Notes under the pieces: generated by a model
What the model saw: the letters and a program-made list of their open reading frames with translations, nothing else
What the model was told of the DNA's origin: nothing
Databases searched by the model: none
In this document: positions 1 to 64,000 of the stretch, in pieces
Numbering within the stretch: the first letter of the stretch is position 1
How the letters are laid out: each line of letters begins with the position of its first letter
Program-made: the position numbers and the translations under genes
Assembly: GCF_018413645.1 (NCBI RefSeq)
Contig: NZ_JAHCDA010000002.1
Span: forward strand, 434,001-498,000
DNA: 64,000 nucleotides
From: Roseococcus pinisoli
GTDB lineage: Bacteria; Pseudomonadota; Alphaproteobacteria; Acetobacterales; Acetobacteraceae
Direction of reading: 5' to 3'

Positions 1-987
1 TTCGCCCCGGCCGTCCTCCGTGCGCAGGAGCGTGTGGTCAGCCTTTATTCGGCGCGTCACTACGACGCCGATAAGCTGGTCAACGAGGCCTTCACCCGCG
101 CCACGGGCATCCGGGTCCGGGTGATCGAGGCCAATGCGGACCAGCTCCTGGAGCGCATCCGCGCCGAGGGCGCCAACAGCCCGGCCGACGTCTTCATGAC
201 CGTGGATGCGAGCCGCCTCAGCCGCGCCGTGGAGCTCGGCCTGACGCAGCCCCATGGCGTGCCCGTGATCGACAGCCGCGTCCCCGCGAGCCTGCGCGAG
301 CCGGGCGGCCATTGGTTCTCGGTCTCCCGCCGCGCGCGCGTCCTCATGTACGACAAGGCCAAGGGCCCGCCGGCCGGCCTCGCGCGCTACGAGGACCTGT
401 CGAACGATCGCTATAAGGGGCAGATCGCTGTCCGCTCCTCGGGCAACGGGTACAACGTGGCCCTGGCCGCCAGCTTCCTGGCCGCGAACGGGGCCGAGGC
501 GACGGAGGCCTGGGCGCGCGGAATCGCGGCGAACCTCGCCCGTCCGCCCGCCGGCGGCGACCGCGACCAGATCCGCGCCATCATGGCCGGGCAGGGGACC
601 ATCGCGATCTCCAACACCTACTACCTCGGCCTGATGTCGGTCTCGCCGCAGGCGGATGTGCGGGAGATGGCCGAGCGAGTCGGCGTGATCTTCCCGAACC
701 AGGCCGCCGGTGACCGCGGCACGCATGTGAACATCTCGGGCGCGGCGATGATCAAGACCTCGCCCAACACGGCCGAGGCGCGCGCCTTCCTGGAGTTCCT
801 GACGGGAGCCGAGGCGCAGAAGACCTTCGGTCTCGTGAACATGGAATATCCGGTTGTCCCGGATTCGGACGTGCCGCCCTTCCTGACGGCGCTGGGTGAC
901 TTCCGGCAGGAGGCCCCCGACGGGCCGAAGATGCTCGCCAATGCCCCCGAGGCGCTTCGCCTCATGCAGCGCGCCGGCTGGCGCTGA
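1..987 (+). CDS. Ferric iron ABC transporter substrate-binding protein (5' truncated)
   Basis: Periplasmic binding protein of the FbpA/FutA class, which captures ferric iron for an inner-membrane permease. The reading frame is open at the window edge. Its first visible residues, ending in LRAQ before ERVVSLYSARHYDAD, look like the end of a secretion signal, so only the leader start is missing and 328 residues are visible. VSLYSARHYDAD is the usual first beta strand of this family, and the ISNTYYLG segment carries the paired tyrosines that bind iron. Bfd and bacterioferritin follow on the same strand, and an FbpB-type permease lies convergent about 0.9 kb away, which supports iron as the substrate. 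The ATPase is not in the window. Confidence 0.88.
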   Translation, partial: FAPAVLRAQERVVSLYSARHYDADKLVNEAFTRATGIRVRVIEANADQLLERIRAEGANSPADVFMTVDASRLSRAVELGLTQPHGVPVIDSRVPASLREPGGHWFSVSRRARVLMYDKAKGPPAGLARYEDLSNDRYKGQIAVRSSGNGYNVALAASFLAANGAEATEAWARGIAANLARPPAGGDRDQIRAIMAGQGTIAISNTYYLGLMSVSPQADVREMAERVGVIFPNQAAGDRGTHVNISGAAMIKTSPNTAEARAFLEFLTGAEAQKTFGLVNMEYPVVPDSDVPPFLTALGDFRQEAPDGPKMLANAPEALRLMQRAGWR

Positions 988-1005
988 CGGAACGAGGCCT
1001 CGAAG

Positions 1006-1185
1006 ATGGTCATCTGCCTGTGCAACGGGATGAGCGACGGTGACGTCCGCACCGCCGCCGCCAATGGCGCTGCCCGACCCAAGGAAGTCTACGAAGGCTG
1101 CGGCTGCCGCGCGCAATGCGGCACCTGCACGGCCACAATCCTGAGCATTCTCCGTGAGATGCCGGGGGACAAGGCCCGCGCCTGA
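1006..1185 (+). CDS. bfd: Bacterioferritin-associated ferredoxin
   Basis: Small [2Fe-2S] ferredoxin of 59 residues that reduces bacterioferritin to release stored iron. Cysteines lie at 4 and 6 (VICLCNG) and at 38 and 41 (QCGTC), the C-x-C/C-x2-C pattern of Bfd_like [2Fe-2S] domains. Two further cysteines at 32 and 34 are not part of the standard ligand set. It begins 18 bases after the iron-binding-protein gene and precedes bfr, so iron uptake, mobilisation and storage are adjacent. The ATG at 1006 is preceded by a purine-rich GAGGCCTCGAAG stretch. Length and cysteine pattern make the family assignment firm. Confidence 0.88.
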   Translation: MVICLCNGMSDGDVRTAAANGAARPKEVYEGCGCRAQCGTCTATILSILREMPGDKARA

Positions 1186-1192
1186 GGCGGGT

Positions 1193-1247
1193 GCGAATCA
1201 GACGCAGAACCATCTGGACCCTGCGAACGACTATCAGTCTGATTCGC
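1193..1247. promoter_or_regulatory. Inverted repeat upstream of bacterioferritin
   Basis: GCGAATCAGAC (1193-1203) recurs as its exact reverse complement GTCTGATTCGC (1237-1247), an 11-bp perfect dyad with a 33-base spacer. An internal near-palindrome, ATCAG-T-CTGAT, sits at 1233-1243. A run of eight T's follows a few bases downstream. It could be a long-loop terminator for bfd or an iron-responsive operator/leader for bfr. The sequence alone does not decide. Confidence 0.5.
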
Positions 1248-1330
1248 GATAAGTCCTTTTTTTTCAGATGCTTGATTTTGGTCCCCGGCTTGTGACATCC
1301 ATGGCGGAACACAAGCCGGAGTGAGCCACC

Positions 1331-1825
1331 ATGCCCAAGGGCGATCCCAAGGTCATCGAGCATCTGAACACCCAGCTCACGAACGAGCTGACCGCGATCA
1401 ACCAGTACTTCCTGCATGCGCGCATGCTGGACGACTGGGGCGTGACGAAGCTCGCCAAGCACGAGATGGCCGAGAGCATCGAGGAGATGAAGCACGCCGA
1501 CGAGCTCATCAAGCGCATCCTCTATCTCAACGGCCTCCCCAACGTTCAGCGCCTCAACCCGATCCTGATCGGGCAGAACGTGAAGGAGGTCCTGGAATGC
1601 GACCTCAAGCTCGAGCAGAAGGCGATCGACGATCTGCGCGAAGGCATCGCCTATTCGGAAGGCGTGCGCGACTTCGTCAGTCGTGACCTGCTGAAGTCCA
1701 TCCTCGCCAATGAGGAGGAGCACCAGGACTTCCTGGAGACCCAGTTCGACATGATCGAGCAGATGGGGCTTCCGAACTACATCCAGCTCAACAGCGCCGC
1801 GGCGCCCGAGCAGCATCAGGACTGA
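1331..1825 (+). CDS. bfr: Bacterioferritin
   Basis: Heme-containing 24-mer ferritin that oxidises and stores iron in the cytoplasm. The protein has 164 residues, close to E. coli Bfr with an offset of one. The dinuclear ferroxidase ligands are all present (Glu19, Glu52, His55, Glu95, Glu128, His131), and Met53, the residue that coordinates heme between subunits, is retained in EEMKHADELI. NQYFLHARM and SRDLLKSILANEEEH are typical Bfr helices. The C-terminal tail is a few residues longer than usual and acidic/polar. It follows bfd after a 145-base gap that contains a long inverted repeat, so it probably has its own promoter. A strong hairpin just downstream separates it from the convergent permease gene. 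Confidence 0.96.
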   Translation: MPKGDPKVIEHLNTQLTNELTAINQYFLHARMLDDWGVTKLAKHEMAESIEEMKHADELIKRILYLNGLPNVQRLNPILIGQNVKEVLECDLKLEQKAIDDLREGIAYSEGVRDFVSRDLLKSILANEEEHQDFLETQFDMIEQMGLPNYIQLNSAAAPEQHQD

Positions 1826-1830
1826 GTTGC

Positions 1831-1891
1831 GAGCGGCCTTCCTCCCACGCCTCAGCCCATGTGGCAGAGGCGTGGGGAAGGGCGGCCGCTC
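1831..1891. terminator. Bidirectional hairpin between convergent bfr and the iron permease gene
   Basis: GAGCGGCC...CCCACGCCTC (1831-1852) pairs with GAGGCGTGGG...GGCCGCTC (1867-1891) around a short loop, with small internal bulges. It fills the whole 64-base gap between two converging genes and overlaps the permease stop codon. A shared terminator is the natural reading. Confidence 0.65.
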
Positions 1892-3539
1892 AGTCCTGCC
1901 GGTGCATGGCCCGCGCCAGCACCGCCACGGGCAATAGTCCGACCAGCAGGATGAGCAGCGCCGAGGTGCTGGCCTCGGACAACCGCTCGTCCGCGGCGAG
2001 GTTGTAGACGCGGACGGCCAGCGTATCGAAGTCGAAAGGCCGGACGATCAGCGTCGCCGGCAGCTCCTTCATCGTGTCCACGAAGACCAGGATCGCTGCT
2101 GTCATGAGCGCGCCGCGCGACAGCGGCAGCTCCACCCGCCAGACCGCACCCCCCGGGCCCGCGCCGAGCGAGCGCGCCGCTGCCTGCAGCGAGGGTTTGA
2201 GCCGCGCCAGCCCGCTCTCCACCGCCGCCAGCGCCACGCCCAGGAAGCGCACCAGATAGGCGAAGATCAGCGCCGCCACCGTCCCCGACAGCAGCAGGCC
2301 CGAGCTGACGCCGAGATTCGCGCGCAACCAGGCGTCCAGCGCATTGTCCAGCAGGCCGAAGGGCACCAGCGTGCCCACCGCGATCACTGAGCCCGGGATC
2401 GCATAGCCCAGCGCCACGGCGCGATTGGCGAACCGGCCCGGCCTGCTCGGGTGCATCCGCACGGCCCAGGCGAGCCAGCAGGCCAGCACCACGGCGATCG
2501 CCGCCGTGATCGCGGCCAGCGTCAGCGAGTTGAGGAGGTAGGAGAGGAACCGGTCGGGCGACAGCGGATCACCGGCTTCGATTGCCAGCCGGAGCATGGT
2601 TCCCGCCGGGATGACAAAGCCGAGGAGCAGCGGCAACGAACAGGCGAGCAGTGCCAGCCCCGCCTTCGCGGGATGAAGGACGATGGGCCGCACCGGCGAC
2701 TGCCGCGTCGTCATCGGATGGAAGCGCCGCCCACCCCGGCTCGCATGCTCGAGCGCCAGCAGCAGCCCCACGCAGAGGAGCAAGGCGGTCGCGAGTTGGG
2801 AGGCCGCGCCTCGGTCCGCCATGGCGAACCAGGCCTCGTAGATGCCGGTGGTGAAGGTGCGCAGGCCGAAATGCTGCACCGTCCCGAAATCGGCCAGGAC
2901 CTCCATCGTCACCAGTGCCACGCCAGCCGCCAGCGCCGGCCGCGCGAGCGGCAGGGCGACGTGCAGGAAGGTGCGCGCGGGCGAGTAGCCGAGTGTGCGC
3001 GACACCTCCACCAGGCAAGTGGACTGCGCGAGGAAAGCCGCGCGGCAAAGGAGATAGACGTAGGGGTAGAGCACCATCGCCATCACCAGCGCGGCGCCGG
3101 GGAGGCTGCGGATCTCCGGGAACCAGTAGCCGCCGTAGGACCAGCCCATGGCGCTGCGCAGCCCGCTCTGCACCGGGCCCGCCACGTCCATCAGCCAGAC
3201 CCAGGCATAGCCGTTGACATAGGCCGGCATGGCGAGCGGCAGCAGCAGCGCCCATTGCAGAATGTTCCGGCCTGGAAAATGGAAGGCGGTCACCAACCAG
3301 GCCGTGATCGCGCCGGCGCTGCCCGCCATCAGCGCGACAAGCACGGCCAGCATTGCCGTGTCGCCCAGCAGCTCCGGAAGCGAGGTCTGCCAGATATGCC
3401 ACCACACCGCGCCCGCCGGCACCATCGCGGCGACCAGCACGGAGGCCAGCGGCAGGCCGATCAGCATCACCCCGGGCCAGGTGAGCCTGACCCAGAGCGG
3501 CGAGCGACGCGACGGCACGGCGGAAGAACCGGCGCTCAT
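1890..3539 (-). CDS. Ferric iron ABC transporter permease (FbpB type)
   Basis: Inner-membrane permease of 549 residues made of two fused binding-protein-dependent transport domains (roughly residues 60-270 and 335-545), the arrangement of FbpB/SfuB/HitB iron permeases. About 12 hydrophobic segments are visible. Each half carries an EAA-like loop, for example CLVEVSRTLGYSPARTFLHV in the first and LQAAARSLGAGPGGAVWRV in the second. The ATG of MSAGSSAVPS was chosen: the longer frame would overlap the flavin reductase gene, while this start sits 7 bases after that gene's stop. It is convergent with bfr, and the binding-protein gene at the window start is its likely partner. Confidence 0.87.
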   Translation of the reverse strand: MSAGSSAVPSRRSPLWVRLTWPGVMLIGLPLASVLVAAMVPAGAVWWHIWQTSLPELLGDTAMLAVLVALMAGSAGAITAWLVTAFHFPGRNILQWALLLPLAMPAYVNGYAWVWLMDVAGPVQSGLRSAMGWSYGGYWFPEIRSLPGAALVMAMVLYPYVYLLCRAAFLAQSTCLVEVSRTLGYSPARTFLHVALPLARPALAAGVALVTMEVLADFGTVQHFGLRTFTTGIYEAWFAMADRGAASQLATALLLCVGLLLALEHASRGGRRFHPMTTRQSPVRPIVLHPAKAGLALLACSLPLLLGFVIPAGTMLRLAIEAGDPLSPDRFLSYLLNSLTLAAITAAIAVVLACWLAWAVRMHPSRPGRFANRAVALGYAIPGSVIAVGTLVPFGLLDNALDAWLRANLGVSSGLLLSGTVAALIFAYLVRFLGVALAAVESGLARLKPSLQAAARSLGAGPGGAVWRVELPLSRGALMTAAILVFVDTMKELPATLIVRPFDFDTLAVRVYNLAADERLSEASTSALLILLVGLLPVAVLARAMHRQD

Positions 3540-3546
3540 CAGGAGA

Positions 3547-4182
3547 TCAGCTCTTCTTCTTGGCTTCCCAGTCGGCGACGCTGATGCGTGGCATTTCCAC
3601 CCGGTCGCGCGTCGAGGTGTACCAGCCGCGGCCATGCATGCGGCCCACGAGGTCGAGCTTCGGCGTGTCGATGTAGTTCTTGGCCGGGTCCATCACCGCC
3701 TCGTCGCGCACATGCATCGCCAGCACCTTGCCGAGGACGATGGTGTGATGGCCGACGGGAATGAGCTGGAAGGTCTCGCATTCCATGGCGACCGGGCTTT
3801 CGCCGATCCGCGGCACCTTGATCTTGCTGGAGGCGACCTTGGTCAGGCCTGCCTCGTCCAGCTCGTCGATCTCGGCGCCGAAGTCGATCGCCGTCGCGTT
3901 CATCTGCTGCATATGGGACTGCGGCACGAGGCAGACGACGAACTGGCCGGTGGCCTTGATGTTCGACAGCGTGTCCTTGGTCGTGCCGCCGGGCGTGGGG
4001 CCGATGCCGATGCCCAGCACGACGGGGCTGTCGGTGAAGACGTTGAAGAAGGAGAAGGGCGCGGTGTTCACCACGCCGGCGGCATCCTGGCTCACCACCC
4101 AGGCAATGGGGCGCGGCACCACGGTCGAGACGACGAGCTTGTAGCGCTCGGATGCGGGAAGAGTCTCGAAATCGAAGAACAT
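3547..4182 (-). CDS. Flavin reductase family protein
   Basis: FMN-binding split-barrel protein (211 residues) of the flavin reductase-like family, whose members reduce free flavin or act as the reductase half of two-component monooxygenases. The N-terminal half (RPIAWVVSQDAAGVVNTAPF and SFFNVFTDSPVVLGIGIG) matches the typical flavin-cradling region. The ATG of MFFDFETLP was preferred to a GTG four codons upstream because GAGG lies six bases before it. The gene is followed after 7 bases by the iron permease gene and is probably co-transcribed, so a role as a ferric reductase is possible. No partner oxygenase is nearby. Confidence 0.83.
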   Translation of the reverse strand: MFFDFETLPASERYKLVVSTVVPRPIAWVVSQDAAGVVNTAPFSFFNVFTDSPVVLGIGIGPTPGGTTKDTLSNIKATGQFVVCLVPQSHMQQMNATAIDFGAEIDELDEAGLTKVASSKIKVPRIGESPVAMECETFQLIPVGHHTIVLGKVLAMHVRDEAVMDPAKNYIDTPKLDLVGRMHGRGWYTSTRDRVEMPRISVADWEAKKKS

Positions 4183-4301
4183 CGGTTGCCTCACATTTTG
4201 CCGGGGAAAATTGGCGGCGGGGGCCGGAAGAGTCGAGGGGCCCGATTCACCGGCTCTTAACGTGGACCGCTTAGGACAGAGCCGGAAAAGGAGATAGGTC
4301 C

Positions 4302-6617
4302 ATGCGCTTCTTCCGCGATCTGTCGGTCGGCCGGAAACTGGCCACGAGTGCGGGCCTCGCCGCGCTGCTGCTGGCGGGCCTCGTGCTGCTCGTGACCCTG
4401 GAGAGCCGGCGGGTCAACGAGGAAAACCAGGCCGAGCGCCAGGCTATCGTTGCCCGCACGGCCGCCGATGCCGCGCTGCGCTATGCGGGAGAGGCCTATA
4501 GCGCGCAGCGCGGGGTCCTGCTCGCCAACGACACGGGCCGCCTGCAACGGGACGCGGAATCCATGCGCGAGGGGCTCGATCGGGCCGCGCAATCCGTTCA
4601 GGCCGCGCAACGGGCCGCGACCGCGCCCGCCGCGTCTCAGCCGTTGCAGGCGCTGGCCGCCGAGCTGGCCCGCTTCCGCGCGGGCTTCGACGATACCGCA
4701 GCGGCGCGCATCGAACTTCTCGAGAAGCGCGATCGGAATTTCTTTCCCCACTCCGCTGAATTCGATCAGGTGCTGGAGTCGGTGACCTCGAACCTTCAAT
4801 TCGGTGCGGAGGGCGGCGCGCGGGAGGAGTTGCGCGATGTCCTGAACACCTATGTCGCCGCGGTGAACGAGGTGCGGATCGGCATCCAGCGCTACCTGGC
4901 GACGGAGGATACCGCCTCGGGCGAGCGCGTGCGCCGTGCCGCGGCCCAGGCGCGCGTGCATGCGCGCCGTCTCGCCGCTGCCGCGCCTGACAGCCTGAAG
5001 CAGGAGATGACGCGCCTGACCACGATCGGCCAGCAGCTCACCGACGAGGCCGAGGGGCTGATGGCCATCGCCGAGCGCATCCTCGACATCCGCATGAGCC
5101 GGACGGCACCCATCCGCGAGCGCATCATGGCCAGCTTCGCCGAGGCGACGACCGCGCTGGCCGAGGATGCGAGCCACCGGGCGCAAACCGCCGAGGAAGA
5201 GATGACGACGCTGTCGCGCAGCGTCTGGATCATCGGGGGCGTGGTCGCGCTGATCCAGATCCTCTCGGGCTTTGTCACGGCCCGTGCGATCGGCACGCCG
5301 CTGCGCCGCATCGCGGAGGCCGTGCGCCGCATCGCCGGCGGCGAGACGGCCGAGCCGGTGCCGGACCGTGACCGTCGCGACGAGATCGGCCAGATCGCGA
5401 CCGCGCTGGAGGAGCTGCGCGAGGGTGTCGAAAAGGCCTTCGCGCAACAGCAGATGCTGGAGCAGATGCCGCTGGGCGTCATGATGGCCGACCCCAAGGA
5501 CAATTACCGCATCCGCTACCTCAATCCCGAGGCCAGCCGCCTGATGGGCCTCGTCGAGACGAGCCTGCCCGTGAAGGCCGAGGCCCTGATGGGCCAGAGC
5601 GTGGACATCTTCCACGCCCATCCGCGCCAGCAGCGCGAGATCATGGCCGAGGCCTCCCGCCTGCCGCACCGCGCCCGCTTCCCGTTGGGCGATGAGGTGA
5701 TGGACCTCAACGTCACCGCCATCCGCGACCGGCGCGGTGACTATGTCGCGCCCATGCTGGTCTGGAGCCTCGCCACCTCGCAGTCGCGGCTGGCGGATAA
5801 TTTCGAGCAAGAGATCGGCGGCGTCGTGGATGCGGTGGCGACTGCGGCGGGGCAGATGCAGCAATCCGCCAACGTGCTCTCCGGCTCGGCCGCAACCTCG
5901 GGCCGGGAGGCGGAGGCGGTGGCCGAGGCGTCGGGCCGCGCGGAGGCGGATGTCCAGGCGGTGGCCGCCAGCGCCGAGGAACTCGCTGCCAGCGTGGCCG
6001 AGATCACGCGTCAGGTGGCAGAAGGGGCCCAGGTGGCGCGCTCGGCGGCCGACGAGGCGCGCGCGACCGACGGGACGGTGCAGGGCCTCGCCCAGGCCGC
6101 GACCCGCATCGGCGACGTGGTGCGCCTCATCAGCGACATCGCTGGGCAGACCAACCTGCTGGCCCTGAACGCCACGATCGAGGCGGCGCGGGCGGGCGAA
6201 GCCGGTAAGGGCTTCGCGGTGGTGGCCAGCGAGGTGAAGAACCTCGCGGCGCAGACCGCCAAGGCGACCGAGGAAATCGCCGCCCAGATCGGCGGCATCC
6301 AGGGCACCACGGAGCAGGCCGTGACGGCGCTGCGTTCGATCAGCCTGACCATCGAGCGGATGAACGAGGTCACGACCGCCATCGCCGCGGCCGTGGAAGA
6401 ACAGGGCTCGGCGACGCGCGAGATCGCCCGCAGCGCGGCCCTGGTCGCCGAGGGGACCGGCGCCGTCACGCGGCGCATCAATGACGTGCGCAGCGCTTCG
6501 GGTGAGACGGGGCGCTCGGCGGGCGAGGTGCTGGTCGCCTCCAACGATCTGGCGCTGCAGGCCGGCGTGCTGCGCGACAAGGCGTCCGAGTTCCTGAAGC
6601 AGGTCCGGGCGCAGTAG
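4302..6617 (+). CDS. Methyl-accepting chemotaxis protein with HAMP and PAS domains
   Basis: Transmembrane chemoreceptor of 771 residues. Order of parts: TM1 (about 12-33), an extracytoplasmic helical sensor region (about 35-300), TM2 (about 306-331, [17 protein letters not shown]), HAMP, a PAS-like domain (about 383-493) beginning [18 protein letters not shown], then the signalling hairpin. The hairpin tip ([20 protein letters not shown], about 614-633) is the highly conserved CheA/CheW contact region. An intracellular PAS domain between HAMP and hairpin is unusual for classical receptors and suggests sensing of an internal signal such as redox state or a small ligand. AGGAG precedes the ATG. 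No che genes are adjacent, so it is an orphan receptor feeding a remote array. Confidence 0.93.
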
Positions 6618-6641
6618 CGCGGCGTGCCGCCGGCCTGGGGA

Positions 6642-7601
6642 TCAGATCCTCAGGCCGAGCCGCGTGACCCGCGCCTCCTCCTCGTCGGCCGAATGGGCGA
6701 TGAAGCGGCCGTAGTCGGCGCTGTTGAGATATTCCAGCGGCTGGTCGAGCCGCTCGAGCGTCGCGAGATGGGCCGGATCATGTGCGGCAATGCGGAAGCC
6801 GTCATGCAGCCGCTGGACGGTCTCCGGGTCCATGCCGAGAGGACCCACGACGCCGTAGGGCGAGGTCACCACCATGCCGGGATAGCCCAGCTCGATGAGG
6901 GTCGGGACCTCCGGTAGCTTGGGCGATCGGTTGCGAACCCAGACATTGAGCGCGCGCAGCTTGCCCTCCGCAATGATCTGCAGCGCGCCGGAGCCGCAGG
7001 CCATCGCCTCGATGTGCCCACCCAGCAGGTTCGGCGTCCCGTCGCTCTCGCCGCGGAAGGGAACATGGGTGAGCTGGATGCCCTCCTTTTCCGCCAGGTC
7101 GATATTGGTCAGGTGGGGCGTGCCGTTCGCACCGGTGTTCCCGATGCGGATGGCGTTGGGCCGGGCGCGCGCATCCGCCACGAAATCCGCCCAGCTTCGA
7201 TAGGGGCTCTCGGCGCGGACGACGATCATGAAGAGGTAGCCCGTCAGATGGATGATGGGCGTGAAATCGGTGCGCGGGTTGAAGGCCATGCGTTGCATGA
7301 GGGGAAGGCGGATGGCCGGCAGCGAGAGCTGCGCCAGCGTGTAGCCGTCCGGCCGTGCGCCGCGCATGTTCGCGGCGGGCAATGTGCCGCCGCCGCCCGG
7401 CCGGTTCTCGATGATCACCTGCTGGCCGAAGGCCCGCGTGGCCGCCTCGGCGAAGCTTCGCATCTGCACGTCGGTGGCACCGCCGGGCGGGAAGGAGATC
7501 TGGATGGTGATCGGCCGGTTCGGAAAGGACTGGGCCCGGGCGAAAGCGGGCAGCAGCGCGGGCGCGGCAAGGCCACCCGCCAGGATCTGGCGTCTTTTCA
7601 T
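6642..7601 (-). CDS. Tripartite tricarboxylate transporter substrate-binding protein (Bug family)
   Basis: Periplasmic solute receptor of 319 residues in the Bug/TctC family. A signal peptide with twin arginines (MKRRQILAGGLAAPALLPAF) precedes FPNRPITIQISFPPGGATD, the standard first strand and carboxylate-binding loop. RPGGGGTLPAANM is the second family signature. It stands alone with no TctA/TctB partner beside it, as is common for Bug proteins in alpha- and betaproteobacteria, where a remote TTT permease is presumed to serve several receptors. GGGAGAG precedes the ATG. The ligand cannot be read from sequence but is expected to be a small carboxylic acid or related compound. Confidence 0.9.
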   Translation of the reverse strand: MKRRQILAGGLAAPALLPAFARAQSFPNRPITIQISFPPGGATDVQMRSFAEAATRAFGQQVIIENRPGGGGTLPAANMRGARPDGYTLAQLSLPAIRLPLMQRMAFNPRTDFTPIIHLTGYLFMIVVRAESPYRSWADFVADARARPNAIRIGNTGANGTPHLTNIDLAEKEGIQLTHVPFRGESDGTPNLLGGHIEAMACGSGALQIIAEGKLRALNVWVRNRSPKLPEVPTLIELGYPGMVVTSPYGVVGPLGMDPETVQRLHDGFRIAAHDPAHLATLERLDQPLEYLNSADYGRFIAHSADEEEARVTRLGLRI

Positions 7602-7668
7602 GTTTCTCTCCCTGTAGCCTGCCCAGCCTAACAGGGCCGGGCCATGGGCGGGGGAGAGAAAGCCTCGT

Positions 7669-8004
7669 TCAGGTCCCGCGCAGGGCGCGCGGCGCGCTCA
7701 CGGAGCACCGAAGGCGGGTCATCTCGGCCAACAGTGCGGCGGCCTCGGCATGGCGAGGCATGCCCGGCCTGAATTCCCCCGCGCGGATGCGCGCGGCGAA
7801 GGTTGCCGCATCGCCGGCGAGTGTCCGGAGGCGCGCCTCGGCCGGTGCCGGATCGGCCGCCGTGGCACGGGAGGCGATGGCGATGGCATTGGCCGCCATC
7901 CTCGCCTCGTAATGCAGCGCTGGCGGCAAGGCGGGGAGCAGCTTCTCCAGCAGCGCCTCGCGCGCGGTGGCGAGAAGGTCGGTCGCGTCAGGCGCTTCCA
8001 GCAC
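7669..8004 (-). CDS. DUF6285 family protein (LvaB-like)
   Basis: Small all-helical protein of 111 residues with a GTG start, overlapping the 3' end of the kinase gene by 17 bases. Its first half, DLLATAREALLEKLLPALPP followed by LHYEARMAANAIAIASR, is the pattern of DUF6285, a family that co-occurs with APH-type kinases and acyl-CoA dehydrogenases. In Pseudomonas putida the levulinate operon contains a small protein, LvaB, that is needed for the kinase LvaA; this gene occupies the equivalent context. No catalytic motif is visible, so a kinase-partner role is inferred from position and size. Confidence 0.72.
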   Translation of the reverse strand: MLEAPDATDLLATAREALLEKLLPALPPALHYEARMAANAIAIASRATAADPAPAEARLRTLAGDAATFAARIRAGEFRPGMPRHAEAAALLAEMTRLRCSVSAPRALRGT

Positions 8005-8989
8005 CGAGGGCCTCCACCTGGCGAAGAATGTCGAGCTCCAGCTCGGGGATGATATGGGCGGTCAGCGCCAGCTCCAGCCCGCGCTCCTGGCCGGAAAGGT
8101 GCCGAGCGCCTTGGTCGGCCGCGATGACGGCCCAGCGGATGGTGCCGGCCAGCTCCCAAAAGGGCAGCCGCGCGGGATCGGCGCCGGGCCCATAGCCTTC
8201 CAGCAGTGGGGCGCGCGGGCCGAGACCGCCCGCCTCCAGCGCGAGGTTGCCGAAACGCCAGCAGGGCGCGCAAAGCCAGCCGAGATCGGCATGCGGATCG
8301 CCCCAGGCGGCGAATTCCCAGTCGAGCACGGCGGTGATGGCATGGCCCTGCACCATCAGGTTCCCGGTCCGGAAATCATTGTGGCAGAGGACGGGCGGCA
8401 GCGGGGGCAGGAGGTTCCGCTCAAGGGCCGAGAGGCCCCATTCCAAGACAGGCCGCGGCGTGCCGGCGGCGTCCAGGCGCTCGCGCATCGCGCGGATGAA
8501 CTCGATGCCCGCATCGGCCGGCGGGGTGCCGAGGAAGGCCAGGTCCCCGCGCGGCGGCGCGATGCTGTGAATGCGCGCCATCTCGCGGCCCGCATGGCGG
8601 ACGAGTTCGGCATTGCCACCCATCGCCGCCGCCTGCTTGGCGAGGCGGAAGGCCGTCGCCGTGCCGGCCACGCGGCGCATGACGAAGAAGGGCGCGCCGA
8701 TGATCGTCGCGTCGTCGCAGCAGAAGAGCGGCTCCGGCACCGTCACGCCGGCCGCGAAGACCGCGCGCAGCAGCGCGTATTCCTCGCTGCGCGACAGCGA
8801 GACGGCGAGCGTGGCCGCGTTATCCGTCCGCAGCACCCATTCTTCGGCGCCGCCGCCCCGCGTGACGGAGAGCGCCCAGTTCTGCTGGATCGCGCCGCCT
8901 GAGAGCAGCGACGCCCCGCCGATCTCGACCGCGGCGCCGGCGGCCTGCGACAGCCAGGCGTTCAGCGCCGTGCGGCGGGTCTCATCCAT
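7988..8989 (-). CDS. Phosphotransferase family protein (APH fold, LvaA-like acyl-CoA kinase)
   Basis: Kinase of the aminoglycoside-phosphotransferase fold, 333 residues, similar in type to the APH half of ACAD10/ACAD11 and to LvaA. The catalytic loop HNDFRTGN and the metal-binding DWE of AVLDWEFAAWGDPHADLGWL are intact. In these relatives the substrate is a 4-hydroxyacyl-CoA, phosphorylated so that an acyl-CoA dehydrogenase-like enzyme can eliminate phosphate. The chosen ATG (MDETRRTALN) overlaps the end of the upstream acyl-CoA dehydrogenase gene by 8 bases, which points to translational coupling. An antibiotic-resistance role is unlikely in this context. Confidence 0.85.
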   Translation of the reverse strand: MDETRRTALNAWLSQAAGAAVEIGGASLLSGGAIQQNWALSVTRGGGAEEWVLRTDNAATLAVSLSRSEEYALLRAVFAAGVTVPEPLFCCDDATIIGAPFFVMRRVAGTATAFRLAKQAAAMGGNAELVRHAGREMARIHSIAPPRGDLAFLGTPPADAGIEFIRAMRERLDAAGTPRPVLEWGLSALERNLLPPLPPVLCHNDFRTGNLMVQGHAITAVLDWEFAAWGDPHADLGWLCAPCWRFGNLALEAGGLGPRAPLLEGYGPGADPARLPFWELAGTIRWAVIAADQGARHLSGQERGLELALTAHIIPELELDILRQVEALGAGSA

Positions 8990-10187
8990 GGTGGCCCCAG
9001 GCGAAGAAGTCGCCGCCCTCCCGACGCAGGAAGTTGGCGAGCACCATGCGATGCACCTCGGAAGCGCCGTCCACCAGCCGCGCCTGGCGCGCGTAGCGGT
9101 ACATCCACTCGACCGGCGTGTCCTTGGAATAGCCCTTGGCGCCGAGCAGCTGGATTGCCGTGTCGGCCGCCTTATGGAGCGCATCGGCGGCGACGATCTT
9201 CGCCATGCTGACCTCCTTGCGCGCGAAGTCGCCCTGGTCGAGCTTCCAGGCGGCGCGCATGGTCAGCAGCCGGCTGATGTCGAGCTGCATGGCGGCCTCG
9301 CCTACCATCATCTGCACGCTCTCCCGGTCCGCGAGCTTCACGCCGAAGGTGGAGCGCTGCTCGGTATGCGCCTGCGCGATCTCCAGCGCGCGGCGGCCGA
9401 GGCCGGTCCAGCGCATGCAGTGCGTGAGGCGCGCGGGGCCGAGCCGGATCTGGGTCAGCTTCAGCCCGTCACCCACGCCCATCAGGCGGTTCTCGTCGGG
9501 AATCTCCAGCCCATCGAAGGTGATCTCGCAATGCCCGCCATGTTCCTCAGGCCCCATGATCGGGATGCGGCGCTCGATCTTCCAGCCGGGCTGGTCGGCG
9601 TGGAAGAGGAAGGCGGTGAGGCCCTTGCGCGGATCGTCGCTCGTCTTGGCCATCAGGATGAAGTGCTTGGACTCGCCCGCGCCCGTGATGAACCACTTGC
9701 GGCCGGTGATGCGCCAGCGGTCGTTGCCGATGCGCTCGGCGGCCGTATAGGTCATGCCCGGGTCGCTGCCGGCGCCGCCCGGCTCGGTCATGGCGAAGCT
9801 CGACTGGACCTCGCCGCGCACGACCGGCATGAGCCACCAGTCCTTCTGCGCCTGCGTGGCGACCTTGTTCATCACCATCATGTTGCCGTCGTCGGGCGCG
9901 GCCGAGTTGAAGCAGACGGGCCCGAAGATGGAGCGGTTCATCTCCTCGTAGCAGGCCGCCATGCCGGTGAAGGGCAGGCCCTGGCCGCCGATGTCTTCCG
10001 GCAGCTGCAGGCACCACAGGCCGGCTGCCTTCACCTCGGCGCGCAGCGTCTGAAGCAGCGCGGGGGCAATATTCTCGTGCTCGTCATAGCTCGCGCGGTC
10101 GGCCTCGAGCGGAATCAGCCGGTCGTTCACGAAGGCGCGGACGGCCTGGCGCTTGGCTTCGCTCTTGGGGTCGAGGGTGAAGTCCAT
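8982..10187 (-). CDS. Acyl-CoA dehydrogenase family protein (LvaC/ACAD11-like)
   Basis: FAD-dependent acyl-CoA dehydrogenase of 401 residues. Visible family features are the FAD/substrate segment FAMTEPGGAGSDPGMTYT, the middle beta domain with RKWFITGAGESKHFILMAKT, and the C-terminal segment RQARLVDGASEVHRMVLANF, where the Glu of SEVHR matches the flavin-domain signature. The ATG of MDFTLDPKSEAKR lies 13 bases after the SDR stop. Placed between an SDR and an APH-type kinase, it resembles the ACAD10/11-type enzymes that convert phosphorylated 4-hydroxyacyl-CoA to enoyl-CoA rather than a beta-oxidation dehydrogenase. Confidence 0.87.
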   Translation of the reverse strand: MDFTLDPKSEAKRQAVRAFVNDRLIPLEADRASYDEHENIAPALLQTLRAEVKAAGLWCLQLPEDIGGQGLPFTGMAACYEEMNRSIFGPVCFNSAAPDDGNMMVMNKVATQAQKDWWLMPVVRGEVQSSFAMTEPGGAGSDPGMTYTAAERIGNDRWRITGRKWFITGAGESKHFILMAKTSDDPRKGLTAFLFHADQPGWKIERRIPIMGPEEHGGHCEITFDGLEIPDENRLMGVGDGLKLTQIRLGPARLTHCMRWTGLGRRALEIAQAHTEQRSTFGVKLADRESVQMMVGEAAMQLDISRLLTMRAAWKLDQGDFARKEVSMAKIVAADALHKAADTAIQLLGAKGYSKDTPVEWMYRYARQARLVDGASEVHRMVLANFLRREGGDFFAWGHHG

Positions 10188-10200
10188 GTCAGAAACTCTT

Positions 10201-10959
10201 TCAGATCGCGTTGATCGAATGGCCGCCATCGACCGTGAGGACCGAGCCCGTCATATGCGCGCCGGCCTGCGAGGCCAGCAGCAGCAGCGCGCCGTCAAGG
10301 TCCTCCGGCTTGCCGAGGCGGCGCTGCGGGATGCGGCGGATCATGGCCTGACCGCCTTCGGAGGCGAAGAATTCGGCATTGAGGTCGGAGGCGATGTAGC
10401 CGGGCGCGATGGCGTTCACGCGGATGGAATGCCGCGCGAGCTCGACCGCCATCTGCTTGGTGAGCTGGATCAGCCCGGCCTTGGCCGCCGTGTAGCCCGC
10501 GACGCCCGGGATCACGCGCAGGCCGAGGATGGAGGCGATGTTGATGATGGAACCGCCCGACTTGGCCGCGACCATCCGCTTCGCCGCCGCCTGGCCCACC
10601 AGGAAGGCGCCGCGCAGGTTGATGTCCAGCACGCTGTCCCAATCCTCGGCCGTCTGGTCGAGGAAGCCGCGCGTGGCGGCGATGCCGGCATTGTTGATCA
10701 GGATGTCGCAGACAGGGCCCGCGTCCAGCGCGGCGGCGATGCTCGCCTCGTCCTGCACGTCGAGCTTCGCGGCGCTGGCGCGCGACCCGAGCTCGGCGGC
10801 CAACTTTTCGCAGGCCTCGATGCGGCGGGCGGCGAGCACGACCTCGGCGCCGGCGCGATGGAGCACCCGGGCAAAATGGCCGCCCAGCAGCCCCGAGGCG
10901 CCGGTGATGAAGGCCTTCCGCCCCTCGAGTGAAAACATTTGTTGCGCTGCCTCCGTCAT
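10201..10959 (-). CDS. SDR family oxidoreductase
   Basis: Classical short-chain dehydrogenase of 252 residues. The nucleotide-binding glycine motif is TGASGLLG near residue 18, NNAG follows the central strand, and the catalytic Tyr and Lys are in YTAAK after the Ser of the INIAS strand. The C-terminus GSVLTVDGGHSINAI is typical of FabG-like enzymes. It is the first gene of a four-gene minus-strand operon with the acyl-CoA dehydrogenase, kinase and DUF6285 genes, and probably oxidises a hydroxyacyl-CoA intermediate. LvaD occupies the same place in the P. putida pathway. Confidence 0.87.
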   Translation of the reverse strand: MTEAAQQMFSLEGRKAFITGASGLLGGHFARVLHRAGAEVVLAARRIEACEKLAAELGSRASAAKLDVQDEASIAAALDAGPVCDILINNAGIAATRGFLDQTAEDWDSVLDINLRGAFLVGQAAAKRMVAAKSGGSIINIASILGLRVIPGVAGYTAAKAGLIQLTKQMAVELARHSIRVNAIAPGYIASDLNAEFFASEGGQAMIRRIPQRRLGKPEDLDGALLLLASQAGAHMTGSVLTVDGGHSINAI

Positions 10960-11140
10960 TGGCCGGAAGGATTGGAGGGCGGGGCCTGGATGGTCAACCC
11001 GGCGCGCCGGCCGGCCCGGTTGGCAGCGGCGCGCCTCCCTTGGCGAGGGTCGATCCTGGGTTCAGGATGCCGCGGTCGCGCTGTCGGCACAGGACAGGCG
11101 AAGGAACGGCCGTAAGGGCCCGAGCAAAAAGGGAACGCCC

Positions 11141-12535
11141 ATGTCGGGCACCATGTTCGACCGCATCTGGGACAGCCACGCCATCGCCGATCTCGGCGAG
11201 GGATGGTCGCTGCTCTATCTCGATCGCCTGCTGGTGCACGATCTCAGCGGCGGGCGGGCCATGCGGGAGCTGGCCGAGAAGGGCCGTCGCGTGGCTGAGC
11301 CCAACAAGGTCTTCGCCGTGCCGGACCACGCCATCTCCAGCGCACCGGGCCGGACCGAGCACACCTATCCCAAGGGGGCGGCGCTGCTCGCCTCGCTGCG
11401 TGAGCGCAGCAAGGCCGAGGGCGTGCGGATCTTCGACATCGGCACGCCCGGCAACGGCATCGTCCACGTCGTGGGGCCGGAGCAGGGGATCGTGCTGCCC
11501 GGGCTGACGCTGGCCTGCGGCGACAGCCACACCTGCACCAATGGCGGCATGGGTGCCCTGGCCTTCGGCATCGGCTCGAGCGAGCTGGTGCATGCGCTGG
11601 CGACGCAGACCGTGCCGCAGCGCCGCCCGGGGACCTTCCGCATCCGCTACGAGGGCGTGCGCCCCGCCGGCGTCACGGCGAAGGACATGATCCTGGCCGC
11701 CATCGGCCGCTTCGGCGCGGCGGCAGGCACGGGCATGGCGATGGAATATGCGGGGAGCGCCGTGCGCGCGATGAGCGTCGAGGAGCGGCTGACCCTCTGC
11801 AACCTTTCCATCGAGATGGGCGCGAAGACCGGCATGGTCGCGCCGGACGACACCACCTTCGAATACCTCGCCGGCCGCCCCTTCGCGCCGAAGGGCGCCA
11901 CCTGGGATGCGGCACTGGCCGACTGGCGCAAGGTACCTTCGGACCCCGGCGCGCGCTTCACGCGGGACGAGGCGATCGACATGGCGGAGCTCGCGCCGCA
12001 GATCACCTGGGGCACCAGCCCGGAGATGGTCTCGGACGTGACCGGCCATGTCCCGACGCTGGAGGACACGGTCCCAAGCCGCCGCGCCGGGCTCGAGGCT
12101 GCGTTGCGCTACATGGGGCTGGAGCCGGGCCAGAAGATTGCCGGGACGAAGGTGGACTGGGTCTTCATCGGCAGCTGTACGAATTCCCGCCTGTCGGATC
12201 TGCGCGCCGCGGCCGAGGTGCTGAAGGGCCGCAAGAAGGCCGAGCACGTCACCGCCTGGGTCGTGCCCGGCAGCGAGCAGGTGAAGGCCGATGCGGAGGC
12301 GGAGGGGCTTCACCATCGGTTCCGGGAGGCCGGCTTCGAGTGGCGCGAGCCCGGCTGCGCACTCTGCGTCGCGGCCAATGGCGAGACGGTGCCGAGCGGC
12401 GCGCGCTGCGTCTCCACGTCGAACCGCAACTTCGTGGGCCGGCAGGGCACCGGCGCGCGCACGCATCTCGCGTCGCCGGCCATGGCCGCGGCGGCCGCGC
12501 TGGCGGGCGCCATCGTCGACGTCAGGAGCTACTGA
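11141..12535 (+). CDS. leuC: 3-isopropylmalate dehydratase large subunit
   Basis: Aconitase-family large subunit of 464 residues that, with LeuD, isomerises 2- to 3-isopropylmalate in leucine synthesis. The three [4Fe-4S] ligands are present: Cys346 in IGSCTNSRLSDL, and Cys406 and Cys409 in EPGCALCVAANGE. The N-terminal TMFDRIWDSHAI and the ACGDSHTCTNGGMGALAFGI active-site strand are typical. The start MSGTMFDRIW is preceded by AAAAAGGGAACG; a much longer open frame upstream is chance. leuD begins one base after the stop. LeuC paralogues acting on other 2-hydroxy-dicarboxylates exist, so the leucine role rests on the leuD-leuB context. Confidence 0.92.
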   Translation: MSGTMFDRIWDSHAIADLGEGWSLLYLDRLLVHDLSGGRAMRELAEKGRRVAEPNKVFAVPDHAISSAPGRTEHTYPKGAALLASLRERSKAEGVRIFDIGTPGNGIVHVVGPEQGIVLPGLTLACGDSHTCTNGGMGALAFGIGSSELVHALATQTVPQRRPGTFRIRYEGVRPAGVTAKDMILAAIGRFGAAAGTGMAMEYAGSAVRAMSVEERLTLCNLSIEMGAKTGMVAPDDTTFEYLAGRPFAPKGATWDAALADWRKVPSDPGARFTRDEAIDMAELAPQITWGTSPEMVSDVTGHVPTLEDTVPSRRAGLEAALRYMGLEPGQKIAGTKVDWVFIGSCTNSRLSDLRAAAEVLKGRKKAEHVTAWVVPGSEQVKADAEAEGLHHRFREAGFEWREPGCALCVAANGETVPSGARCVSTSNRNFVGRQGTGARTHLASPAMAAAAALAGAIVDVRSY

Positions 12536-12536
12536 G

Positions 12537-13160
12537 ATGGAAGCCTTCCGGATCGTCGAGGGCACCGCCATTCCGCTGATGGAAGCGAATGTCGATACCG
12601 ATGTGATCATCCCGATCCAGCGCCTGGTCGGCTCCGGCCGGGAGGGGCTCGGCGAATTCGCCTTCGAGCGGCGGCGCTACCTGCCGGACCGCAGCGACAA
12701 TCCGGACTTCATCCCCAACCAGGGGCCCTACAAGGGCAGCGGCATCCTGCTCGCCGACGAGAATTTCGGTTGCGGCTCCTCGCGGGAGGGGGCGGTCTGG
12801 GCGCTGATGGGCATGGGCGTGCGCTGCGTCATCGCGCCGAGCTTCGGCGACATCTTCTTCTCGAACTGCTTCCAGAACGGGCTGCTGCCGGTGCGCCTGC
12901 CGATCGAGGCCATCCGACGGATCGCCGAGCAGACCGAGGAAAGCCCCGGCAATGCCCGCACGACGGTGGACCTGGAGCGCAAGGTGGTGATCACGCCGCG
13001 CGGCGAGACCATTCCCTTCGCCGTGGACGACCGCAAGCGCGAGGCCATGCTGGACGGGCTCGACGACATCTCGCTCACGCTGAAGCAGGCGGATGCCATC
13101 GCCGCCTGGCGTGAGCAGGACAGGACGGAACGCAATTGGGCGTGGGAGAGTGTGGTTTGA
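12537..13160 (+). CDS. leuD: 3-isopropylmalate dehydratase small subunit
   Basis: Swivelling-domain partner of LeuC, 207 residues, which completes the isopropylmalate isomerase active site. Family motifs are VDTDVIIPIQRLV near the N-terminus, the substrate loop NFGCGSSREGAVWAL and the segment APSFGDIFFSNCFQNGLLPV. The ATG lies one base after the leuC stop, and the last codon overlaps the TTG start proposed for leuB, so leuC-leuD-leuB form one translationally coupled unit. Confidence 0.94.
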   Translation: MEAFRIVEGTAIPLMEANVDTDVIIPIQRLVGSGREGLGEFAFERRRYLPDRSDNPDFIPNQGPYKGSGILLADENFGCGSSREGAVWALMGMGVRCVIAPSFGDIFFSNCFQNGLLPVRLPIEAIRRIAEQTEESPGNARTTVDLERKVVITPRGETIPFAVDDRKREAMLDGLDDISLTLKQADAIAAWREQDRTERNWAWESVV

Positions 13161-14260
13161 AGATTCTGGTTCTTGCCGGTGACGGCGTCGGCCCCGAGGT
13201 GACGGGCCAGGCCGTGCGCGTGCTGCAGTGGTTCGCGCAGAACCGCAACCTCGATCTCCGCCTCACCGAGCGCGACTTCGGCATGACCAACTGGCAGAAG
13301 CACGGCACCCTGATGCCGGACGAGACCTGGGAGCAGATCCAGGCGGCCGACGCCATTCTCTTCGGCGCCACCGGCAGTCTCGATCAGGCCGCGGTCATCC
13401 CGCCGGAAGAGCGCCGCAAGGGCTCGCTGCTGCGCATGCGCAAGGGGCTCGACGTCTTCGCCAATATGCGCCCGGTGAAGATGCAGCCCGCGCTGGCCGA
13501 GGGCAGCCCCTACAAGCCCCGCGTGACCGAGGGCGTCGACCTCATCTTCGTGCGCGAGCTGACGGCCGGCATGTATTTCGGTACGCCGCGCGGCGTCGAG
13601 ACCCTGCCCGACGGCACCCGCCGGGGCGTGAACACCCATACCTATACCGAGGCCGAGATCCGGCGCGCCGTGCGCTTTGCCTTCGAGCTGGCGCGCAGCC
13701 GGCGCAACCACGTGACCAGCGTGGACAAGGCCAATGTGATGGAGGCCGGTGCGCTGTGGCGCGAGATCGCGGGGGCGATCCACAAGGAGGAATTCCCCGA
13801 TGTCGGCTTCGAGCACATGCTGGCCGACAATTGCGCCATCCAGCTGGCCCGCAACCCCACGCGCTTCGACGTGCTGGTGACCGACAACCTCTTCGGAGAC
13901 CTGCTGAGCGACGCGGCCGGGGCCATCATCGGTTCGCTCGGCATGCTGCCCTCGGCCTCGCTCTCCGCGCCCGATGCCCAGGGGCGCCGACGCGCGCTCT
14001 ACGAGCCGATCCATGGCTCGGCGCCCGACATCGCGGGGAAGGGGATTGCGAACCCGTTGGGCTCCATCCTCTCGGTCGCGATGATGCTGCGCTGGAGCGC
14101 GAACCGGCCGGAGGATGCGGCACTCCTGGAGAAGGCCGTGGAAGGCGCGCTGGCGAAAGGCGCGCGCACGGCCGATATCGCTTCGCCCGGCGAGGCGGTC
14201 GTCTCCACGAGCGGCATGGGCGATGCCGTGATCGCGGCGCTGGAGAACGCGGCGCGCTGA
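13157..14260 (+). CDS. leuB: 3-isopropylmalate dehydrogenase
   Basis: NAD-dependent beta-decarboxylating dehydrogenase of 367 residues. Motifs: GDGVGPEV at the N-terminus, RMRKGLDVFANMRPVKM with the substrate arginines, SVDKANVME with the catalytic Lys, DNLFGDLLSDAAGAIIGSLG with the metal-binding aspartates, and EPIHGSAPDIAGKGIANPLG for NAD binding. A TTG start at 13157 is proposed because GGGAGAG lies six bases upstream and it gives the usual N-terminus KILVLAGDG. It overlaps the leuD stop (TTGA). The linker around residues 150-170 is not identical to typical LeuB, so a related malate/tartrate-type dehydrogenase is possible, but adjacency to leuCD favours LeuB. Confidence 0.87.
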   Translation: MKILVLAGDGVGPEVTGQAVRVLQWFAQNRNLDLRLTERDFGMTNWQKHGTLMPDETWEQIQAADAILFGATGSLDQAAVIPPEERRKGSLLRMRKGLDVFANMRPVKMQPALAEGSPYKPRVTEGVDLIFVRELTAGMYFGTPRGVETLPDGTRRGVNTHTYTEAEIRRAVRFAFELARSRRNHVTSVDKANVMEAGALWREIAGAIHKEEFPDVGFEHMLADNCAIQLARNPTRFDVLVTDNLFGDLLSDAAGAIIGSLGMLPSASLSAPDAQGRRRALYEPIHGSAPDIAGKGIANPLGSILSVAMMLRWSANRPEDAALLEKAVEGALAKGARTADIASPGEAVVSTSGMGDAVIAALENAAR

Positions 14261-14287
14261 ACCGGCGCCCGCTCGCCGCGCCGGTTC
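14259..14287. terminator. Bidirectional hairpin between leuB and the histidine kinase gene
   Basis: GAACCGGCGC (14259-14268) and GCGCCGGTTC (14278-14287) form a perfect 10-bp stem with a 9-base loop. It spans the 25-base gap between two convergent genes and touches both stop codons. A shared terminator is the likely function, although no strong U-tract is present on either side. Confidence 0.65.
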
Positions 14288-15716
14288 AGGCGGCGGCGAG
14301 CGGGAAGCGCAGGTCCCAGGTCACGCCGTGCTCGGGGAAGGCCAGCGTCACCGAGCCTTCCACGGCCTGCGCAACGGCCCATTCCAGGACGTCGCGCCCG
14401 AAGCCGCGGCGGCTGCTTGGCCGCACCTCGGGGCCGCCGGTCTCGCGCCAGGAAACCAGGCATTCCTCGGCCGTGGTCTCCCAGGACAGCCGCACCCGGC
14501 CATCCGGCACCGAGAGGGCGCCATATTTCGCGGCATTGGTCGCCAGTTCGTGCAGCGCCATGCCGATGTGCAGCACCGCCGGGTTGTGGAGATGCACCGG
14601 GGGGCCGGAGACCTCGATCCGGTCGTTCTGGAACGGGGCCAGCTGCACCTCCGCAACCTCGCCCAGTGTCGAGACCTGCCCATCCTCGCGCACCAGCAGC
14701 TGCTGCGCCTCGGACAACGAATGCAGCCGGTCGGAAAGGCGCTCCGCCAGTTCCTCCTGCGTCGCGGCGCCGGCTGCGGTCTGGCGCAGCAGGGCCTGCA
14801 CGACCGCGAGCAGATTGCCGACGCGATGCTTCACCTCGTTATGGAGGAAGCGGATGCGGTCCTCGCTGGCCCTACGGGCGGTGATGTCGACGGCGCCCCC
14901 GATCAGGCCCGGCCCCTCACGCATCGGCTCCAGGATGATGTCGAACCAGCGCTCGCCCACCTGGACCTGCGCCCGCGCCTGCTGGCCGGTCTCGAGCACG
15001 CCGTGCTCCAGGCCGACGATCTCGCTCAGGGCCGGCTCCGGCAGCACCTCCTGCACGCTGCGACCGACGACGTCCCGGCCGGGCTGGCCGAGATCCCCCT
15101 TGCTCATCCAGGTGAAGGTGAGGTTCTCGTCCTGCGAGAAGACGGTGACGCCGGAGGCAGCGAGCGCCGTCTCGAACCGCCGGTTCACGGCCGCCAGCGT
15201 CTCCGTCCGATCGGCGACGCGGCGTTCGAGCGTGGCGGCGAGCTCCGTCAGCTCCGCTTCGCGCCGCTGCAGTGCCTGGACCAGCGTGTTGCGCTCCACG
15301 ATCCGCCTCTCCAGCGCGGCATTGGCCTCGCTCAGGGTGGAGGGAGCGGGAAGGGCGATCAGCCTGGGCAGCAGTGGCCAGAGGAGGACGGCCGTCACGA
15401 CCGAGACGCCAGCGGTGGCGACCTTCACCAGCCCCTCGAGCCAGTAATAGGGCAGCCAGAGCGTCAGAATCCCGAAGAAGTGCGACAGGCTGCAGAACAG
15501 CATGAAGCCGGCGAAAAGCCAGCCGAGCCAGGGGAAGGCGACGTCGGGCCGGCGGCGCAGGAAGGCGACGGTCGCCACGGCAATGGAGATGTAGGAGAGG
15601 GCGATCAGCACGTCCGAGGCCGAGTGCAGCCAGATCAGGCCCGGTTCCCAGAGGAGGCAGAAGCCGTGGGGCGTCAGGACCGACGGCTCGAAGAGGCTGC
15701 TCATCAGGCTGCTCAT
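14286..15716 (-). CDS. HWE-family sensor histidine kinase with ethylene-receptor-like membrane domain
   Basis: Membrane kinase of 476 residues. Three N-terminal hydrophobic helices (about 28-53, 61-84, 88-112) align with the ethylene-binding domain of plant ETR1. ASDVLIALSYISIA and FMLFCSLSHFFGI place Asp35, Tyr42, Ile45, Cys75 and His79 at exactly the spacing of ETR1 Asp25, Tyr32, Ile35, Cys65 and His69, where Cys and His coordinate copper(I). A coiled coil (about 120-175) and a PAS domain (about 178-285) follow. The kinase has His297 in NEVKHRVGNLLAVVQ, the N-box HELATNAAKYGAL and SWRETGGPEV, the W-x-E feature that names the HWE group. No response regulator is adjacent. Ethylene or copper binding is inferred from residue conservation. 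Confidence 0.85.
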   Translation of the reverse strand: MSSLMSSLFEPSVLTPHGFCLLWEPGLIWLHSASDVLIALSYISIAVATVAFLRRRPDVAFPWLGWLFAGFMLFCSLSHFFGILTLWLPYYWLEGLVKVATAGVSVVTAVLLWPLLPRLIALPAPSTLSEANAALERRIVERNTLVQALQRREAELTELAATLERRVADRTETLAAVNRRFETALAASGVTVFSQDENLTFTWMSKGDLGQPGRDVVGRSVQEVLPEPALSEIVGLEHGVLETGQQARAQVQVGERWFDIILEPMREGPGLIGGAVDITARRASEDRIRFLHNEVKHRVGNLLAVVQALLRQTAAGAATQEELAERLSDRLHSLSEAQQLLVREDGQVSTLGEVAEVQLAPFQNDRIEVSGPPVHLHNPAVLHIGMALHELATNAAKYGALSVPDGRVRLSWETTAEECLVSWRETGGPEVRPSSRRGFGRDVLEWAVAQAVEGSVTLAFPEHGVTWDLRFPLAAA

Positions 15717-15783
15717 GAAGTCCCCCCGGGCCGGCCCGCCTACTCCACTACAAAACCGCCAGCCGCATGGATCGGGACGATTA

Positions 15784-16997
<1,214 letters not shown>

Positions 16998-17001
<4 letters not shown>

Positions 17002-18062
17002 GCGGGCTTCTCCAGAAGGGCGACCGCCTCGCCGCGCCATTGGCCCGTCCCGGTCACGAGCACCTGAGGCGCGCCGGCCGCGATGGCCAGGGCGCCGAGG
17101 GCGAGGCCCATCGGGAAGGCAGCCTCCACGGCATGGCCGACCAGGTCGGCCGTGAAGAGGTCGGGCGTGGTGCCGAGGGCCGCCAGTTCGTCCCGCGTGG
17201 GGCCGGGAGCGCCGCAGGCGGTCGAGATGGTGAGGCAGCCGGGGCTGCGCTCCGGCAGCCCCGCGAAGAGGGCGGCAAGGCGATCGGGCCGGCCGGCTGC
17301 GGGGCCCTGGTCGGTCGCGATATGGGACAGCACAGCCAGGGGCGAGGCTGCCGTCGTGGCCGGTTCCAGCGTCAGGAAGGCCGCCGCGCTGCCGAAGACC
17401 ATGCCCGGGCGCCCGGGCAGCGGCTGCCAGGGGCCGGCCTGCAGGGCGCCGCCGAAGGCATAGAGCAGCAGCTGGTCGAACCGCTCGCCCGCGAAGGCGC
17501 CGCCGACCAGGCCGAGCTCGGAAGTTCCCGCCGCGATGCGCGCGGCCTGGACACGAATGGCCTCGGCGCCCGCGATCTCCTCGCCGAGCAGCGTGCGCGA
17601 GGAGCCCGCGACGTTGTGGACGATGGAGATGGAGCCCGCGAGGAGATTGGAGAGCTGGGCAAGGAACAGCGTCGGGCGCAGCCCGTCCATCAGCATGCGA
17701 TGGCGCCCGGCCTCGTCGGGCCTGACGGCCAGGATCTGCTCGTCCAGCGCCGTGTCGCGCTCGCCGCCGCCGGCGGCCACGATGAGATCCACCTCGGCCA
17801 CGCGGTCGCGCAGGCCCGCATCGTCGAGGGCGAGGCCGGCCGCATAGACGCCCAGCCGCTGCCAGGTCTCCATCTGCCGCATCTCGCGGCGGGGGATGGT
17901 GGTGTCGAAGGGAAGGGGTGCGAGCGGATGGACCGGGTAAGGGGCGAAACGCACCTCGTCCAGGACGGGCGCGGCACCCTTCAGGAGTGCGGCATGCGCC
18001 GATCGGCCCTCGCCCTGCGAGGAGGCGAGGCCGACGCCGGTAATCGCGACAGGGCGCTTCAT
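16998..18062 (-). CDS. Beta-ketoacyl synthase-like protein lacking the catalytic cysteine (FabF2XL-like)
   Basis: Thiolase-fold protein of 354 residues, about 50 shorter than a normal KAS. The N-terminus RPVAITGVGLASSQGEG is typical, but the nucleophile elbow near residue 150 reads IVHNVAGSSRTLLGEE with no cysteine, and the first histidine region reads STACGAPGPTRDE instead of the normal HGTGT-type motif. A later His in ADLVGHAVEAAFPMG is kept. Loss of Cys with retained fold recalls chain-length-factor subunits of type II polyketide synthases. It lies between fabZ and the intact ketosynthase with four-base overlaps on both sides, so a heterodimer with that ketosynthase is a reasonable inference. 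Confidence 0.8.
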
Positions 18063-18508
18063 GCCGCAAGCCCGATCGCGGCCGCGCGGGTCCGGACGGC
18101 CTGCTCGAGGTCCGGGGAGGGGAAGGTCATGGTGCGCAAGGTCAGCTCCGCCTCGGCCACGCGGGTGTTTCCGTCGGCCAGGATGCCCTTCAGAACGGCA
18201 TAGCCCGAGCCGTCATGGATCAGCTCGGCCGTGACGGTCAGGATGGCGCCGGGCTTCACCATGCCGCGCATCTTCGCCTCGCCGACCTTGGCCAACAGCG
18301 CCATGCGGGTGAAGCCGCTGCGGGCGAGCATGAGCCAGCCGCAGGCCTGGGCCATGGTCTCGACCATCAGCACGCCCGGCAGAAGGGGAAAGCCCGGAAA
18401 ATGCCCCTCGAAGACGGGGCTTGCCTCGGGCACACGGGCTTCGGCGACGAGCCGGGCCTCCTCGCGGGAGGTGACCCGGTCGATCATCTCGAAATATTCC
18501 AGGCGCAA
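18059..18508 (-). CDS. 3-hydroxyacyl-ACP dehydratase (FabZ-like, FabZXL position)
   Basis: Hotdog-fold dehydratase of 149 residues that removes water from 3-hydroxyacyl-ACP during chain elongation. The active-site helix is intact: His36 in EGHFPGFPLLPG and Glu50 in VLMVETMAQACGW. It begins three bases after the acpXL stop and overlaps the next ketosynthase-like gene by four bases, so it is part of one translationally coupled operon. The C-terminus is slightly extended relative to housekeeping FabZ. The neighbouring AcpXL-type carrier suggests it works on very long acyl chains. Confidence 0.86.
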   Translation of the reverse strand: MRLEYFEMIDRVTSREEARLVAEARVPEASPVFEGHFPGFPLLPGVLMVETMAQACGWLMLARSGFTRMALLAKVGEAKMRGMVKPGAILTVTAELIHDGSGYAVLKGILADGNTRVAEAELTLRTMTFPSPDLEQAVRTRAAAIGLAA

Positions 18509-18511
18509 GCT

Positions 18512-18808
18512 TCAGGCCTGCTTGGCGGCCACGAGTTCCTCGATGCGCTCGGCGAGGGGGCCCATGACGAAGAACTGCTCGGCCGGGGCCTTGCCGCTGT
18601 TCACCTGCTCGGTCCAGGCCTCGACCGGCACCTTGATGCCGAAGCGCTTGTCGATCTCGAAGACGATGTCGAGGAAATCGAGGCTGTCGATGCCGAGGTC
18701 GTTGATGACGTGAGCCTCCGGCGTGATCTTCGCGCGGTCCACATTGGCCGTTTCCGCGATGATATCGGCGATGGTCTCGAAGGTCTGGTCAGGCGCGGCC
18801 TGGCTCAC
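18512..18808 (-). CDS. acpXL: Acyl carrier protein, AcpXL type
   Basis: Acyl carrier protein of 98 residues with phosphopantetheine site Ser42 in [20 protein letters not shown]. Residues [20 protein letters not shown] and the region after the helix, [20 protein letters not shown], closely follow rhizobial AcpXL, the special carrier that delivers a C28-type hydroxy fatty acid to lipid A. It is longer than AcpP. A GTG start at 18808 gives the usual short N-terminus; no ATG is available in frame nearby. It leads the operon with fabZ and two ketosynthase-like genes and is divergent from the ATP-grasp gene. Confidence 0.85.
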
Positions 18809-18979
18809 GGCGGCGGACTCCGGGTCGAATGAGGGGGTGGCAGGGTTTGGCGCGGATGGGCCGCCATGTCCAGCCGCCGCGCAGCCCGACGGGTCCGCGG
18901 CCGCAGCCCGGCGCTGATCCGCTCCCTCCCGCTGGACGGAACGGGCGGCGTCGGTGAAGAGAGCGCGCGCGGCATCTTC

Positions 18980-19861
18980 ATGAGCATACCCGAGAATATG
19001 ATGGATTCGTTCATCTCGTCTGAAAATGTGAAGACGATCCATGTCGTCGTCTATGGAGTTCATTCCCAGGACTGGACGAATGCTTTCGCCCCGGAGAGCG
19101 AGCTCTGGCACAGTCTGCCGCAGGTCGGTCAGGTATCCTGCATCGAGGCCGATCCCGGCGAGCTCGAGCGCCTGATGGCCGATAGCTCCCTGGAGGTCGT
19201 GGCGATTCCCCTCATGGAGGAGCATGCCGACCGGCTGCCTCCGCGGGTTGCCCGGTTCCATCCGTCCCGGCCGGTTTCCGACCTGCTGCGGAACAAGCGG
19301 CAGACGCTGGACTACGCGGCGGCGCAGGGCTTCGGGCATTGGTGCCCGGAGGTCTATGCCGAGGTCAGCCAGATCAGGTTTCCCTGCATCATCAAGCGGG
19401 TGGACCTCAATGCCAGCGCGGGGGTGGATATCGCCCATTCGCGCCGCGGGCTCGCGGCCCGGCTCGGCTCGGCGCTGGAGCTGCCGCCGGATGTGGTCGT
19501 CCAGGCCTTCGTCTATGGCTCCGAGGAATACGCGACCTACCTCGTGATGGAGGAGGGCGAGATCCTCTGGGATGCCACCTTCTGCTACGAGATGGAGTTC
19601 AGCGACGTGGTCCGGCGCCCGGGCACCGCGCCCGCGCAGCGAGTCGCGACACCGGGCCGCATCCTCGCGCAGTTCCGCGATTTCCTGGTGCCCTTGCGAT
19701 ATTCCGGCCCCTGCAACGTCGACTACAAGATCCGGCCCAATGGCGAGGCCGCGATCTTCGAGGTGAACCCCCGCCTGGGCGGCTCGCTGATGAAGCACGA
19801 GAACCTCGACCTGCGGCGCGAGGCCGTGGCGCTCATCCTGGATCGTGCCCGCTGTCCCTAG
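18980..19861 (+). CDS. ATP-grasp domain protein of unknown substrate
   Basis: Carbamoyl-phosphate-synthase-like ATP-grasp protein of 293 residues. Visible parts are the entry to the ATP-grasp fold ([20 protein letters not shown], about 95-114), a lysine strand [18 protein letters not shown], the adenine-binding strand [19 protein letters not shown] and the metal-binding segment [14 protein letters not shown] near the C-terminus with Glu and Asn ligands. Such enzymes join a carboxylate to an amine or thiol through an acyl phosphate. Substrate and partners cannot be told. It is divergent from acpXL and convergent with an MFS gene whose stop codon overlaps its own. The first 40 residues are unlike known families; ATG codons at 18998 and 19001 are alternative starts. 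Confidence 0.75.
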
Positions 19862-21297
19862 TTGGCTGGGTCGCTGGCCTGGGACAGCGGGCGCGCCACG
19901 TCTTCCAGCGAGCGGCCCTCGGCGGCGAAGCCCAGTTTCCATTCGGTGCCCGCGGCCACCAGCATCAGGCTCGCGCCAAGCAGATAGCCCCACATGATGT
20001 CCTGGCGTTGCCCGCCCTCGATGAGCCAGCCGAACAGCGCGGGGCCGGCGACGCCGCCCACCGCCGTGCCCAGCGCGTAGAAGAGCGCGATGCCGAGGGC
20101 GCGCATCTCCAGCGGGAAGCTCTCGCCGACCGTGAGATAGGCCGCCGATGCGGCGGCGGAGGCGAAGAAGAAGATGACGGTCCAGGCCGCCGTCTGCTCC
20201 CAGGCGGAGAGCCAGCCCTGCGCGAAGGCGAGGCCGGTGGCCGCCATCAGTAGCCCCGCGATCGCATAGGTCGCCGTGATCATGATGCGGCGGCCGATGC
20301 TGTCGAAGAAGTGCCCGAGCGTCAGCGGCCCGGCCAGGTTGCCCAATGCGAAGGCCAGCATGAACCAGCCGATGTGCTGGGCCTCGATCCCGTAGAACTT
20401 CGTCAGGATCAGCGCATAGGTGAAGAAGACCGCATTGTAGCAGAAGGCCTGGCACGACATGAGGACGAGGCCGAGGATCGCCCGTTCGGGATAGGTTCGG
20501 AACAGGGTCCGCGCCACCTCGCCGAGGCCGGTATGCCGGCGCGGGTTGATGGAGATGGGCTTGCCCTGGACCTTCGGCAGGGGGCCTGCCTCAACCTCCA
20601 CCCAGGCTTCGATCTCGCCGACGACCTTCTCGGCCTCTTCCCGGCGGCCATGGGTCATGAGCCATCGCGGGCTTTCCGGGATCCAGCGGCGCAGGAAGAG
20701 CACCACGATCGACAGCGCGCCGCCGATCCCGAAGGCCAGCCGCCATCCGAGATCCGGATCGATCACCGCCGGGTCGAGCAGCACGACCGAGGCGAGCGCG
20801 CCGATGGAGGCCCCGCCCCAGAAGGTGCCGTTGATCGCGATATCGGTGACGCCGCGCCTACGGGCCGGGATGAGCTCCTGGATCGCGGAATTCACGGCGG
20901 AGTACTCGCCGCCGATGCCCGCCCCGGTGAGGAAGCGGAAGATGGCGAAGGACCAGAAATCCCAGGAAAAGCCGGTGGCGATCGTCGCGGAAAGATAGAG
21001 CAGGACGGTCAGGGTGAAGAGCTTCTTCCGCCCCAGCCGGTCGGCCAGCCAGCCGAAGAACAGCGCTCCGCAGACCGCGCCGAGCAGATAGGCCGAAGCC
21101 GTGAAGCCGATCTGCGTGCTGCTGAGGCGCAGGCTCGGCGAGTTGTGGATGGCGCCGGCCAGGGCGCCCACCAGCGTGACCTCGAGCCCGTCCAGCGTCC
21201 AGGTCACGCCGAGGGCGATCACCACCAGCCAGTGGAAGCGACTCCAGGGAAGACGATCGAGGCGGTGCGGGATGAGGGTGTTGAAGGGCGCGGCCAT
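19858..21297 (-). CDS. MFS transporter, sugar/metabolite-proton symporter type
   Basis: Major facilitator permease of 479 residues with 12 predicted membrane spans. It has the conserved loop [13 protein letters not shown] between TM2 and TM3, the segment [20 protein letters not shown] near TM4-5, and [20 protein letters not shown] after TM6, all typical of the sugar porter and aromatic-acid/metabolite symporter groups. A long central loop (about residues 215-255) is also typical. The ATG of [13 protein letters not shown] was chosen because the longer frame runs into the neighbouring MFS gene. Substrate unknown. Its stop codon shares the CTAG tetranucleotide with the stop of the convergent ATP-grasp gene. 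Confidence 0.87.
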
Positions 21298-21349
21298 CCG
21301 GGAAACAAGCTCCCGGAGGGCCGCGAGGTTGCGTCGGACCGTTACCGGC

Positions 21350-22555
21350 TCAGGGCTGCGCGGGGTCCGACCGCACCCGCATCGCGGCGAGCGAACCCGC
21401 CGAGAGAAGGAAGACCGCCCCGCCGAAGACATGGGTGGTGGGCACGAGGCCGATGGTCTGCACCATCAGCCCAGCGAGCAGAGCGGGCAGGCTGAAAGCC
21501 AGGTAGCTCTGCACGTAGAAGGCGGCCAGAAGCCCGGCCCGCTCCTGCGGGGCAGCCAGCGGCAGCAGGCTGCGCGAGGCGCCGAAGAACCCTCCGCCCA
21601 GCCCACCGCCGATGAGCACGGCGGCCGCGATCAGCAGCGGCACCGAGCCGGTCTGCGCGCCGAGCAGCAGCGCCAGCACGCCGAACGAGAGGGAGCCGGC
21701 GCCGGCCGCGAGGGCACGCTGCGGCGGCAGGCCGCGCCACACCAGCACGGCAGCGGCCGCGCTCAGCGTCATCAGGGCCACCACGGCCCCGCCGATGAGC
21801 GGCGAGGAGACGCCCGTCACGGCCCGCAGCAGCGAGGGCATCAGCGAAAGGTAGAAGCCGCCCGCGGCCCAGGCCGCCAGGTTCATCGGCGTGATGGCGA
21901 GCAAGGTGCGCCGGGCTTGCGGTGGCACCTCCACATGCGGCCGCAGGGAGGCGAGGGCGCCCGGCCGCCGTGCGGCGGTCTCGGGGATCCACCAGATCAG
22001 CGCCGCCTGCGTCAGGAAGGCCGCCAGCAGCAGCAGGTAGACGAGCTGGTGCGGCAGCGGCGCATAGGCGGCCAGCAGGCTTGCGCCCAGCGCGCCGGCG
22101 GCCATCCCGGCGAAGGGGGCGATGCTGTTGACCATGGGCGCGCGGGCACGGTCGGCATCGAGCAATGCCGCGCCCAGAGCGGCCGCGCCCATGCCGGCCG
22201 AGAGGCCCTGGACGACCCGGGCCGCCACGAGCATCGCGGGTGTCTCCGCGGTGGCGAAGAGGACCATGGCGCCGGCCGCCAGCAGCAGCGCCGCCGAGAT
22301 CACCGGCCGCCGCCCGATATGGTCGGAGAGGGAGCCCGCGGTCAGCAGCGCGACCAGCAGGGCCAGCGCATAGGCCGCGAAGATCAGGGTGAGGATGAGG
22401 GGCGGGAAACCCATCTCCTCCTGGTAGAGCCGGTAGAGCGGCGTGGGCGCGCTCGATCCGGCGAGGATGGTGCCGAGGGCGACGGCGCCGAAGCTGAGCA
22501 TGGCGCGGGAGGGAATGGCTTCCCCGACCGCCATGCAGGGGTTGGTGCTGGACAT
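21350..22555 (-). CDS. MFS transporter (DHA1-type efflux permease) under TetR control
   Basis: Twelve-span major facilitator of 401 residues. GSLSDHIGRRPVISAALLL is the TM2-TM3 signature and RVVQGLSAGMGAAALGAALL lies in TM4, resembling the drug/proton antiporter-1 and YnfM-like groups. It is divergent from a TetR-family regulator, and the 120-base gap carries two palindromes of the same design, one only 17 bases upstream of this start codon. Export of a small toxic compound, induced when that compound binds the regulator, is the usual meaning of this arrangement. The compound is not identifiable. Confidence 0.87.
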   Translation of the reverse strand: MSSTNPCMAVGEAIPSRAMLSFGAVALGTILAGSSAPTPLYRLYQEEMGFPPLILTLIFAAYALALLVALLTAGSLSDHIGRRPVISAALLLAAGAMVLFATAETPAMLVAARVVQGLSAGMGAAALGAALLDADRARAPMVNSIAPFAGMAAGALGASLLAAYAPLPHQLVYLLLLAAFLTQAALIWWIPETAARRPGALASLRPHVEVPPQARRTLLAITPMNLAAWAAGGFYLSLMPSLLRAVTGVSSPLIGGAVVALMTLSAAAAVLVWRGLPPQRALAAGAGSLSFGVLALLLGAQTGSVPLLIAAAVLIGGGLGGGFFGASRSLLPLAAPQERAGLLAAFYVQSYLAFSLPALLAGLMVQTIGLVPTTHVFGGAVFLLSAGSLAAMRVRSDPAQP

Positions 22556-22571
22556 CGGAGCTTGCGATCCC

Positions 22572-22594
22572 TTAATGCCAAGAATTGGCGTTAA
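22572..22594. promoter_or_regulatory. Palindromic operator 1 (TetR target candidate)
   Basis: TTAATGCCAA-GAA-TTGGCGTTAA is a 10-3-10 palindrome with one mismatch. It sits 17 bases upstream of the MFS start codon, where a bound repressor would block its promoter or ribosome entry. The second site at 22618-22640 has the same layout and outer bases. Confidence 0.7.
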
Positions 22595-22617
22595 GCGGAT
22601 GATGGCCCTCGCCGGGA

Positions 22618-22640
22618 TTAATGCAAATTTTTTGCGTTAG
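22618..22640. promoter_or_regulatory. Palindromic operator 2 (TetR target candidate)
   Basis: TTAATGCAAA-TTT-TTTGCGTTAG is a 10-3-10 palindrome with two mismatches, built like operator 1 (shared TTAATGC...GCGTTA). The two centres are 46 bases apart. It lies 38 bases before the regulator's GTG start and suggests autoregulation. Confidence 0.7.
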
Positions 22641-22677
22641 TGGCAGCCATGCGTGCACCGCAACGCGGAGAAGGGAT

Positions 22678-23250
22678 GTGGTCGTCAAGGAAAGGGTACG
22701 CCCCGGCGGGCGCAGCGCGCGGATCCAGGCCTCGGTGCATGCGGCGGTGGATGCCCTGCTGGAGCAGATGGACCGGGCGGAGCTCACCATCCCCGTCATC
22801 GCGGAGCGTGCGGGCGTCACGCCCTCCACCATCTACCGGCGCTGGGGCAATCTCGGCGAACTGCTTTCCGACGTCGCGGTGAAGCGCCTGCGCCCCGCCG
22901 CCGAGCCCGCCGATACCGGCACGGCGAAGTCGGACCTGCTGGCCTGGGCGGAGCAATATGCGGAGGAGATGTCCTCCGAAGTGGGGCGGGCGATGATCCG
23001 CGACGTGATGGCGAGCCCCACCGAGAACAATGCCGAACGCTGCTGCGGCTATACCTACGAGCAGCTGCAGGCGATCTCAGACCGGGCGGAGGCCCGCGGC
23101 GAGGCCGGCCTCGACGTCGAGGCGGTGCTGGACCTCGTCGTCGCGCCGATCATGTATCGCATCCTCTTCCTCGCGCCGCCGGATGTGGCGCATTGCCGTG
23201 CGCTGGTGGAGCGGGCGCTGCCCGGGCAGGGCCAGAAGCGCGGGGGTTAG
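22678..23250 (+). CDS. TetR/AcrR family transcriptional regulator
   Basis: One-component repressor of 190 residues. The N-terminal helix-turn-helix is at about residues 30-60 (LTIPVIAERAGVTPSTIYRR followed by WGNLGELLSDVAV). The C-terminal ligand and dimer domain has the usual ALVERALP helix near its end. A GTG at 22678 with GGAG seven bases upstream was chosen; an ATG at 22621 is inside operator 2 and is unlikely. It is divergent from an MFS efflux gene and most likely represses both promoters through the two palindromes between them. Its stop codon overlaps that of the convergent oxidase gene. Confidence 0.88.
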   Translation: MVVKERVRPGGRSARIQASVHAAVDALLEQMDRAELTIPVIAERAGVTPSTIYRRWGNLGELLSDVAVKRLRPAAEPADTGTAKSDLLAWAEQYAEEMSSEVGRAMIRDVMASPTENNAERCCGYTYEQLQAISDRAEARGEAGLDVEAVLDLVVAPIMYRILFLAPPDVAHCRALVERALPGQGQKRGG

Positions 23251-24488
23251 AACCGCTCCGGCCGATAGGGCGCCGGATCCAGGAAGGGTACCTCGCCCGT
23301 CATCATCTCGGCGACCAGGCGGCCGGTCGTCGGCCCCAGAGTCAGGCCCTGATGGCCGTGGCCGAAGGCGCACCAGACGCTCTGACGGCGCGGCAAGGGC
23401 CCGATCACCGGCATCATGTCGGGCATACAAGGCCGGATGCCCATCCATGGCTCGGCCTCGACCCGGTCCGCCAGGGGCAGCAGGCGCCGCGCCAGCGGCT
23501 CCGCGCGCTCGAGCTGGATGGGTGTCTTGGCGCCGTCGGTGAAGGCGAACTCGGCCCCGCTGGTGAGGCGGATGCCCGCGCGCATGGGCATGAGGGTGAA
23601 GCCCGCATTCGCGTCGAGGATGGGGCGGTTCAGCACCGCATTGCCCTGCATGCCGTAGTGGTAATGGTAGCCGCGCTTGCCGAAGAGCGGCGGCGAGTAG
23701 CCCAGCGGCCCGGTCACTTTCGGCGCCCAGGCCCCGAGCGCGACGACGACCCGCGCGGCCTCCACCGGCCCTTCCTGCGTATGCACCTTCCAGCCCGCCC
23801 CCTGGGCGGCGAGCGTCGTCGCGTCGCCCAGGACGAAGCGGCCGCCGGCATCCAGGAACTGCCGGCAATAGGCGAGGGTGAGCCCATGCGGATCGGTGAC
23901 CGAGAGAGGGTCCGTCCAGTTCAGGGCGCCCACGCGCCGGACCAGCAGATGCGGCTCGGCCGCCGCGACGCCGTCGCCGTCCAGCACGTCGAAGCCCACG
24001 GCGTGGTCGCGCTTGCCGACCTCGGCCGCGGCGATGGCGGCTTCGAGCGCGACGGGATCGTTGTAGAGCCGCAGGAAGCCGACGGAGCGGATCAGCTCCA
24101 TCGCCTCCGTGCCTTTCGCGAGCGCCAGGTGCTCGTCGCAGCAGGTGCGGATCAGCTCCGACCAGGCGAGGACGATCTGCGCATAGCGCGCCGGCTCCGA
24201 ATGCCACCAGTAGCGCAGCAGCGGCGAGGCGTAGGAGGGCAGCGCGAGCGGATGGTAATAGGCATCCACGGAATTGTTCCGCGCGATGCGCAGCAGCTCC
24301 GAGATGGTGCGCGGGAAGGCGTGCGGATAGACGGCCTCGCGCTGGATCAGCCCGGCATTGCCGAAGGAAGCGCCTTCGCCGGGGCCCTGGCGGTCCACCA
24401 GCACCACGTCGCACCCCCTCCGCCGCAGGTGGAGGGCGACGGACACGCCCACCATTCCTGCGCCGAGCACCACCACCGATCCACGCAT
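23247..24488 (-). CDS. FAD-dependent oxidoreductase, D-amino acid dehydrogenase (DadA) type
   Basis: DAO-fold flavoenzyme of 413 residues. The dinucleotide motif VVLGAGMVGVSVALHLRRRG is at the very N-terminus, followed by EGASFGNAGLIQREAVYPHA, a typical DadA segment. The C-terminal FAD contact is CAFGHGHQGLTLGPTTGRLV. Such enzymes oxidise D-amino acids or other amines to 2-oxo acids and pass electrons to the respiratory chain. The ATG of MRGSVVVLGAG was chosen because a Rossmann fold normally begins there. Two D-aminoacylases elsewhere in the window would supply D-amino acids, but there is no direct link in position. Confidence 0.86.
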   Translation of the reverse strand: MRGSVVVLGAGMVGVSVALHLRRRGCDVVLVDRQGPGEGASFGNAGLIQREAVYPHAFPRTISELLRIARNNSVDAYYHPLALPSYASPLLRYWWHSEPARYAQIVLAWSELIRTCCDEHLALAKGTEAMELIRSVGFLRLYNDPVALEAAIAAAEVGKRDHAVGFDVLDGDGVAAAEPHLLVRRVGALNWTDPLSVTDPHGLTLAYCRQFLDAGGRFVLGDATTLAAQGAGWKVHTQEGPVEAARVVVALGAWAPKVTGPLGYSPPLFGKRGYHYHYGMQGNAVLNRPILDANAGFTLMPMRAGIRLTSGAEFAFTDGAKTPIQLERAEPLARRLLPLADRVEAEPWMGIRPCMPDMMPVIGPLPRRQSVWCAFGHGHQGLTLGPTTGRLVAEMMTGEVPFLDPAPYRPERF

Positions 24489-24651
24489 GCCTTGCCCCCG
24501 GCTCCCGGCACGACGCCGTGCCGCGATCAGCATGCGCGACGTCTTGGGGGGTGGCAACGCGGCGGCGGGTGCCCAACACTGAAATCGCCGCCCGTTGCAT
24601 CCCGGCAGCGGCGCGGCCACATCATCCGGCGAACCGACGAAGGAATCTCCC

Positions 24652-25161
24652 ATGACCGAGCGTGCCATCCTTGCTGGCGGCTGCTTCTGGGGAATGCAGG
24701 ACCTGATCCGGCGGCTGGACGGCGTGGTCTCCACGCGGGTCGGCTATTCGGGCGGCGACGTCCCGAACGCGACCTACCGGAACCACGGCACCCATGCCGA
24801 GGCGATCGAGATCGTCTTCGACCCCACGCGCATCAGCTACCGGCGGCTCCTGGAATTCTTCTTCCAGATCCATGACCCGACGACGCCCAACCGTCAGGGC
24901 AACGACCGGGGCCTCAGCTACCGTTCGGGCATCTTCTATGCGGATGACGAGCAGAAGCGCGTTGCCCTCGACACCATCGCCGACGTGGAGGCTTCGGGCC
25001 TCTGGCCGGGCAAGGTGGTGACGGAAGTCGCCGCGGCAGGCCCCTTCTGGGAGGCCGAGCCCGAGCACCAGGATTACCTGGAGCGGATTCCGAACGGCTA
25101 TACCTGCCACTTCGTGCGGCCGAACTGGCGCCTGCCCGTGCGGGCCAGCGCGGCGGAATAG
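24652..25161 (+). CDS. msrA: Peptide-methionine (S)-S-oxide reductase
   Basis: Repairs methionine-S-sulfoxide in oxidised proteins. Length is 169 residues. The catalytic cysteine is Cys11 in [12 protein letters not shown], and [20 protein letters not shown] and [19 protein letters not shown] are the other MsrA signatures. AAGGAA precedes the ATG. It stands alone next to tRNA-Leu and marks the last core gene before the disturbed region. There is no fused MsrB domain. Confidence 0.95.
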
Positions 25162-25202
25162 CCATCATCGGAAGGTCCGCGGCGGCTCGGGGTCTGGCCA
25201 GA

Positions 25203-25289
25203 TGGTGCGGGTGGCCGGACTCGAACCGGCAAGGTCTTGCGACCGGGAGATTTTGAGTCTCCTGCGTGGACCAATTCCGCCACACCCGC
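25203..25289 (-). tRNA. tRNA-Leu (anticodon CAA)
   Basis: Reading the minus strand, a 7-bp acceptor stem GCGGGTG/CACCCGC closes a cloverleaf with a long variable arm, as in class II tRNAs. The anticodon stem GGAGA/TCTCC holds loop CTCAAAA, giving anticodon CAA for the UUG codon. The T arm reads CCGGTTCGAGTCCGG. Discriminator A is followed by an encoded CCA. It is transcribed leftward, and its upstream flank (25290 onward) is the disturbed region. Confidence 0.93.
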
Positions 25290-25298
25290 GTGCGCGTC

Positions 25299-25758
25299 AT
25301 GACGCAGCGAACCGTCTTTACTCCGCATCCCGTCGACCCCGCAATCCGACTGGTGCAGTTCCGGCGAGGGGCTAGCCCAGTCGTCGACGCCGAGATCACG
25401 ATGGCGGACGGGGTGAAAAAGCTCGTCTCGACGAAGAAAATCGAAATTACCCAAGCAGCTTTTGCGGCCGTCTCGCTGAAAGACAAGCTGTTTGGGATAG
25501 CCGCCACGGGCGCGTCCGTGGTGCTACGCAAGGCGGTCAACCCACCTTCAGCCATGCGACCGACGCGATCGTTGACGAGCTTGATGCGAAAGCGCTTGGC
25601 GAGAAGCGGGCACACGCCCACGAGCCAGAACGCATTCAGCGTCGGAAAGGCGCAATGTTCGCCGGCAATCGGACCATCATCAACACCGGCCTGAAACCCG
25701 TTATCGGAGGATTGACCTATAGCGATATCACCCGGAGCGCGGTCGATCGTCTCCTCTT
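25299..25758 (+). pseudogene. Frameshifted gene fragment truncated by an IS element
   Basis: Coding-like sequence in two frames. From the ATG at 25299 one frame reads MTQRTVFTPHPVDPAIRL and continues through ITQAAFAAVSLKDKLFGIAA to about 25540. The coding pattern then moves to the next frame (THATDAIVDEL-like, then GAMFAGNRTIINTGLKPVIG, LTYSDITRSAVDRLL) and stops at the left end of the IS. A single indel near 25540 plus IS insertion would explain it. The product is not recognised. It starts 10 bases from the 5' end of tRNA-Leu, so it probably covers the tRNA promoter, which fits a recent arrival. Confidence 0.4.
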
Positions 25759-25760
25759 AA

Positions 25761-26540
25761 TGACTGTTTGAGAACGGGTTGGCGCGTCGTGGATGAGGTG
25801 ATTCAAGCTCGGAATATGGACCCGAGAGACGCGCCGCCGGATGGCCGAGATTGCCCGCAAGACGAAGCGCTGCCCGTCTGATCTTCGGGTGAGCAGGGGG
25901 CGCAGGTCGAGCCGCCAAGCTACCGGGACGGGGCAGGAAGCCATCGGTGGACCTGCGCGAGCTGTTGAACGCGATCCGCTATCTGGCGCGCTCGGGCGGT
26001 GGCTGGCGGATGCTGGATCGCGGGGCGGCGGGGCGGGAGGCAAGCCCAGCGGCGGGGTTCTCGACAGCCAGACGGTGAAAGCCCCCTTCGCCGAGGTGCG
26101 CGGCTATGACGGCGGCAAGCGGATCGTCGGACGCAAACGCCATGTCGCCGTGGACACCGATGGGCGGCTGCTCATGGTCCATCTCACCCCGGCCGATGTG
26201 TCGGACAGTGCCGGCGCCCAGGCAATCCTGCCCGCCATCCGCAAGCGCTGGCCGTGGCTCAGGCACCTATTGGCGGAGGCGGGCTACGATCGAACGAGAC
26301 TGATGGACAAGGCGGCCTCCTCGACTTCGTTGTCGAGATCGTGAGGCGCTCAGATCCAAAGGGATTTCACATCCTCCCACGACGCTGGGGGGTGGAGCGG
26401 ATCTTCGGCTGGATGATCCGATGGCGCTGCCTCATCCGAGATTACGAGCAACGCTTCGACGTCTCAGAAGCCGTGATTCATCTCGTCATGAGCGCCCTCC
26501 TCCTGCGTAGGATCACCCATCGCTGAATTCTCAACAGTCA
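25761..26540 (+). mobile_element. Decayed IS5-family insertion sequence
   Basis: The left end TGACTGTTTGAGAA and the reversed right end TGACTGTTGAGAA are imperfect terminal inverted repeats about 780 bp apart, enclosing a broken IS5-family transposase. The same left end occurs again at 27800. The flanking trinucleotides (TTA left, TGA right) do not match, so no clear target-site duplication remains. An intact IS5-family element would be somewhat longer, and an internal deletion is evident in the transposase. Confidence 0.75.
25816..26526 (+). pseudogene. IS5-family transposase, frameshifted and internally deleted
   Basis: Pieces of a DDE transposase lie in at least three frames. An N-terminal part resembles the RYPSDLTDEEWAQ type, damaged by changes around 25830-25930. 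A central catalytic strand reads VLDSQTVKAPFAEVRGYDGG, followed by GRKRHVAVDTDGRLLMVHL. The C-terminal part, GVERIFGWMIRWRCLIRDYE, carries the last acidic residue region. The segment after LARSGGGWRML, which should hold the middle of the protein, is missing. It cannot make an active enzyme. Confidence 0.72.
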
Positions 26541-26811
26541 TTGAGGAGGAAAAGTATTAGCCGAGGACAGATATTGGCATGCCAAATACCAATGGCCGAG
26601 AACCCACATATCGGCGCCAAGTCAGTCAGACTTAATCCCACCATGGGGGGAGGCAGTGGCAAAAAGGATAGGCTGTTCGCCACTGGACGGGGCACGGATA
26701 GGTGCCGCTAGGGGGAGGTGCGGCCAGGCAGGAGAGCCCGTCTACGGTTATTGCTTTGATGATGCAGTGCTAATCCTAACTACTTCGATGCAGATTAAGT
26801 CATTAACTTTA
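26541..26811. other. Unassigned sequence between the IS and the AT-rich gene
   Basis: Composition falls from high GC at the left to AT-rich at the right. One frame from the IS edge is open and reads MAENPHIGAKSVRLNPTMGG then GSGKKDRLFATGRGTDRCR before a stop near 26710. This could be the other half of the gene cut by the IS or of a different gene. Nothing recognisable otherwise. Confidence 0.3.
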
Positions 26812-26834
26812 TTTGCATATAATTTTATTGCAAA
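26812..26834 (+). promoter_or_regulatory. Candidate promoter with a dyad around the -10 box
   Basis: A perfect TATAAT (26818-26823) lies 17 bases after a weak -35-like TTAAGT (26795-26800). The -10 box is enclosed by TTTGCA (26812-26817) and its reverse complement TGCAAA (26829-26834), an arrangement suited to a repressor. It is the best promoter candidate for the AT-rich gene downstream. Confidence 0.4.
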
Positions 26835-26915
26835 AAGATTTTAAAGGTAATTTTTTATAGAACATTCAACCTAGGGTTGATAGCATGCATGCCGAAAAAT
26901 GTCGGGGAGTGTGTC

Positions 26916-27644
26916 GTGGACCTTAAGTATATATATAAAGTTACGCCGAACTATAAGATTACTTCACTTATCCGGGATCGGTTTTTCACGACCCCAACCA
27001 CGCCGTCAGTAGGAAATTTAGAAGCTGGCGATATACTTGTAAAAATGGCGGACGGTACTTTGGTTAATAACGCAATAAATATTGGGCAGAGTATTTTGGC
27101 TGGAGATCATAGTCTCTGGACGCATGCCGGGTTAGCCACTTCGAGCACCATGATCGCCGAAATGAACGGGAAAGGCCTACAGCAACACAGCCTTTCTGGG
27201 GAAAATTCGACATATACATATGCAGTTTTCCGCTGCAATTACAGACAAGTTGCAATGGCCGCCGATGAGGTAAATTCTAAATTAACATTTCTAGGCAATA
27301 AAATAGTATATAATGGAAAAGGTGCAGTGTCTTCTTTATTTCCATCTATTGTTGAAAGTAAAAATAAAAATAGATTGAACGCGGTTATAGAAAAAACATT
27401 AAGTGGAGGAGAATTTGGCTTATTCTGCTCTGAACACGTGGTCTTTTGTTATCTTGCTGCACTGGAAGAAGAGAATGCTATTCAACTTATTGAAAATGAT
27501 TTCAAATTTGCGAAATTAAAAATGCAAGATTTCTTTAATAAAGAACCTGCGTATTATAGTCCTGGTTACCTTTATGGGATGTTGATGTCCAATAAACTTT
27601 TTAAATATCTAGGAAAGTGGAGCGGCATGAAATGGATTGGTTGA
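26916..27644 (+). CDS. AT-rich orphan, permuted papain-fold (YiiX/NlpC-P60-like) hydrolase candidate
   Basis: Protein of 242 residues from the GTG at 26916, chosen because GGGGAG lies six bases upstream; ATG 26889 and TTG 26877 are alternatives. The architecture fits circularly permuted NlpC/P60 proteins: a first strand EAGDILVKMADG, a histidine strand WTHAGLATSSTMIAEMNGKG, then after about 90 residues a cysteine helix FGLFCSEHVVFCYLAALEEE. Counted from 26916 the His is residue 70, the acidic residue 82 and the Cys 171. Relatives cleave peptides, amides or thioesters. Codon use (AAA, AAT, TTA, ATA) is unlike every neighbour and marks recent transfer. No signal peptide is evident. Substrate and role are unknown; an effector or toxin is one possibility. 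Confidence 0.6.
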   Translation: MDLKYIYKVTPNYKITSLIRDRFFTTPTTPSVGNLEAGDILVKMADGTLVNNAINIGQSILAGDHSLWTHAGLATSSTMIAEMNGKGLQQHSLSGENSTYTYAVFRCNYRQVAMAADEVNSKLTFLGNKIVYNGKGAVSSLFPSIVESKNKNRLNAVIEKTLSGGEFGLFCSEHVVFCYLAALEEENAIQLIENDFKFAKLKMQDFFNKEPAYYSPGYLYGMLMSNKLFKYLGKWSGMKWIG

Positions 27645-27799
27645 TAATGTTGCCTGGCTATTTATTTTCATCACGGCCTGTGCTGCTCATGAGATTTCCG
27701 CTGCCGAACGATTGCAGCCTATGAGCCAGACCGCGCATCAGTTCGATGGTTACGCCGGCTTTCAGAAAATCTGAGCTACAGTGCCGACGCATTGGTTAG
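27645..27799. other. Junction sequence with two short overlapping reading frames
   Basis: Two small frames overlap the end of the AT-rich gene: 27632-27724 (30 codons, MDWLIMLPGYLFSSRPVLLM at the start) and 27637-27774 (TTG start, 45 codons, hydrophobic AWLFIFITACAAHEISA then a polar tail). Either could be a small membrane or lipoprotein-like peptide, or chance. No ribosome binding site decides. Composition is returning toward high GC. Confidence 0.25.
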
Positions 27800-27972
27800 T
27801 GACTGTTTGAGAATGGGTTGGTGCGTCGTGGATGAGGTTATTCAAACTCGGATGTGGACCCGAGAGGGAAACGCTACCCATCTGATCTGACGGATGAGGA
27901 GTGGGCGCAGGTCAAGCCGTTGATGCCCAAGCCACCGAGACGGGGCAGGAAGCCATCGGTGGACCTGCGCGA
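27800..27972 (+). mobile_element. Truncated second copy of the same IS5-family element (left end only)
   Basis: TGACTGTTTGAGAA followed by GGGTTGG-GCGTCGTGGATGAG repeats the left end of the IS at 25761, in the same orientation. Identity is lost after 27972 (CCTGCGCGA), where sequence upstream of the response regulator begins. The two copies bracket the AT-rich gene as direct repeats. The right end and most of the element are missing. Confidence 0.72.
27854..27972 (+). pseudogene. IS5-family transposase N-terminal fragment
   Basis: Reads MDPRGKRYPSDLTDEEWAQV then KPLMPKPPRRGRKPSVDLR, the standard N-terminal domain of IS5-type (IS427/IS1031-like) transposases, and stops at the junction after about 40 codons. 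Translation would run on into unrelated sequence. This copy is less damaged in its first 40 codons than the copy at 25816. Confidence 0.7.
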
Positions 27973-28011
27973 TATGCGACGGTCACTGAGGAGGGCGGAA
28001 ACGGTACGGGT

Positions 28012-28054
28012 TGTTACAATTGGCCACCCAATGAAATCCGGGGCAGTTGTAACA
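28012..28054. promoter_or_regulatory. Inverted repeat overlapping the response-regulator start codon
   Basis: TGTTACAA (28012-28019) and TTGTAACA (28047-28054) are exact reverse complements 27 bases apart, and the second half touches the first ATG. OmpR-type regulators often bind GTTACA-like half-sites, so autoregulation is plausible. The nearby IS junction leaves little room for an older promoter. Confidence 0.45.
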
Positions 28055-28788
28055 TGATGCGTATGGAACCTGCCCCCCACATCCTTGTTGTCGACGACGA
28101 TCGCGAGATCCGCGAGCTCCTCGGGCGCTTCCTGGAGAAGCAGGGCCTGCGGGTGACGCTGGCCCGCGACGCTCGTGATGCGCGGCGGGTCTGGCCGCTC
28201 GCGCGCTACAGCCTGGTGGTGCTCGACCTCATGCTGCCCGGCGAATCCGGCCTCGACGTTGCGCGCTGGCTGCGCAGCCAGTCCAACGTGCCCATCGTCA
28301 TGCTCACGGCCATGGGCGAGGAGACCGATCGCATCGTCGGCCTCGAGCTCGGGGCCGACGACTACATGGCCAAGCCCTTCAACCCCCGCGAGCTCCTGGC
28401 GCGGATTCGCGCCGTGCTGCGCCGGGCCCAGAATGGCGGCGAGGCTGCGGGACCTGCCGAGGATTCCGGCGCCAATCTCCGCTTCGCCGGCTGGCTGCTG
28501 GAAACCTCCCGTCGGCGTCTGCTGAACCCGCAGGGCGCGGAGGTGCCGCTGACAGGCGGCGAATACGAGCTGCTGACCACGCTGCTCGAGCGCGCCAACC
28601 GCGTGCTGACGCGGGACATGCTCATGGACCTGCTGCACAACCGGCAGCCTGGGCCCTTCGACCGCGCGATCGACGTCGCGGTCTCCCGCCTGCGCCGCAA
28701 GTTGGAGGATGACGGGCGGAACCCCTCGGTCATCAAGACGGTGCGCGGCGGCGGCTACGTGCTCTCCGCGACCGTCGAGCGCGCCTGA
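28054..28788 (+). CDS. OmpR-family response regulator
   Basis: Two-domain transcription factor of 244 residues. The receiver has the acidic pocket at residues 14-16, phospho-acceptor Asp58 in [20 protein letters not shown], the Thr of PIVMLTAMGEE and Lys107 in YMAKPFNPRELLARIRAVLR. The winged-helix domain (about 140-240) ends VAVSRLRRKLEDDGRNPSVI then KTVRGGGYVLS. The kinase gene starts directly after its stop. Start candidates are ATG 28054, 28057 and 28063; none has a strong ribosome site, so leaderless translation is possible. The IS fragment ends about 80 bases upstream and may have changed its regulation. Confidence 0.9.
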   Translation: MMRMEPAPHILVVDDDREIRELLGRFLEKQGLRVTLARDARDARRVWPLARYSLVVLDLMLPGESGLDVARWLRSQSNVPIVMLTAMGEETDRIVGLELGADDYMAKPFNPRELLARIRAVLRRAQNGGEAAGPAEDSGANLRFAGWLLETSRRRLLNPQGAEVPLTGGEYELLTTLLERANRVLTRDMLMDLLHNRQPGPFDRAIDVAVSRLRRKLEDDGRNPSVIKTVRGGGYVLSATVERA

Positions 28789-30147
28789 GTGCTGTCCGGC
28801 CTCGCGCGGCGCTTCTGGCCGGCCAGCCTGGGGGGGCGCACGGCCCTGGTGCTCCTGCTGGGCCTGATGGCCGTGCAGGCGCTGGGCCTCACCATCCATG
28901 CCTTCGACCGCGTCGAGCTGCAGCGGGCCTCGGAGGCACGCGAGAATGCGGTGCGGTCCTTCAACCTCTGGCGCGCGCTGATCATCTCGCCGCCCGAGCG
29001 CCGCGCGACGATCATCGCCGAGGCCGACCTGCCTTCGACGCTGATCGCCTCCTACGACGCCCAGGCGACCACGCCGCGCAACCTGCGCCCGATCCCGATC
29101 GAGATGGCGCGGCATTTCCGGCTGGACACCGCAGCGCCCGGGACGCTGCCCGCGCCGCCCAGGCGCTACCGGGCAACAGAGATCCATTCCGGCCAGCTCG
29201 GGCCGCACAGCTTCGCCGTCTCCATGCGCTTCCCGGACCAGGGCTGGCTGAACCTGACCTTCCGGCATCCGCATCCGCGGCCCTGGCATTCGGACACCTT
29301 CCTGATCGCCTTCATCGCCATGTCGGTGACGGCGGCGCTGCTGGTCTGGTGGGGCGTGCGGCGGCTGACGCGGCCGGTGGCGGATCTGGCGGCTGCGGCC
29401 GAGAGGCTGGGCCGCGATGTGAATGCGCCGGCGCTGCCCGAAACCGGGCCGGAGGAGATCGCCACCGCGGCGGCGGCCTTCAACACCATGGCCGCCAATA
29501 TCCGGCGCTTCGTGGCCGACCGTACGCAGATGCTAGCCGCCATCAGCCACGACCTGCGCACGCCCATCACCCGGCTGCGCCTGCGTGCCGAGTTCCTGGA
29601 CGACGACGAGCAGCGGGCCAAGATGCTGGCCGACCTCGCGGAGATGGAGGCGATGATCGCCTCTACCCTGGCCTTCGCACGGGACGATGCGGCCAATGAG
29701 CCGGCCAGCTCCGTCGACCTCGCGAGCCTGGCCCGCACCGTGCTGGATGAGGCGGCCGATGCCAGCCCGGAGCACGCCGAGGAAATCGCCTTCGAGGGGC
29801 CCGAGCATCTGGTGCTGCGCGTCCGGCCCATGGCGCTGAAGCGGGCGCTCTCCAACCTCGTCGGCAACGCCCTGAAGTATGGCGATGCCGCGCGGCTGAC
29901 CCTGGATCGCCGGGGCGAGAGCGTGGTCATGCTGCTGGACGATACGGGCCCCGGCATCCCCGAGGCCGCGCACGAGAAGGTCTTCCAGCCCTTCCAGCGG
30001 ATCGAGGGAAGCCGCAACCGCGAGACGGGCGGCACCGGCCTCGGCCTTACAATCGCGCGCAGCATCCTGCGCGCCCATGGGGGGGAGGTGACGCTGCACA
30101 ATCGCGAGGAAGGCGGGCTGAGGGTGGCGATCCGGCTGCCCGGGTGA
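28789..30147 (+). CDS. Sensor histidine kinase (EnvZ/PetP-like)
   Basis: Inner-membrane kinase of 452 residues and cognate partner of the upstream regulator: its GTG start abuts the regulator's TGA. TM1 lies at about 18-37, a periplasmic domain of about 130 residues follows, and TM2 is at about 170-189 (DTFLIAFIAMSVTAALLVWW). A HAMP domain comes next, then the phospho-acceptor His254 in AAISHDLRTPITRLRLRAEF, the N box NLVGNALKYGD and the G boxes DDTGPGIPEAAHEKVF and TGGTGLGLTIARSILRAHGG. Signal unknown. Confidence 0.92.
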   Translation: MLSGLARRFWPASLGGRTALVLLLGLMAVQALGLTIHAFDRVELQRASEARENAVRSFNLWRALIISPPERRATIIAEADLPSTLIASYDAQATTPRNLRPIPIEMARHFRLDTAAPGTLPAPPRRYRATEIHSGQLGPHSFAVSMRFPDQGWLNLTFRHPHPRPWHSDTFLIAFIAMSVTAALLVWWGVRRLTRPVADLAAAAERLGRDVNAPALPETGPEEIATAAAAFNTMAANIRRFVADRTQMLAAISHDLRTPITRLRLRAEFLDDDEQRAKMLADLAEMEAMIASTLAFARDDAANEPASSVDLASLARTVLDEAADASPEHAEEIAFEGPEHLVLRVRPMALKRALSNLVGNALKYGDAARLTLDRRGESVVMLLDDTGPGIPEAAHEKVFQPFQRIEGSRNRETGGTGLGLTIARSILRAHGGEVTLHNREEGGLRVAIRLPG

Positions 30148-30179
30148 TAACCGGGAGTCCGGCGTTTCCGGAGCACCCC

Positions 30180-30818
30180 ATGGCCCTCAAGGCTGGAATC
30201 ATCCCCGTGACCCCCTTCCAGCAGAACTGCACGCTGGTCTGGGACGACACGACCAAGGAAGCGACCGTCATCGATCCGGGCGGCGATGTCGGCCAGATCC
30301 TGGCGCAGGTCGACAAGCTCGGCCTGAAGCTGGTGCAGATCCTGCTGACCCACGGCCATATCGATCATGCCGGCGGCGCCGACGAACTGCGCGAGCGGAC
30401 CGGTATCGAGGTCATCGGCCCGCAGCTCGGTGACAAGATGCTGCTCGACCATCTGGAGCAGCAGGGCCGCGCCTATGGGCTCGACGGCTCGCGCAACCTC
30501 GTGCCCGACCGTTGGCTCGACGAAGGCGATACCGTCACCATCGGCGGTGCGGAATTCGCGGTGCTGCATTGCCCGGGCCATTCGCCGGGCAGCCTCGTCT
30601 ATGTGAGCACGGCGCTGCGCGTGGCCTTCGTCGGCGACGTGCTGTTCCAGGGCTCGATCGGCCGGACCGACTTTCCCTATGGCGACCACGACGCGTTGAT
30701 CAACGCCATCAAGACGAAGCTCCTGCCGCTCGGCGACGAGATCGGCTTCGTCTGCGGCCATGGGCCGAGCTCTGACTTCGGCACCGAGCGGCGGACCAAC
30801 CCCTTCCTGCAGGGGTAG
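30180..30818 (+). CDS. MBL-fold metallo-hydrolase (glyoxalase II-like)
   Basis: Zinc metallo-beta-lactamase-fold hydrolase of 212 residues. The metal motif HGHIDHAGG (H-x-H-x-D-H) is at about residues 57-65, the next His is in LHCPGHSPGSLVYV, the bridging Asp in AFVGDVLFQGSIGRTDFP and the last His in VCGHGPSSDFG. The short form resembles YcbL-type and glyoxalase II-like thioesterases. The ATG of MALKAGIIPV, 32 bases after the kinase stop, was chosen. It may be co-transcribed with the two-component pair. Confidence 0.9.
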   Translation: MALKAGIIPVTPFQQNCTLVWDDTTKEATVIDPGGDVGQILAQVDKLGLKLVQILLTHGHIDHAGGADELRERTGIEVIGPQLGDKMLLDHLEQQGRAYGLDGSRNLVPDRWLDEGDTVTIGGAEFAVLHCPGHSPGSLVYVSTALRVAFVGDVLFQGSIGRTDFPYGDHDALINAIKTKLLPLGDEIGFVCGHGPSSDFGTERRTNPFLQG

Positions 30819-30824
30819 GTCGGC

Positions 30825-32324
30825 TCAGGAGGCGACGGCGCGGCGCGGGACCAACCGCGCCCGCAGCGGCCAAAGCACCGCGACCAGGGTCATGACCCAG
30901 AGCGCGATGGAAACCGGTGAGACCAGGAGCTCCGCTACGTTGCCGTCGGAAAGCGACAGCGCGCGGCGCAGATTGTCCTCCAGCATGCGGCCCAGCACGA
31001 AGCCCAGCACGATGGGCACCAGCGGCACGTCCAGCTTGCGGAACAGCCAGCCCATGACGCCGAAGCCGATGGCCATCAGCAGGTCGAAAGCCGAATTGCT
31101 GACCGCATAGACGCCGGCGAAGCTGAGCGCGAGGACGCCCGGGTAGAGCACCCAGGCCGGGACCGTCAGCAGCCGCGCGAAGATCCCCACCAGCGGCAGG
31201 TTCAACAGCAGCAGCATCGCATTGCCGATATACATCGAGGCGATGAGGCCCCAGGCCACATCCGGCCGCTGCGTGAAGAGCAGGGGGCCCGGCGTGATGT
31301 TGTACATGAGCAGCGCGCCCAACAGCACGGCCGTCGTCCCGGATCCCGGGATGCCGAGCGAGAGCATGGGCACGAGGTTGCCGATCTGCGCCGCATTATC
31401 CGCCGTCTCCGGCGACGCCACGCCGCGGAGGTCGCCCTTGCCGAAGGTACCCTCGCTTTCGTGCAGGCGCTTTTCCGCCGTGTAGGAGAGGGCGGAGGCC
31501 ACCGAGGCGCCGGCGCCCGGCAGCACGCCGATGACGAAGCCGATGCCCGTCGCGCGCAGCATGGCGGGCAGGCAGAAGACCAGCTCCCGGAAGGTCAGCC
31601 GCTGGCCCTTGCCGAGCTTCGCGGCCTCGGTCCGGAGCTTCGTTTCGATCAGCAGCAGGATCTCGCCGATCGCGAAAAGCCCGACCGCGAGGACCGTGAA
31701 GTCGATGCCGCCCAGCAGCTCGATGGAGCCCGCGGTGAAGCGCTCCACCCCCGTGCCTGAATCCACGCCGACAAGCGCCAGCAGGATGCCGAGGCAACCC
31801 GCGGCCCAGGCCTTGGGCGCCGAGGCCCCGCCGACGGCGCCCAGCAGCGACAGCGCGAAGGCGATCAGCGCGACATAGTCGGCCGGCGAGAAGGAGACGG
31901 CGATCCGCGCCAGCGGCACCGAAAGGAAGCTCATCAGGATCACGGAGAGCGTGGCGCCCACGAAGCTGCCGATGCCCGAGATGGCCAGCGCCGCGCTGCC
32001 GCGGCCCTGCTTGGCGAGCGGATGCCCGTCCAGCGTCGTCAGCACGGCAGAGGGCTCGCCTGGCATGTTCAGCAGGATCGCGGTGATGCGGCCGCCATAG
32101 CCCGAGCCGTAATAGACCGCGGCCAGCAGGATCAGCGCGCTTTCGGGCGGCAAGCGCAGGGCGAGGCAGAACGGCAGCAGCAGCGCGATGGCATTCAGCG
32201 GCCCGATGCCGGGCAGCACGCCGATCGCCGTGCCGATGATGCAGCCGAGGAAGGCGAGCGCCAGGTTCATCGGCGTCAACGCCACGGTGAAGCCGCCGCC
32301 GAGGGCGGAGAAGGTCTCCATCAT
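30825..32324 (-). CDS. tctA: Tripartite tricarboxylate transporter permease, large subunit
   Basis: Integral membrane subunit of 499 residues with about 12 spans that moves the carboxylate. The family signature is in the first third: IGVLPGIGPLNAIALLLPFC and YYGSGYGGRITAILLNMPGE, then a repeat-related GFVIGVLPGAGASVASALSY in the second half. It overlaps tctB by four bases (ATGA) and is the last gene of tctC-tctB-tctA. Confidence 0.94.
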   Translation of the reverse strand: MMETFSALGGGFTVALTPMNLALAFLGCIIGTAIGVLPGIGPLNAIALLLPFCLALRLPPESALILLAAVYYGSGYGGRITAILLNMPGEPSAVLTTLDGHPLAKQGRGSAALAISGIGSFVGATLSVILMSFLSVPLARIAVSFSPADYVALIAFALSLLGAVGGASAPKAWAAGCLGILLALVGVDSGTGVERFTAGSIELLGGIDFTVLAVGLFAIGEILLLIETKLRTEAAKLGKGQRLTFRELVFCLPAMLRATGIGFVIGVLPGAGASVASALSYTAEKRLHESEGTFGKGDLRGVASPETADNAAQIGNLVPMLSLGIPGSGTTAVLLGALLMYNITPGPLLFTQRPDVAWGLIASMYIGNAMLLLLNLPLVGIFARLLTVPAWVLYPGVLALSFAGVYAVSNSAFDLLMAIGFGVMGWLFRKLDVPLVPIVLGFVLGRMLEDNLRRALSLSDGNVAELLVSPVSIALWVMTLVAVLWPLRARLVPRRAVAS

Positions 32325-32770
32325 GCGCCGAGGATTCCCTTGGGCAGTGGCAGGTCCAGCAGCTTGTCGAACAGCGCCCAGAGCGCGGCGCTCGTCGCGG
32401 CGCTGGTGAGCAGGGCCATCCAGAGGCGCGCGCCGAAGAGCAGCGCCACGCCGAGGGCGAGGCCGGCAGTGGCAAGGAGGAAGCCCAGCGGCTCGAGCAG
32501 CAGGGCATAGGCGGCCATGACAACCAGCAGCAGGAAGGGCGCCGCCCGCCGCTCAGGCCAGGCGAAGGGTAGCCCGCGACCAAACAGCAGCAAGGCCCCG
32601 CAGACCGCGAGGATCGTGGCGACGGCGGAAGGAAATCCCTTGGGCCCCAGCGGATCGGCCGCGAAGGCCACGACCAGTGACTGGGCGGACCACAGCGTCA
32701 GCCCGGCGATGACGATCAGCGCCACGCCCAGCAGGCGATCGGCCGAGAGACGCGGACCCTCCGGGCTCAC
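32321..32770 (-). CDS. tctB: Tripartite tricarboxylate transporter, small membrane subunit
   Basis: Four-span membrane protein of 149 residues. The first span (LLGVALIVIAGLTLWSAQSL) is followed by the conserved DPLGPKGFPSAVATILAVCG segment of TctB. The third and fourth spans form the C-terminal half, ending in LPLPKGILGA. It overlaps both neighbours by four bases, so the three subunits are translationally coupled. Confidence 0.9.
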   Translation of the reverse strand: MSPEGPRLSADRLLGVALIVIAGLTLWSAQSLVVAFAADPLGPKGFPSAVATILAVCGALLLFGRGLPFAWPERRAAPFLLLVVMAAYALLLEPLGFLLATAGLALGVALLFGARLWMALLTSAATSAALWALFDKLLDLPLPKGILGA

Positions 32771-33750
32771 TGGCTGACGAGGCCCACATCCCGCGCGAGC
32801 TGCCGGAACTCCGCGGTCCGGCGCTTCGCCAGCGCCTCGTATTCGGCGCCCACCAGGTTGAATTCGAAGAGGCCCTGCGCGGCCCGCTGGTCCGGCCAGT
32901 CGGGATGCGCGGTGAGGCGGCGCAGCGCGTTGACCCAGAAATTATAGGCCGCGTCGGGCATTTGCGGCGGGCCGTAGAAACCGCGCACGATGGGCCATTC
33001 GGCGTCGAAACCCTGTTCCTTGGCCGTCGGCACGCTGGACAGCGTGCCCGGCAGCCGCTCGGCGGCGAGGACGGCGAGCAGACGGATCTCGCCCGCCTCG
33101 AACTGCCCGCGCGCCTCGGAGGCATCGACGGGCGCCATCTGGATATGGCCGCCGAGCAGCGCGGCGAGCGCCTGGCCGCCGCCCTCGAAGGGCACGTAGC
33201 GCATGCGGCGCGGATCGACCCCGGCGGCGCGGGCGACGAGGGCGGCCTTCGTCCAGTCCTGGCTGCCCACCGCGCCGCCCGCGCCCATCGGCACGCCGCC
33301 CGGATTCGCGCGCAGTGCCGTCACCAGATCGGTCAAGGTGGCGTAGGGGCTGTCCTTCTTCACGGCGATGACGCCGTAATCCGCACCGATCGCGCCGATC
33401 CAGCGCACGTCGTTCTCGCCGAAGCGGCCGAAGCGCCCGGTCGCCATATTGACCCACGAACCGGTGGAGACGGCCACGATCACATTCGGATCGGTGCGCC
33501 GCTGTGCATTGATGTGATTGATCGCCACCGCACCGATTCCGCCCGGCATGTTTTGAGTCCGGATCGAAGGGCCGACGATGCCCGTCTCGTTCAACATCCG
33601 CGCCGTCAGCCGGCAGGAAATGTCGAAGCCGCCGCCCGGTGCCGCGCCGGCGATGCATTCCGGATTTTGCGGTGTGAAGCCGCCCGCATTCTGGGCCTGT
33701 GCGGCGGCCGGCAGAAGGGCGGAGGCGGCGAGAAGCGCGCGGCGATACAT
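32767..33750 (-). CDS. tctC: Tripartite tricarboxylate transporter substrate-binding protein
   Basis: Periplasmic receptor of 327 residues for the adjacent TctAB permease. The signal peptide MYRRALLAASALLPAAAQAQ precedes the mature start NAGGFTPQNPECIAGAAPGG, where the carboxylate-binding loop normally follows. TQNMPGGIGAVAINHINAQR and VPMGAGGAVGSQDWTKA match the TctC/BctC-type receptors of true tct operons better than orphan Bug proteins. First gene of the operon, divergent from the amidohydrolase operon across a 192-base gap in which no clear operator is visible. Confidence 0.92.
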   Translation of the reverse strand: MYRRALLAASALLPAAAQAQNAGGFTPQNPECIAGAAPGGGFDISCRLTARMLNETGIVGPSIRTQNMPGGIGAVAINHINAQRRTDPNVIVAVSTGSWVNMATGRFGRFGENDVRWIGAIGADYGVIAVKKDSPYATLTDLVTALRANPGGVPMGAGGAVGSQDWTKAALVARAAGVDPRRMRYVPFEGGGQALAALLGGHIQMAPVDASEARGQFEAGEIRLLAVLAAERLPGTLSSVPTAKEQGFDAEWPIVRGFYGPPQMPDAAYNFWVNALRRLTAHPDWPDQRAAQGLFEFNLVGAEYEALAKRRTAEFRQLARDVGLVSQ

Positions 33751-33942
33751 GGCGTTTCGTTTTCCTGTTCTTGATGCGAGTGCCGAATGCCCGGTCTGCC
33801 CAAGCGGACGGCAAGACGCTCTCCCGGTTGCCCAAGAAGCCTGCCACGCGGGACATCGCCGTGTCGAAGGTTCCATTGTCGCGGTTGACGCGCGGAGGAG
33901 GGCACACGACGATCCTCCCCAACAGGAAACGGGAACCAAAAA

Positions 33943-35568
33943 TTGATCGTAGAGACGATCTTCACCGGCGGAACGGTTTTCCGTGGCCTCGCCGGCGGCG
34001 TAGCCGAAGCGATGGCGATTGGCGGCGGCAAGGTCCTCGCCGTGGGCCGGCGCTGGGAGATCGAGGCGCTGGCGGGCCCTGACACGCGACGCGTGGATCT
34101 CGGGGGCCGTGCCGCCATTCCCGCCTTCAACGAAGCGCATATGCATCTGCTGCCCTTCGGGCTCGGCCTCTCGATGGTGAATCTGCGTGCCGAGGAAGTC
34201 CGCTCGCTGGACGAGGTCCGGACCCGGCTGCGCGCCGCCGCCGCCACGCGGCCCAAGGGCGAATGGGTGGTGGGCCGTGGCTACGATCACGCGGCGCTCG
34301 ACATTGGCCGGCATCCCACGGTGGGAGAGCTCGACGCCGCGGTACCGGACCATCCCGTCTTCATCGTGCGGACCTGCGGTCATATGGGCGTCGCCAACAC
34401 GGCGGCGCTGCGGGCGGCAGGCATCGGCCACAACACGCCCGAGCCCGAGGGCGGCGTGATCGAGAAGCGCGACGGCGCGCTGACCGGCCTCATCCAGGAG
34501 CGCGCGCTCAGCCTCATCAAGGCGGCGATGCCCGAGCCGAGCGAAGACCGGATGGTCGACGCGATCGAGGCTGCCGGCCGTCACCTGGCCGCCCTCGGCT
34601 TCGCCTCGGCGACCGACATGAATGTCGGCATGACGGCCGACCTTGCCGAGGTAGCCGCTTTCGAGCGCGCGGCGCGCGACAACCGCTGCCTGCAGCGCAT
34701 GTGGCTCGTGCTGGCCGGCAATCCCGAGGGGATCGGCGACAAGGCCTGGGAGGCCGGCATGCGCCCCTGGCAGACCGGCGGCGACCCTGACGCGCTGCTG
34801 CGCTGGGGTGCTGCGAAGGTCTTTGCCGATGGCAGCGCGGGCGGCCTCACGGCGGCGTTCTTCGAGCCTTACCTCGCGAGCGCAGGCGGCGGCACGGGCG
34901 TCTTCACCTTCCCGACCGATACCATCCACGCCCTGCTGAAGAAGTATCACGAGCAGGGCTGGCAGCTCGATATCCACGCCATCGGCGACGCGGCGATCGA
35001 GCAGGTCCTGACCGGCATGGAGGAGGCGGGTGCCACGCCCGAGCGCCGCCACCGGATCGAGCATTGCGGCTTCATCACCAAGGATCAGCGACGGCGGATG
35101 AAGGCGCGCGGCATCCTGCCCGTGCCGCAGCCGGTCTTCATGTACGAATTCGGCGATCTCTACGTGAAGAACCTCGGCCTTGCCCGCACCGAGGCGGCCT
35201 ACCCGATGCGGACCTGGCTGGAGGAGGGGCATCACCCGGCCGCCTCGTCCGACTCCCCCGTCTCCACGGTCGATCCCTTCGCCAACCTCTTCACCATGGT
35301 CACGCGCAAGACGAACCGGGGGACGGTCCTGGGTGCCGAAGAGAGGCTGTCCCTCCAGCAGGCGCTGCATTGCTACACGTGGTGCGGCGCCCATTCGACC
35401 TTCGCCGAGGGCGTGCGCGGCACGCTCGAGCCCGGCATGGATGCGGATATCGCCGTCCTCTCGCGCGACATCACTGAAGTCGCGCCGGAGGAGTACCTGC
35501 AGATCGAGACGGACCTCACGCTGCGTGGCGGCGTTCCCATCTTCGACCGTCACGGGGCCTTCGCCTGA
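33943..35568 (+). CDS. Amidohydrolase, YtcJ-like (Amidohydro_3)
   Basis: Metal-dependent hydrolase of 541 residues with a TIM-barrel core flanked by a beta-sandwich. The first metal ligands are in AFNEAHMHLLPFG, further histidines lie in LDIHAIGDAAIEQVL and RRHRIEHCGFIT, and the late aspartate is in HHPAASSDSPVSTVDPFANL. A TTG start at 33943 is preceded by AGGAAACGGGA. Its stop shares a base with the first permease start, so it heads a translationally coupled operon with a dipeptide-type ABC importer. Family members hydrolyse amides, imides and formamides; the substrate here is unknown. Confidence 0.88.
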   Translation: MIVETIFTGGTVFRGLAGGVAEAMAIGGGKVLAVGRRWEIEALAGPDTRRVDLGGRAAIPAFNEAHMHLLPFGLGLSMVNLRAEEVRSLDEVRTRLRAAAATRPKGEWVVGRGYDHAALDIGRHPTVGELDAAVPDHPVFIVRTCGHMGVANTAALRAAGIGHNTPEPEGGVIEKRDGALTGLIQERALSLIKAAMPEPSEDRMVDAIEAAGRHLAALGFASATDMNVGMTADLAEVAAFERAARDNRCLQRMWLVLAGNPEGIGDKAWEAGMRPWQTGGDPDALLRWGAAKVFADGSAGGLTAAFFEPYLASAGGGTGVFTFPTDTIHALLKKYHEQGWQLDIHAIGDAAIEQVLTGMEEAGATPERRHRIEHCGFITKDQRRRMKARGILPVPQPVFMYEFGDLYVKNLGLARTEAAYPMRTWLEEGHHPAASSDSPVSTVDPFANLFTMVTRKTNRGTVLGAEERLSLQQALHCYTWCGAHSTFAEGVRGTLEPGMDADIAVLSRDITEVAPEEYLQIETDLTLRGGVPIFDRHGAFA

Positions 35569-36509
35569 TGCTGCGCCATGCTTTGCATCGCATCGGCCTC
35601 GCGATCCCGGTGCTCTTCGGTGTGCTGCTGATCGGCTTCCTGCTGATGCAGGTGGTTCCCACGGATCCGGCGACGGTCCGTGCGGGGCCGCAGGCGTCGG
35701 CAGAGGTGATCGCGGAGATCCGCGCGGAGCTCGGCCTCGACCAGCCGATCTATCTCCAGTTCCTGAAATATCTCGGGCGGCTCGCGCAGGGTGACCTGGG
35801 CGTGTCGATCATCAACAACGTCGCGGTGACGGAGGAGCTCGGCAACACGATCGGCCCGACGCTGGAACTCATGCTGGCGGCGCTCATCTGGTCGATCCCG
35901 ACGGGCATCCTGCTGGGTACGCTTGGTGCCTATTGGCGCGGCTCGCTGCTCGACAAGGCGATCATGGCGGTGAGCATCGTCGGCGTTTCGGTGCCGGTCT
36001 TCTTCCTGGGCCTGGTGCTGATCTGGTTCGCCGGCTTTCAGTGGAACCTGCTGCCCTTCACCGGGCGGGGAGGACCCTTGTGGACGCTGGATGGGCTGCT
36101 CGCCGTGATCCTGCCGGCCATCACCCTGGGCGGCGTCTTCATAGGGCCGGTGGCCCGCATGACGCGCACCGCGGTGGTGGACACGCTCTCGGCCGAGCAT
36201 GTCCGCACGGCGCGCGCCAAGGGCCTGCCCGAACACCTGGTGGTGAGCCGGCACGCGCTGCGCAACGCGCTCATCCCCGTGGTCACGCTGATCGGCCTGC
36301 AGATCGGCTTCCTGCTGGGCGGCGCGGTGGTGACGGAGACCATCTTCTCCTGGCCCGGCGTCGGCCGCCTGGCGGTGGGGGCCATCCTCTCGGCCGATTT
36401 CCCCATGGCCCAGGGCACCATCATCGTGCTGAGCGCGGGCTTCATCCTCGTGAACCTCGTTGTCGACCTGCTCTACGCGGTCCTCGATCCTCGCGTGAGG
36501 CAGTCATGA
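35568..36509 (+). CDS. Dipeptide/oligopeptide-type ABC transporter permease 1 (DppB-like)
   Basis: Inner-membrane permease of 313 residues with six predicted spans. The N-terminus RIGLAIPVLFGVLLIGFLLM and the region VRTARAKGLPEHLVVSRHAL (EAA loop that contacts the ATPase) are characteristic of DppB/OppB/NikB. The C-terminus LVVDLLYAVLDPRVRQS is also standard. It overlaps the amidohydrolase stop by one base and the next permease start by four. Confidence 0.92.
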   Translation: MLRHALHRIGLAIPVLFGVLLIGFLLMQVVPTDPATVRAGPQASAEVIAEIRAELGLDQPIYLQFLKYLGRLAQGDLGVSIINNVAVTEELGNTIGPTLELMLAALIWSIPTGILLGTLGAYWRGSLLDKAIMAVSIVGVSVPVFFLGLVLIWFAGFQWNLLPFTGRGGPLWTLDGLLAVILPAITLGGVFIGPVARMTRTAVVDTLSAEHVRTARAKGLPEHLVVSRHALRNALIPVVTLIGLQIGFLLGGAVVTETIFSWPGVGRLAVGAILSADFPMAQGTIIVLSAGFILVNLVVDLLYAVLDPRVRQS

Positions 36510-37375
36510 GCGCCACGACCATTCCCGCCGCCAGCCAGGCGCCGCGCCGGCCTTCCGTCTTCCGCATGCTGATGCGGGACACGGGCGGGGCCATCAGCCT
36601 CGTCTTCGTGGTGCTGATCCTGCTGGCGGCGATCTTCGCGCCGCTGATCGCCCCGCGTGATCCCTTCGACACCGACCTGATGGAGATCATGTCGCCCCCT
36701 TCGGCCGCCTATTGGTTCGGCACGGACGGGCAGGGCAGGGACATGCTGTCGCGCATGCTCTACGGGTTGCGTGTCACGCTCGGCATGGGCCTCGCCTCGC
36801 TGGTCATCGGCGGCACGATCGGCGCCGTGATCGGCTTCATCGCGGCCTTCTACCGCCGGGTGGACGGGCTGCTGATGCGCCTGATGGACATCCTGCTCAG
36901 CTTCCCGGCGATCCTCTTCGGCCTCGCGCTGGCGGCGATCTTCGGGCCGGGGCTGACCTCGGTCATCATCGCGCTCTCCATCGCCACCGTGCCGCTGATG
37001 GCGCGCATCGTGCGCGGCTCCGCCCTGGTGGTGATGGGGCTCGACTACATCGAGGCCGCGCGGGCCATCGGCATGAGCGATACCCGGCTGATCTTCCGGC
37101 ACCTCGCGCCCAACTGCCTTTCGGCGATCTTCGTCTTCTCCACGCTGCGGCTGGGGCAGGTGATCCTGCTGGGTTCCGCACTGTCGTTCCTCGGGCTGGG
37201 CGCGCAGCCGCCGATGGCCGAGCTCGGCGCCATGGCGGCACAGGGCCGCAACTTCCTCTTCATCGCGCCGCATATCAGCGTGATCCCCTCGCTCGGGATC
37301 TTCGCCATCGTGCTGGCCTTCAACCTGCTGGGAGACTCGCTGCGCGACGCACTCGACCCGCGCCTGCGGATCTGA
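36506..37375 (+). CDS. Dipeptide/oligopeptide-type ABC transporter permease 2 (DppC-like)
   Basis: Second permease subunit, 289 residues. After a cytoplasmic N-terminal segment it has six spans, the usual APRDPFDTDLMEIMSPPSAA and WFGTDGQGRDMLSRMLYGLR after TM1, and the EAA loop DYIEAARAIGMSDTRLIFRH. It pairs with the DppB-like subunit, overlapping it by ATGA. Confidence 0.92.
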   Translation: MSATTIPAASQAPRRPSVFRMLMRDTGGAISLVFVVLILLAAIFAPLIAPRDPFDTDLMEIMSPPSAAYWFGTDGQGRDMLSRMLYGLRVTLGMGLASLVIGGTIGAVIGFIAAFYRRVDGLLMRLMDILLSFPAILFGLALAAIFGPGLTSVIIALSIATVPLMARIVRGSALVVMGLDYIEAARAIGMSDTRLIFRHLAPNCLSAIFVFSTLRLGQVILLGSALSFLGLGAQPPMAELGAMAAQGRNFLFIAPHISVIPSLGIFAIVLAFNLLGDSLRDALDPRLRI

Positions 37376-37420
37376 ACCGCCGGACCTGAGGGTTCGGAAA
37401 TTTACTGGGAGACAGGAAAT

Positions 37421-39028
37421 ATGCTCAAGAATTGGCGACGTGTAGCGATGGGCGGTCTGGCCGCCCTGGGTGTCACCGTGACGGCGCAGGCGCAGACGCA
37501 GCCGCGCAACCAGATCACGATCATGCGCGAGATCGACAGCGATCGTTACGATCCGCATCGCTCGACGGCGCTGGCCGGCGGCGAGGTCGTCTCCATGATG
37601 TCCGACACGCTGGTCAACATGGACTTCGACATGCGGACGGTTCAGCCCGGCCTCGCCGAGCGCTGGGAAGTGAGCCCCGACGGCAAGACCTATACCTTCC
37701 ATCTGCGCCGCGACGTCACCTTCTGCGACGGCAAGCCGCTCACCTCCGATGACGTGGTGTTCAGCATCAACCGCTGGATTGGCCGGACCACGCCGCGCGT
37801 CGCCTCGCCCGTCGCCTGGCGCGCGGGCAATGTGAAGGAGGTTCGCGCGGTCGACCCCTACACGGTCGAGTACGAGCTGAACGAGCCCTTCGGCGAGCTG
37901 CTTCCCCAGCTCAGCCAGTTCTTCGGCTCGATCCTCGACCGCGCGACGGTGGAGCGCCTGGGCGACAATTTCGGCGTTCAGGGCTTCAACGGCACGGGAC
38001 CTTTCTGCTGGTCCAGCTGGACGCCCCGCACCGAAATGGTGCTGACGCGCCACCCCAACTACCGCTGGGGTCCGCCGTCCCTCGAGAACCGCGGCCCGGC
38101 CCATGTCGAGCGCATCGTCTGGCGCGTGATCCCGGAAGCCGCCGCGCGCGTCGCGGCGCTGCAGGCCGGTCAGGCCGATATCACCCAGTATATCCCGGAA
38201 GCCTTCTGGGCGACGCTTCGCCGCGTTCCGACCATCCGCGTGGCGACGCAGCCCAACTACTTCTGGGATGCCTTCATGGGGTTCAAGGTCGATCAGCCCG
38301 TGGTGAGCGATCCTGCCATCCGTCGCGCCGCGCATATGGCGGTGGATCGTGCCGGCCTCGTCCGCGCCGTCTGGTCGGGCAATGCCATGCCGGCACGCAA
38401 CCTGATCAACCCGAACGCGCTGGACTATGATGCGCAGTCCGACGCGATGGTGCCGAACTATGATCCCGCGGCCGCCCGGCGCACGCTCGACGAGGCGGGC
38501 TGGCGTGTCGGTTCCGACGGTGTCCGAGTGAAGGACGGCCAGCGCGCCACCTTCCTCTTCTATGCGATCAACAACCTCGCCAATCAGCGCTCCGCTGAGA
38601 TCATTCAGCAGGGTCTGCGCCAGGTCGGCATCGAGATGCGGGTGCAGCTGTTTGATGCGACCGTGGCCTGGGGCCGTCTCGCGACCCAGGAGTTCGGGGC
38701 GTTCATGATGAGCTACCCGTACATCTCCACCACGGATGCGCTGTCCCTCTACTGGCACAGCGCCAGCCGGCCCACGCCCAACCGCATGAACTGGAACAGC
38801 CCGCAGACCGATGGCTGGCTCGAGGAAGCCCGGCGCGGCACGGATCCGGCGGCGCGCACGGCGGCGGTGGCCAATGTCCAGCGGCAGATGGCCGAGGAGG
38901 CGCCCTGGCTGACGCTGGCGCGCCTGCAACTCTCCGTCTTCTCGACCAATCGCGTCGAGGGCGTGCGGGCGCACGGCCTCTACGGAATCGGAATCTACAA
39001 GGGCCTCGACCTGCGCGTCGTTCGCTGA
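37421..39028 (+). CDS. ABC transporter substrate-binding protein, family 5 (DppA-like)
   Basis: Periplasmic receptor of 535 residues. The signal peptide ends in VTAQAQ, and QITIMREIDSDRYDPHRSTA starts the mature protein. LAERWEVSPDGKTYTFHLRR is the SBP_bac_5 signature. The class takes up peptides but also nickel, opines and diverse small amides. Its place between the two permeases and an amidohydrolase suggests the ligand is that enzyme's substrate. CTGGGAGACAGGAAAT precedes the ATG. Confidence 0.92.
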   Translation: MLKNWRRVAMGGLAALGVTVTAQAQTQPRNQITIMREIDSDRYDPHRSTALAGGEVVSMMSDTLVNMDFDMRTVQPGLAERWEVSPDGKTYTFHLRRDVTFCDGKPLTSDDVVFSINRWIGRTTPRVASPVAWRAGNVKEVRAVDPYTVEYELNEPFGELLPQLSQFFGSILDRATVERLGDNFGVQGFNGTGPFCWSSWTPRTEMVLTRHPNYRWGPPSLENRGPAHVERIVWRVIPEAAARVAALQAGQADITQYIPEAFWATLRRVPTIRVATQPNYFWDAFMGFKVDQPVVSDPAIRRAAHMAVDRAGLVRAVWSGNAMPARNLINPNALDYDAQSDAMVPNYDPAAARRTLDEAGWRVGSDGVRVKDGQRATFLFYAINNLANQRSAEIIQQGLRQVGIEMRVQLFDATVAWGRLATQEFGAFMMSYPYISTTDALSLYWHSASRPTPNRMNWNSPQTDGWLEEARRGTDPAARTAAVANVQRQMAEEAPWLTLARLQLSVFSTNRVEGVRAHGLYGIGIYKGLDLRVVR

Positions 39029-39046
39029 ACTAAGGGAGTCGCTGCC

Positions 39047-40480
39047 ATGACCGTCACGCTCATCAAAGGCGCCGATCTCGTCGTCGCCTGGGACGCCGCT
39101 GAGAAGCGCCACGCCTATCTTCCGGGGGGCGACGTCGCCTTCGAAGGCGGGGTATTGCGCTTCGTCGGCCGAGGCTACGAGGGCGTGGCGGACGAAGTGA
39201 TCTCGGGTAGTGGCCTCATGGTCATGCCCGGGCTCGTGAACATCCACTCGCATCCGAGCAGCGAGCCGATGAACAAGGGGCTGATCGACGAGATCGGCAG
39301 TCCCGGCCTCTATAATTCCTCGCTCTACGAATACATGCCGATCTTCCGGACCGATGCCGAGGCGGTGCCTGATTGCGTGCGCGTGGCGCTGTCCGAGCTG
39401 TTGCTGAGCGGCGTCACGACGCTGGCGGACCTCTCCATGGCGCATCCGGGCTGGCTCGACCTGCTGGCCGATTCCGGCATGCGCGTCTGCATCGCGCCGA
39501 TGTTCAAGTCGGCGCGGTGGTTCACGAAGAACGGCCACGTCGTCGAATACGAATGGGACGAGGCCGCCGGCGTGAAGGCGATGGAGGAGGCCTTCACCCT
39601 CATCCAGCGCGCCGAGCAGCATCCCTCCGGCCGCCTCTTCGGCATGGCCTGCCCCGCGCAGATCGACACCTGTGCGCCGGAGCTCCTGCGGGACAGCCGG
39701 GCCGAGGCCAAGGCCCGCGGCATTTCCTGGCAGATCCACGCGGCGCAATCCGTCGTGGAATTCCACGAGATCACGCGCCGCCATGGCTTCACGCCCATCC
39801 AGTGGCTGCACGAGATGGGCCTGCTCGACGAGAAGGCGATCATCGGCCACGGCATCTTCCTCGACGACCATCCGAGCACGCCGTGGCACACGAAGCGGGA
39901 CATCTCGATCCTCGCCGAGACGGGGACCACGGTCGCGCATTGCCCGACGGTCTTCGCGCGGCGCGGTATCACGCTGCGCGACTTCGGCCGCTATCGCCGC
40001 AGCGGCGTGAACATGGGCGTGGGCACGGACACCTATCCGCACAACATGGTGGATGAGCTCCGGCTGGTCGCCTATCTCGCCCGTACCCAGGCGAATGATC
40101 CGCGGACCACCACGACCTCCGAGATCTTCGATGCCGCCACCATCGGCGGCGCGCGGGCCCTCGGGCGCGACGATATCGGGCGTCTCGCGCCCGGCTGCCG
40201 CGCCGATTTCGTGCTGGTGGATGCGCAGCATCCGCGCATGCAGCCCAACCATGATCCGGTGCGCGCGCTGATCTACGCCGCCGGCGATCGTGCCATCCGC
40301 GATGTCTATGTGGATGGGTTGAAGGTTGTGGGCGACGGCAAGGTGCTGACCATGGACTTCCAGGCCGCGGCGTTGGCGCTCTCCGAGGCGCAGAAGCGCG
40401 TCGTGGCCAAGGCGCCGCAGCAGGACTGGGCGCATCGACCGGTCGACAAGATCGCGGCGCCGACGTTCAAGTGGCTGTGA
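39047..40480 (+). CDS. Chlorohydrolase/TRZ-ATZ-type amidohydrolase
   Basis: Cytosolic metal hydrolase of 477 residues in the AtzA/TrzN/SsnA/guanine-deaminase branch. Metal ligands are visible in [13 protein letters not shown] (H-x-H), [25 protein letters not shown] and the late aspartate of [15 protein letters not shown]. Relatives deaminate or dechlorinate N-heterocycles such as triazines and purines. It sits between the binding protein and the ATPases of the same importer, and its stop shares a base with the next start. Confidence 0.87.
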
Positions 40481-41493
40481 TGTCGCAGGCAGCGCCGGGG
40501 GGCGGCGGCCAGCCGCTGCTCCAGGTCCAGGATCTCCGCACCGTCTTCCGCACTTCGGGCGGCGACGTGACCGCCGTCGATGGCGTGTCGATCGAGGTCG
40601 AGCACGGCAAGACGCTCGGCATCGTGGGGGAGAGCGGCTGCGGCAAGTCGGTGCTGTCGTTGTCGATCATGCGGCTGATCGCCCATCCAGGCCGCATCGC
40701 CTCCGGGCGGGTGCTGCTGGAGGGAAGGGACCTCGCCGGCCTCTCCAACAACGAGATGCGCAAGGTGCGTGGCCGCGACATCGGCATGATCTTCCAGGAG
40801 CCGATGACCTCGCTGAACCCCGTGCACACGGTGGGCTTCCAGATCACCGAGGGCATCCGGGTCCATGAGCCCAAGGCCAGCAAGGCGGAACTGCGCGAGC
40901 GCGGGATCGCGGCGCTGGAGCGGGTGCGCATCCCCTCGCCGGAGCGGCGGTTCGACGAATATCCCCACCAGCTCTCCGGCGGCATGCGTCAGCGCGTGAT
41001 GATCGCCATGGCGCTGGCCTGCTCCCCGCGCCTGCTCATCGCCGACGAGCCGACCACGGCCCTGGACGTGACGGTGCAGGCGCAGATCCTGGACCTGCTG
41101 CGAGACCTGCAGGCCGAGACGGGAATGTCCATCATCCTCATCACCCATGACCTCGGCGTGATCGCCGAAATGGCCGATGACGTCGCCGTGATGTATGCGG
41201 GCCGCGTCGTCGAGCGCACCACGGCGCGCGCGCTCTTCGAGGATCCGCAGCACCCCTATGCGCTGGGACTGCTGGGCAGCATCCCGCGCCTGGATGAGGA
41301 TCGCGAGCGGCTGCTGGCCATTCAGGGCACGGTTCCACCCCCCTTCGCGCTACCGCCCGGCTGCCGCTTCAATCCCCGCTGTCCCTTCGCCATCGATGCC
41401 TGTCGCGCTGAGGTGCCGCTGCTGCGTGAGATCACCGCCGGCCACGAGGCCGCCTGCCTCCGCGCCCCCGTCGAAGAGAGCGTTGCGGCATGA
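40480..41493 (+). CDS. Dipeptide-type ABC transporter ATP-binding protein 1 (DppD-like)
   Basis: ATPase of 337 residues. Walker A is GESGCGKSV, the Q loop is in [20 protein letters not shown], the signature LSGGMRQRV, Walker [10 protein letters not shown] and the H loop [14 protein letters not shown]. The C-terminal oligopeptide extension contains [19 protein letters not shown], a cysteine cluster shared by Dpp/Opp ATPases. The ATG at 40480 was preferred to upstream GTG codons because it overlaps the amidohydrolase stop by one base. Confidence 0.93.
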
Positions 41494-42563
41494 GCGGCGT
41501 GAACCGGTCGGGCGACGGCGGAACGCTCCTCGAGGTCGAGAACCTCGCCAAGCACTATCCCGTCCGCAAGGGCCTGATCCGCGCGAAGCAGGTCGGCGTG
41601 GTGCGTGCGGTCGACGGCGTCTCCTTCACGCTGAAGCGCGGCGAGACCCTGGCGCTGGTCGGCGAAAGCGGCTGCGGCAAGTCGACCACCGCACGGCTGG
41701 TGCTGCGGCTGATCGAGCCCAGCACGGGCAGCGTCAGCTTCGAGGGCACGGACATCACGAAGCTGGGCGGCGCCACGCTGAAGGCGTTCCGGCGCCGTGC
41801 GCAGATCGTCTTCCAGGATCCCTACGCCTCGCTCAACCCGCGGCTGACGGTGGGTCAGACCATCATGGAGCCGATGGAGGTCCACAATATCGGCGACGCC
41901 GCCTCCCGCCGCGCACGCGTCGAGGAGTTGCTGAAGCTGGTCGGCCTCGCGCCCTATCACGCGCAACGCTACGCGCATGAATTCTCGGGCGGGCAGCGGC
42001 AGCGCATCGGCATCGCGCGGGCCCTGGCGGTCGAGCCCGACCTGGTGGTCTGCGACGAGCCGGTTTCGGCGCTGGACGTGTCCATCCAGGCGCAGGTGGT
42101 GAACCTGCTGCGCGACCTGCAGCAGCGGCTCGGCCTTTCCTATCTTTTCATCGCCCATGACCTCGCGGTCGTGAAGCACGTCGCGGACCGGATCGCGGTG
42201 ATGTATCTGGGCCGGATCGTGGAGGTCGCGGAAAAGCGCGAGCTCTTCGACAATCCGCGGCATCCCTATACGCGCGCGCTGCTGGCGGCGATTCCGCATC
42301 CGGATCCGGCGCGGCGGGGCAGGGTGCAACCCCTGGGCGGCGACCTGCCGAGCCCGCTGAACCCGCCTTCCGGCTGCCGGTTCCACACGCGTTGCCCCTT
42401 CACACAGCAGATCTGCAAGGAGAAGGATCCGCCGCTGACCGACGGCGTCGCCTGCCATTTCGCGGGACAGCTGCCGCCCGCGGGGCTGGATTTCAGCGGC
42501 GGGCTCACGGAAAAGGCCGCGCAGCGAATGGCCCTCTATGCCGCGGCGGCGGGCGGCGTCTAA
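41490..42563 (+). CDS. Dipeptide-type ABC transporter ATP-binding protein 2 (DppF-like)
   Basis: Second ATPase, 357 residues. Walker A is [20 protein letters not shown], the Q loop [20 protein letters not shown], the signature [16 protein letters not shown] and Walker [13 protein letters not shown]. The C-terminal domain again has the cysteine pair region [20 protein letters not shown]. It overlaps its upstream partner by four bases; the pair would form the nucleotide-binding heterodimer of the importer. Confidence 0.93.
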
Positions 42564-42573
42564 CCTCCCCGCC

Positions 42574-43740
42574 ATGATCCAGTCCATCGTTGCGCCCCGC
42601 CAGATGATCATCGGCGGCGGCAGCCTCTCCCGCCTGGGCGACCTGCTGAAGCAGTTCGGCCTTTCCCGCCCGCTGGTCGTGACCGACCCCTGGATGGTCA
42701 GCTCCGGCACGGTGGAGAAATGCCTGGAGCCGTTGCGTGCGGCCGGCATGTCGCCCGGCGTCTTCCATGAGACCGTGCCGGACCCGACCGATACTGTCGT
42801 GGCGCAGGGCGTGGCGGTGCTGCAGGCCGGCGATTTCGACGTGCTGGTGGGCTTCGGCGGCGGCAGCCCGATGGACACGGCCAAGGCCATGGCGATCCTG
42901 GCCGCAGCGCCGTCCGGCACGCCCATGAGCACGTTCAAGGTGCCCTACGCCGCCGATCAGGGCGCGCTGCCGGTCATCTGCGTGCCGACGACCGCCGGTA
43001 CGGGCAGCGAGGCGACGCGCTTCACGGTCATCACCGATGTCGCGCGCGACGAGAAGATGCTCATCGCAGGCCTGGGCGCGCTGCCCCTCGCGGCGCTCGT
43101 GGACCATGAGCTCACGAAGACGGTGCCCGCGCGCACCAAGGCCGATACCGGCATCGACAGCCTGACCCATGCGCTCGAGGCCTATGTCAGCAAGCGCGCC
43201 AATTCGGTGTCGGACATGTATGCCGAGCGCGCGATGCGGCTCATCGGTCCGCATCTGCGCCGCGTCTATAAGGATCCTGAGGACGCGGCAGCGCGCGAGG
43301 CGATGATGCTGGGGGCGACGCTGGCCGGCTTGGCCTTCTCCAATGCCTCGGTGGCGCTGGTGCACGGCATGTCGCGCCCGATCGGCGCGCATTTCCACGT
43401 GCCGCACGGGCTTTCCAACGCGATGCTGCTGCCGGCCGTGACGCGCTTCGGCCTGAACCATGCGCTTCCGCGCTATGCGGAGGCCGCCCGCTGCATCGGC
43501 TGCGCGGCCCCTGGCGATGCCGACCAAGTCGCCGGCGCGAAACTGCTGGAGGAGCTGACCGCCCTCAATACCGAGCTGGAGGTCCCCACGCCGGCCGCCT
43601 ATGGCATCGGCGCCGACAAGTGGAACGGACTGCTGCCGGTGATGGCAGAACAGGCGCTGGCTTCCGGCAGCCCGGGCAACAACCCTCGCATCCCCGATGC
43701 CGAGGAGATCATGGTGCTCTACGGCGAGGCTTATCGCTGA
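42574..43740 (+). CDS. Iron-containing alcohol dehydrogenase
   Basis: Group III (iron-activated) alcohol dehydrogenase of 388 residues. The NAD region is VGFGGGSPMDTAKAMAIL with PTTAGTGSEATRFTVITD, and metal ligands lie in DTGIDSLTHALEAYVS and in VHGMSRPIGAHFHVPHGLSN, the family signature with its histidines. It begins 10 bases after the second ATPase and is probably the last gene of the amidohydrolase/ABC operon, so it may oxidise or reduce the alcohol or aldehyde released by hydrolysis. A maleylacetate reductase-like activity is an alternative. Confidence 0.9.
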   Translation: MIQSIVAPRQMIIGGGSLSRLGDLLKQFGLSRPLVVTDPWMVSSGTVEKCLEPLRAAGMSPGVFHETVPDPTDTVVAQGVAVLQAGDFDVLVGFGGGSPMDTAKAMAILAAAPSGTPMSTFKVPYAADQGALPVICVPTTAGTGSEATRFTVITDVARDEKMLIAGLGALPLAALVDHELTKTVPARTKADTGIDSLTHALEAYVSKRANSVSDMYAERAMRLIGPHLRRVYKDPEDAAAREAMMLGATLAGLAFSNASVALVHGMSRPIGAHFHVPHGLSNAMLLPAVTRFGLNHALPRYAEAARCIGCAAPGDADQVAGAKLLEELTALNTELEVPTPAAYGIGADKWNGLLPVMAEQALASGSPGNNPRIPDAEEIMVLYGEAYR

Positions 43741-43770
43741 GGCCAGGGAGGCCTGGCACTCCAGCCGGGC

Positions 43771-44931
43771 CTATTCCTTCAGGCTGTTGAGCGGAACCTT
43801 CCGCCATCGGTTGTTCCAGGCCTGCAGCGCCTCGATGGGCAGCGGCCGCCCGACGAGAAAGCCCTGGGCGCGCGTCACGCCCAGATTCTTCAGAAGCCGG
43901 AACAGCATGGGGCTGGAGACGCCCTCTGCCGTGAGTTGCAGGCCCCGGCGTGCCAGACGCCGCACCTGCTCCCTGGCTCGGGCCGAATGCGGCAGGGACT
44001 GCACCAGCGAGCGATCCAGCTTGATGCCGGCGAAGGGCAGATGGAGCAGGTTCTGCCGGGGATCGTCGAGCAGGAAATCGTCCAGCATGACGCCATGCCC
44101 TGCGGCATTGAGGCGGCGCATCGAGCGGGCCAGATGGGCACGATCCTTCACCGGCGCGGTCTCGGTGAGTTCGACGAACATGCGCCGGCGTGGCAGCCGG
44201 GACGCGCGGATCTGCGTGCCGAGCCACGCGGCGATGTCGCGCTTCTCCATCTCCGGAACCGAGAGATTGACCGAGACGGCGATGGGTAGCCTGCCGGGCA
44301 GGCGCGAAAGGTCGCGGGCCGCGAGCCGCGTCACGGCCGCCCCCAGCATCCTGGACAGCCCCATTTCCTCCATGGCGGGAACGAAGTTCACGGGTGTGAG
44401 CGCGACCGGATCGCTGCGCCAGCGCGCCAGCGCCTCCACCATGACCAGGCGGCGGCTGTGCGTGTCGACGATCGGCTGGTAGCGGAGCAGGAGGGAATCG
44501 CCGGAGAGGCCCGCCTGCATGGCGCTGGTGATGCGATGCGCGCGCAGGCTCGTATGCTCGGTCGGTCGTGTGCCATCGAGAAGTCCCCGGAGGAAATCAC
44601 CATTCTCCGAGAGCGCCGCCAGCGGGGTGAGGGGGGAGACGACGGCGCGGGGCGAGGCCTCGGCCAGCGCATCCACCAAGGCACGTTGGATGGGAAGCTC
44701 CGCATCCTCGAGGAGGATGTGGGTGAAGCCCGTGGTGTTGCCCACGACCGCGCTCATCACCTCGGCCTGCGAGCGCAGGATGGTGGGCATCGGGCCGCGC
44801 AGGCGGTGGATGGTTTGGGAGGCGGCTTGGATCAGCCCTTCGTCCTGGGCAAGAATCAGGACGCGCCCCAGCGGGGGCCCACCTCCGATGGCGGAGGACG
44901 GCCAGCTCTGAAACGTCTCAAAACCTGACAC
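43771..44931 (-). CDS. EAL-domain protein with degenerate N-terminal receiver-like region
   Basis: Candidate cyclic-di-GMP phosphodiesterase of 386 residues. The first about 130 residues (RVLILAQDEGLIQAASQTIH) resemble a receiver fold without the phospho-acceptor pattern. The EAL domain (about 145-375) retains Glu166 in VMVEALARWRS, Asn in VSVNLSVPEM, Glu in MFVELTETAPV, Asp-Asp in VMLDDFLLDDP, Lys in AGIKLDRSLV, Glu in LTAEGVSSPM and Gln in RAQGFLVGRPL. Loop 6, normally DFGTGYSS, is replaced by DFLLDDPRQN, which may reduce or alter activity. No GGDEF domain. Confidence 0.86.
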   Translation of the reverse strand: MSGFETFQSWPSSAIGGGPPLGRVLILAQDEGLIQAASQTIHRLRGPMPTILRSQAEVMSAVVGNTTGFTHILLEDAELPIQRALVDALAEASPRAVVSPLTPLAALSENGDFLRGLLDGTRPTEHTSLRAHRITSAMQAGLSGDSLLLRYQPIVDTHSRRLVMVEALARWRSDPVALTPVNFVPAMEEMGLSRMLGAAVTRLAARDLSRLPGRLPIAVSVNLSVPEMEKRDIAAWLGTQIRASRLPRRRMFVELTETAPVKDRAHLARSMRRLNAAGHGVMLDDFLLDDPRQNLLHLPFAGIKLDRSLVQSLPHSARAREQVRRLARRGLQLTAEGVSSPMLFRLLKNLGVTRAQGFLVGRPLPIEALQAWNNRWRKVPLNSLKE

Positions 44932-45092
44932 AGTCCGTGGCCGCGATCATAGATAAGAGATTACACGCAATACTGTGCGATCTCAAACATAGGATGATCA
45001 TTTTGGAAAGCTAAACGCTGGGCGTGCGCAACCGTCGCGGCGACCGCAAAAATAAAGCCTGAAGCTTAAAATTTTATAAATAAGCGAGGCAG

Positions 45093-45120
45093 ATTCCCGG
45101 CGAAAAACTCCGCCGGGAAT
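45093..45120 (-). terminator. Terminator downstream of secDF
   Basis: ATTCCCGGCG (45093-45102) and CGCCGGGAAT (45111-45120) form a perfect 10-bp stem with an 8-base loop, just 9 bases beyond the secDF stop. Reading the minus strand, a T-rich stretch (TTATTTATAAAATTTT) follows after about 10 bases. Confidence 0.75.
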
Positions 45121-45129
45121 CCAGGAACC

Positions 45130-47709
45130 TCAGCGAATGGCCGTCTGGCCCTTGGGAGCCACCGGATCCGCCTCGCCGCGCCGCAGCGTGCCGCGGCCCG
45201 TGTAGAGCACGATCGGCGCCGCGATGAAGACGGAGGACGACGCCGACACCACGATGCCGAAGACCATGACCCAGGCGAAGCCGGCCAGGGTATCGCCGCC
45301 GAACAGCGCCAGTGGCAGGGCGGAGAGCAGCAGGGTCATCGAGGTGCCCAGGCTGCGGTTCAGGGTCTCGTTGATGGAAAGATCGACAAGGTCCTGCAGC
45401 GGCATCGTTTTGAACTTCCGCAGGTTTTCGCGCATCCGGTCGAAGACCACCACCTTGTCGTTCGCGCTGAAGCCAATGACGGTGAGGATGCCGGCAATGG
45501 TCGTCAGATTGAACTCGACCTGGAACAGAACCATGAAGCCGATGGTTTTCGTCGTATCCAGGATCAGCGTGATGATGGCCGCGACACCGAACTGCCACTC
45601 GAACCGCACCCAGATGTAGATGAGCATCGCGATGAGGCTGAGGCCCAGCGCCATCATGCCGCCCATGAAGAGCTCATCCGAGACGCGATTGCCGACGGCC
45701 TCGACCCGCATGATCCGCAGGCCTGGCGAGGCCTGCTCCAGAGCGGTGCGCACGCGCGACACCACGGCCTGGGTCTGCGCCTCGTCCTCGGGGGCCGGCA
45801 GGCGGACGAGAAGCGTGCTGTCGTCGCCAAACTGCTGCAGCCCCACATCGCCGAGGCCAAGGCTGCCCGTGGCCGACCTCAGCACGTTCAGGTCCGCCGG
45901 GCCCTGGGTGCGCACCTCCATGAGGACGCCGCCCTTGAAGTCGATGCCCTTCTCCAGGCCGGGATAGAAGGCGCCGATCAGCGAGGCGGTGGACAGCACG
46001 GCCGAGACAGCCAGGCCGATCAGGGCACCGCGCATGAAGCGGATCTTCGTGACGTCCGGGCAGATGCGGAAGAGCGGGCGGGCCAACCGCTGCAGTAGGC
46101 TCAGACCGGGGCGCTCGATCACCGGCAGCTCGCGCGGCTTGGTCGCACGGTACCACCAGACCACCATCAGGCGGGTGAGCACCGTCGCCGTCCACATCTG
46201 CACGATGGTGCCGATCGCCACCGTCACGGCGAAGCCCTTCACCGGGCCGGAGCCGAAGGCATAGAGGCAGGCCATGGCGATCAGGTTGGTCAGGTTCGAG
46301 TCCAGAATCGTGCCGGAGGCCTTGGTGTAGCCGGCCTCCAGCGCGCTGATCGGCGTTCGGCCGACCTTCACTTCCTCGCGGATTCGCTCGTTGATGAGGA
46401 TGTTCGCGTCCAGCGCCGTTCCCAGCGTCAGCACGATGCCCGCGATGCCCGGCAGCGTCAGCGTCGCTTCCAGCAGGGAGAGGAAGGCGATCATGAGGAT
46501 GACGTTGACGGCCAGCGCGACGTTCGCGAACCAGCCGAAGAGCCCGTAGGCGAAGCCCATGTAGAGGAAGACGAAGGCGGTGCCCACGGCAAGGCTGATC
46601 ATGCCGGCCCGGATGGCGTCGGCACCCAGCTCGGGCCCGACCGACCGCTCTTCCACCACCGTCAGCGGTGCGGGCAGGGCGCCGGCCCGCAGCAGCACCG
46701 CGAGGTCATTGGCGGTGCGGACGGTGAAGTTGCCGCTGATCTGGCCGCGTCCGCCCGTGATGGCTTCACGGATGTTCGGGGCCGTGATGACCTTTTCGTC
46801 GAGCACGATGGCGAAGGGCCGCCCGACATTGGCCCGCGTGATCTCGCTGAAGCGGCGCGTGCCGACGCTGTCGAAGGTGAAGTTCACCACCCATTCGCCG
46901 GTCCGCGTGTCCTGGCTCGCGCGCGCATCGGTCAGATTCGCGCCATCGACCTCGACGCGGCGCCGCACGGCGTAGCGCTCGCCGGTCTGCTCACCCGGAA
47001 GGAACAGTACGCCGGGGGGCGGCGTGGCCGCCTGAAGGTTGGCCGTGTCGTCCACCAGGTGGAAGGTCATGCGGGCGGTGCGGCCCAGCAGCTCCTTGAT
47101 GCGGCCCGGATCCTCGACGCCCGGAAGCTGGACGAGGATGCGGTTCTGGCCCTGGCGCGCGATGAGCGCGTCCACGACACCGGTCTCGTCGATGCGGCGG
47201 CGGACGATCTCAATGGACTGCTCCACCGCGCCGGTCGCCTTGGCGCGCAGGCCGGCCTCGGTCACGGTCGCGGTCAGCAGGCCGTCGGGCGCCACGGTCA
47301 CGTCGATATCCGGCGCCTGGGCGCCGCCGCCGACATTCACCGAATTGGCGAGCTCTCGCACGATGCGGGCCGCGGCGTCGCGCTGCGCCGAATCCGTGAC
47401 GCGGAGGGACATGCGCCGCTGGTCGGGCTGCGCGCTCAGCCCGGTATAGGCGATGCGCGGATTGGCCTGGGTCATGCCGCGGCGCGTCGATTCGACGAGG
47501 CCCTCCAGCCTTTCCCGCAGCAGGACCGAGGTATCGACCTCCAGCAGAAGGTAGGAGCCGCCCCTCAGATCGAGGCCGAGCGCGATCTGGCGCACCGGCA
47601 TCCAGCCTGGGAAAGCGGAGCGCGGCAGCAGGTTGGGCAGGCTGACGAGGACACCCACCAGGCAAACCAGGAGGATGGCGACCGTCTTCCAGCGCGCGAA
47701 GTACATCAT
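45130..47709 (-). CDS. secDF: SecD-SecF fusion, protein translocase accessory subunit
   Basis: Single-chain SecDF of 859 residues that uses the proton motive force to pull secreted proteins through SecYEG. The SecD half (about 1-530) has TM1, LGLDLRGGSYLLLEVDTS, the periplasmic P1 region and spans with GIAGIVLTLGTALDANILIN. The SecF half (about 545-859) has EKGIDFKGGVLMEVRTQGPA and TVIGFSANDKVVVFDRMREN. Fusion of the two is seen in some alphaproteobacteria and Firmicutes; many proteobacteria keep separate genes. yajC, the usual upstream neighbour, is absent: the upstream gene is a divergent oxidoreductase. The ATG of MMYFARWKTVAIL was chosen. Confidence 0.95.
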   Translation of the reverse strand: MMYFARWKTVAILLVCLVGVLVSLPNLLPRSAFPGWMPVRQIALGLDLRGGSYLLLEVDTSVLLRERLEGLVESTRRGMTQANPRIAYTGLSAQPDQRRMSLRVTDSAQRDAAARIVRELANSVNVGGGAQAPDIDVTVAPDGLLTATVTEAGLRAKATGAVEQSIEIVRRRIDETGVVDALIARQGQNRILVQLPGVEDPGRIKELLGRTARMTFHLVDDTANLQAATPPPGVLFLPGEQTGERYAVRRRVEVDGANLTDARASQDTRTGEWVVNFTFDSVGTRRFSEITRANVGRPFAIVLDEKVITAPNIREAITGGRGQISGNFTVRTANDLAVLLRAGALPAPLTVVEERSVGPELGADAIRAGMISLAVGTAFVFLYMGFAYGLFGWFANVALAVNVILMIAFLSLLEATLTLPGIAGIVLTLGTALDANILINERIREEVKVGRTPISALEAGYTKASGTILDSNLTNLIAMACLYAFGSGPVKGFAVTVAIGTIVQMWTATVLTRLMVVWWYRATKPRELPVIERPGLSLLQRLARPLFRICPDVTKIRFMRGALIGLAVSAVLSTASLIGAFYPGLEKGIDFKGGVLMEVRTQGPADLNVLRSATGSLGLGDVGLQQFGDDSTLLVRLPAPEDEAQTQAVVSRVRTALEQASPGLRIMRVEAVGNRVSDELFMGGMMALGLSLIAMLIYIWVRFEWQFGVAAIITLILDTTKTIGFMVLFQVEFNLTTIAGILTVIGFSANDKVVVFDRMRENLRKFKTMPLQDLVDLSINETLNRSLGTSMTLLLSALPLALFGGDTLAGFAWVMVFGIVVSASSSVFIAAPIVLYTGRGTLRRGEADPVAPKGQTAIR

Positions 47710-47801
47710 GAGGGCAAGACACCTCGAACAGCGATTCGGCCGGAACATGACGAGCGGGAGGGGGGGATGCAAGCCTTGGCAGGAACCGTTAGGGATCAGG
47801 G

Positions 47802-48737
47802 ATGGATTCCACCCGGATCGGCGTCTTCGGCGCGGGCCATTTCGGCCGCTTCCATACCCTCAAGCTGAGCGGCTCTCCGCGCGCGACCCTGGCCGGGTTG
47901 CACGATGCCGACCCGGCCAGAGCCGCGCAGGTGGCGGCCGAGGCCGGCTGCCCGGCGCTCTCTGCCGAGGCGCTGCTCGAGGCTTGTGATGCGGTGGTCA
48001 TTGCCACGCCCACCATGTTCCACGCCCGGCTGGCCGAGGCCGCGCTGCGGGCCGGCAAGCATGTCTTTGTCGAAAAGCCCATCACGGCGACGCTGGCCGA
48101 GGCGGATGCGCTGATCGCCCTGGCGGCCGAGCGGGGGCTCGTCCTGATGGTTGGTCAGATCGAGCGCCATTCGGCCGCGATCCGGACCCTGCGGGAGAGC
48201 TCGAAGGGCCGGCGCCTCGTGTCGCTGGAGGCGACGCGCGTAGCGCCGTTCCGGCCGCGCAGCCTGGACGTCTCGGTCGTGCTGGACCTCATGATCCATG
48301 ACCTGGACCTCATTCTGTCCCTGGTCCGGTCTCCGTTGGCGGAGGTCCGGGCCGTGGGCGGCAGCGTGATGACGGAATTGCCCGACTGGGCGGTGGCCCA
48401 GCTCCGCTTCGAGGACGGGACCCAGGCCCAGGTCACCGCAAGCCGGGTGGCGGTGAGCCTGGAGCGGAAGCTCCGGCTGCTTGGGCCGGAGGGCGAGATG
48501 CGGGTGGATTTCTTGGCACGAAGCCTCGAATTCCTGGCGCCGGGCGGCGAGGAGCCGGTGGAGAACATGCCCGGCTGGGGGCTGACCCGCCGCAGCTGGG
48601 TCGATTACGACAGCCTGGAGGCCGAGCAGTCGGCCTTCATTGCCGCGATCCGCGATGGCGTCCCGCACGAGGCCAATGGTCAACAGGGTCGCGCCGCATT
48701 GGATGCCGCGCTTCGGGTGGAAGCCGCCCTCCGCTGA
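47802..48737 (+). CDS. Gfo/Idh/MocA family oxidoreductase
   Basis: NAD(P)-dependent dehydrogenase of 311 residues. The Rossmann start is [20 protein letters not shown], the cofactor/catalytic EKP motif lies in [20 protein letters not shown], and the C-terminal domain carries [20 protein letters not shown] with the usual His. Members act on sugars, inositol or nucleotide sugars; this one is short and its substrate is unclear. Divergent from secDF. Confidence 0.87.
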
Positions 48738-48746
48738 GGCGCGAAA

Positions 48747-48771
48747 GGCGGCGGCACCTGTGACCGCCGCC
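48747..48771. terminator. Bidirectional hairpin between the oxidoreductase and D-aminoacylase genes
   Basis: GGCGGCGG (48747-48754) and CCGCCGCC (48764-48771) pair with a 9-base loop in the short gap between two convergent genes. No long U-tract follows; the role as terminator is inferred from position and stability. Confidence 0.55.
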
Positions 48772-48785
48772 CTCGCAGATGTGCT

Positions 48786-50486
48786 TCAGACGCGCCCGCG
48801 GCGCAGCAGCTTCCCGGGAAGGGCGCCCGTGGCCACGCCGTCGCGATAGGTCACCACGCCGCGCTTGATCGTGGCGCGATAGCCGGTCGAGCCCTGCATC
48901 AACCGCTTCCCGCCGGCCGGCAGGTCATGAAGCATGCGCGGCGCCTCCAGCCCCAGCTCGTTCATGGCGATCACGTTGAGGTCGGCCAGCATGCCCGGCG
49001 CGAGGACGCCGCGGTCCCGCAGGCCCATGGCGCGCGCGGTGTCGCTGGTCTGCCGGCGCACCAGCTCCTCCACTTGGAAGCCGTTGCGGCTCCAGTGCTG
49101 CAGCACGAAGGTCGGGAAGCTGCCGTCGGAGATGAAGCCGACATGCGCGCCACCGTCGGACAACCCGATAATCGCGTTGCGATGGCGCAGGCATTCTGCT
49201 GATGCATCAAGGGTATAATCGGCGAAGTTCGTGAGCGGCGCGAAGATGAATTTGGTCCCATCGCCCTCGGTCAGATAGTCGTAGGTGAATTCCTCCGGCT
49301 TCTGGCCCGCGCGCTGGGCCTGCGCCTCCAGGCTCTTCTCCCGCGGCGGCGCGTAGTCGGGTGGTGCTCCGAAGGGGAACATCCGGGCCCAGCTCAATCT
49401 TGTGATGAGAGGGAAATTGGAGCCCTCAACCCTATCTTCCGAAAGGATTTTCGTGCGGCGTTCCGGGTCTCGGAGGGCTGCGGCGCGCTCGGCCGGCGAC
49501 AGGTGCGCCACTTCCTTATAGGAGGGGCAGCCCGAGAAGGGGTTTTGGCTGCCGACCAGGCCGAGCAGGATGCCGATGGGCCGCGGCGGAAAGACGGGGC
49601 GGATGTCCAAGCCGTTGGCCGCCGCGTCGTCGGAGAGAGAGAGTAGCTCCTTCCAGGCCTCGGTCCGGTCGTGCCGTGCCGTCAGCGAGAAGACGACGGG
49701 GCGCCCGGAGGCCGCCGCCACGCGGCGGATCATGGCGAATTCCGTGGCGGGGTCGGGCGTGTTCCAGTCCGAGACCAGCTCCAGCAGGCCGCCGCCGCCC
49801 TCCGTCAGGCCTGCGGCGAGGCCGATTAACTCCTCCTCCTGGGCCTTGAGGGTGGGCGTCGGATCGCCGGCCAGGGTCTTGTGGCTGATGGTGCGGCTGG
49901 TGCTCGCCCCGAAGGCGCCGGCCGCCGCGGCCTCGGCGGTCAGGGCGCGCATGGCTGCGATCTCGTCCGCGGTGGCGTTCTCCAGGTTCAGCGCCCGGTC
50001 GGCCATGACATGGACGCGCAGCGCGCCATGCGGGAGGAGGGCGCCAATGTCGATGTCGCGCGCCTTGCGGTCCAGCGCGTCCAGATATTCCGGGAAGCTC
50101 TCCCAGGCCCAGTTCAGCCCTTCGTGCAGGACGGGCCCGGGAATGTCCTCCACGCCCTCCATCAGGGCGATCAGCGTGTTGCGGTCACCGGCGCGGCAGG
50201 GCGCGAAGCCCACGCCGCAATTGCCCATCAGCGCCGTGGTCACGCCATGAATGGCCGAGGGGGCGAGGTGGCTGTCCCATACGGCCTGGCCGTCATAATG
50301 GGTGTGGATGTCGACAAAGCCCGGCGTGACCAGCAGGCCTCGGGCGTCGATCTCCTCCTTTCCCGAGCCGGTCACGGCGCCGACCTGGACGATCTGCCCG
50401 TCCTGAATGGCGACATCGGCCTCGAAGCCAGGGGCGCCGGTGCCGTCGATGACCTGCCCGCCGCGGATAACCAGATCGTGTCTCAT
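48786..50486 (-). CDS. N-acyl-D-amino-acid deacylase family amidohydrolase (copy 2)
   Basis: D-aminoacylase-type hydrolase of 566 residues. Metal ligands are in PGFVDIHTHYDGQAVWDSHL, the conserved Cys in LMGNCGVGFAPCRAGDR, and the late metal-binding aspartate in IIGLSDGGAHVGFISD. These enzymes release D-amino acids or related acids from N-acyl derivatives in the cytosol. It overlaps the stop of a paralogue of nearly equal length (ATGA), and the two share the whole architecture while differing in substrate-facing segments (here FSLTARHDRTEAWKELL). Confidence 0.87.
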   Translation of the reverse strand: MRHDLVIRGGQVIDGTGAPGFEADVAIQDGQIVQVGAVTGSGKEEIDARGLLVTPGFVDIHTHYDGQAVWDSHLAPSAIHGVTTALMGNCGVGFAPCRAGDRNTLIALMEGVEDIPGPVLHEGLNWAWESFPEYLDALDRKARDIDIGALLPHGALRVHVMADRALNLENATADEIAAMRALTAEAAAAGAFGASTSRTISHKTLAGDPTPTLKAQEEELIGLAAGLTEGGGGLLELVSDWNTPDPATEFAMIRRVAAASGRPVVFSLTARHDRTEAWKELLSLSDDAAANGLDIRPVFPPRPIGILLGLVGSQNPFSGCPSYKEVAHLSPAERAAALRDPERRTKILSEDRVEGSNFPLITRLSWARMFPFGAPPDYAPPREKSLEAQAQRAGQKPEEFTYDYLTEGDGTKFIFAPLTNFADYTLDASAECLRHRNAIIGLSDGGAHVGFISDGSFPTFVLQHWSRNGFQVEELVRRQTSDTARAMGLRDRGVLAPGMLADLNVIAMNELGLEAPRMLHDLPAGGKRLMQGSTGYRATIKRGVVTYRDGVATGALPGKLLRRGRV

Positions 50487-52189
50487 GCTTTCGCTCCCCG
50501 AATGAGGCGCCCGGGCAGTGCCTCGGTCATCTCGCCGTTTCGTTGTGTGACCTGCCCCGAGCAGATCGTCGCGCTATAGCCCTGGGCGCCCTGGACCAGG
50601 CGCTTCCCTCCGGCCGGAAGGTCGTAGCGCATGTCCGGACGCTCGATCTTCAATGCTTCAAAATCAATGACATTGATATCAGACTTCCTACCTGAGGCGA
50701 GGATTCCGCGATCCTTCAACCCCAGCGCATGGGCGTTGTCCGCCGAAAGTCGCTTCACCACGAACTCGATCGGGAGCTTCTGCCCCCGGGCGCGATCGCG
50801 GGCCCAATGGGTCATCATATGGGTCGTGTAGGAGGCGTCGCAGATGTAGCCGACATGGGCGCCGCCATCACCGAGGCCCATCAGCGTGTGGGGATGCGTC
50901 ACCATCTCGCGGATCGCATCGAGGTTGCCGTCGGCGTAGTTGAGCAGGGGACGGTTGAGGATGGCGCGGCCGCCTTCCTCCAGCATCCAGTCGTAGCAGA
51001 GGTCCTCGGGATCGCGTCCGAGGGCCCGGGCCTGCTCCAGCACGCTGGCCTCCGGCGGCGGCTCGTAATCCGGCGTGAGCTTGTAGATGCGCGCATAGTT
51101 ATTGAGCCGGGCCTTCAGCGCCGGGTCGGAGGTCGGCTCGGCCAGGATGCGGGCGCGGCGCTCGGGATCGCTGAGGGCGGCAGCGCGCTCGGCGATGGGC
51201 AGATGCGCCACTTCCCGGAAGCCGGAGCGGGTGAGGAAGGGATGCTGGGACAGTTCCCAGCCGAACATCAGCCCCACCGGGCGGCCCATCACCTGGCCGG
51301 TGATGCGGATACCCTCGGCATTGGCGTCGCTCACGCGATCCAGCAGCCAGCGCCAGAATTCCGGGCGGGATTCCCGCTGGAGGAGCGAGAAGGTCATCGG
51401 GCGCCTGGCGATGCGCGCGATGCGCATCAGCCGCTCCCATTCCTCCTCGGCCGGATCATCGAAGTCGGAAATGAGCTGCATCCAGCCGCCGCCCAGGCCG
51501 CCGGCGATCTCCGCCAGCTCGATCTCGGCGGCGCCCAGGGTCGGCGTGGGCTCGCCGGCCAAGGTCTTGTGGGCAATGGCGCGAGAGGTCGAGAAGCCGA
51601 GGGCGCCGGCCGCGATCCCCTCCCGCGCCAGCCGCGCCATCTCGGCCCGGTCCTCGGCCGTGGCGGGCTCGCGCTCGAAGCCGCGGCGGCCCATGACATG
51701 CACGCGCAGCGCCGCATGCGGCACCTGGGTCGCGATATCCATGTCGTAGGGACGCGAGTCCAGCGCGTCGAGATATTCGGGGAAGGTCTGCCAATTCCAA
51801 GGAAGTCCTTCCGTTAGAACAACTTCTGGGAGGTCTTCAACACCTTCCATTAACTTGATGAGCATGTCCCGGCTCTCCGGCCGGCACGGCGCGAAGCCCA
51901 CCCCGCAATTGCCGAGCAGCGCGGTCGTGACCCCATGCAGCGAGGAGGAGAGGATCCGCGAGGTCCAGGTCGCCTGCGCGTCGTAATGGGTGTGGATGTC
52001 GACGAAGCCCGGCGTGACGAGCTTGCCTCGGGCGTCGATCTCCTCCGTCCCGCGGGGGACGGACAGGTTCCGGCCGATCGCGGCGATGCGAGCGCCGTCG
52101 AGGGCGATGTCGGCCTCGTAGGGCGCCGATCCGCTGCCGTCGACGACCGTCCCGCCCCGGATAACCAGGCTGGGGTCGTTCATGGACAT
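50483..52189 (-). CDS. N-acyl-D-amino-acid deacylase family amidohydrolase (copy 1)
   Basis: First of two tandem D-aminoacylase paralogues, 568 residues. It has GFVDIHTHYDAQATWTSRIL, LLGNCGVGFAPCRPESRDML and LMGLGDGGAHVGYICDASYT. The region corresponding to FSLTARHDRTEAW in the paralogue reads FSLLQRESRPEFW, so one histidine differs in the substrate region. The ATG at 52189 has AGG at a spacing of 5; ATG 52183 is an alternative. The pair may divide acyl or side-chain specificities. No regulator or transporter is fused to the pair. Confidence 0.86.
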   Translation of the reverse strand: MSMNDPSLVIRGGTVVDGSGSAPYEADIALDGARIAAIGRNLSVPRGTEEIDARGKLVTPGFVDIHTHYDAQATWTSRILSSSLHGVTTALLGNCGVGFAPCRPESRDMLIKLMEGVEDLPEVVLTEGLPWNWQTFPEYLDALDSRPYDMDIATQVPHAALRVHVMGRRGFEREPATAEDRAEMARLAREGIAAGALGFSTSRAIAHKTLAGEPTPTLGAAEIELAEIAGGLGGGWMQLISDFDDPAEEEWERLMRIARIARRPMTFSLLQRESRPEFWRWLLDRVSDANAEGIRITGQVMGRPVGLMFGWELSQHPFLTRSGFREVAHLPIAERAAALSDPERRARILAEPTSDPALKARLNNYARIYKLTPDYEPPPEASVLEQARALGRDPEDLCYDWMLEEGGRAILNRPLLNYADGNLDAIREMVTHPHTLMGLGDGGAHVGYICDASYTTHMMTHWARDRARGQKLPIEFVVKRLSADNAHALGLKDRGILASGRKSDINVIDFEALKIERPDMRYDLPAGGKRLVQGAQGYSATICSGQVTQRNGEMTEALPGRLIRGAKA

Positions 52190-52323
52190 GTTTCCCTTTA
52201 TTTGTTTCAGGATGCCATAGCATCCGCGAGGGGGCGAGGGCCCGTTGTCGTCCACCGCGCCGACTGGCATGACGTTGAATGGCCCTGGGGCCGCATCCAC
52301 CCCAGAAAACCAGGGGGTTGAGC

Positions 52324-54315
52324 TTGAGGCGCCGGACCATTGCCATCCTTGCCGCGGTCTCCCTGATCGTGGGCATCCTGCCGGCCGCCCTTTTGGCGGC
52401 GTGGTTCATCCTCCCCGGCGTGGAGCTGGCTCCCTATGTCGTCGACCGCGCCTCCGCGGCCGCGGGGCGACGCGTCGCGATCGACAGCCTGCGCGTCACG
52501 CCGGGCCGACAGGTGGCCGTCGCACTGCGCGGCGTCCGGCTCGCGAATATGGAGGGCGGGACGCAGCCCGACATGGCCAGTCTCGGCTCGCTCGATCTGG
52601 AGGTCGAGCTCTGGCCGCTCCTCATGCGGCGAGAGGTGATCGTTAACAGCGCGGCGGTCGACGGCCTTTCCGTCCTGCTGGAGCGCGACGCTGCCGGGCA
52701 GCGCAACTGGCGCCTGAACGAGACCCCGCCGCAGGCGCCCAGCGCCCCTGGGCCTGATCCGGAATCGCGCCGCGGCTTTCCCCTGATCCGCGAGCTGCGC
52801 ATCTCGGGCAGCGACATCACCATCCGTACCGGCAGCGGCCAGGCCCTGCGCGTCCGCCTCGACACGGCGAGCCTTCTCGCACCGGAGACCGACCAGCCGG
52901 TCCGGCTGATGGCGGAGGGCGCCTATAACGACGTCACCCTCGCGCTGGACACCACGCTCGGCACCTATCTCGAGTTTTGGGACGTGCCGAAGCCGTTTCC
53001 GCTGAACATGCGCGTCACCGCCGGCGGCGACACGGTGCTGACCCTGCGCGGCACGGCGACCGACCCGCTGAACTTCGATGGCATCGAGGCCGACCTCGTG
53101 CTGGAAGCGCCCAGCCCGGCGACGCTCCTCGCGATCGGCGGCGCCGAGGGCGGCCCGTCGGTGCCGGTCCGCCTCGGGGGACGGATGGTGCGGCAGGACA
53201 ACCTCTGGCGCCTTACCTCCGTGACGGGCGAGCTGGACGGCGCTGCGCTTTCGGGCCCGCTGCTCGAGATGACCGAGGGCGCGAGCGGCCAGCCGGACCG
53301 CCTGAAGGTGCAGCTCGACTTCACCCGCCTCGACATGAATCGCCTGCTGGGATCCTCGTCGCGGGAAGGGGGCGCGTCCTCGGAGGATGCCGACCTGCCG
53401 CTGATGGTGGAGGAGCGGCCCGACCCGATGATCGAGACGAGGCTCACCGCCGAGGATCTCCGCTACGGACAGGTGCGCGCGACGAATGCCCTGCTGCAGG
53501 CCGCCGTCGTGGAGGACCGCATCGTGGTCGACGAGCTGCATCTGAGGTCCTTCGGCTCCCGGATCCAGGCCAAGGGCCAGCTGGAACGGCGGGGCGAGGA
53601 GGTCGCCATCCAGGCGGAGGTCGCAATGCGGGAGGGTAACCTCGAGACGCTGCGCCGCGCCTTCGGCCTCCGCCCGCTGCCCCTCAGCGGCCATCTGGAA
53701 GCCCGCGTGATCGCCCGGGGCCAGGGCCGCACCCTCAACGCCGCGAGCCGGACCGCGAGCCTCTCGGCGGTGGTGGCGATGAACAACGGCCAGATCCAGC
53801 GCGAGATCATCGAGATGGCCTCGACCGACATCCGCTCACTCTTCCGCACGCCGCGCGGGACGACGCCGGTCACCTGCCTGCTGGCCGTGGCGGAAGTCCG
53901 CCGCGGCATCGGCGAGGTCGCGCCGCTACGGATCACGGCCGGCACCGGGACCATTGCCGGTATCGCGACCTTCGATCTGGGGCGCCGGCAGCTCGACCTC
54001 GTGATCGGCAGCCAGCGCGACACCACGAATTTCTTCGCCCTCGACATCCCGATGAGGGTGAGCGGCAGCTTCGCCAGCCCCAGCATCCGGCCGGCGAACT
54101 GGTCGCCGGAGGGGCGCGCGCGCCTGGCGGCAGGCGACACGGTCGCGGCCGTGCCTGCGGAGCTGCGGGACTTTGCGCGAGGCAATCGCTGCTATCGGGT
54201 GGGGGCGAACACCATCCGGCCGACGCCGGCCGCGCCGAGGTCAAGGCAGGCGCGCAATCAGACTCGGCCGGCCCGTCAGCAAAGCGCGGCACAGACGCGA
54301 CGAAACCCGCGATAA
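52324..54315 (+). CDS. AsmA family protein
   Basis: Large inner-membrane-anchored periplasmic protein of about 663 residues. One N-terminal span (RTIAILAAVSLIVGILPAAL) is followed by repeated beta-rich AsmA/DUF748-like sequence and a typical AsmA C-terminal domain (TIAGIATFDLGRRQLDLVIG then LDIPMRVSGSFASPSIRP). AsmA-like proteins bridge the envelope and help move phospholipid. A TTG at 52324 has AGGGGG six bases upstream; ATG 52279 would add 15 residues. The last 40 residues are Arg/Gln-rich and likely disordered. Divergent from the D-aminoacylases. Confidence 0.8.
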   Translation: MRRRTIAILAAVSLIVGILPAALLAAWFILPGVELAPYVVDRASAAAGRRVAIDSLRVTPGRQVAVALRGVRLANMEGGTQPDMASLGSLDLEVELWPLLMRREVIVNSAAVDGLSVLLERDAAGQRNWRLNETPPQAPSAPGPDPESRRGFPLIRELRISGSDITIRTGSGQALRVRLDTASLLAPETDQPVRLMAEGAYNDVTLALDTTLGTYLEFWDVPKPFPLNMRVTAGGDTVLTLRGTATDPLNFDGIEADLVLEAPSPATLLAIGGAEGGPSVPVRLGGRMVRQDNLWRLTSVTGELDGAALSGPLLEMTEGASGQPDRLKVQLDFTRLDMNRLLGSSSREGGASSEDADLPLMVEERPDPMIETRLTAEDLRYGQVRATNALLQAAVVEDRIVVDELHLRSFGSRIQAKGQLERRGEEVAIQAEVAMREGNLETLRRAFGLRPLPLSGHLEARVIARGQGRTLNAASRTASLSAVVAMNNGQIQREIIEMASTDIRSLFRTPRGTTPVTCLLAVAEVRRGIGEVAPLRITAGTGTIAGIATFDLGRRQLDLVIGSQRDTTNFFALDIPMRVSGSFASPSIRPANWSPEGRARLAAGDTVAAVPAELRDFARGNRCYRVGANTIRPTPAAPRSRQARNQTRPARQQSAAQTRRNPR

Positions 54316-54489
54316 AAGCATTACTGATCCGTATTAATAAATATCCCTACGGAAGGCGATCGGCTTCGGATCGGATCCGCCTCTTGTCAGTATATTCTTT
54401 AATATTTCCAATCGTTTCTTTTTGCAGGGCGAGGCTGATGAGTCTCGTCCGAATGAAGGGAGACGTCGGCCAAAAACAGGGAGATCAAA

Positions 54490-55266
54490 ATGGCGGGTCT
54501 TTCAACCGTCGGTTACGCCGCATTGGCGGCGTCCGTCTACAATGATGGACAATCCCGCGTCGGGCCTTACGCCCGGCAGATGCTCCGACGAGAAGACAAT
54601 TGCGGCTTCCACGCCGCCCTCTACATGCGGTCCATCGGCGGACAGATCGAGTACGTGCTTTCCTTCGCCGGCTCCGAGCTCTCGGAGGGTGCCGTGGACT
54701 GGAAGGCCGATGTCGCCTTCGGTGGCAGCACGGCGGGCGCGATCGGTGCCGGCATGCAGGCGGTGGGAGCGATCGTGCCGGGCCTCGGGCTTATGGGAGC
54801 AGGCCTCTCCTCCCTGGCGGCGGAGGCTAGCCAGATCCTGGCGCAGCAGAAGGGTTGGGCCATCTCCTTCACCGAACTCGCGCAGCGGTCGGTCCAGAAC
54901 TGGCCGCTGACGCTCACCGGTCATTCGCTGGGCGGTGGCCTTGCGCAGATGGCGGCGGCTTACACCGGCGTTGCGGCAGTGAGCTTCTCGGCACCGGCGG
55001 TGAGTGCGGTACCGGGCGTGTCGCCCGCCTATGCCAGGCGGAGGCCCACCATCGTGAACTTCCGTGTCCAGAACGACCCGGTGAACGTCTCGGAGAAGGC
55101 CGGCCGCCGCCTGGGCGTAGTGGTGAACCTGATGAGCCCGCGCAGCGTCGCGCAGGCACACCAGATGGGGAACACCGTCGTTGAGCTGATGCCCCAGGGG
55201 CAATTCTCGGTGACCGGCGGGAAAGACCCTTTCTCGTTTAGCAACGACGTGTCGGTGAACAGCTGA
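54490..55266 (+). CDS. Class 3 lipase-like alpha/beta hydrolase
   Basis: Serine hydrolase of 258 residues with a visible triad: Ser146 in LTLTGHSLGGGLAQMAAAY, Asp196 in VNFRVQNDPVNVSEKAG and His224 in VAQAHQMGNTVVELM. A glycine-rich hydrophobic stretch (about 78-112, AGAIGAGMQAVGAIVPGLGL) interrupts the core between the first strand and the nucleophile and could insert into membranes or form a lid. There is no signal peptide, so export would need another route. GGGAGATCAAA precedes the ATG. A 170-base AT-rich gap with no recognised promoter lies upstream. Substrate unknown; lipid ester is likely from the fold. Confidence 0.8.
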   Translation: MAGLSTVGYAALAASVYNDGQSRVGPYARQMLRREDNCGFHAALYMRSIGGQIEYVLSFAGSELSEGAVDWKADVAFGGSTAGAIGAGMQAVGAIVPGLGLMGAGLSSLAAEASQILAQQKGWAISFTELAQRSVQNWPLTLTGHSLGGGLAQMAAAYTGVAAVSFSAPAVSAVPGVSPAYARRRPTIVNFRVQNDPVNVSEKAGRRLGVVVNLMSPRSVAQAHQMGNTVVELMPQGQFSVTGGKDPFSFSNDVSVNS

Positions 55267-55275
55267 GGCAGCTGC

Positions 55276-56499
55276 TCAGGCGGTGCGCACCAGCACGTGC
55301 TTCTTCCGCCCGGCCGAGAGCTTCGCCGCGCCGTCCAGCAGATCCTCCGCCGTCACCGCGCGCTGCGCATCGCTCACGACGTTGTCGTTCACGCGGATGC
55401 CGTTCTGCGCCACCAGGCGCCGCGCCTCGCCCTTGCTGGCGGCAAGGCCGGCGCTGACCAGCAGGTCGGCCAGCGGGGCGGGCAGGGCGGCGGTGATGGA
55501 GGGGAGCGTCTCGGCGGCCGCGCCGTGCTCGAAGGCGAGGCGGGCGGTCTCGGCGGCCTCGTCGGCCGCGGCGCGGCCGTGCAGCAGGGCGGTGGCTTCC
55601 GTGGCCAGGATCTTCTTCGCCTCGTTGATCTCCGAGCCCTGCAGCGCGCCGAGGCGCCGGACCTCGTCCATCGGCAGGTCGGTGAAAAGGGCCAGGAACT
55701 TCCCGACATCGGCATCCTCGGCATTCCGCCAGAACTGCCAGTAGTCGTAGGGCGTCAGCCGGTCGGGGTTCAGCCAGACGGCGCCGGCCGCGGTCTTGCC
55801 CATCTTCGCGCCCGAGGCGGTGGTGATGAGCGGCGCGGTGATGCCGAAGGCCTCCTTCTGGTCCATGCGGCGGACGAGGTCCGCGCCCATGACGATGTTG
55901 CCCCACTGGTCGCTGCCGCCCATCTGCAGCACGACGTTGTGGCGCCGGCGCAGCTCCACGAAGTCGTAGCTCTGCAGCAGCATGTAGTTGAACTCGATGA
56001 AGGTGAGCGGCTGGTCGCGCTCCAGGCGGAGGCGGACGCTGTCCATGCTCAGCATGCGGTTCACGCTGAAGTGGCGGCCGACCTCACGCAGGAACGGGAT
56101 GTAGCCGAGCGGCGCCAGCCATTCGTCGTTGTCGAGCATGATGGCGGTGCCCGGCGCATCGCCGAAGTCCAGGAAGTTCGTGAAGGCGCGGCGGATGCTG
56201 GCCTTGTTCTCCTCGATGCGCTCCTCCGTGAGGATCATGCGCGTCTCGTCGCGGCCCGAGGGATCGCCGATCTTGGTCGTTCCGCCGCCCATCAGCACGA
56301 CGGGCCTGTTGCCGGTCTTCGCCAGCCAGCGCAGCAGCATGATCTGCACGAGATGGCCGACATGCAGGCTGTCGGCCGTCGCGTCGAAGCCGATGTAACC
56401 CGCCACGGGCCCGGCCTGGAACGCCGCCTTCAGCGCGGCTTCGTCGGTGATCTGGTGGACGAAGCCGCGTTCGCGGATGACGTCGAGGAAATCGGACAT
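55276..56499 (-). CDS. tyrS: Tyrosine--tRNA ligase
   Basis: Class I synthetase of 407 residues that charges tRNA-Tyr. The HIGH motif appears as [20 protein letters not shown], the KMSKS loop as [20 protein letters not shown], and a C-terminal S4 RNA-binding domain (about 340-407) contains [20 protein letters not shown]. The ATG of [13 protein letters not shown] was chosen; the longer open frame is antisense coding of anmK. Divergent from anmK. Confidence 0.96.
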
Positions 56500-56550
56500 A
56501 GGAAGATGACCCAGATGGCGTTTGGCCGTGCGGCGTAGCACAATCGGTCG

Positions 56551-57678
56551 ATGTTGAGAATCGTGGGGCTGATGAGCGGCACGTCGCTGGACGGCGTCGA
56601 TGCGGCCTGGGTCGAGACCGATGGAGAGCGCGTGGGCCAGATGGGCCCGACGCTCACGCTGCCTTACGAGCCGGCGCTCCGCCGCGACCTCCGGCGCCTG
56701 CTCGAGCTCGCGCCCACCATCGCGGCCGAGGATCCCTTCCTGATCAGCTGCACCGCCCGGCTGACGGACCGCCACGCGGAGGCCGTCAACCGCATCGCCG
56801 CCGAGGCGGCGCGCGCCGGGCTGCCGGAGGCCGAGCTCGTGGGCTTCCATGGCCAGACGATTCTGCACCGCCCCATCCGGCCGGGGGATGGGGTCAATGC
56901 GCGTGGCTATACGTGGCAGATCGGCGATGCGCGGGCCCTGGCGCAGAGCACCGGCCTCTCCGTCGCCTATGACTTCCGCACGACGGATGTGGAGGCGGGC
57001 GGCCAGGGCGCGCCGCTGGTGCCCATCGCCCATGCGGCTTTCGCGGCAGGACTGCCCAAGCCCCTCGCAGTGCTGAACCTCGGCGGCGTCGGCAACGTCA
57101 CCTGGCTGGGCCCGGATGGCGATCTGCTCGCCTTCGACACCGGCCCGGCCAACGGTCCGCTGGACGACTGGGCCAAGCGGTCGCTCGGCCGGGATTACGA
57201 CAAGGACGGCAACCTCGCCTTGGCGGGGCAGGCCGATGGCGCGGTGCTCGGCCGGCTGATGGCCCATCCCTATCTGGCGCAGAAGCCCCCCAAGTCGCTG
57301 GACCGGCTGGATTTCGACCGCGCGCTGCGGGAGGCCGGCGCCCATAACCTCTCGCCGCAGGATGGCGCGGCGACGCTGGTGACCTTCGCCGCCGTCTGCG
57401 TGGCGGCCGCGGCCCGGCACTTCCCCGAGCCGCCGCTGCAATGGCTGGTGGCAGGCGGTGGCCGTCGGAATCCCGCGATGATGCGGGCGCTTGCCGCGAC
57501 GCTCAGCGAGCCGGTGCGCCCCGTGGAGGTCGCCGGCTGGAACGGCGATGCGCTGGAGGCGCAGTCCTTCGCGATCCTCGCCGCGCGTACGGCGCGCGGC
57601 CTGCCCATCAGTTTCCCCGGCACGACGGGAGTTTCCCGGCCCATGCGGGGCGGGCTGGTTCTCGGCGGGCTTCTTTAG
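56551..57678 (+). CDS. anmK: Anhydro-N-acetylmuramic acid kinase
   Basis: Converts 1,6-anhydro-MurNAc from turned-over peptidoglycan into MurNAc-6-phosphate. Length is 375 residues. It has the ATP loop [16 protein letters not shown] at the N-terminus, [40 protein letters not shown] with the catalytic-region aspartate in [14 protein letters not shown], and [15 protein letters not shown] near the C-terminus. Divergent from tyrS, a gene order common in alphaproteobacteria. Confidence 0.96.
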
Positions 57679-57722
57679 CGGATTTCCCGATCAGGCGAGC
57701 CGCAGGATTGGGATAAGGACGC

Positions 57723-58292
57723 TCAGAACTCCGGGACGAGCTCCAGCGTCTCGATCGTCCAGCTGCCGGCGCCATCGGGCTTCACCATCAGCGGCAGCGC
57801 GTTGGGCGTGCGCACATTGGCCGGCAGGCCGGCCTCGTAGCGGAAGGCGCGCCAGAGCGCGCCATGCGCGACCACCAGCACCGGGCCGGGCAGCGCCGTC
57901 GCGCGGTTGATCGCGCGGACGGCCCGCGCCCGGAGCTCCGCGAAGGTCTCGGCACCCTCGGGGGTGTACTTGTCGGCGATCCAGTCGTCGTACCAGTCGC
58001 CCATGGGCAGGCCTTCCTGGACGCCGAAGCTCACCTCGCGCAGTTCCTCGTCCACCAGCACGGGCAGGCCGAGCTGCTCGGCCGCCATATTGGCGGTGTC
58101 CTTGGCGCGGCTGAGCGGCGAGGAGACGATCGTCTTGATCGGCACGGCCCGCAGCGTCCTGGCCGCGCGCTTGGCCTGCATCACGCCGACGTGGTTCAGC
58201 GGGATGTCGACATTGCCCTGGCTCAGCCCCTCGGCGTTCCAGTCGGTCTCGCCGTGGCGGAGGTACCAGAAGGGGATGGGGTTGAGGCTCAT
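57723..58292 (-). CDS. Histidine phosphatase family protein (phosphoglycerate mutase-like)
   Basis: Phosphohydrolase of 189 residues with the RHG motif YLRHGETDWNAEGLSQGNVD supplying the phospho-histidine, the arginine in SSPLSRAKDTANMA, the acid in EELREVSFGVQEG and the second His in VVAHGALWRAFRYE. The substrate may be a small phosphoester. It overlaps the upstream glutathione transferase gene by four bases and is the last gene of a four-gene series. Confidence 0.9.
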   Translation of the reverse strand: MSLNPIPFWYLRHGETDWNAEGLSQGNVDIPLNHVGVMQAKRAARTLRAVPIKTIVSSPLSRAKDTANMAAEQLGLPVLVDEELREVSFGVQEGLPMGDWYDDWIADKYTPEGAETFAELRARAVRAINRATALPGPVLVVAHGALWRAFRYEAGLPANVRTPNALPLMVKPDGAGSWTIETLELVPEF

Positions 58293-58903
58293 GCGGAGAA
58301 CCCTTCGGCTGCGAGTGCGTCGGCAAGGACGGGGAGGGAGAAGATACGCCGGCGGTGGTCCATCAGCGCATCCGGCGGGATGACGCCAAGGAAACCGGCG
58401 AAGACGGTGATCATGGCAATGTAGAGATCCGCCGCGCTGACCGCATCGCCCACGATCCAGTCGTTGCCCTCGAGCCTGCTGTCGATGAAGGCCAAGGCCT
58501 CCTCGACCCGGCCGACGGCCTGGGTGCGGATCTCGTTCTCGGCGGGGGCAGGACCGAAGCGGTCTGGCGCGAAGCCCGGGCCGAAATTTCGCGCCAGCTG
58601 CCAGGAGCCCCAGCTGATCCACTCCATCACCCGCCAGCGCGCCATTTGCTCGCCGGGGATGAGGCCGCTCTCGGGCGCCATCTCGCCGAGCGCCAGCAGG
58701 ACGGCCGGCGTCTCGGTGATGACCTGGCCGTCGTCGAGCAGGAGGGCAGGGACCTGCCCCTTGGGATTGAGCGCGAGGTATTCCGGCGTGCGGCCCTCGC
58801 CCTGGCGCAGGCTGATCTCCTGCACGTCCCCCGGCAGCCCCGACAGCGCGAAGGCGAGCCTCGCGGCCAGGCTGGAGCTGCGCGTGGAGACGTAGAGGAT
58901 CAA
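58289..58903 (-). CDS. Glutathione S-transferase family protein (third of three)
   Basis: GST of 204 residues with a thioredoxin-like N domain (NPKGQVPALLLDDGQVITET, the cis-Pro and glutathione contact) and an all-helical C domain with EGNDWIVGDAVSAADLYIAM. The N-terminus MILYVSTRSSSLAARLAF lacks the Cys10 that the two neighbouring GSTs keep; serines occupy the position. It overlaps both neighbours by four bases. Confidence 0.9.
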   Translation of the reverse strand: MILYVSTRSSSLAARLAFALSGLPGDVQEISLRQGEGRTPEYLALNPKGQVPALLLDDGQVITETPAVLLALGEMAPESGLIPGEQMARWRVMEWISWGSWQLARNFGPGFAPDRFGPAPAENEIRTQAVGRVEEALAFIDSRLEGNDWIVGDAVSAADLYIAMITVFAGFLGVIPPDALMDHRRRIFSLPVLADALAAEGFSA

Positions 58904-59523
58904 GCCGCCACCAGCCCTTCGGCGGCCATCACCTTCTTCACGGCTGGCCGCGCCAGCATGCGGGCATAGAAGGCGGCGACGTTGGGCGGCAGGTCGAGCT
59001 TCAGGCGCTCCTTGGCCCAGAAGGTGACGTAGAAGGGCGCGGCGTCGCCGAAAGAGAAGTCGCCGGCCACGTAGTCCTTGCCCTCGAGCGCCTTGTCGAG
59101 CCAGGCGAGGCCCTTGGTGAACAGCTCCTTGCCCCGGTCCTTCACCGCCTCGTGGTCGCCCTCGCTGGGCGCGAAGTTGACCGGGCGGAACATGCGCGAG
59201 AAGCCCTGCATGTGGATGGTGGCGACGGCATAGTCGGTCGCCTCCAGCGCGCGGGCCTGGCCGTCCACCGTGGCGGGCATGAGCTTGGCCTGCGGATAGC
59301 TGGCCGCGATCCAGAAGGCGATGGCCGGGAATTCCGTGATGACGGCGCCGTCGTCCTTCTGCAGGGTCGGCACCTTCGACTTGGAGTTGATGGCGACGAA
59401 TTCCGGCTTGAACTGCGCGCCTTCGCGGATGTTCAGCAGCTCCGGCGTATAGGCCGCGCCGCTCTCCTCCAGCAGGACATGGATGCCCAGGGAGCAGGCG
59501 CCGGGGGTGTAGAAGAGCTTCAT
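58900..59523 (-). CDS. Glutathione S-transferase, beta-class-like (second of three)
   Basis: GST of 207 residues. MKLFYTPGACSLGIHVLLEE places Cys10 as in beta-class enzymes, and SKSKVPTLQKDDGAVITEFP holds the cis-Pro and glutathione contact. The helical domain contains EGKDYVAGDFSFGDAAPFYV. The ATG of MKLFYTPG was chosen. It lies 23 bases after the first GST and overlaps the third. Confidence 0.92.
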   Translation of the reverse strand: MKLFYTPGACSLGIHVLLEESGAAYTPELLNIREGAQFKPEFVAINSKSKVPTLQKDDGAVITEFPAIAFWIAASYPQAKLMPATVDGQARALEATDYAVATIHMQGFSRMFRPVNFAPSEGDHEAVKDRGKELFTKGLAWLDKALEGKDYVAGDFSFGDAAPFYVTFWAKERLKLDLPPNVAAFYARMLARPAVKKVMAAEGLVAA

Positions 59524-59546
59524 GGGACGTTCCTTCTGGCGAGGTT

Positions 59547-60164
59547 TCAGGCGGTTTCGCGCGCCACGGCGCGCTGGACGGCGGGGCGGGCCTTCATGGC
59601 CTCGTAGTGCTTCGCGATCTTCGGCGGCAGGGCGATTCCCAAGGGACCGACGCACCACCGGGCGAGGAAGAAGAGCGCGGCATCGGCCACCGAATAGCCG
59701 GAGGCCAGCAGCCAGGGATCGCCGGCGATCCTGCCCTCGATCAGCGCGAGGTATTTCTCGGACATGGCCTTGCCCTGGGCGACGACGCGCGGATGGTCCG
59801 CCTCGTCCTTCCCGAAATTCCCGGGGCGGAACTGCCGGGTGAAGCCCTGCGGATGCACGGTGCCGCAGAGGTAGTCCAGCCATTCCAGCGTGCGGGCCTC
59901 GCCCTCGAGATCGGTGGGGATCAGCTTTGCTTCGGGATGGGACTTCGCGAGCCACCACGCGATGACCGGAAACTCGGTCAGCACGGTGCCGTCGTCGCGC
60001 AGCAGCGCCGGCACCTTGGCCTTGGGGTTGATCGCGAGGTAGTCCGGCTTGTGGACCGAGCCGTCGCGGGTCGAGACGGCTTGCGTCTCGAAGGGGATGC
60101 CCAGCTCCTCCAGGATCAGGTGGATGCCGATGGAACAAGCACCGGGTCCATAGAAGAGCTTCAT
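59547..60164 (-). CDS. Glutathione S-transferase, beta-class-like (first of three)
   Basis: GST of 205 residues, similar to its downstream neighbour (MKLFYGPGACSIGIHLILEE with Cys10, NPKAKVPALLRDDGTVLTEF), which suggests tandem duplication followed by divergence. The helical domain has GDPWLLASGYSVADAALFFL. It is the first gene of the GST-GST-GST-phosphatase series. Substrates are unknown; detoxification of electrophiles is the family role. Confidence 0.92.
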   Translation of the reverse strand: MKLFYGPGACSIGIHLILEELGIPFETQAVSTRDGSVHKPDYLAINPKAKVPALLRDDGTVLTEFPVIAWWLAKSHPEAKLIPTDLEGEARTLEWLDYLCGTVHPQGFTRQFRPGNFGKDEADHPRVVAQGKAMSEKYLALIEGRIAGDPWLLASGYSVADAALFFLARWCVGPLGIALPPKIAKHYEAMKARPAVQRAVARETA

Positions 60165-60233
60165 CCGCGTTTCCTCATCTTCTCCAGGGGATGATTCACG
60201 TCTCCGGCGATTCCGCCGGCGACGATCATGCCC

Positions 60234-61166
<933 letters not shown>

Positions 61167-61243
61167 CGGCCCGGATATCCCTGGTTCGGCTGGCGGGGCG
61201 TCGATACCCCCCCCGGGCTCAAGTGTAAACTTGCCCCATCAAG

Positions 61244-61262
61244 GAAAACCGGCTTCAGCCGG
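61244..61262 (-). terminator. Intrinsic terminator overlapping the lipoprotein gene stop
   Basis: On the minus strand CCGGC-TGAA-GCCGG is followed at once by TTTTCC. The 5-bp GC stem and T-run fit a Rho-independent terminator, and the loop contains the TGA stop of the upstream lipoprotein gene, so the hairpin can form only after translation ends. Confidence 0.7.
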
Positions 61263-62124
61263 GCGTCGACGCGTTGCGGATGATCGTCTGCACCCCGCCG
61301 GCCGCCTGTTCGGCGGCCACATAGGCGACGTCGCCCCAGAAGGGTGAGAGCGATCCGGCCGGGATTTCGTTGAGCTGGACGACGCGGCCCAGCTCATGCC
61401 CGTCCCGCCGCGAGACGATCCACTGGATCTCGACCCGCTGCGTCGTCGGATTGACCGGGACGACGCTGACCGCGGCCGTGACGGCGAAGGCGGCGCCCTC
61501 GGCCGTGTCCTGGATGACGTAGCCCTGGTTGCCCAGGAAGTTCCGCAGCCGCGCGATGAGGGCAGTGTTGCCGTCGCCGGGGGCGCCGGTGGCGGGCAGC
61601 ACCCGCAGCCGCGTGGGGCCGGCGCTGATCGCGTCCGTGCTCGCCGAGGCCCGTGCAGCCTGGACGGAGAGCAGCATCTGGGTGACCCGCGGCGCCGCCT
61701 GGGCGGCCACGGCCTGGATCGTCTCGGGTGTGGCCTCCGACCAGCCGCGGGCGGGCACCGGCGTCGTCTCGACGGCGCCCTGTTCGCGGCCATCGGCATT
61801 GCGGATCACGAAGCGCGGCTGGACGACGGCGCCGTTCACGGCCGCCGTGATGTCGAGCTTCCAGTCCAGCGGCAGCGGCGCGAGAGTCGCGATGGCGGGC
61901 ACGTCGGCGGCCTGCAGGTTTTCGGCGACGGCGTCTGCGAGCTGGCGGGCGGCAGTGTCGTCGAGCAGCGCCTCGGCCGGCGGCGCCACGGCGAGGCGGA
62001 CCGCAAGTGGAATGGCCAGCTGGCGCGAGGCCCCGCCCGGGTTGCCCCAATGCGGGGTGATGCTGTTGCCGCAAGCGCTGAGCAGAAGCATCAGCGCGAG
62101 GAGGAGGGGGCTACGCCAGGACAC
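61255..62124 (-). CDS. Predicted lipoprotein of unknown function
   Basis: Envelope protein of 289 residues. The N-terminus LLLALMLLLSACGNS is a lipoprotein signal with lipobox LSAC, so the mature protein is attached at the Cys near residue 18. The rest shows two alpha/beta-type regions (LDWKLDITAAVNGAVVQPRF and AAFAVTAAVSVVPVNPTTQR, then VEIQWIVSRRDGHELGRVVQ), suggestive of a repeated domain. No enzymatic motif is seen. It lies downstream of pgeF on the same strand. Confidence 0.75.
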   Translation of the reverse strand: MSWRSPLLLALMLLLSACGNSITPHWGNPGGASRQLAIPLAVRLAVAPPAEALLDDTAARQLADAVAENLQAADVPAIATLAPLPLDWKLDITAAVNGAVVQPRFVIRNADGREQGAVETTPVPARGWSEATPETIQAVAAQAAPRVTQMLLSVQAARASASTDAISAGPTRLRVLPATGAPGDGNTALIARLRNFLGNQGYVIQDTAEGAAFAVTAAVSVVPVNPTTQRVEIQWIVSRRDGHELGRVVQLNEIPAGSLSPFWGDVAYVAAEQAAGGVQTIIRNASTPG

Positions 62125-62179
62125 AGGAAACCATCGCCCCCAGGATCAGCATCAGCAGGAAAATGAAGAGGTAGGGCAT
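62111..62179 (-). CDS. Possible 22-residue hydrophobic small protein
   Basis: A frame starting 8 bases after the pgeF stop encodes MPYLFIFLLMLILGAMVSCV and two further residues, a single membrane-spanning peptide, and overlaps the start of the lipoprotein gene. It fills the only gap in this coupled series. It could be a genuine membrane peptide or chance; no clear ribosome site is visible. Confidence 0.3.
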   Translation of the reverse strand: MPYLFIFLLMLILGAMVSCVLA

Positions 62180-62186
62180 CGGGCGC

Positions 62187-62921
62187 TCATAGCACGATCG
62201 CGGAAATCTGATGCCCCAGCGGTCCGCCGCCCGCGAGGGTCCGCCGGCGGTGGCTGAAGAACCGGGCATCGTCGGCCAGCGTGTCGAGGCCGATGGACGT
62301 GGCCTTCACCCCCGCCGCCGTCAGGCGGGCGACGCCGTAGCCGGCGAGGTCGAAATGGAAATGCTCGGCGTCACGGCCCGGAGAAAAGAAGCGCGGGTCG
62401 GCCACAGCGTCGCGCAGATCGGCGCGCACCTCGTAGCTGGCCTGGCTGATGCAGGGGCCGATGACGGCCTGGATCCGGTCCCGTGCTGCGCCCAGCGCCA
62501 GCATGGCCTCGACCGTCGCCTCGAGCACGCCCGAGACCGCGCCCCGCCAACCGGCATGGGCGCCGCCAATCACGCCGGCCTCAGGGTCATGGAAGAGGGC
62601 GGGCGCGCAATCGGCGGTGATGATGCCCAGGACCACGCCGGGCGCGCGCGTCACCATGCCGTCGGCCTCAGGCAGTTCGCCCCAGGGCTCATCCGCGACG
62701 ACGACACAGGGACCATGCACCTGGCGGAGCGAGCGGAGCGCGCCGGGCTCCCCGCCCAGGGCGCGGGCCACGCGGGCGCGGTTCTCCGTCACATTCGCCG
62801 GGGGGTCGTCGCCCCGCAGGCCGCAATTGAGCTCGGCATACGCGCCCGTCGAGACGCCGCCGCGCCGGGTGAAGAAGCCATGCCGCGCGGCGAGCGCCGG
62901 GTGGGTGAGGAACTCCGCCAT
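62187..62921 (-). CDS. pgeF: Peptidoglycan editing factor / polyphenol oxidase family (YfiH)
   Basis: Laccase-domain protein of 244 residues; the family removes mis-incorporated L-Ser from peptidoglycan precursors or acts as a purine nucleoside phosphorylase. Metal ligands are visible in IITADCAPALFHDPEAGVIG (Cys), GGAHAGWRGAVSGVLEATVE (His) and QAVIGPCISQASYEVRADL. The usual alphaproteobacterial order lgt-midA-pgeF is kept. Its ATG overlaps the last base of the midA stop. Confidence 0.93.
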   Translation of the reverse strand: MAEFLTHPALAARHGFFTRRGGVSTGAYAELNCGLRGDDPPANVTENRARVARALGGEPGALRSLRQVHGPCVVVADEPWGELPEADGMVTRAPGVVLGIITADCAPALFHDPEAGVIGGAHAGWRGAVSGVLEATVEAMLALGAARDRIQAVIGPCISQASYEVRADLRDAVADPRFFSPGRDAEHFHFDLAGYGVARLTAAGVKATSIGLDTLADDARFFSHRRRTLAGGGPLGHQISAIVL

Positions 62922-63895
62922 CAGATCTCGAATCCGGCCGGTGTGGGGAGGGCAGGGTGGGCGAGGACCAGCGCTTTGAACAGCCGCCCCATGCCTTCCG
63001 GCGCGACGAGTCGCTGAGCCGAGGCCAGGATCGTGCCGGCGGAGGCGGGGCGGCTGCGGGCGAGCATGGCACTGCGCGCCATCAGGCCGAGGCGCTGGAG
63101 AAACAGGCCCATGGGCAGCGGGCCATGGGCGGCGGCGCCGGCCTTGCGGCCCGCCTCGGCCAGGGCCGCGAAATCCACATGGGCGGTGATATCGGCCTCG
63201 CCGGGGTCAGCAAGGGGATCGGCGGCCGCGTTGCCGCGCAGCGCCTGGAGCGAGTCGCCGAAGCCGCTGGCCTCCGGGCCGTAGTCGAGCATGAGGAGCG
63301 CCCCGCCCTGGGCGGCCAGCCGGGCGGCCAGTCCCCCGGCGATGGACCGCGCTGGCTCGCAAATCTCGCGGATCGCGCCTTCCGGCGCTTCCTCGGCATG
63401 GTCGCTGTCGCGCTCGACGAAGGCGCCATCCTGCACGAAGCGCTCCCGCCACCCTTCGGCCCGCCTCACGAACTGGCGGATCGGCAGCGCGTCGAAGAAC
63501 TCGTTGGCGAAGATGAGCGCGGGGCCGGGCGGCAGCGAACCGGCCTCATCGTGCCAGGCCGCGACGTGGGTCCCCAGCCGCCGCGCCTGCTCGGCCCTCA
63601 GGCCGGGGGAGGTCTCGACCAGGTGGACCTCCGCCGCGCTGGCGAAGGCCGGAACCATCTCCCCCACGGCGCGCAGGGCGTCGGCCATCAGCGTGCCGCG
63701 CCCCGGGCCGAGCTCGGCCAGCACCACGCGCTCCGGCGCGCCCATGGCCTGCCAGGTCACGGCGGCCCAAAGGCCCAGGCATTCGCCGAAGGCCTGGCTC
63801 ATCTCCGGAGCCGTGGTGAAGTCGCGGCCGATGCCCTCGCCGCGGGCGTAATAGGCGCCGGCGGCCCGCGCCATGAAGGCGTCGAGGCGTTCCAT
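62921..63895 (-). CDS. SAM-dependent methyltransferase, MidA/NDUFAF7 family
   Basis: Class I protein-arginine-type methyltransferase of 324 residues. FTTAPEMSQAFGECLGLWAA and the SAM-binding strand VLAELGPGRGTLMADALRAV are characteristic, with FANEFFDALPIRQFVRRAEG as the NEFFDALP signature. The eukaryotic relative methylates a complex I subunit, and the bacterial role is probably similar. It starts with a one-base overlap of the lgt stop. Confidence 0.92.
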   Translation of the reverse strand: MERLDAFMARAAGAYYARGEGIGRDFTTAPEMSQAFGECLGLWAAVTWQAMGAPERVVLAELGPGRGTLMADALRAVGEMVPAFASAAEVHLVETSPGLRAEQARRLGTHVAAWHDEAGSLPPGPALIFANEFFDALPIRQFVRRAEGWRERFVQDGAFVERDSDHAEEAPEGAIREICEPARSIAGGLAARLAAQGGALLMLDYGPEASGFGDSLQALRGNAAADPLADPGEADITAHVDFAALAEAGRKAGAAAHGPLPMGLFLQRLGLMARSAMLARSRPASAGTILASAQRLVAPEGMGRLFKALVLAHPALPTPAGFEI

Positions 63896-64000
63896 CAGGA
63901 GGGGCGCCGGCTTCGCCAGATCAGGAAGGCGCCGATCAGGACCATCGGCAGTGAGAGCAGCTGGCCCATGGTGGCTCCGGCGAAGAGGAAGCCGAGATTG
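63895..64000 (-). CDS. lgt: Prolipoprotein diacylglyceryl transferase, C-terminal end (5' part outside window)
   Basis: Only the last 34 residues are in the window. GATMGQLLSLPMVLIGAFLI is the last membrane helix region of Lgt, where NTMGQxLSIPM is typical, and a short Arg-rich tail RSRRPS ends the protein. Gene order lgt-midA-pgeF supports the call. Confidence 0.82.
   Translation of the reverse strand, partial: NLGFLFAGATMGQLLSLPMVLIGAFLIWRSRRPS

Follow-up and report, generated by a model that had tools for sequence, protein, structure and literature searches.

A bacterial ethylene-receptor-family HWE kinase with its copper-ligand pair kept and its ethylene pocket altered, encoded beside an acpXL-type cluster in Roseococcus pinisoli

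The locus

The stretch of DNA analysed, here called the window, comprises 64,000 nucleotides of the alphaproteobacterium Roseococcus pinisoli (contig NZ_JAHCDA010000002.1, positions 434,001 to 498,000). It carries a gene for a sensor histidine kinase of 476 amino acids, the reading frame of which had been called in an earlier note on this DNA; strand and coordinates of that call are exact. The gene, the domains of its product, and its neighbours are the following:

13160..14260 (+), leuB, convergent neighbour (start approximate)
14286..15716 (-), coding sequence for ETR1_N, coiled linker, PAS domain and HWE histidine kinase, 476 aa (open reading frame list, Pfam, AlphaFold)
14301..14837 (-), HWE kinase core, residues 294-472 (Pfam, AlphaFold, Foldseek)
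14868..15152 (-), PAS-fold domain, residues 189-283 (PAS_4 20.4 bits, below the cut-off of 23.1; PAS-like strands and helices in the AlphaFold model)
15354..15644 (-), three membrane helices, residues 25-121 (ETR1_N match 27-122; Pfam, hydropathy, AlphaFold)
15784..17004 (-), fabF1XL-like ketoacyl-ACP synthase (PRK06501 515 bits, below the cut-off of 629; start approximate)
16998..18062 (-), fabF2XL-like synthase (PRK06519 362 bits, cut-off 320)
18059..18508 (-), fabZ-like dehydratase, scoring less than the cut-offs of the FabZ equivalogs
18512..18820 (-), acpXL-type acyl carrier protein (PRK06508 143 bits, cut-off 83; start approximate)

PRK06508 and PRK06519, models which are named just acyl carrier protein and beta-ketoacyl-ACP synthase, are taken by us to describe XL proteins. 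No lpxXL was found among the eight neighbouring proteins scanned. As a gap of 67 bp separates the end of fabF1, which lies upstream on the same strand, from the start of the kinase gene, co-transcription of the kinase gene with the fatty-acid genes is plausible, and it is probably transcribed together with these envelope-lipid genes. A scan of positions 14000-19000 for promoters and terminators found nothing, which says little because only about 0.1 and 1.2, respectively, are expected by chance. The window contains no tRNA other than a tRNA-Leu (CAA) at 25203-25289 (-), which is also its sole Rfam match at the gathering threshold.

Domains and fold of the kinase

The front of the protein had been read as a three-helix membrane domain, and profile search, hydropathy, and structure prediction all agree with that reading. 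Residues 27-122 match the Pfam family ETR1_N (PF25487) with an E-value of 2.6e-32 and 111.4 bits against a cut-off of 27 (115.4 bits in the genome-wide search of the source genome), so that the profile alignment proposed in the earlier note places the helices in this family and not in another family of membrane sensors. Hydropathy also gives three helices, and AlphaFold puts them at residues 25-55, 62-87, and 91-121, followed by a long helix (125-184), a PAS-like domain, and the kinase core. The model was built from a 47-row alignment and has a mean pLDDT of 83.2 and a pTM of 0.40, with block pLDDT values of 84-96 for residues 31-120 and 73 for residues 21-30. A search by sequence turned up no solved structure for the membrane domain, the sole match having an E-value of 0.48.

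The assignment of the output half as an HWE kinase was likewise borne out. HWE_HK matches residues 294-372 (3.5e-21, 76.2 bits, cut-off 22.8), and all kinase boxes are intact (H297 as phospho-acceptor, H389-E390, N394, and W423-x-E425), when assigned by what we take to be the definition of the HWE motif (H-box, N-box His/Glu, W-x-E). The top ranks in Foldseek are held by the Brucella LOV-HK structures 6ph4 and 5epv.

Direct identity to Arabidopsis ETR1 is just 30% over 91 columns (BLASTP against ETR1 residues 1-113, E 3e-9), which could be taken to mean that a different family of membrane sensors merely resembles ETR1 by convergence. We regard this as extremely improbable, and the ETR1_N profile search rules it out: the profile scores 111 bits, and 21 relatives share 45-77% identity within the domain, 17 of them with all seven residues required for ethylene binding by ETR1. 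The window protein is a genuine sensor kinase of the ethylene-receptor family.

The copper/ethylene pocket

Seven residues are needed for ethylene binding by ETR1, and AzoEtr1 of Azospirillum brasilense as well as two Geitlerinema proteins are described as keeping all of them (PMC11819568, PMC6682694). I35, P36, and I62 are named among these residues (PMC6586836). In the window protein D35, Y42, I45, C75, and H79 stand opposite ETR1 D25, Y32, I35, C65, and H69, with the constant offset of 10 over helices 1 and 2 that had been noted before, and Cys75/His79 do align with the copper-ligand pair Cys65/His69. K98 corresponds to K91 of ETR1 and K98 of AzoEtr1 (numbering of PMC11819568), and Phe71 is likewise kept. 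In all, five of the seven binding-essential residues are present, while those corresponding to P36 and I62 are changed. The codons concerned, all on the minus strand, are:

15612..15614 (-), Asp35 (ETR1 Asp25; BLASTP alignment)
15579..15581 (-), Ala46 (ETR1 Pro36), changed; Pro in 130 of 147 listed domain sequences
15501..15503 (-), Met72 (ETR1 Ile62), changed; Ile in 135 of 147 listed, Met only in the window
15492..15494 (-), Cys75 (ETR1 Cys65, copper ligand; alignment)
15489..15491 (-), Ser76 (ETR1 Gly66), changed; Gly in 141 of 147 listed
15480..15482 (-), His79 (ETR1 His69, copper ligand; alignment)

The earlier note had reported Ala46 as the one departure from ETR1; this change is real, but Met72 had been missed, and Ser76 in place of Gly66 is a further one. 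On ideal helices the three changed residues lie 30 (A46), 40 (M72), and 80 degrees (S76) from the ligand face. P36 and I62 are both required for ethylene binding by ETR1 (PMC11819568, PMC6586836), I62A is listed among mutations that diminish binding (PMC8879215), and the squash ETR1A mutants, with P36L among their mutations, all show a reduced ethylene response (PMC8012379); these effects were measured in plant receptors and not in the background of the window protein. Because both residues are reported as essential in ETR1, ethylene binding by the window site is expected to be weakened. Of the ethylene-receptor-like site put forward earlier, homology, copper-ligand pair, and HWE kinase hence stand, but binding of ethylene is called into question by A46 and M72.

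The copper pair is kept and the ethylene pocket, as far as can be judged by alignment, is altered. The predicted membrane domain probably still binds Cu(I) between Cys75 and His79; whether it binds ethylene is doubtful, and with A46, M72, and S76 close to where helices 1 and 2 face the ligand, high-affinity binding would be unlikely, or weaker.

Still, the protein might be a working ethylene receptor: the Ala46/Met72/Ser76 pocket would bind the gas at Cu(I), if perhaps less tightly, and the kinase would signal the presence of ethylene from plants or soil, either to the stress response or to the envelope-lipid genes. The domain and the copper ligands are kept together with Asp35, Tyr42, Ile45, Phe71, and Lys98, and AzoEtr1, in which D35, C75, H79, and K98 carry the same numbers, binds ethylene (PMC11819568); moreover, open reading frame and kinase boxes are intact and the gene is under purifying selection (see below). 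We nevertheless consider this somewhat unlikely, given that two of the seven essential residues are changed which all six same-slot relatives compared have kept, and that one of the two, as P36L, goes along with a reduced response in a plant receptor (PMC8012379).

How unusual the altered pocket is

ETR1_N sequences were collected by profile searches of whole genomes at the level of the genus (21 genomes, 8 with a match), the family (200, 46), and the order (395, 64), these sets overlapping, and from genome_contigs. There, a scan with the full-length protein confirmed no relative among 28 candidate stretches; an alignment query confirmed at least 534 of at least 590 candidates, of which the best 80 loci were used. 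The resulting 182 matches reduce to 147 distinct domain sequences including that of the window, 87 from whole genomes and 60 from the best 80 genome_contigs loci; two of the 147 derive from a single interrupted gene, and two frame-split matches were left out.

All seven residues are kept in 111 of the 147 listed sequences and the C65/H69 pair in 133. C65, H69, D25, Y32, and K91 occur together in 116, among which P36 differs in seven and I62 in one. Six sequences other than the window's thus have the copper core without the proline, but only the window sequence, among those listed, combines changes at both P36 and I62 with a conserved Cys, His, Asp, Tyr, and Lys. Within the whole-genome subset (n = 87) the counts are 54 for all seven residues, 73 for the pair, and 59 for the five-residue core; the 57 of 60 genome_contigs sequences with all seven are a biased figure because the patterns used for fetching favour canonical residues.

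Three further kinds of departure were seen in this collection (L and G numbers are our labels for loci and genomes). A second natural group of P36 variants (L178, L180, L182) has Ser at this position and retains the remainder of the copper core. In three full-length proteins that match ETR1_N weakly (L171, L172, L174), Asp or Thr replaces the copper Cys and Glu/Ser replace D25/Y32, with the His kept (ESILLDH, ESLLLTH); judging from these replacements they probably have no copper site. Finally, there are split receptors (L054:6598-7422 (-) with L017; L189:2908-4484; L190:2896-4625), in which a stand-alone ETR1_N protein of 138-146 aa has Asn at the position of ETR1 D25 and keeps C65 and H69, the separate following gene encoding a kinase that has a hydrophobic stretch at its N terminus and, by eye, HWE-like boxes.

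Output domains of related proteins were assigned by Pfam scans, since counting kinase types by motif proved too strict. Among 64 mostly alphaproteobacterial proteins (the window's, five copies from the genus, and 58 of the 60 distinct named loci from the best 80 of at least 534), 34, including the window protein, match HWE_HK, 31 HisKA_2, and 29 HisKA; as 34 of 64 match HWE_HK, the combination of ETR1_N with an HWE kinase is widespread. The pairing is not new but common among the relatives scanned. In 40 further complete proteins, hand-picked from the family and order matches, HisKA was found 28 times and HWE_HK not at all; GGDEF and EAL are each present in five of these 40, and such proteins may possibly link ethylene to cyclic-di-GMP turnover. 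A literature search for ethylene receptors or ethylene binding combined with HWE in bacteria returned no paper; its coverage was partial, and we do not claim that the arrangement is unpublished. Effects of ethylene have been studied in Komagataeibacter, another member of the Acetobacteraceae (PMC4686702).

Place and loss of the gene in the genus

In all eight genomes of the genus that have the gene, it occupies the same slot between convergent leuB (cut by a contig end in G009) and the same-strand genes fabF1-fabF2-fabZ-acp. That an acpXL-type cluster accompanies the receptor copies in general is unsupported: matches to FabF2 and the acyl carrier protein occurred in loci of the genus only, many other loci having short flanks.

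FabF2 is present in 19 of the 21 genus genomes, while no match to the kinase gene was found in 13 of the 21, some of which are incomplete. Five genomes show both flanks (L220, L221, L222, L223, L228), and in these the slot is empty, fabF1 adjoining leuB with no room for a kinase. In another five (G012, G014, G016, G017, G020) no kinase gene follows fabF1 within the 0.7 to 5.3 kb covered, and no leuB is seen in these stretches; in G007 the stretch ends inside fabF1. One copy (G015, a MAG with 7% contamination) is broken: the membrane domain is kept, but linker, PAS domain, and phospho-acceptor region are gone. On a midpoint-rooted tree of four flank proteins from 17 genomes the kinase gene is scattered, and, if it was gained once, about six losses are needed by our own count. 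Repeated insertion into one identical slot is less likely than loss; the genus appears to lose the gene repeatedly.

Evolutionary rate and constraint

The nearest relative in the same slot is the ortholog of Roseococcus sp. SYP-B2431. Between the two genes dN/dS is 0.32 for residues 14-125 (0.39 for 25-118), 0.32 for linker and PAS domain, and 0.28 for the kinase; pairs used for comparison gave 0.06-0.10 (L010-L012) and 0.24-0.38 (L010-L014). As the ratio is about 0.3, the window gene is under purifying selection and is not a pseudogene. It does, however, evolve faster than its ortholog, which the flanking genes do not: branch lengths are 0.263 (window) and 0.086 (ortholog) for the kinase protein, but 0.098 and 0.081 for the flank proteins. 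Relative-rate counts with three outgroup genomes are 45:21, 37:19, and 34:15 for the kinase protein (p 0.004, 0.022, and 0.009) as compared to 32:32, 41:34, and 34:35 for the flanks, although the direct contrast between the two is borderline (p 0.049, 0.21, and 0.038). Outgroups available for one set only gave 41:19 for the kinase protein (L014) and 46:45 (G016) and 40:31 (G001) for the flanks.

The window protein differs from six same-slot relatives that all agree at positions 2, 46, 72, and 76 in the front domain and at five in the PAS domain, with none in the kinase; the invariant positions changed in the ortholog instead are one in the PAS domain, two in the kinase, and none in the front domain. 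P46A, I72M, and G76S are found only in the window among the seven same-slot copies aligned, the nearest ortholog and five other intact copies having kept the proline and the isoleucine. Two of the three changed invariant membrane positions are essential residues (p 0.067). A relaxation confined to the sensor half is unsupported (Fisher p 0.051-0.53 over four outgroups, front against kinase half), and the membrane domain taken alone has no significant excess of changes over the kinase (p 0.27-1.0). The best explanation is that constraint has been relaxed in the window lineage.

Output of the kinase

The statement of the earlier note that there is no adjacent response regulator holds, the neighbours being leuB and fabF1; by an approximate, home-made profile, 39 of the 60 distinct named loci (best 80 of at least 534, some ending near the gene) have a receiver open reading frame within 400 bp. 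Because none is adjacent here, the most likely target of the kinase would be a distant regulator. The search for HWE partners suggested earlier turned up, next to one another on contig 1, a candidate PhyR with receiver and PhyR_sigma2 matches, a NepR, and a sigma factor. The source genome has eight HWE_HK matches, one ETR1_N gene, and two NepR matches, the second of which is not at the PhyR locus but some 3 kb away from a different HWE kinase (G000:C5:1239875-1243247). In other Alphaproteobacteria, HWE kinases take part in stress signalling through PhyR (PMC5964349, PMC5898713, PMC12148442), and PhyR of an EcfG-NepR-PhyR stress module would be the natural candidate for phosphorylation. Matches to ACC deaminase in the genome were all below the cut-off.

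Interpretation

The reading that we prefer, at a probability of roughly one half, is that of a decaying or retuned homologue of the ethylene receptors which probably still binds copper and would feed a PhyR-type regulator. The protein would be a full-length homologue of the bacterial receptors with a ligand pocket that has drifted, probably weakened, possibly retuned: the three membrane helices would hold Cu(I) between Cys75 and His79, while P36A, I62M, and G66S (ETR1 numbering) would lower the binding of ethylene. A signal, if there is any, would run through the coiled linker and the PAS domain to the intact HWE kinase and from there to PhyR of the EcfG-NepR-PhyR module, the kinase presumably being co-expressed with the genes for very-long-chain fatty acid synthesis upstream on the same strand. 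In this lineage the gene would be under relaxed constraint, within a genus that seems to lose it time and again.

Copper ligands and kinase have been kept at a dN/dS of about 0.3 while pocket residues changed together, which would also suit a sensor that has retained its copper site and acquired a new input, be it copper, carbon monoxide, another small olefin, or the state of the membrane, and that controls envelope lipids. Since the gene is dispensable (no match in 13 of the 21 genus genomes, some incomplete) and evolves fast, since the best NCBIfam models of the eight neighbouring proteins scanned include no copper protein, and since nothing positive points to another ligand, we think this improbable. 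Equally improbable is its special form, a natural variant that keeps Cu(I), has swapped ethylene for another input, and, standing behind a lipid A fatty-acid operon, would be made together with the very envelope lipid that it might sense or control. Were retuning nevertheless true, a slot that is filled with the gene in some members of the genus and empty in others would be a natural experiment on the role of a bacterial ethylene receptor.

The altered pocket is of wider interest. A receptor homologue can retain the Cys-His pair and yet have changes at other residues that ETR1 requires, which makes the pair alone a tempting but unsafe label for ethylene receptors. The window protein and its SYP-B2431 ortholog form a close pair of the same slot and length with a differing pocket, by which the residues a bacterial ethylene receptor needs can be tested, and the conserved place behind the acpXL-type cluster is a first hint at what the kinase could regulate in the genus.

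Comparison with known systems

AzoEtr1, also alphaproteobacterial and of similar length (525 aa against 476 aa), is organized like the window protein into membrane domain, PAS domain, and histidine kinase; as described in PMC11819568, it keeps all seven binding residues where the window protein keeps five, and a response regulator gene overlaps its stop codon, whereas none is adjacent to the window gene. Arabidopsis ETR1 and Synechocystis SynEtr1 share the three-helix domain of the Cu(I)/ethylene type with its Cys-His pair; ETR1 has in addition GAF and receiver domains, SynEtr1 has a cyanobacteriochrome, and both, unlike the window protein, keep the seven residues (PMC6586836, PMC6682694, PMC11819568). 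LOV-HK (6ph4, 5epv), the best match among solved structures, has the HWE kinase core in common but is a light sensor with a LOV domain and without ETR1_N. The four genes upstream of the kinase resemble in content and layout the rhizobial acpXL-fabZXL-fabF-lpxXL cluster, which includes the acyltransferase gene lpxXL (PMC5613085), while in the window the kinase gene follows fabF1 instead. Closest is the SYP-B2431 ortholog (L013/L047/L058), with 76% identity over 476 aa and in the same slot, which keeps all seven residues and Gly66 where the window protein does not. New in this analysis are the same-slot position by the acpXL-type cluster in eight of eight genus genomes with the gene, the empty slots and the one broken copy, and the faster evolution of the window copy.
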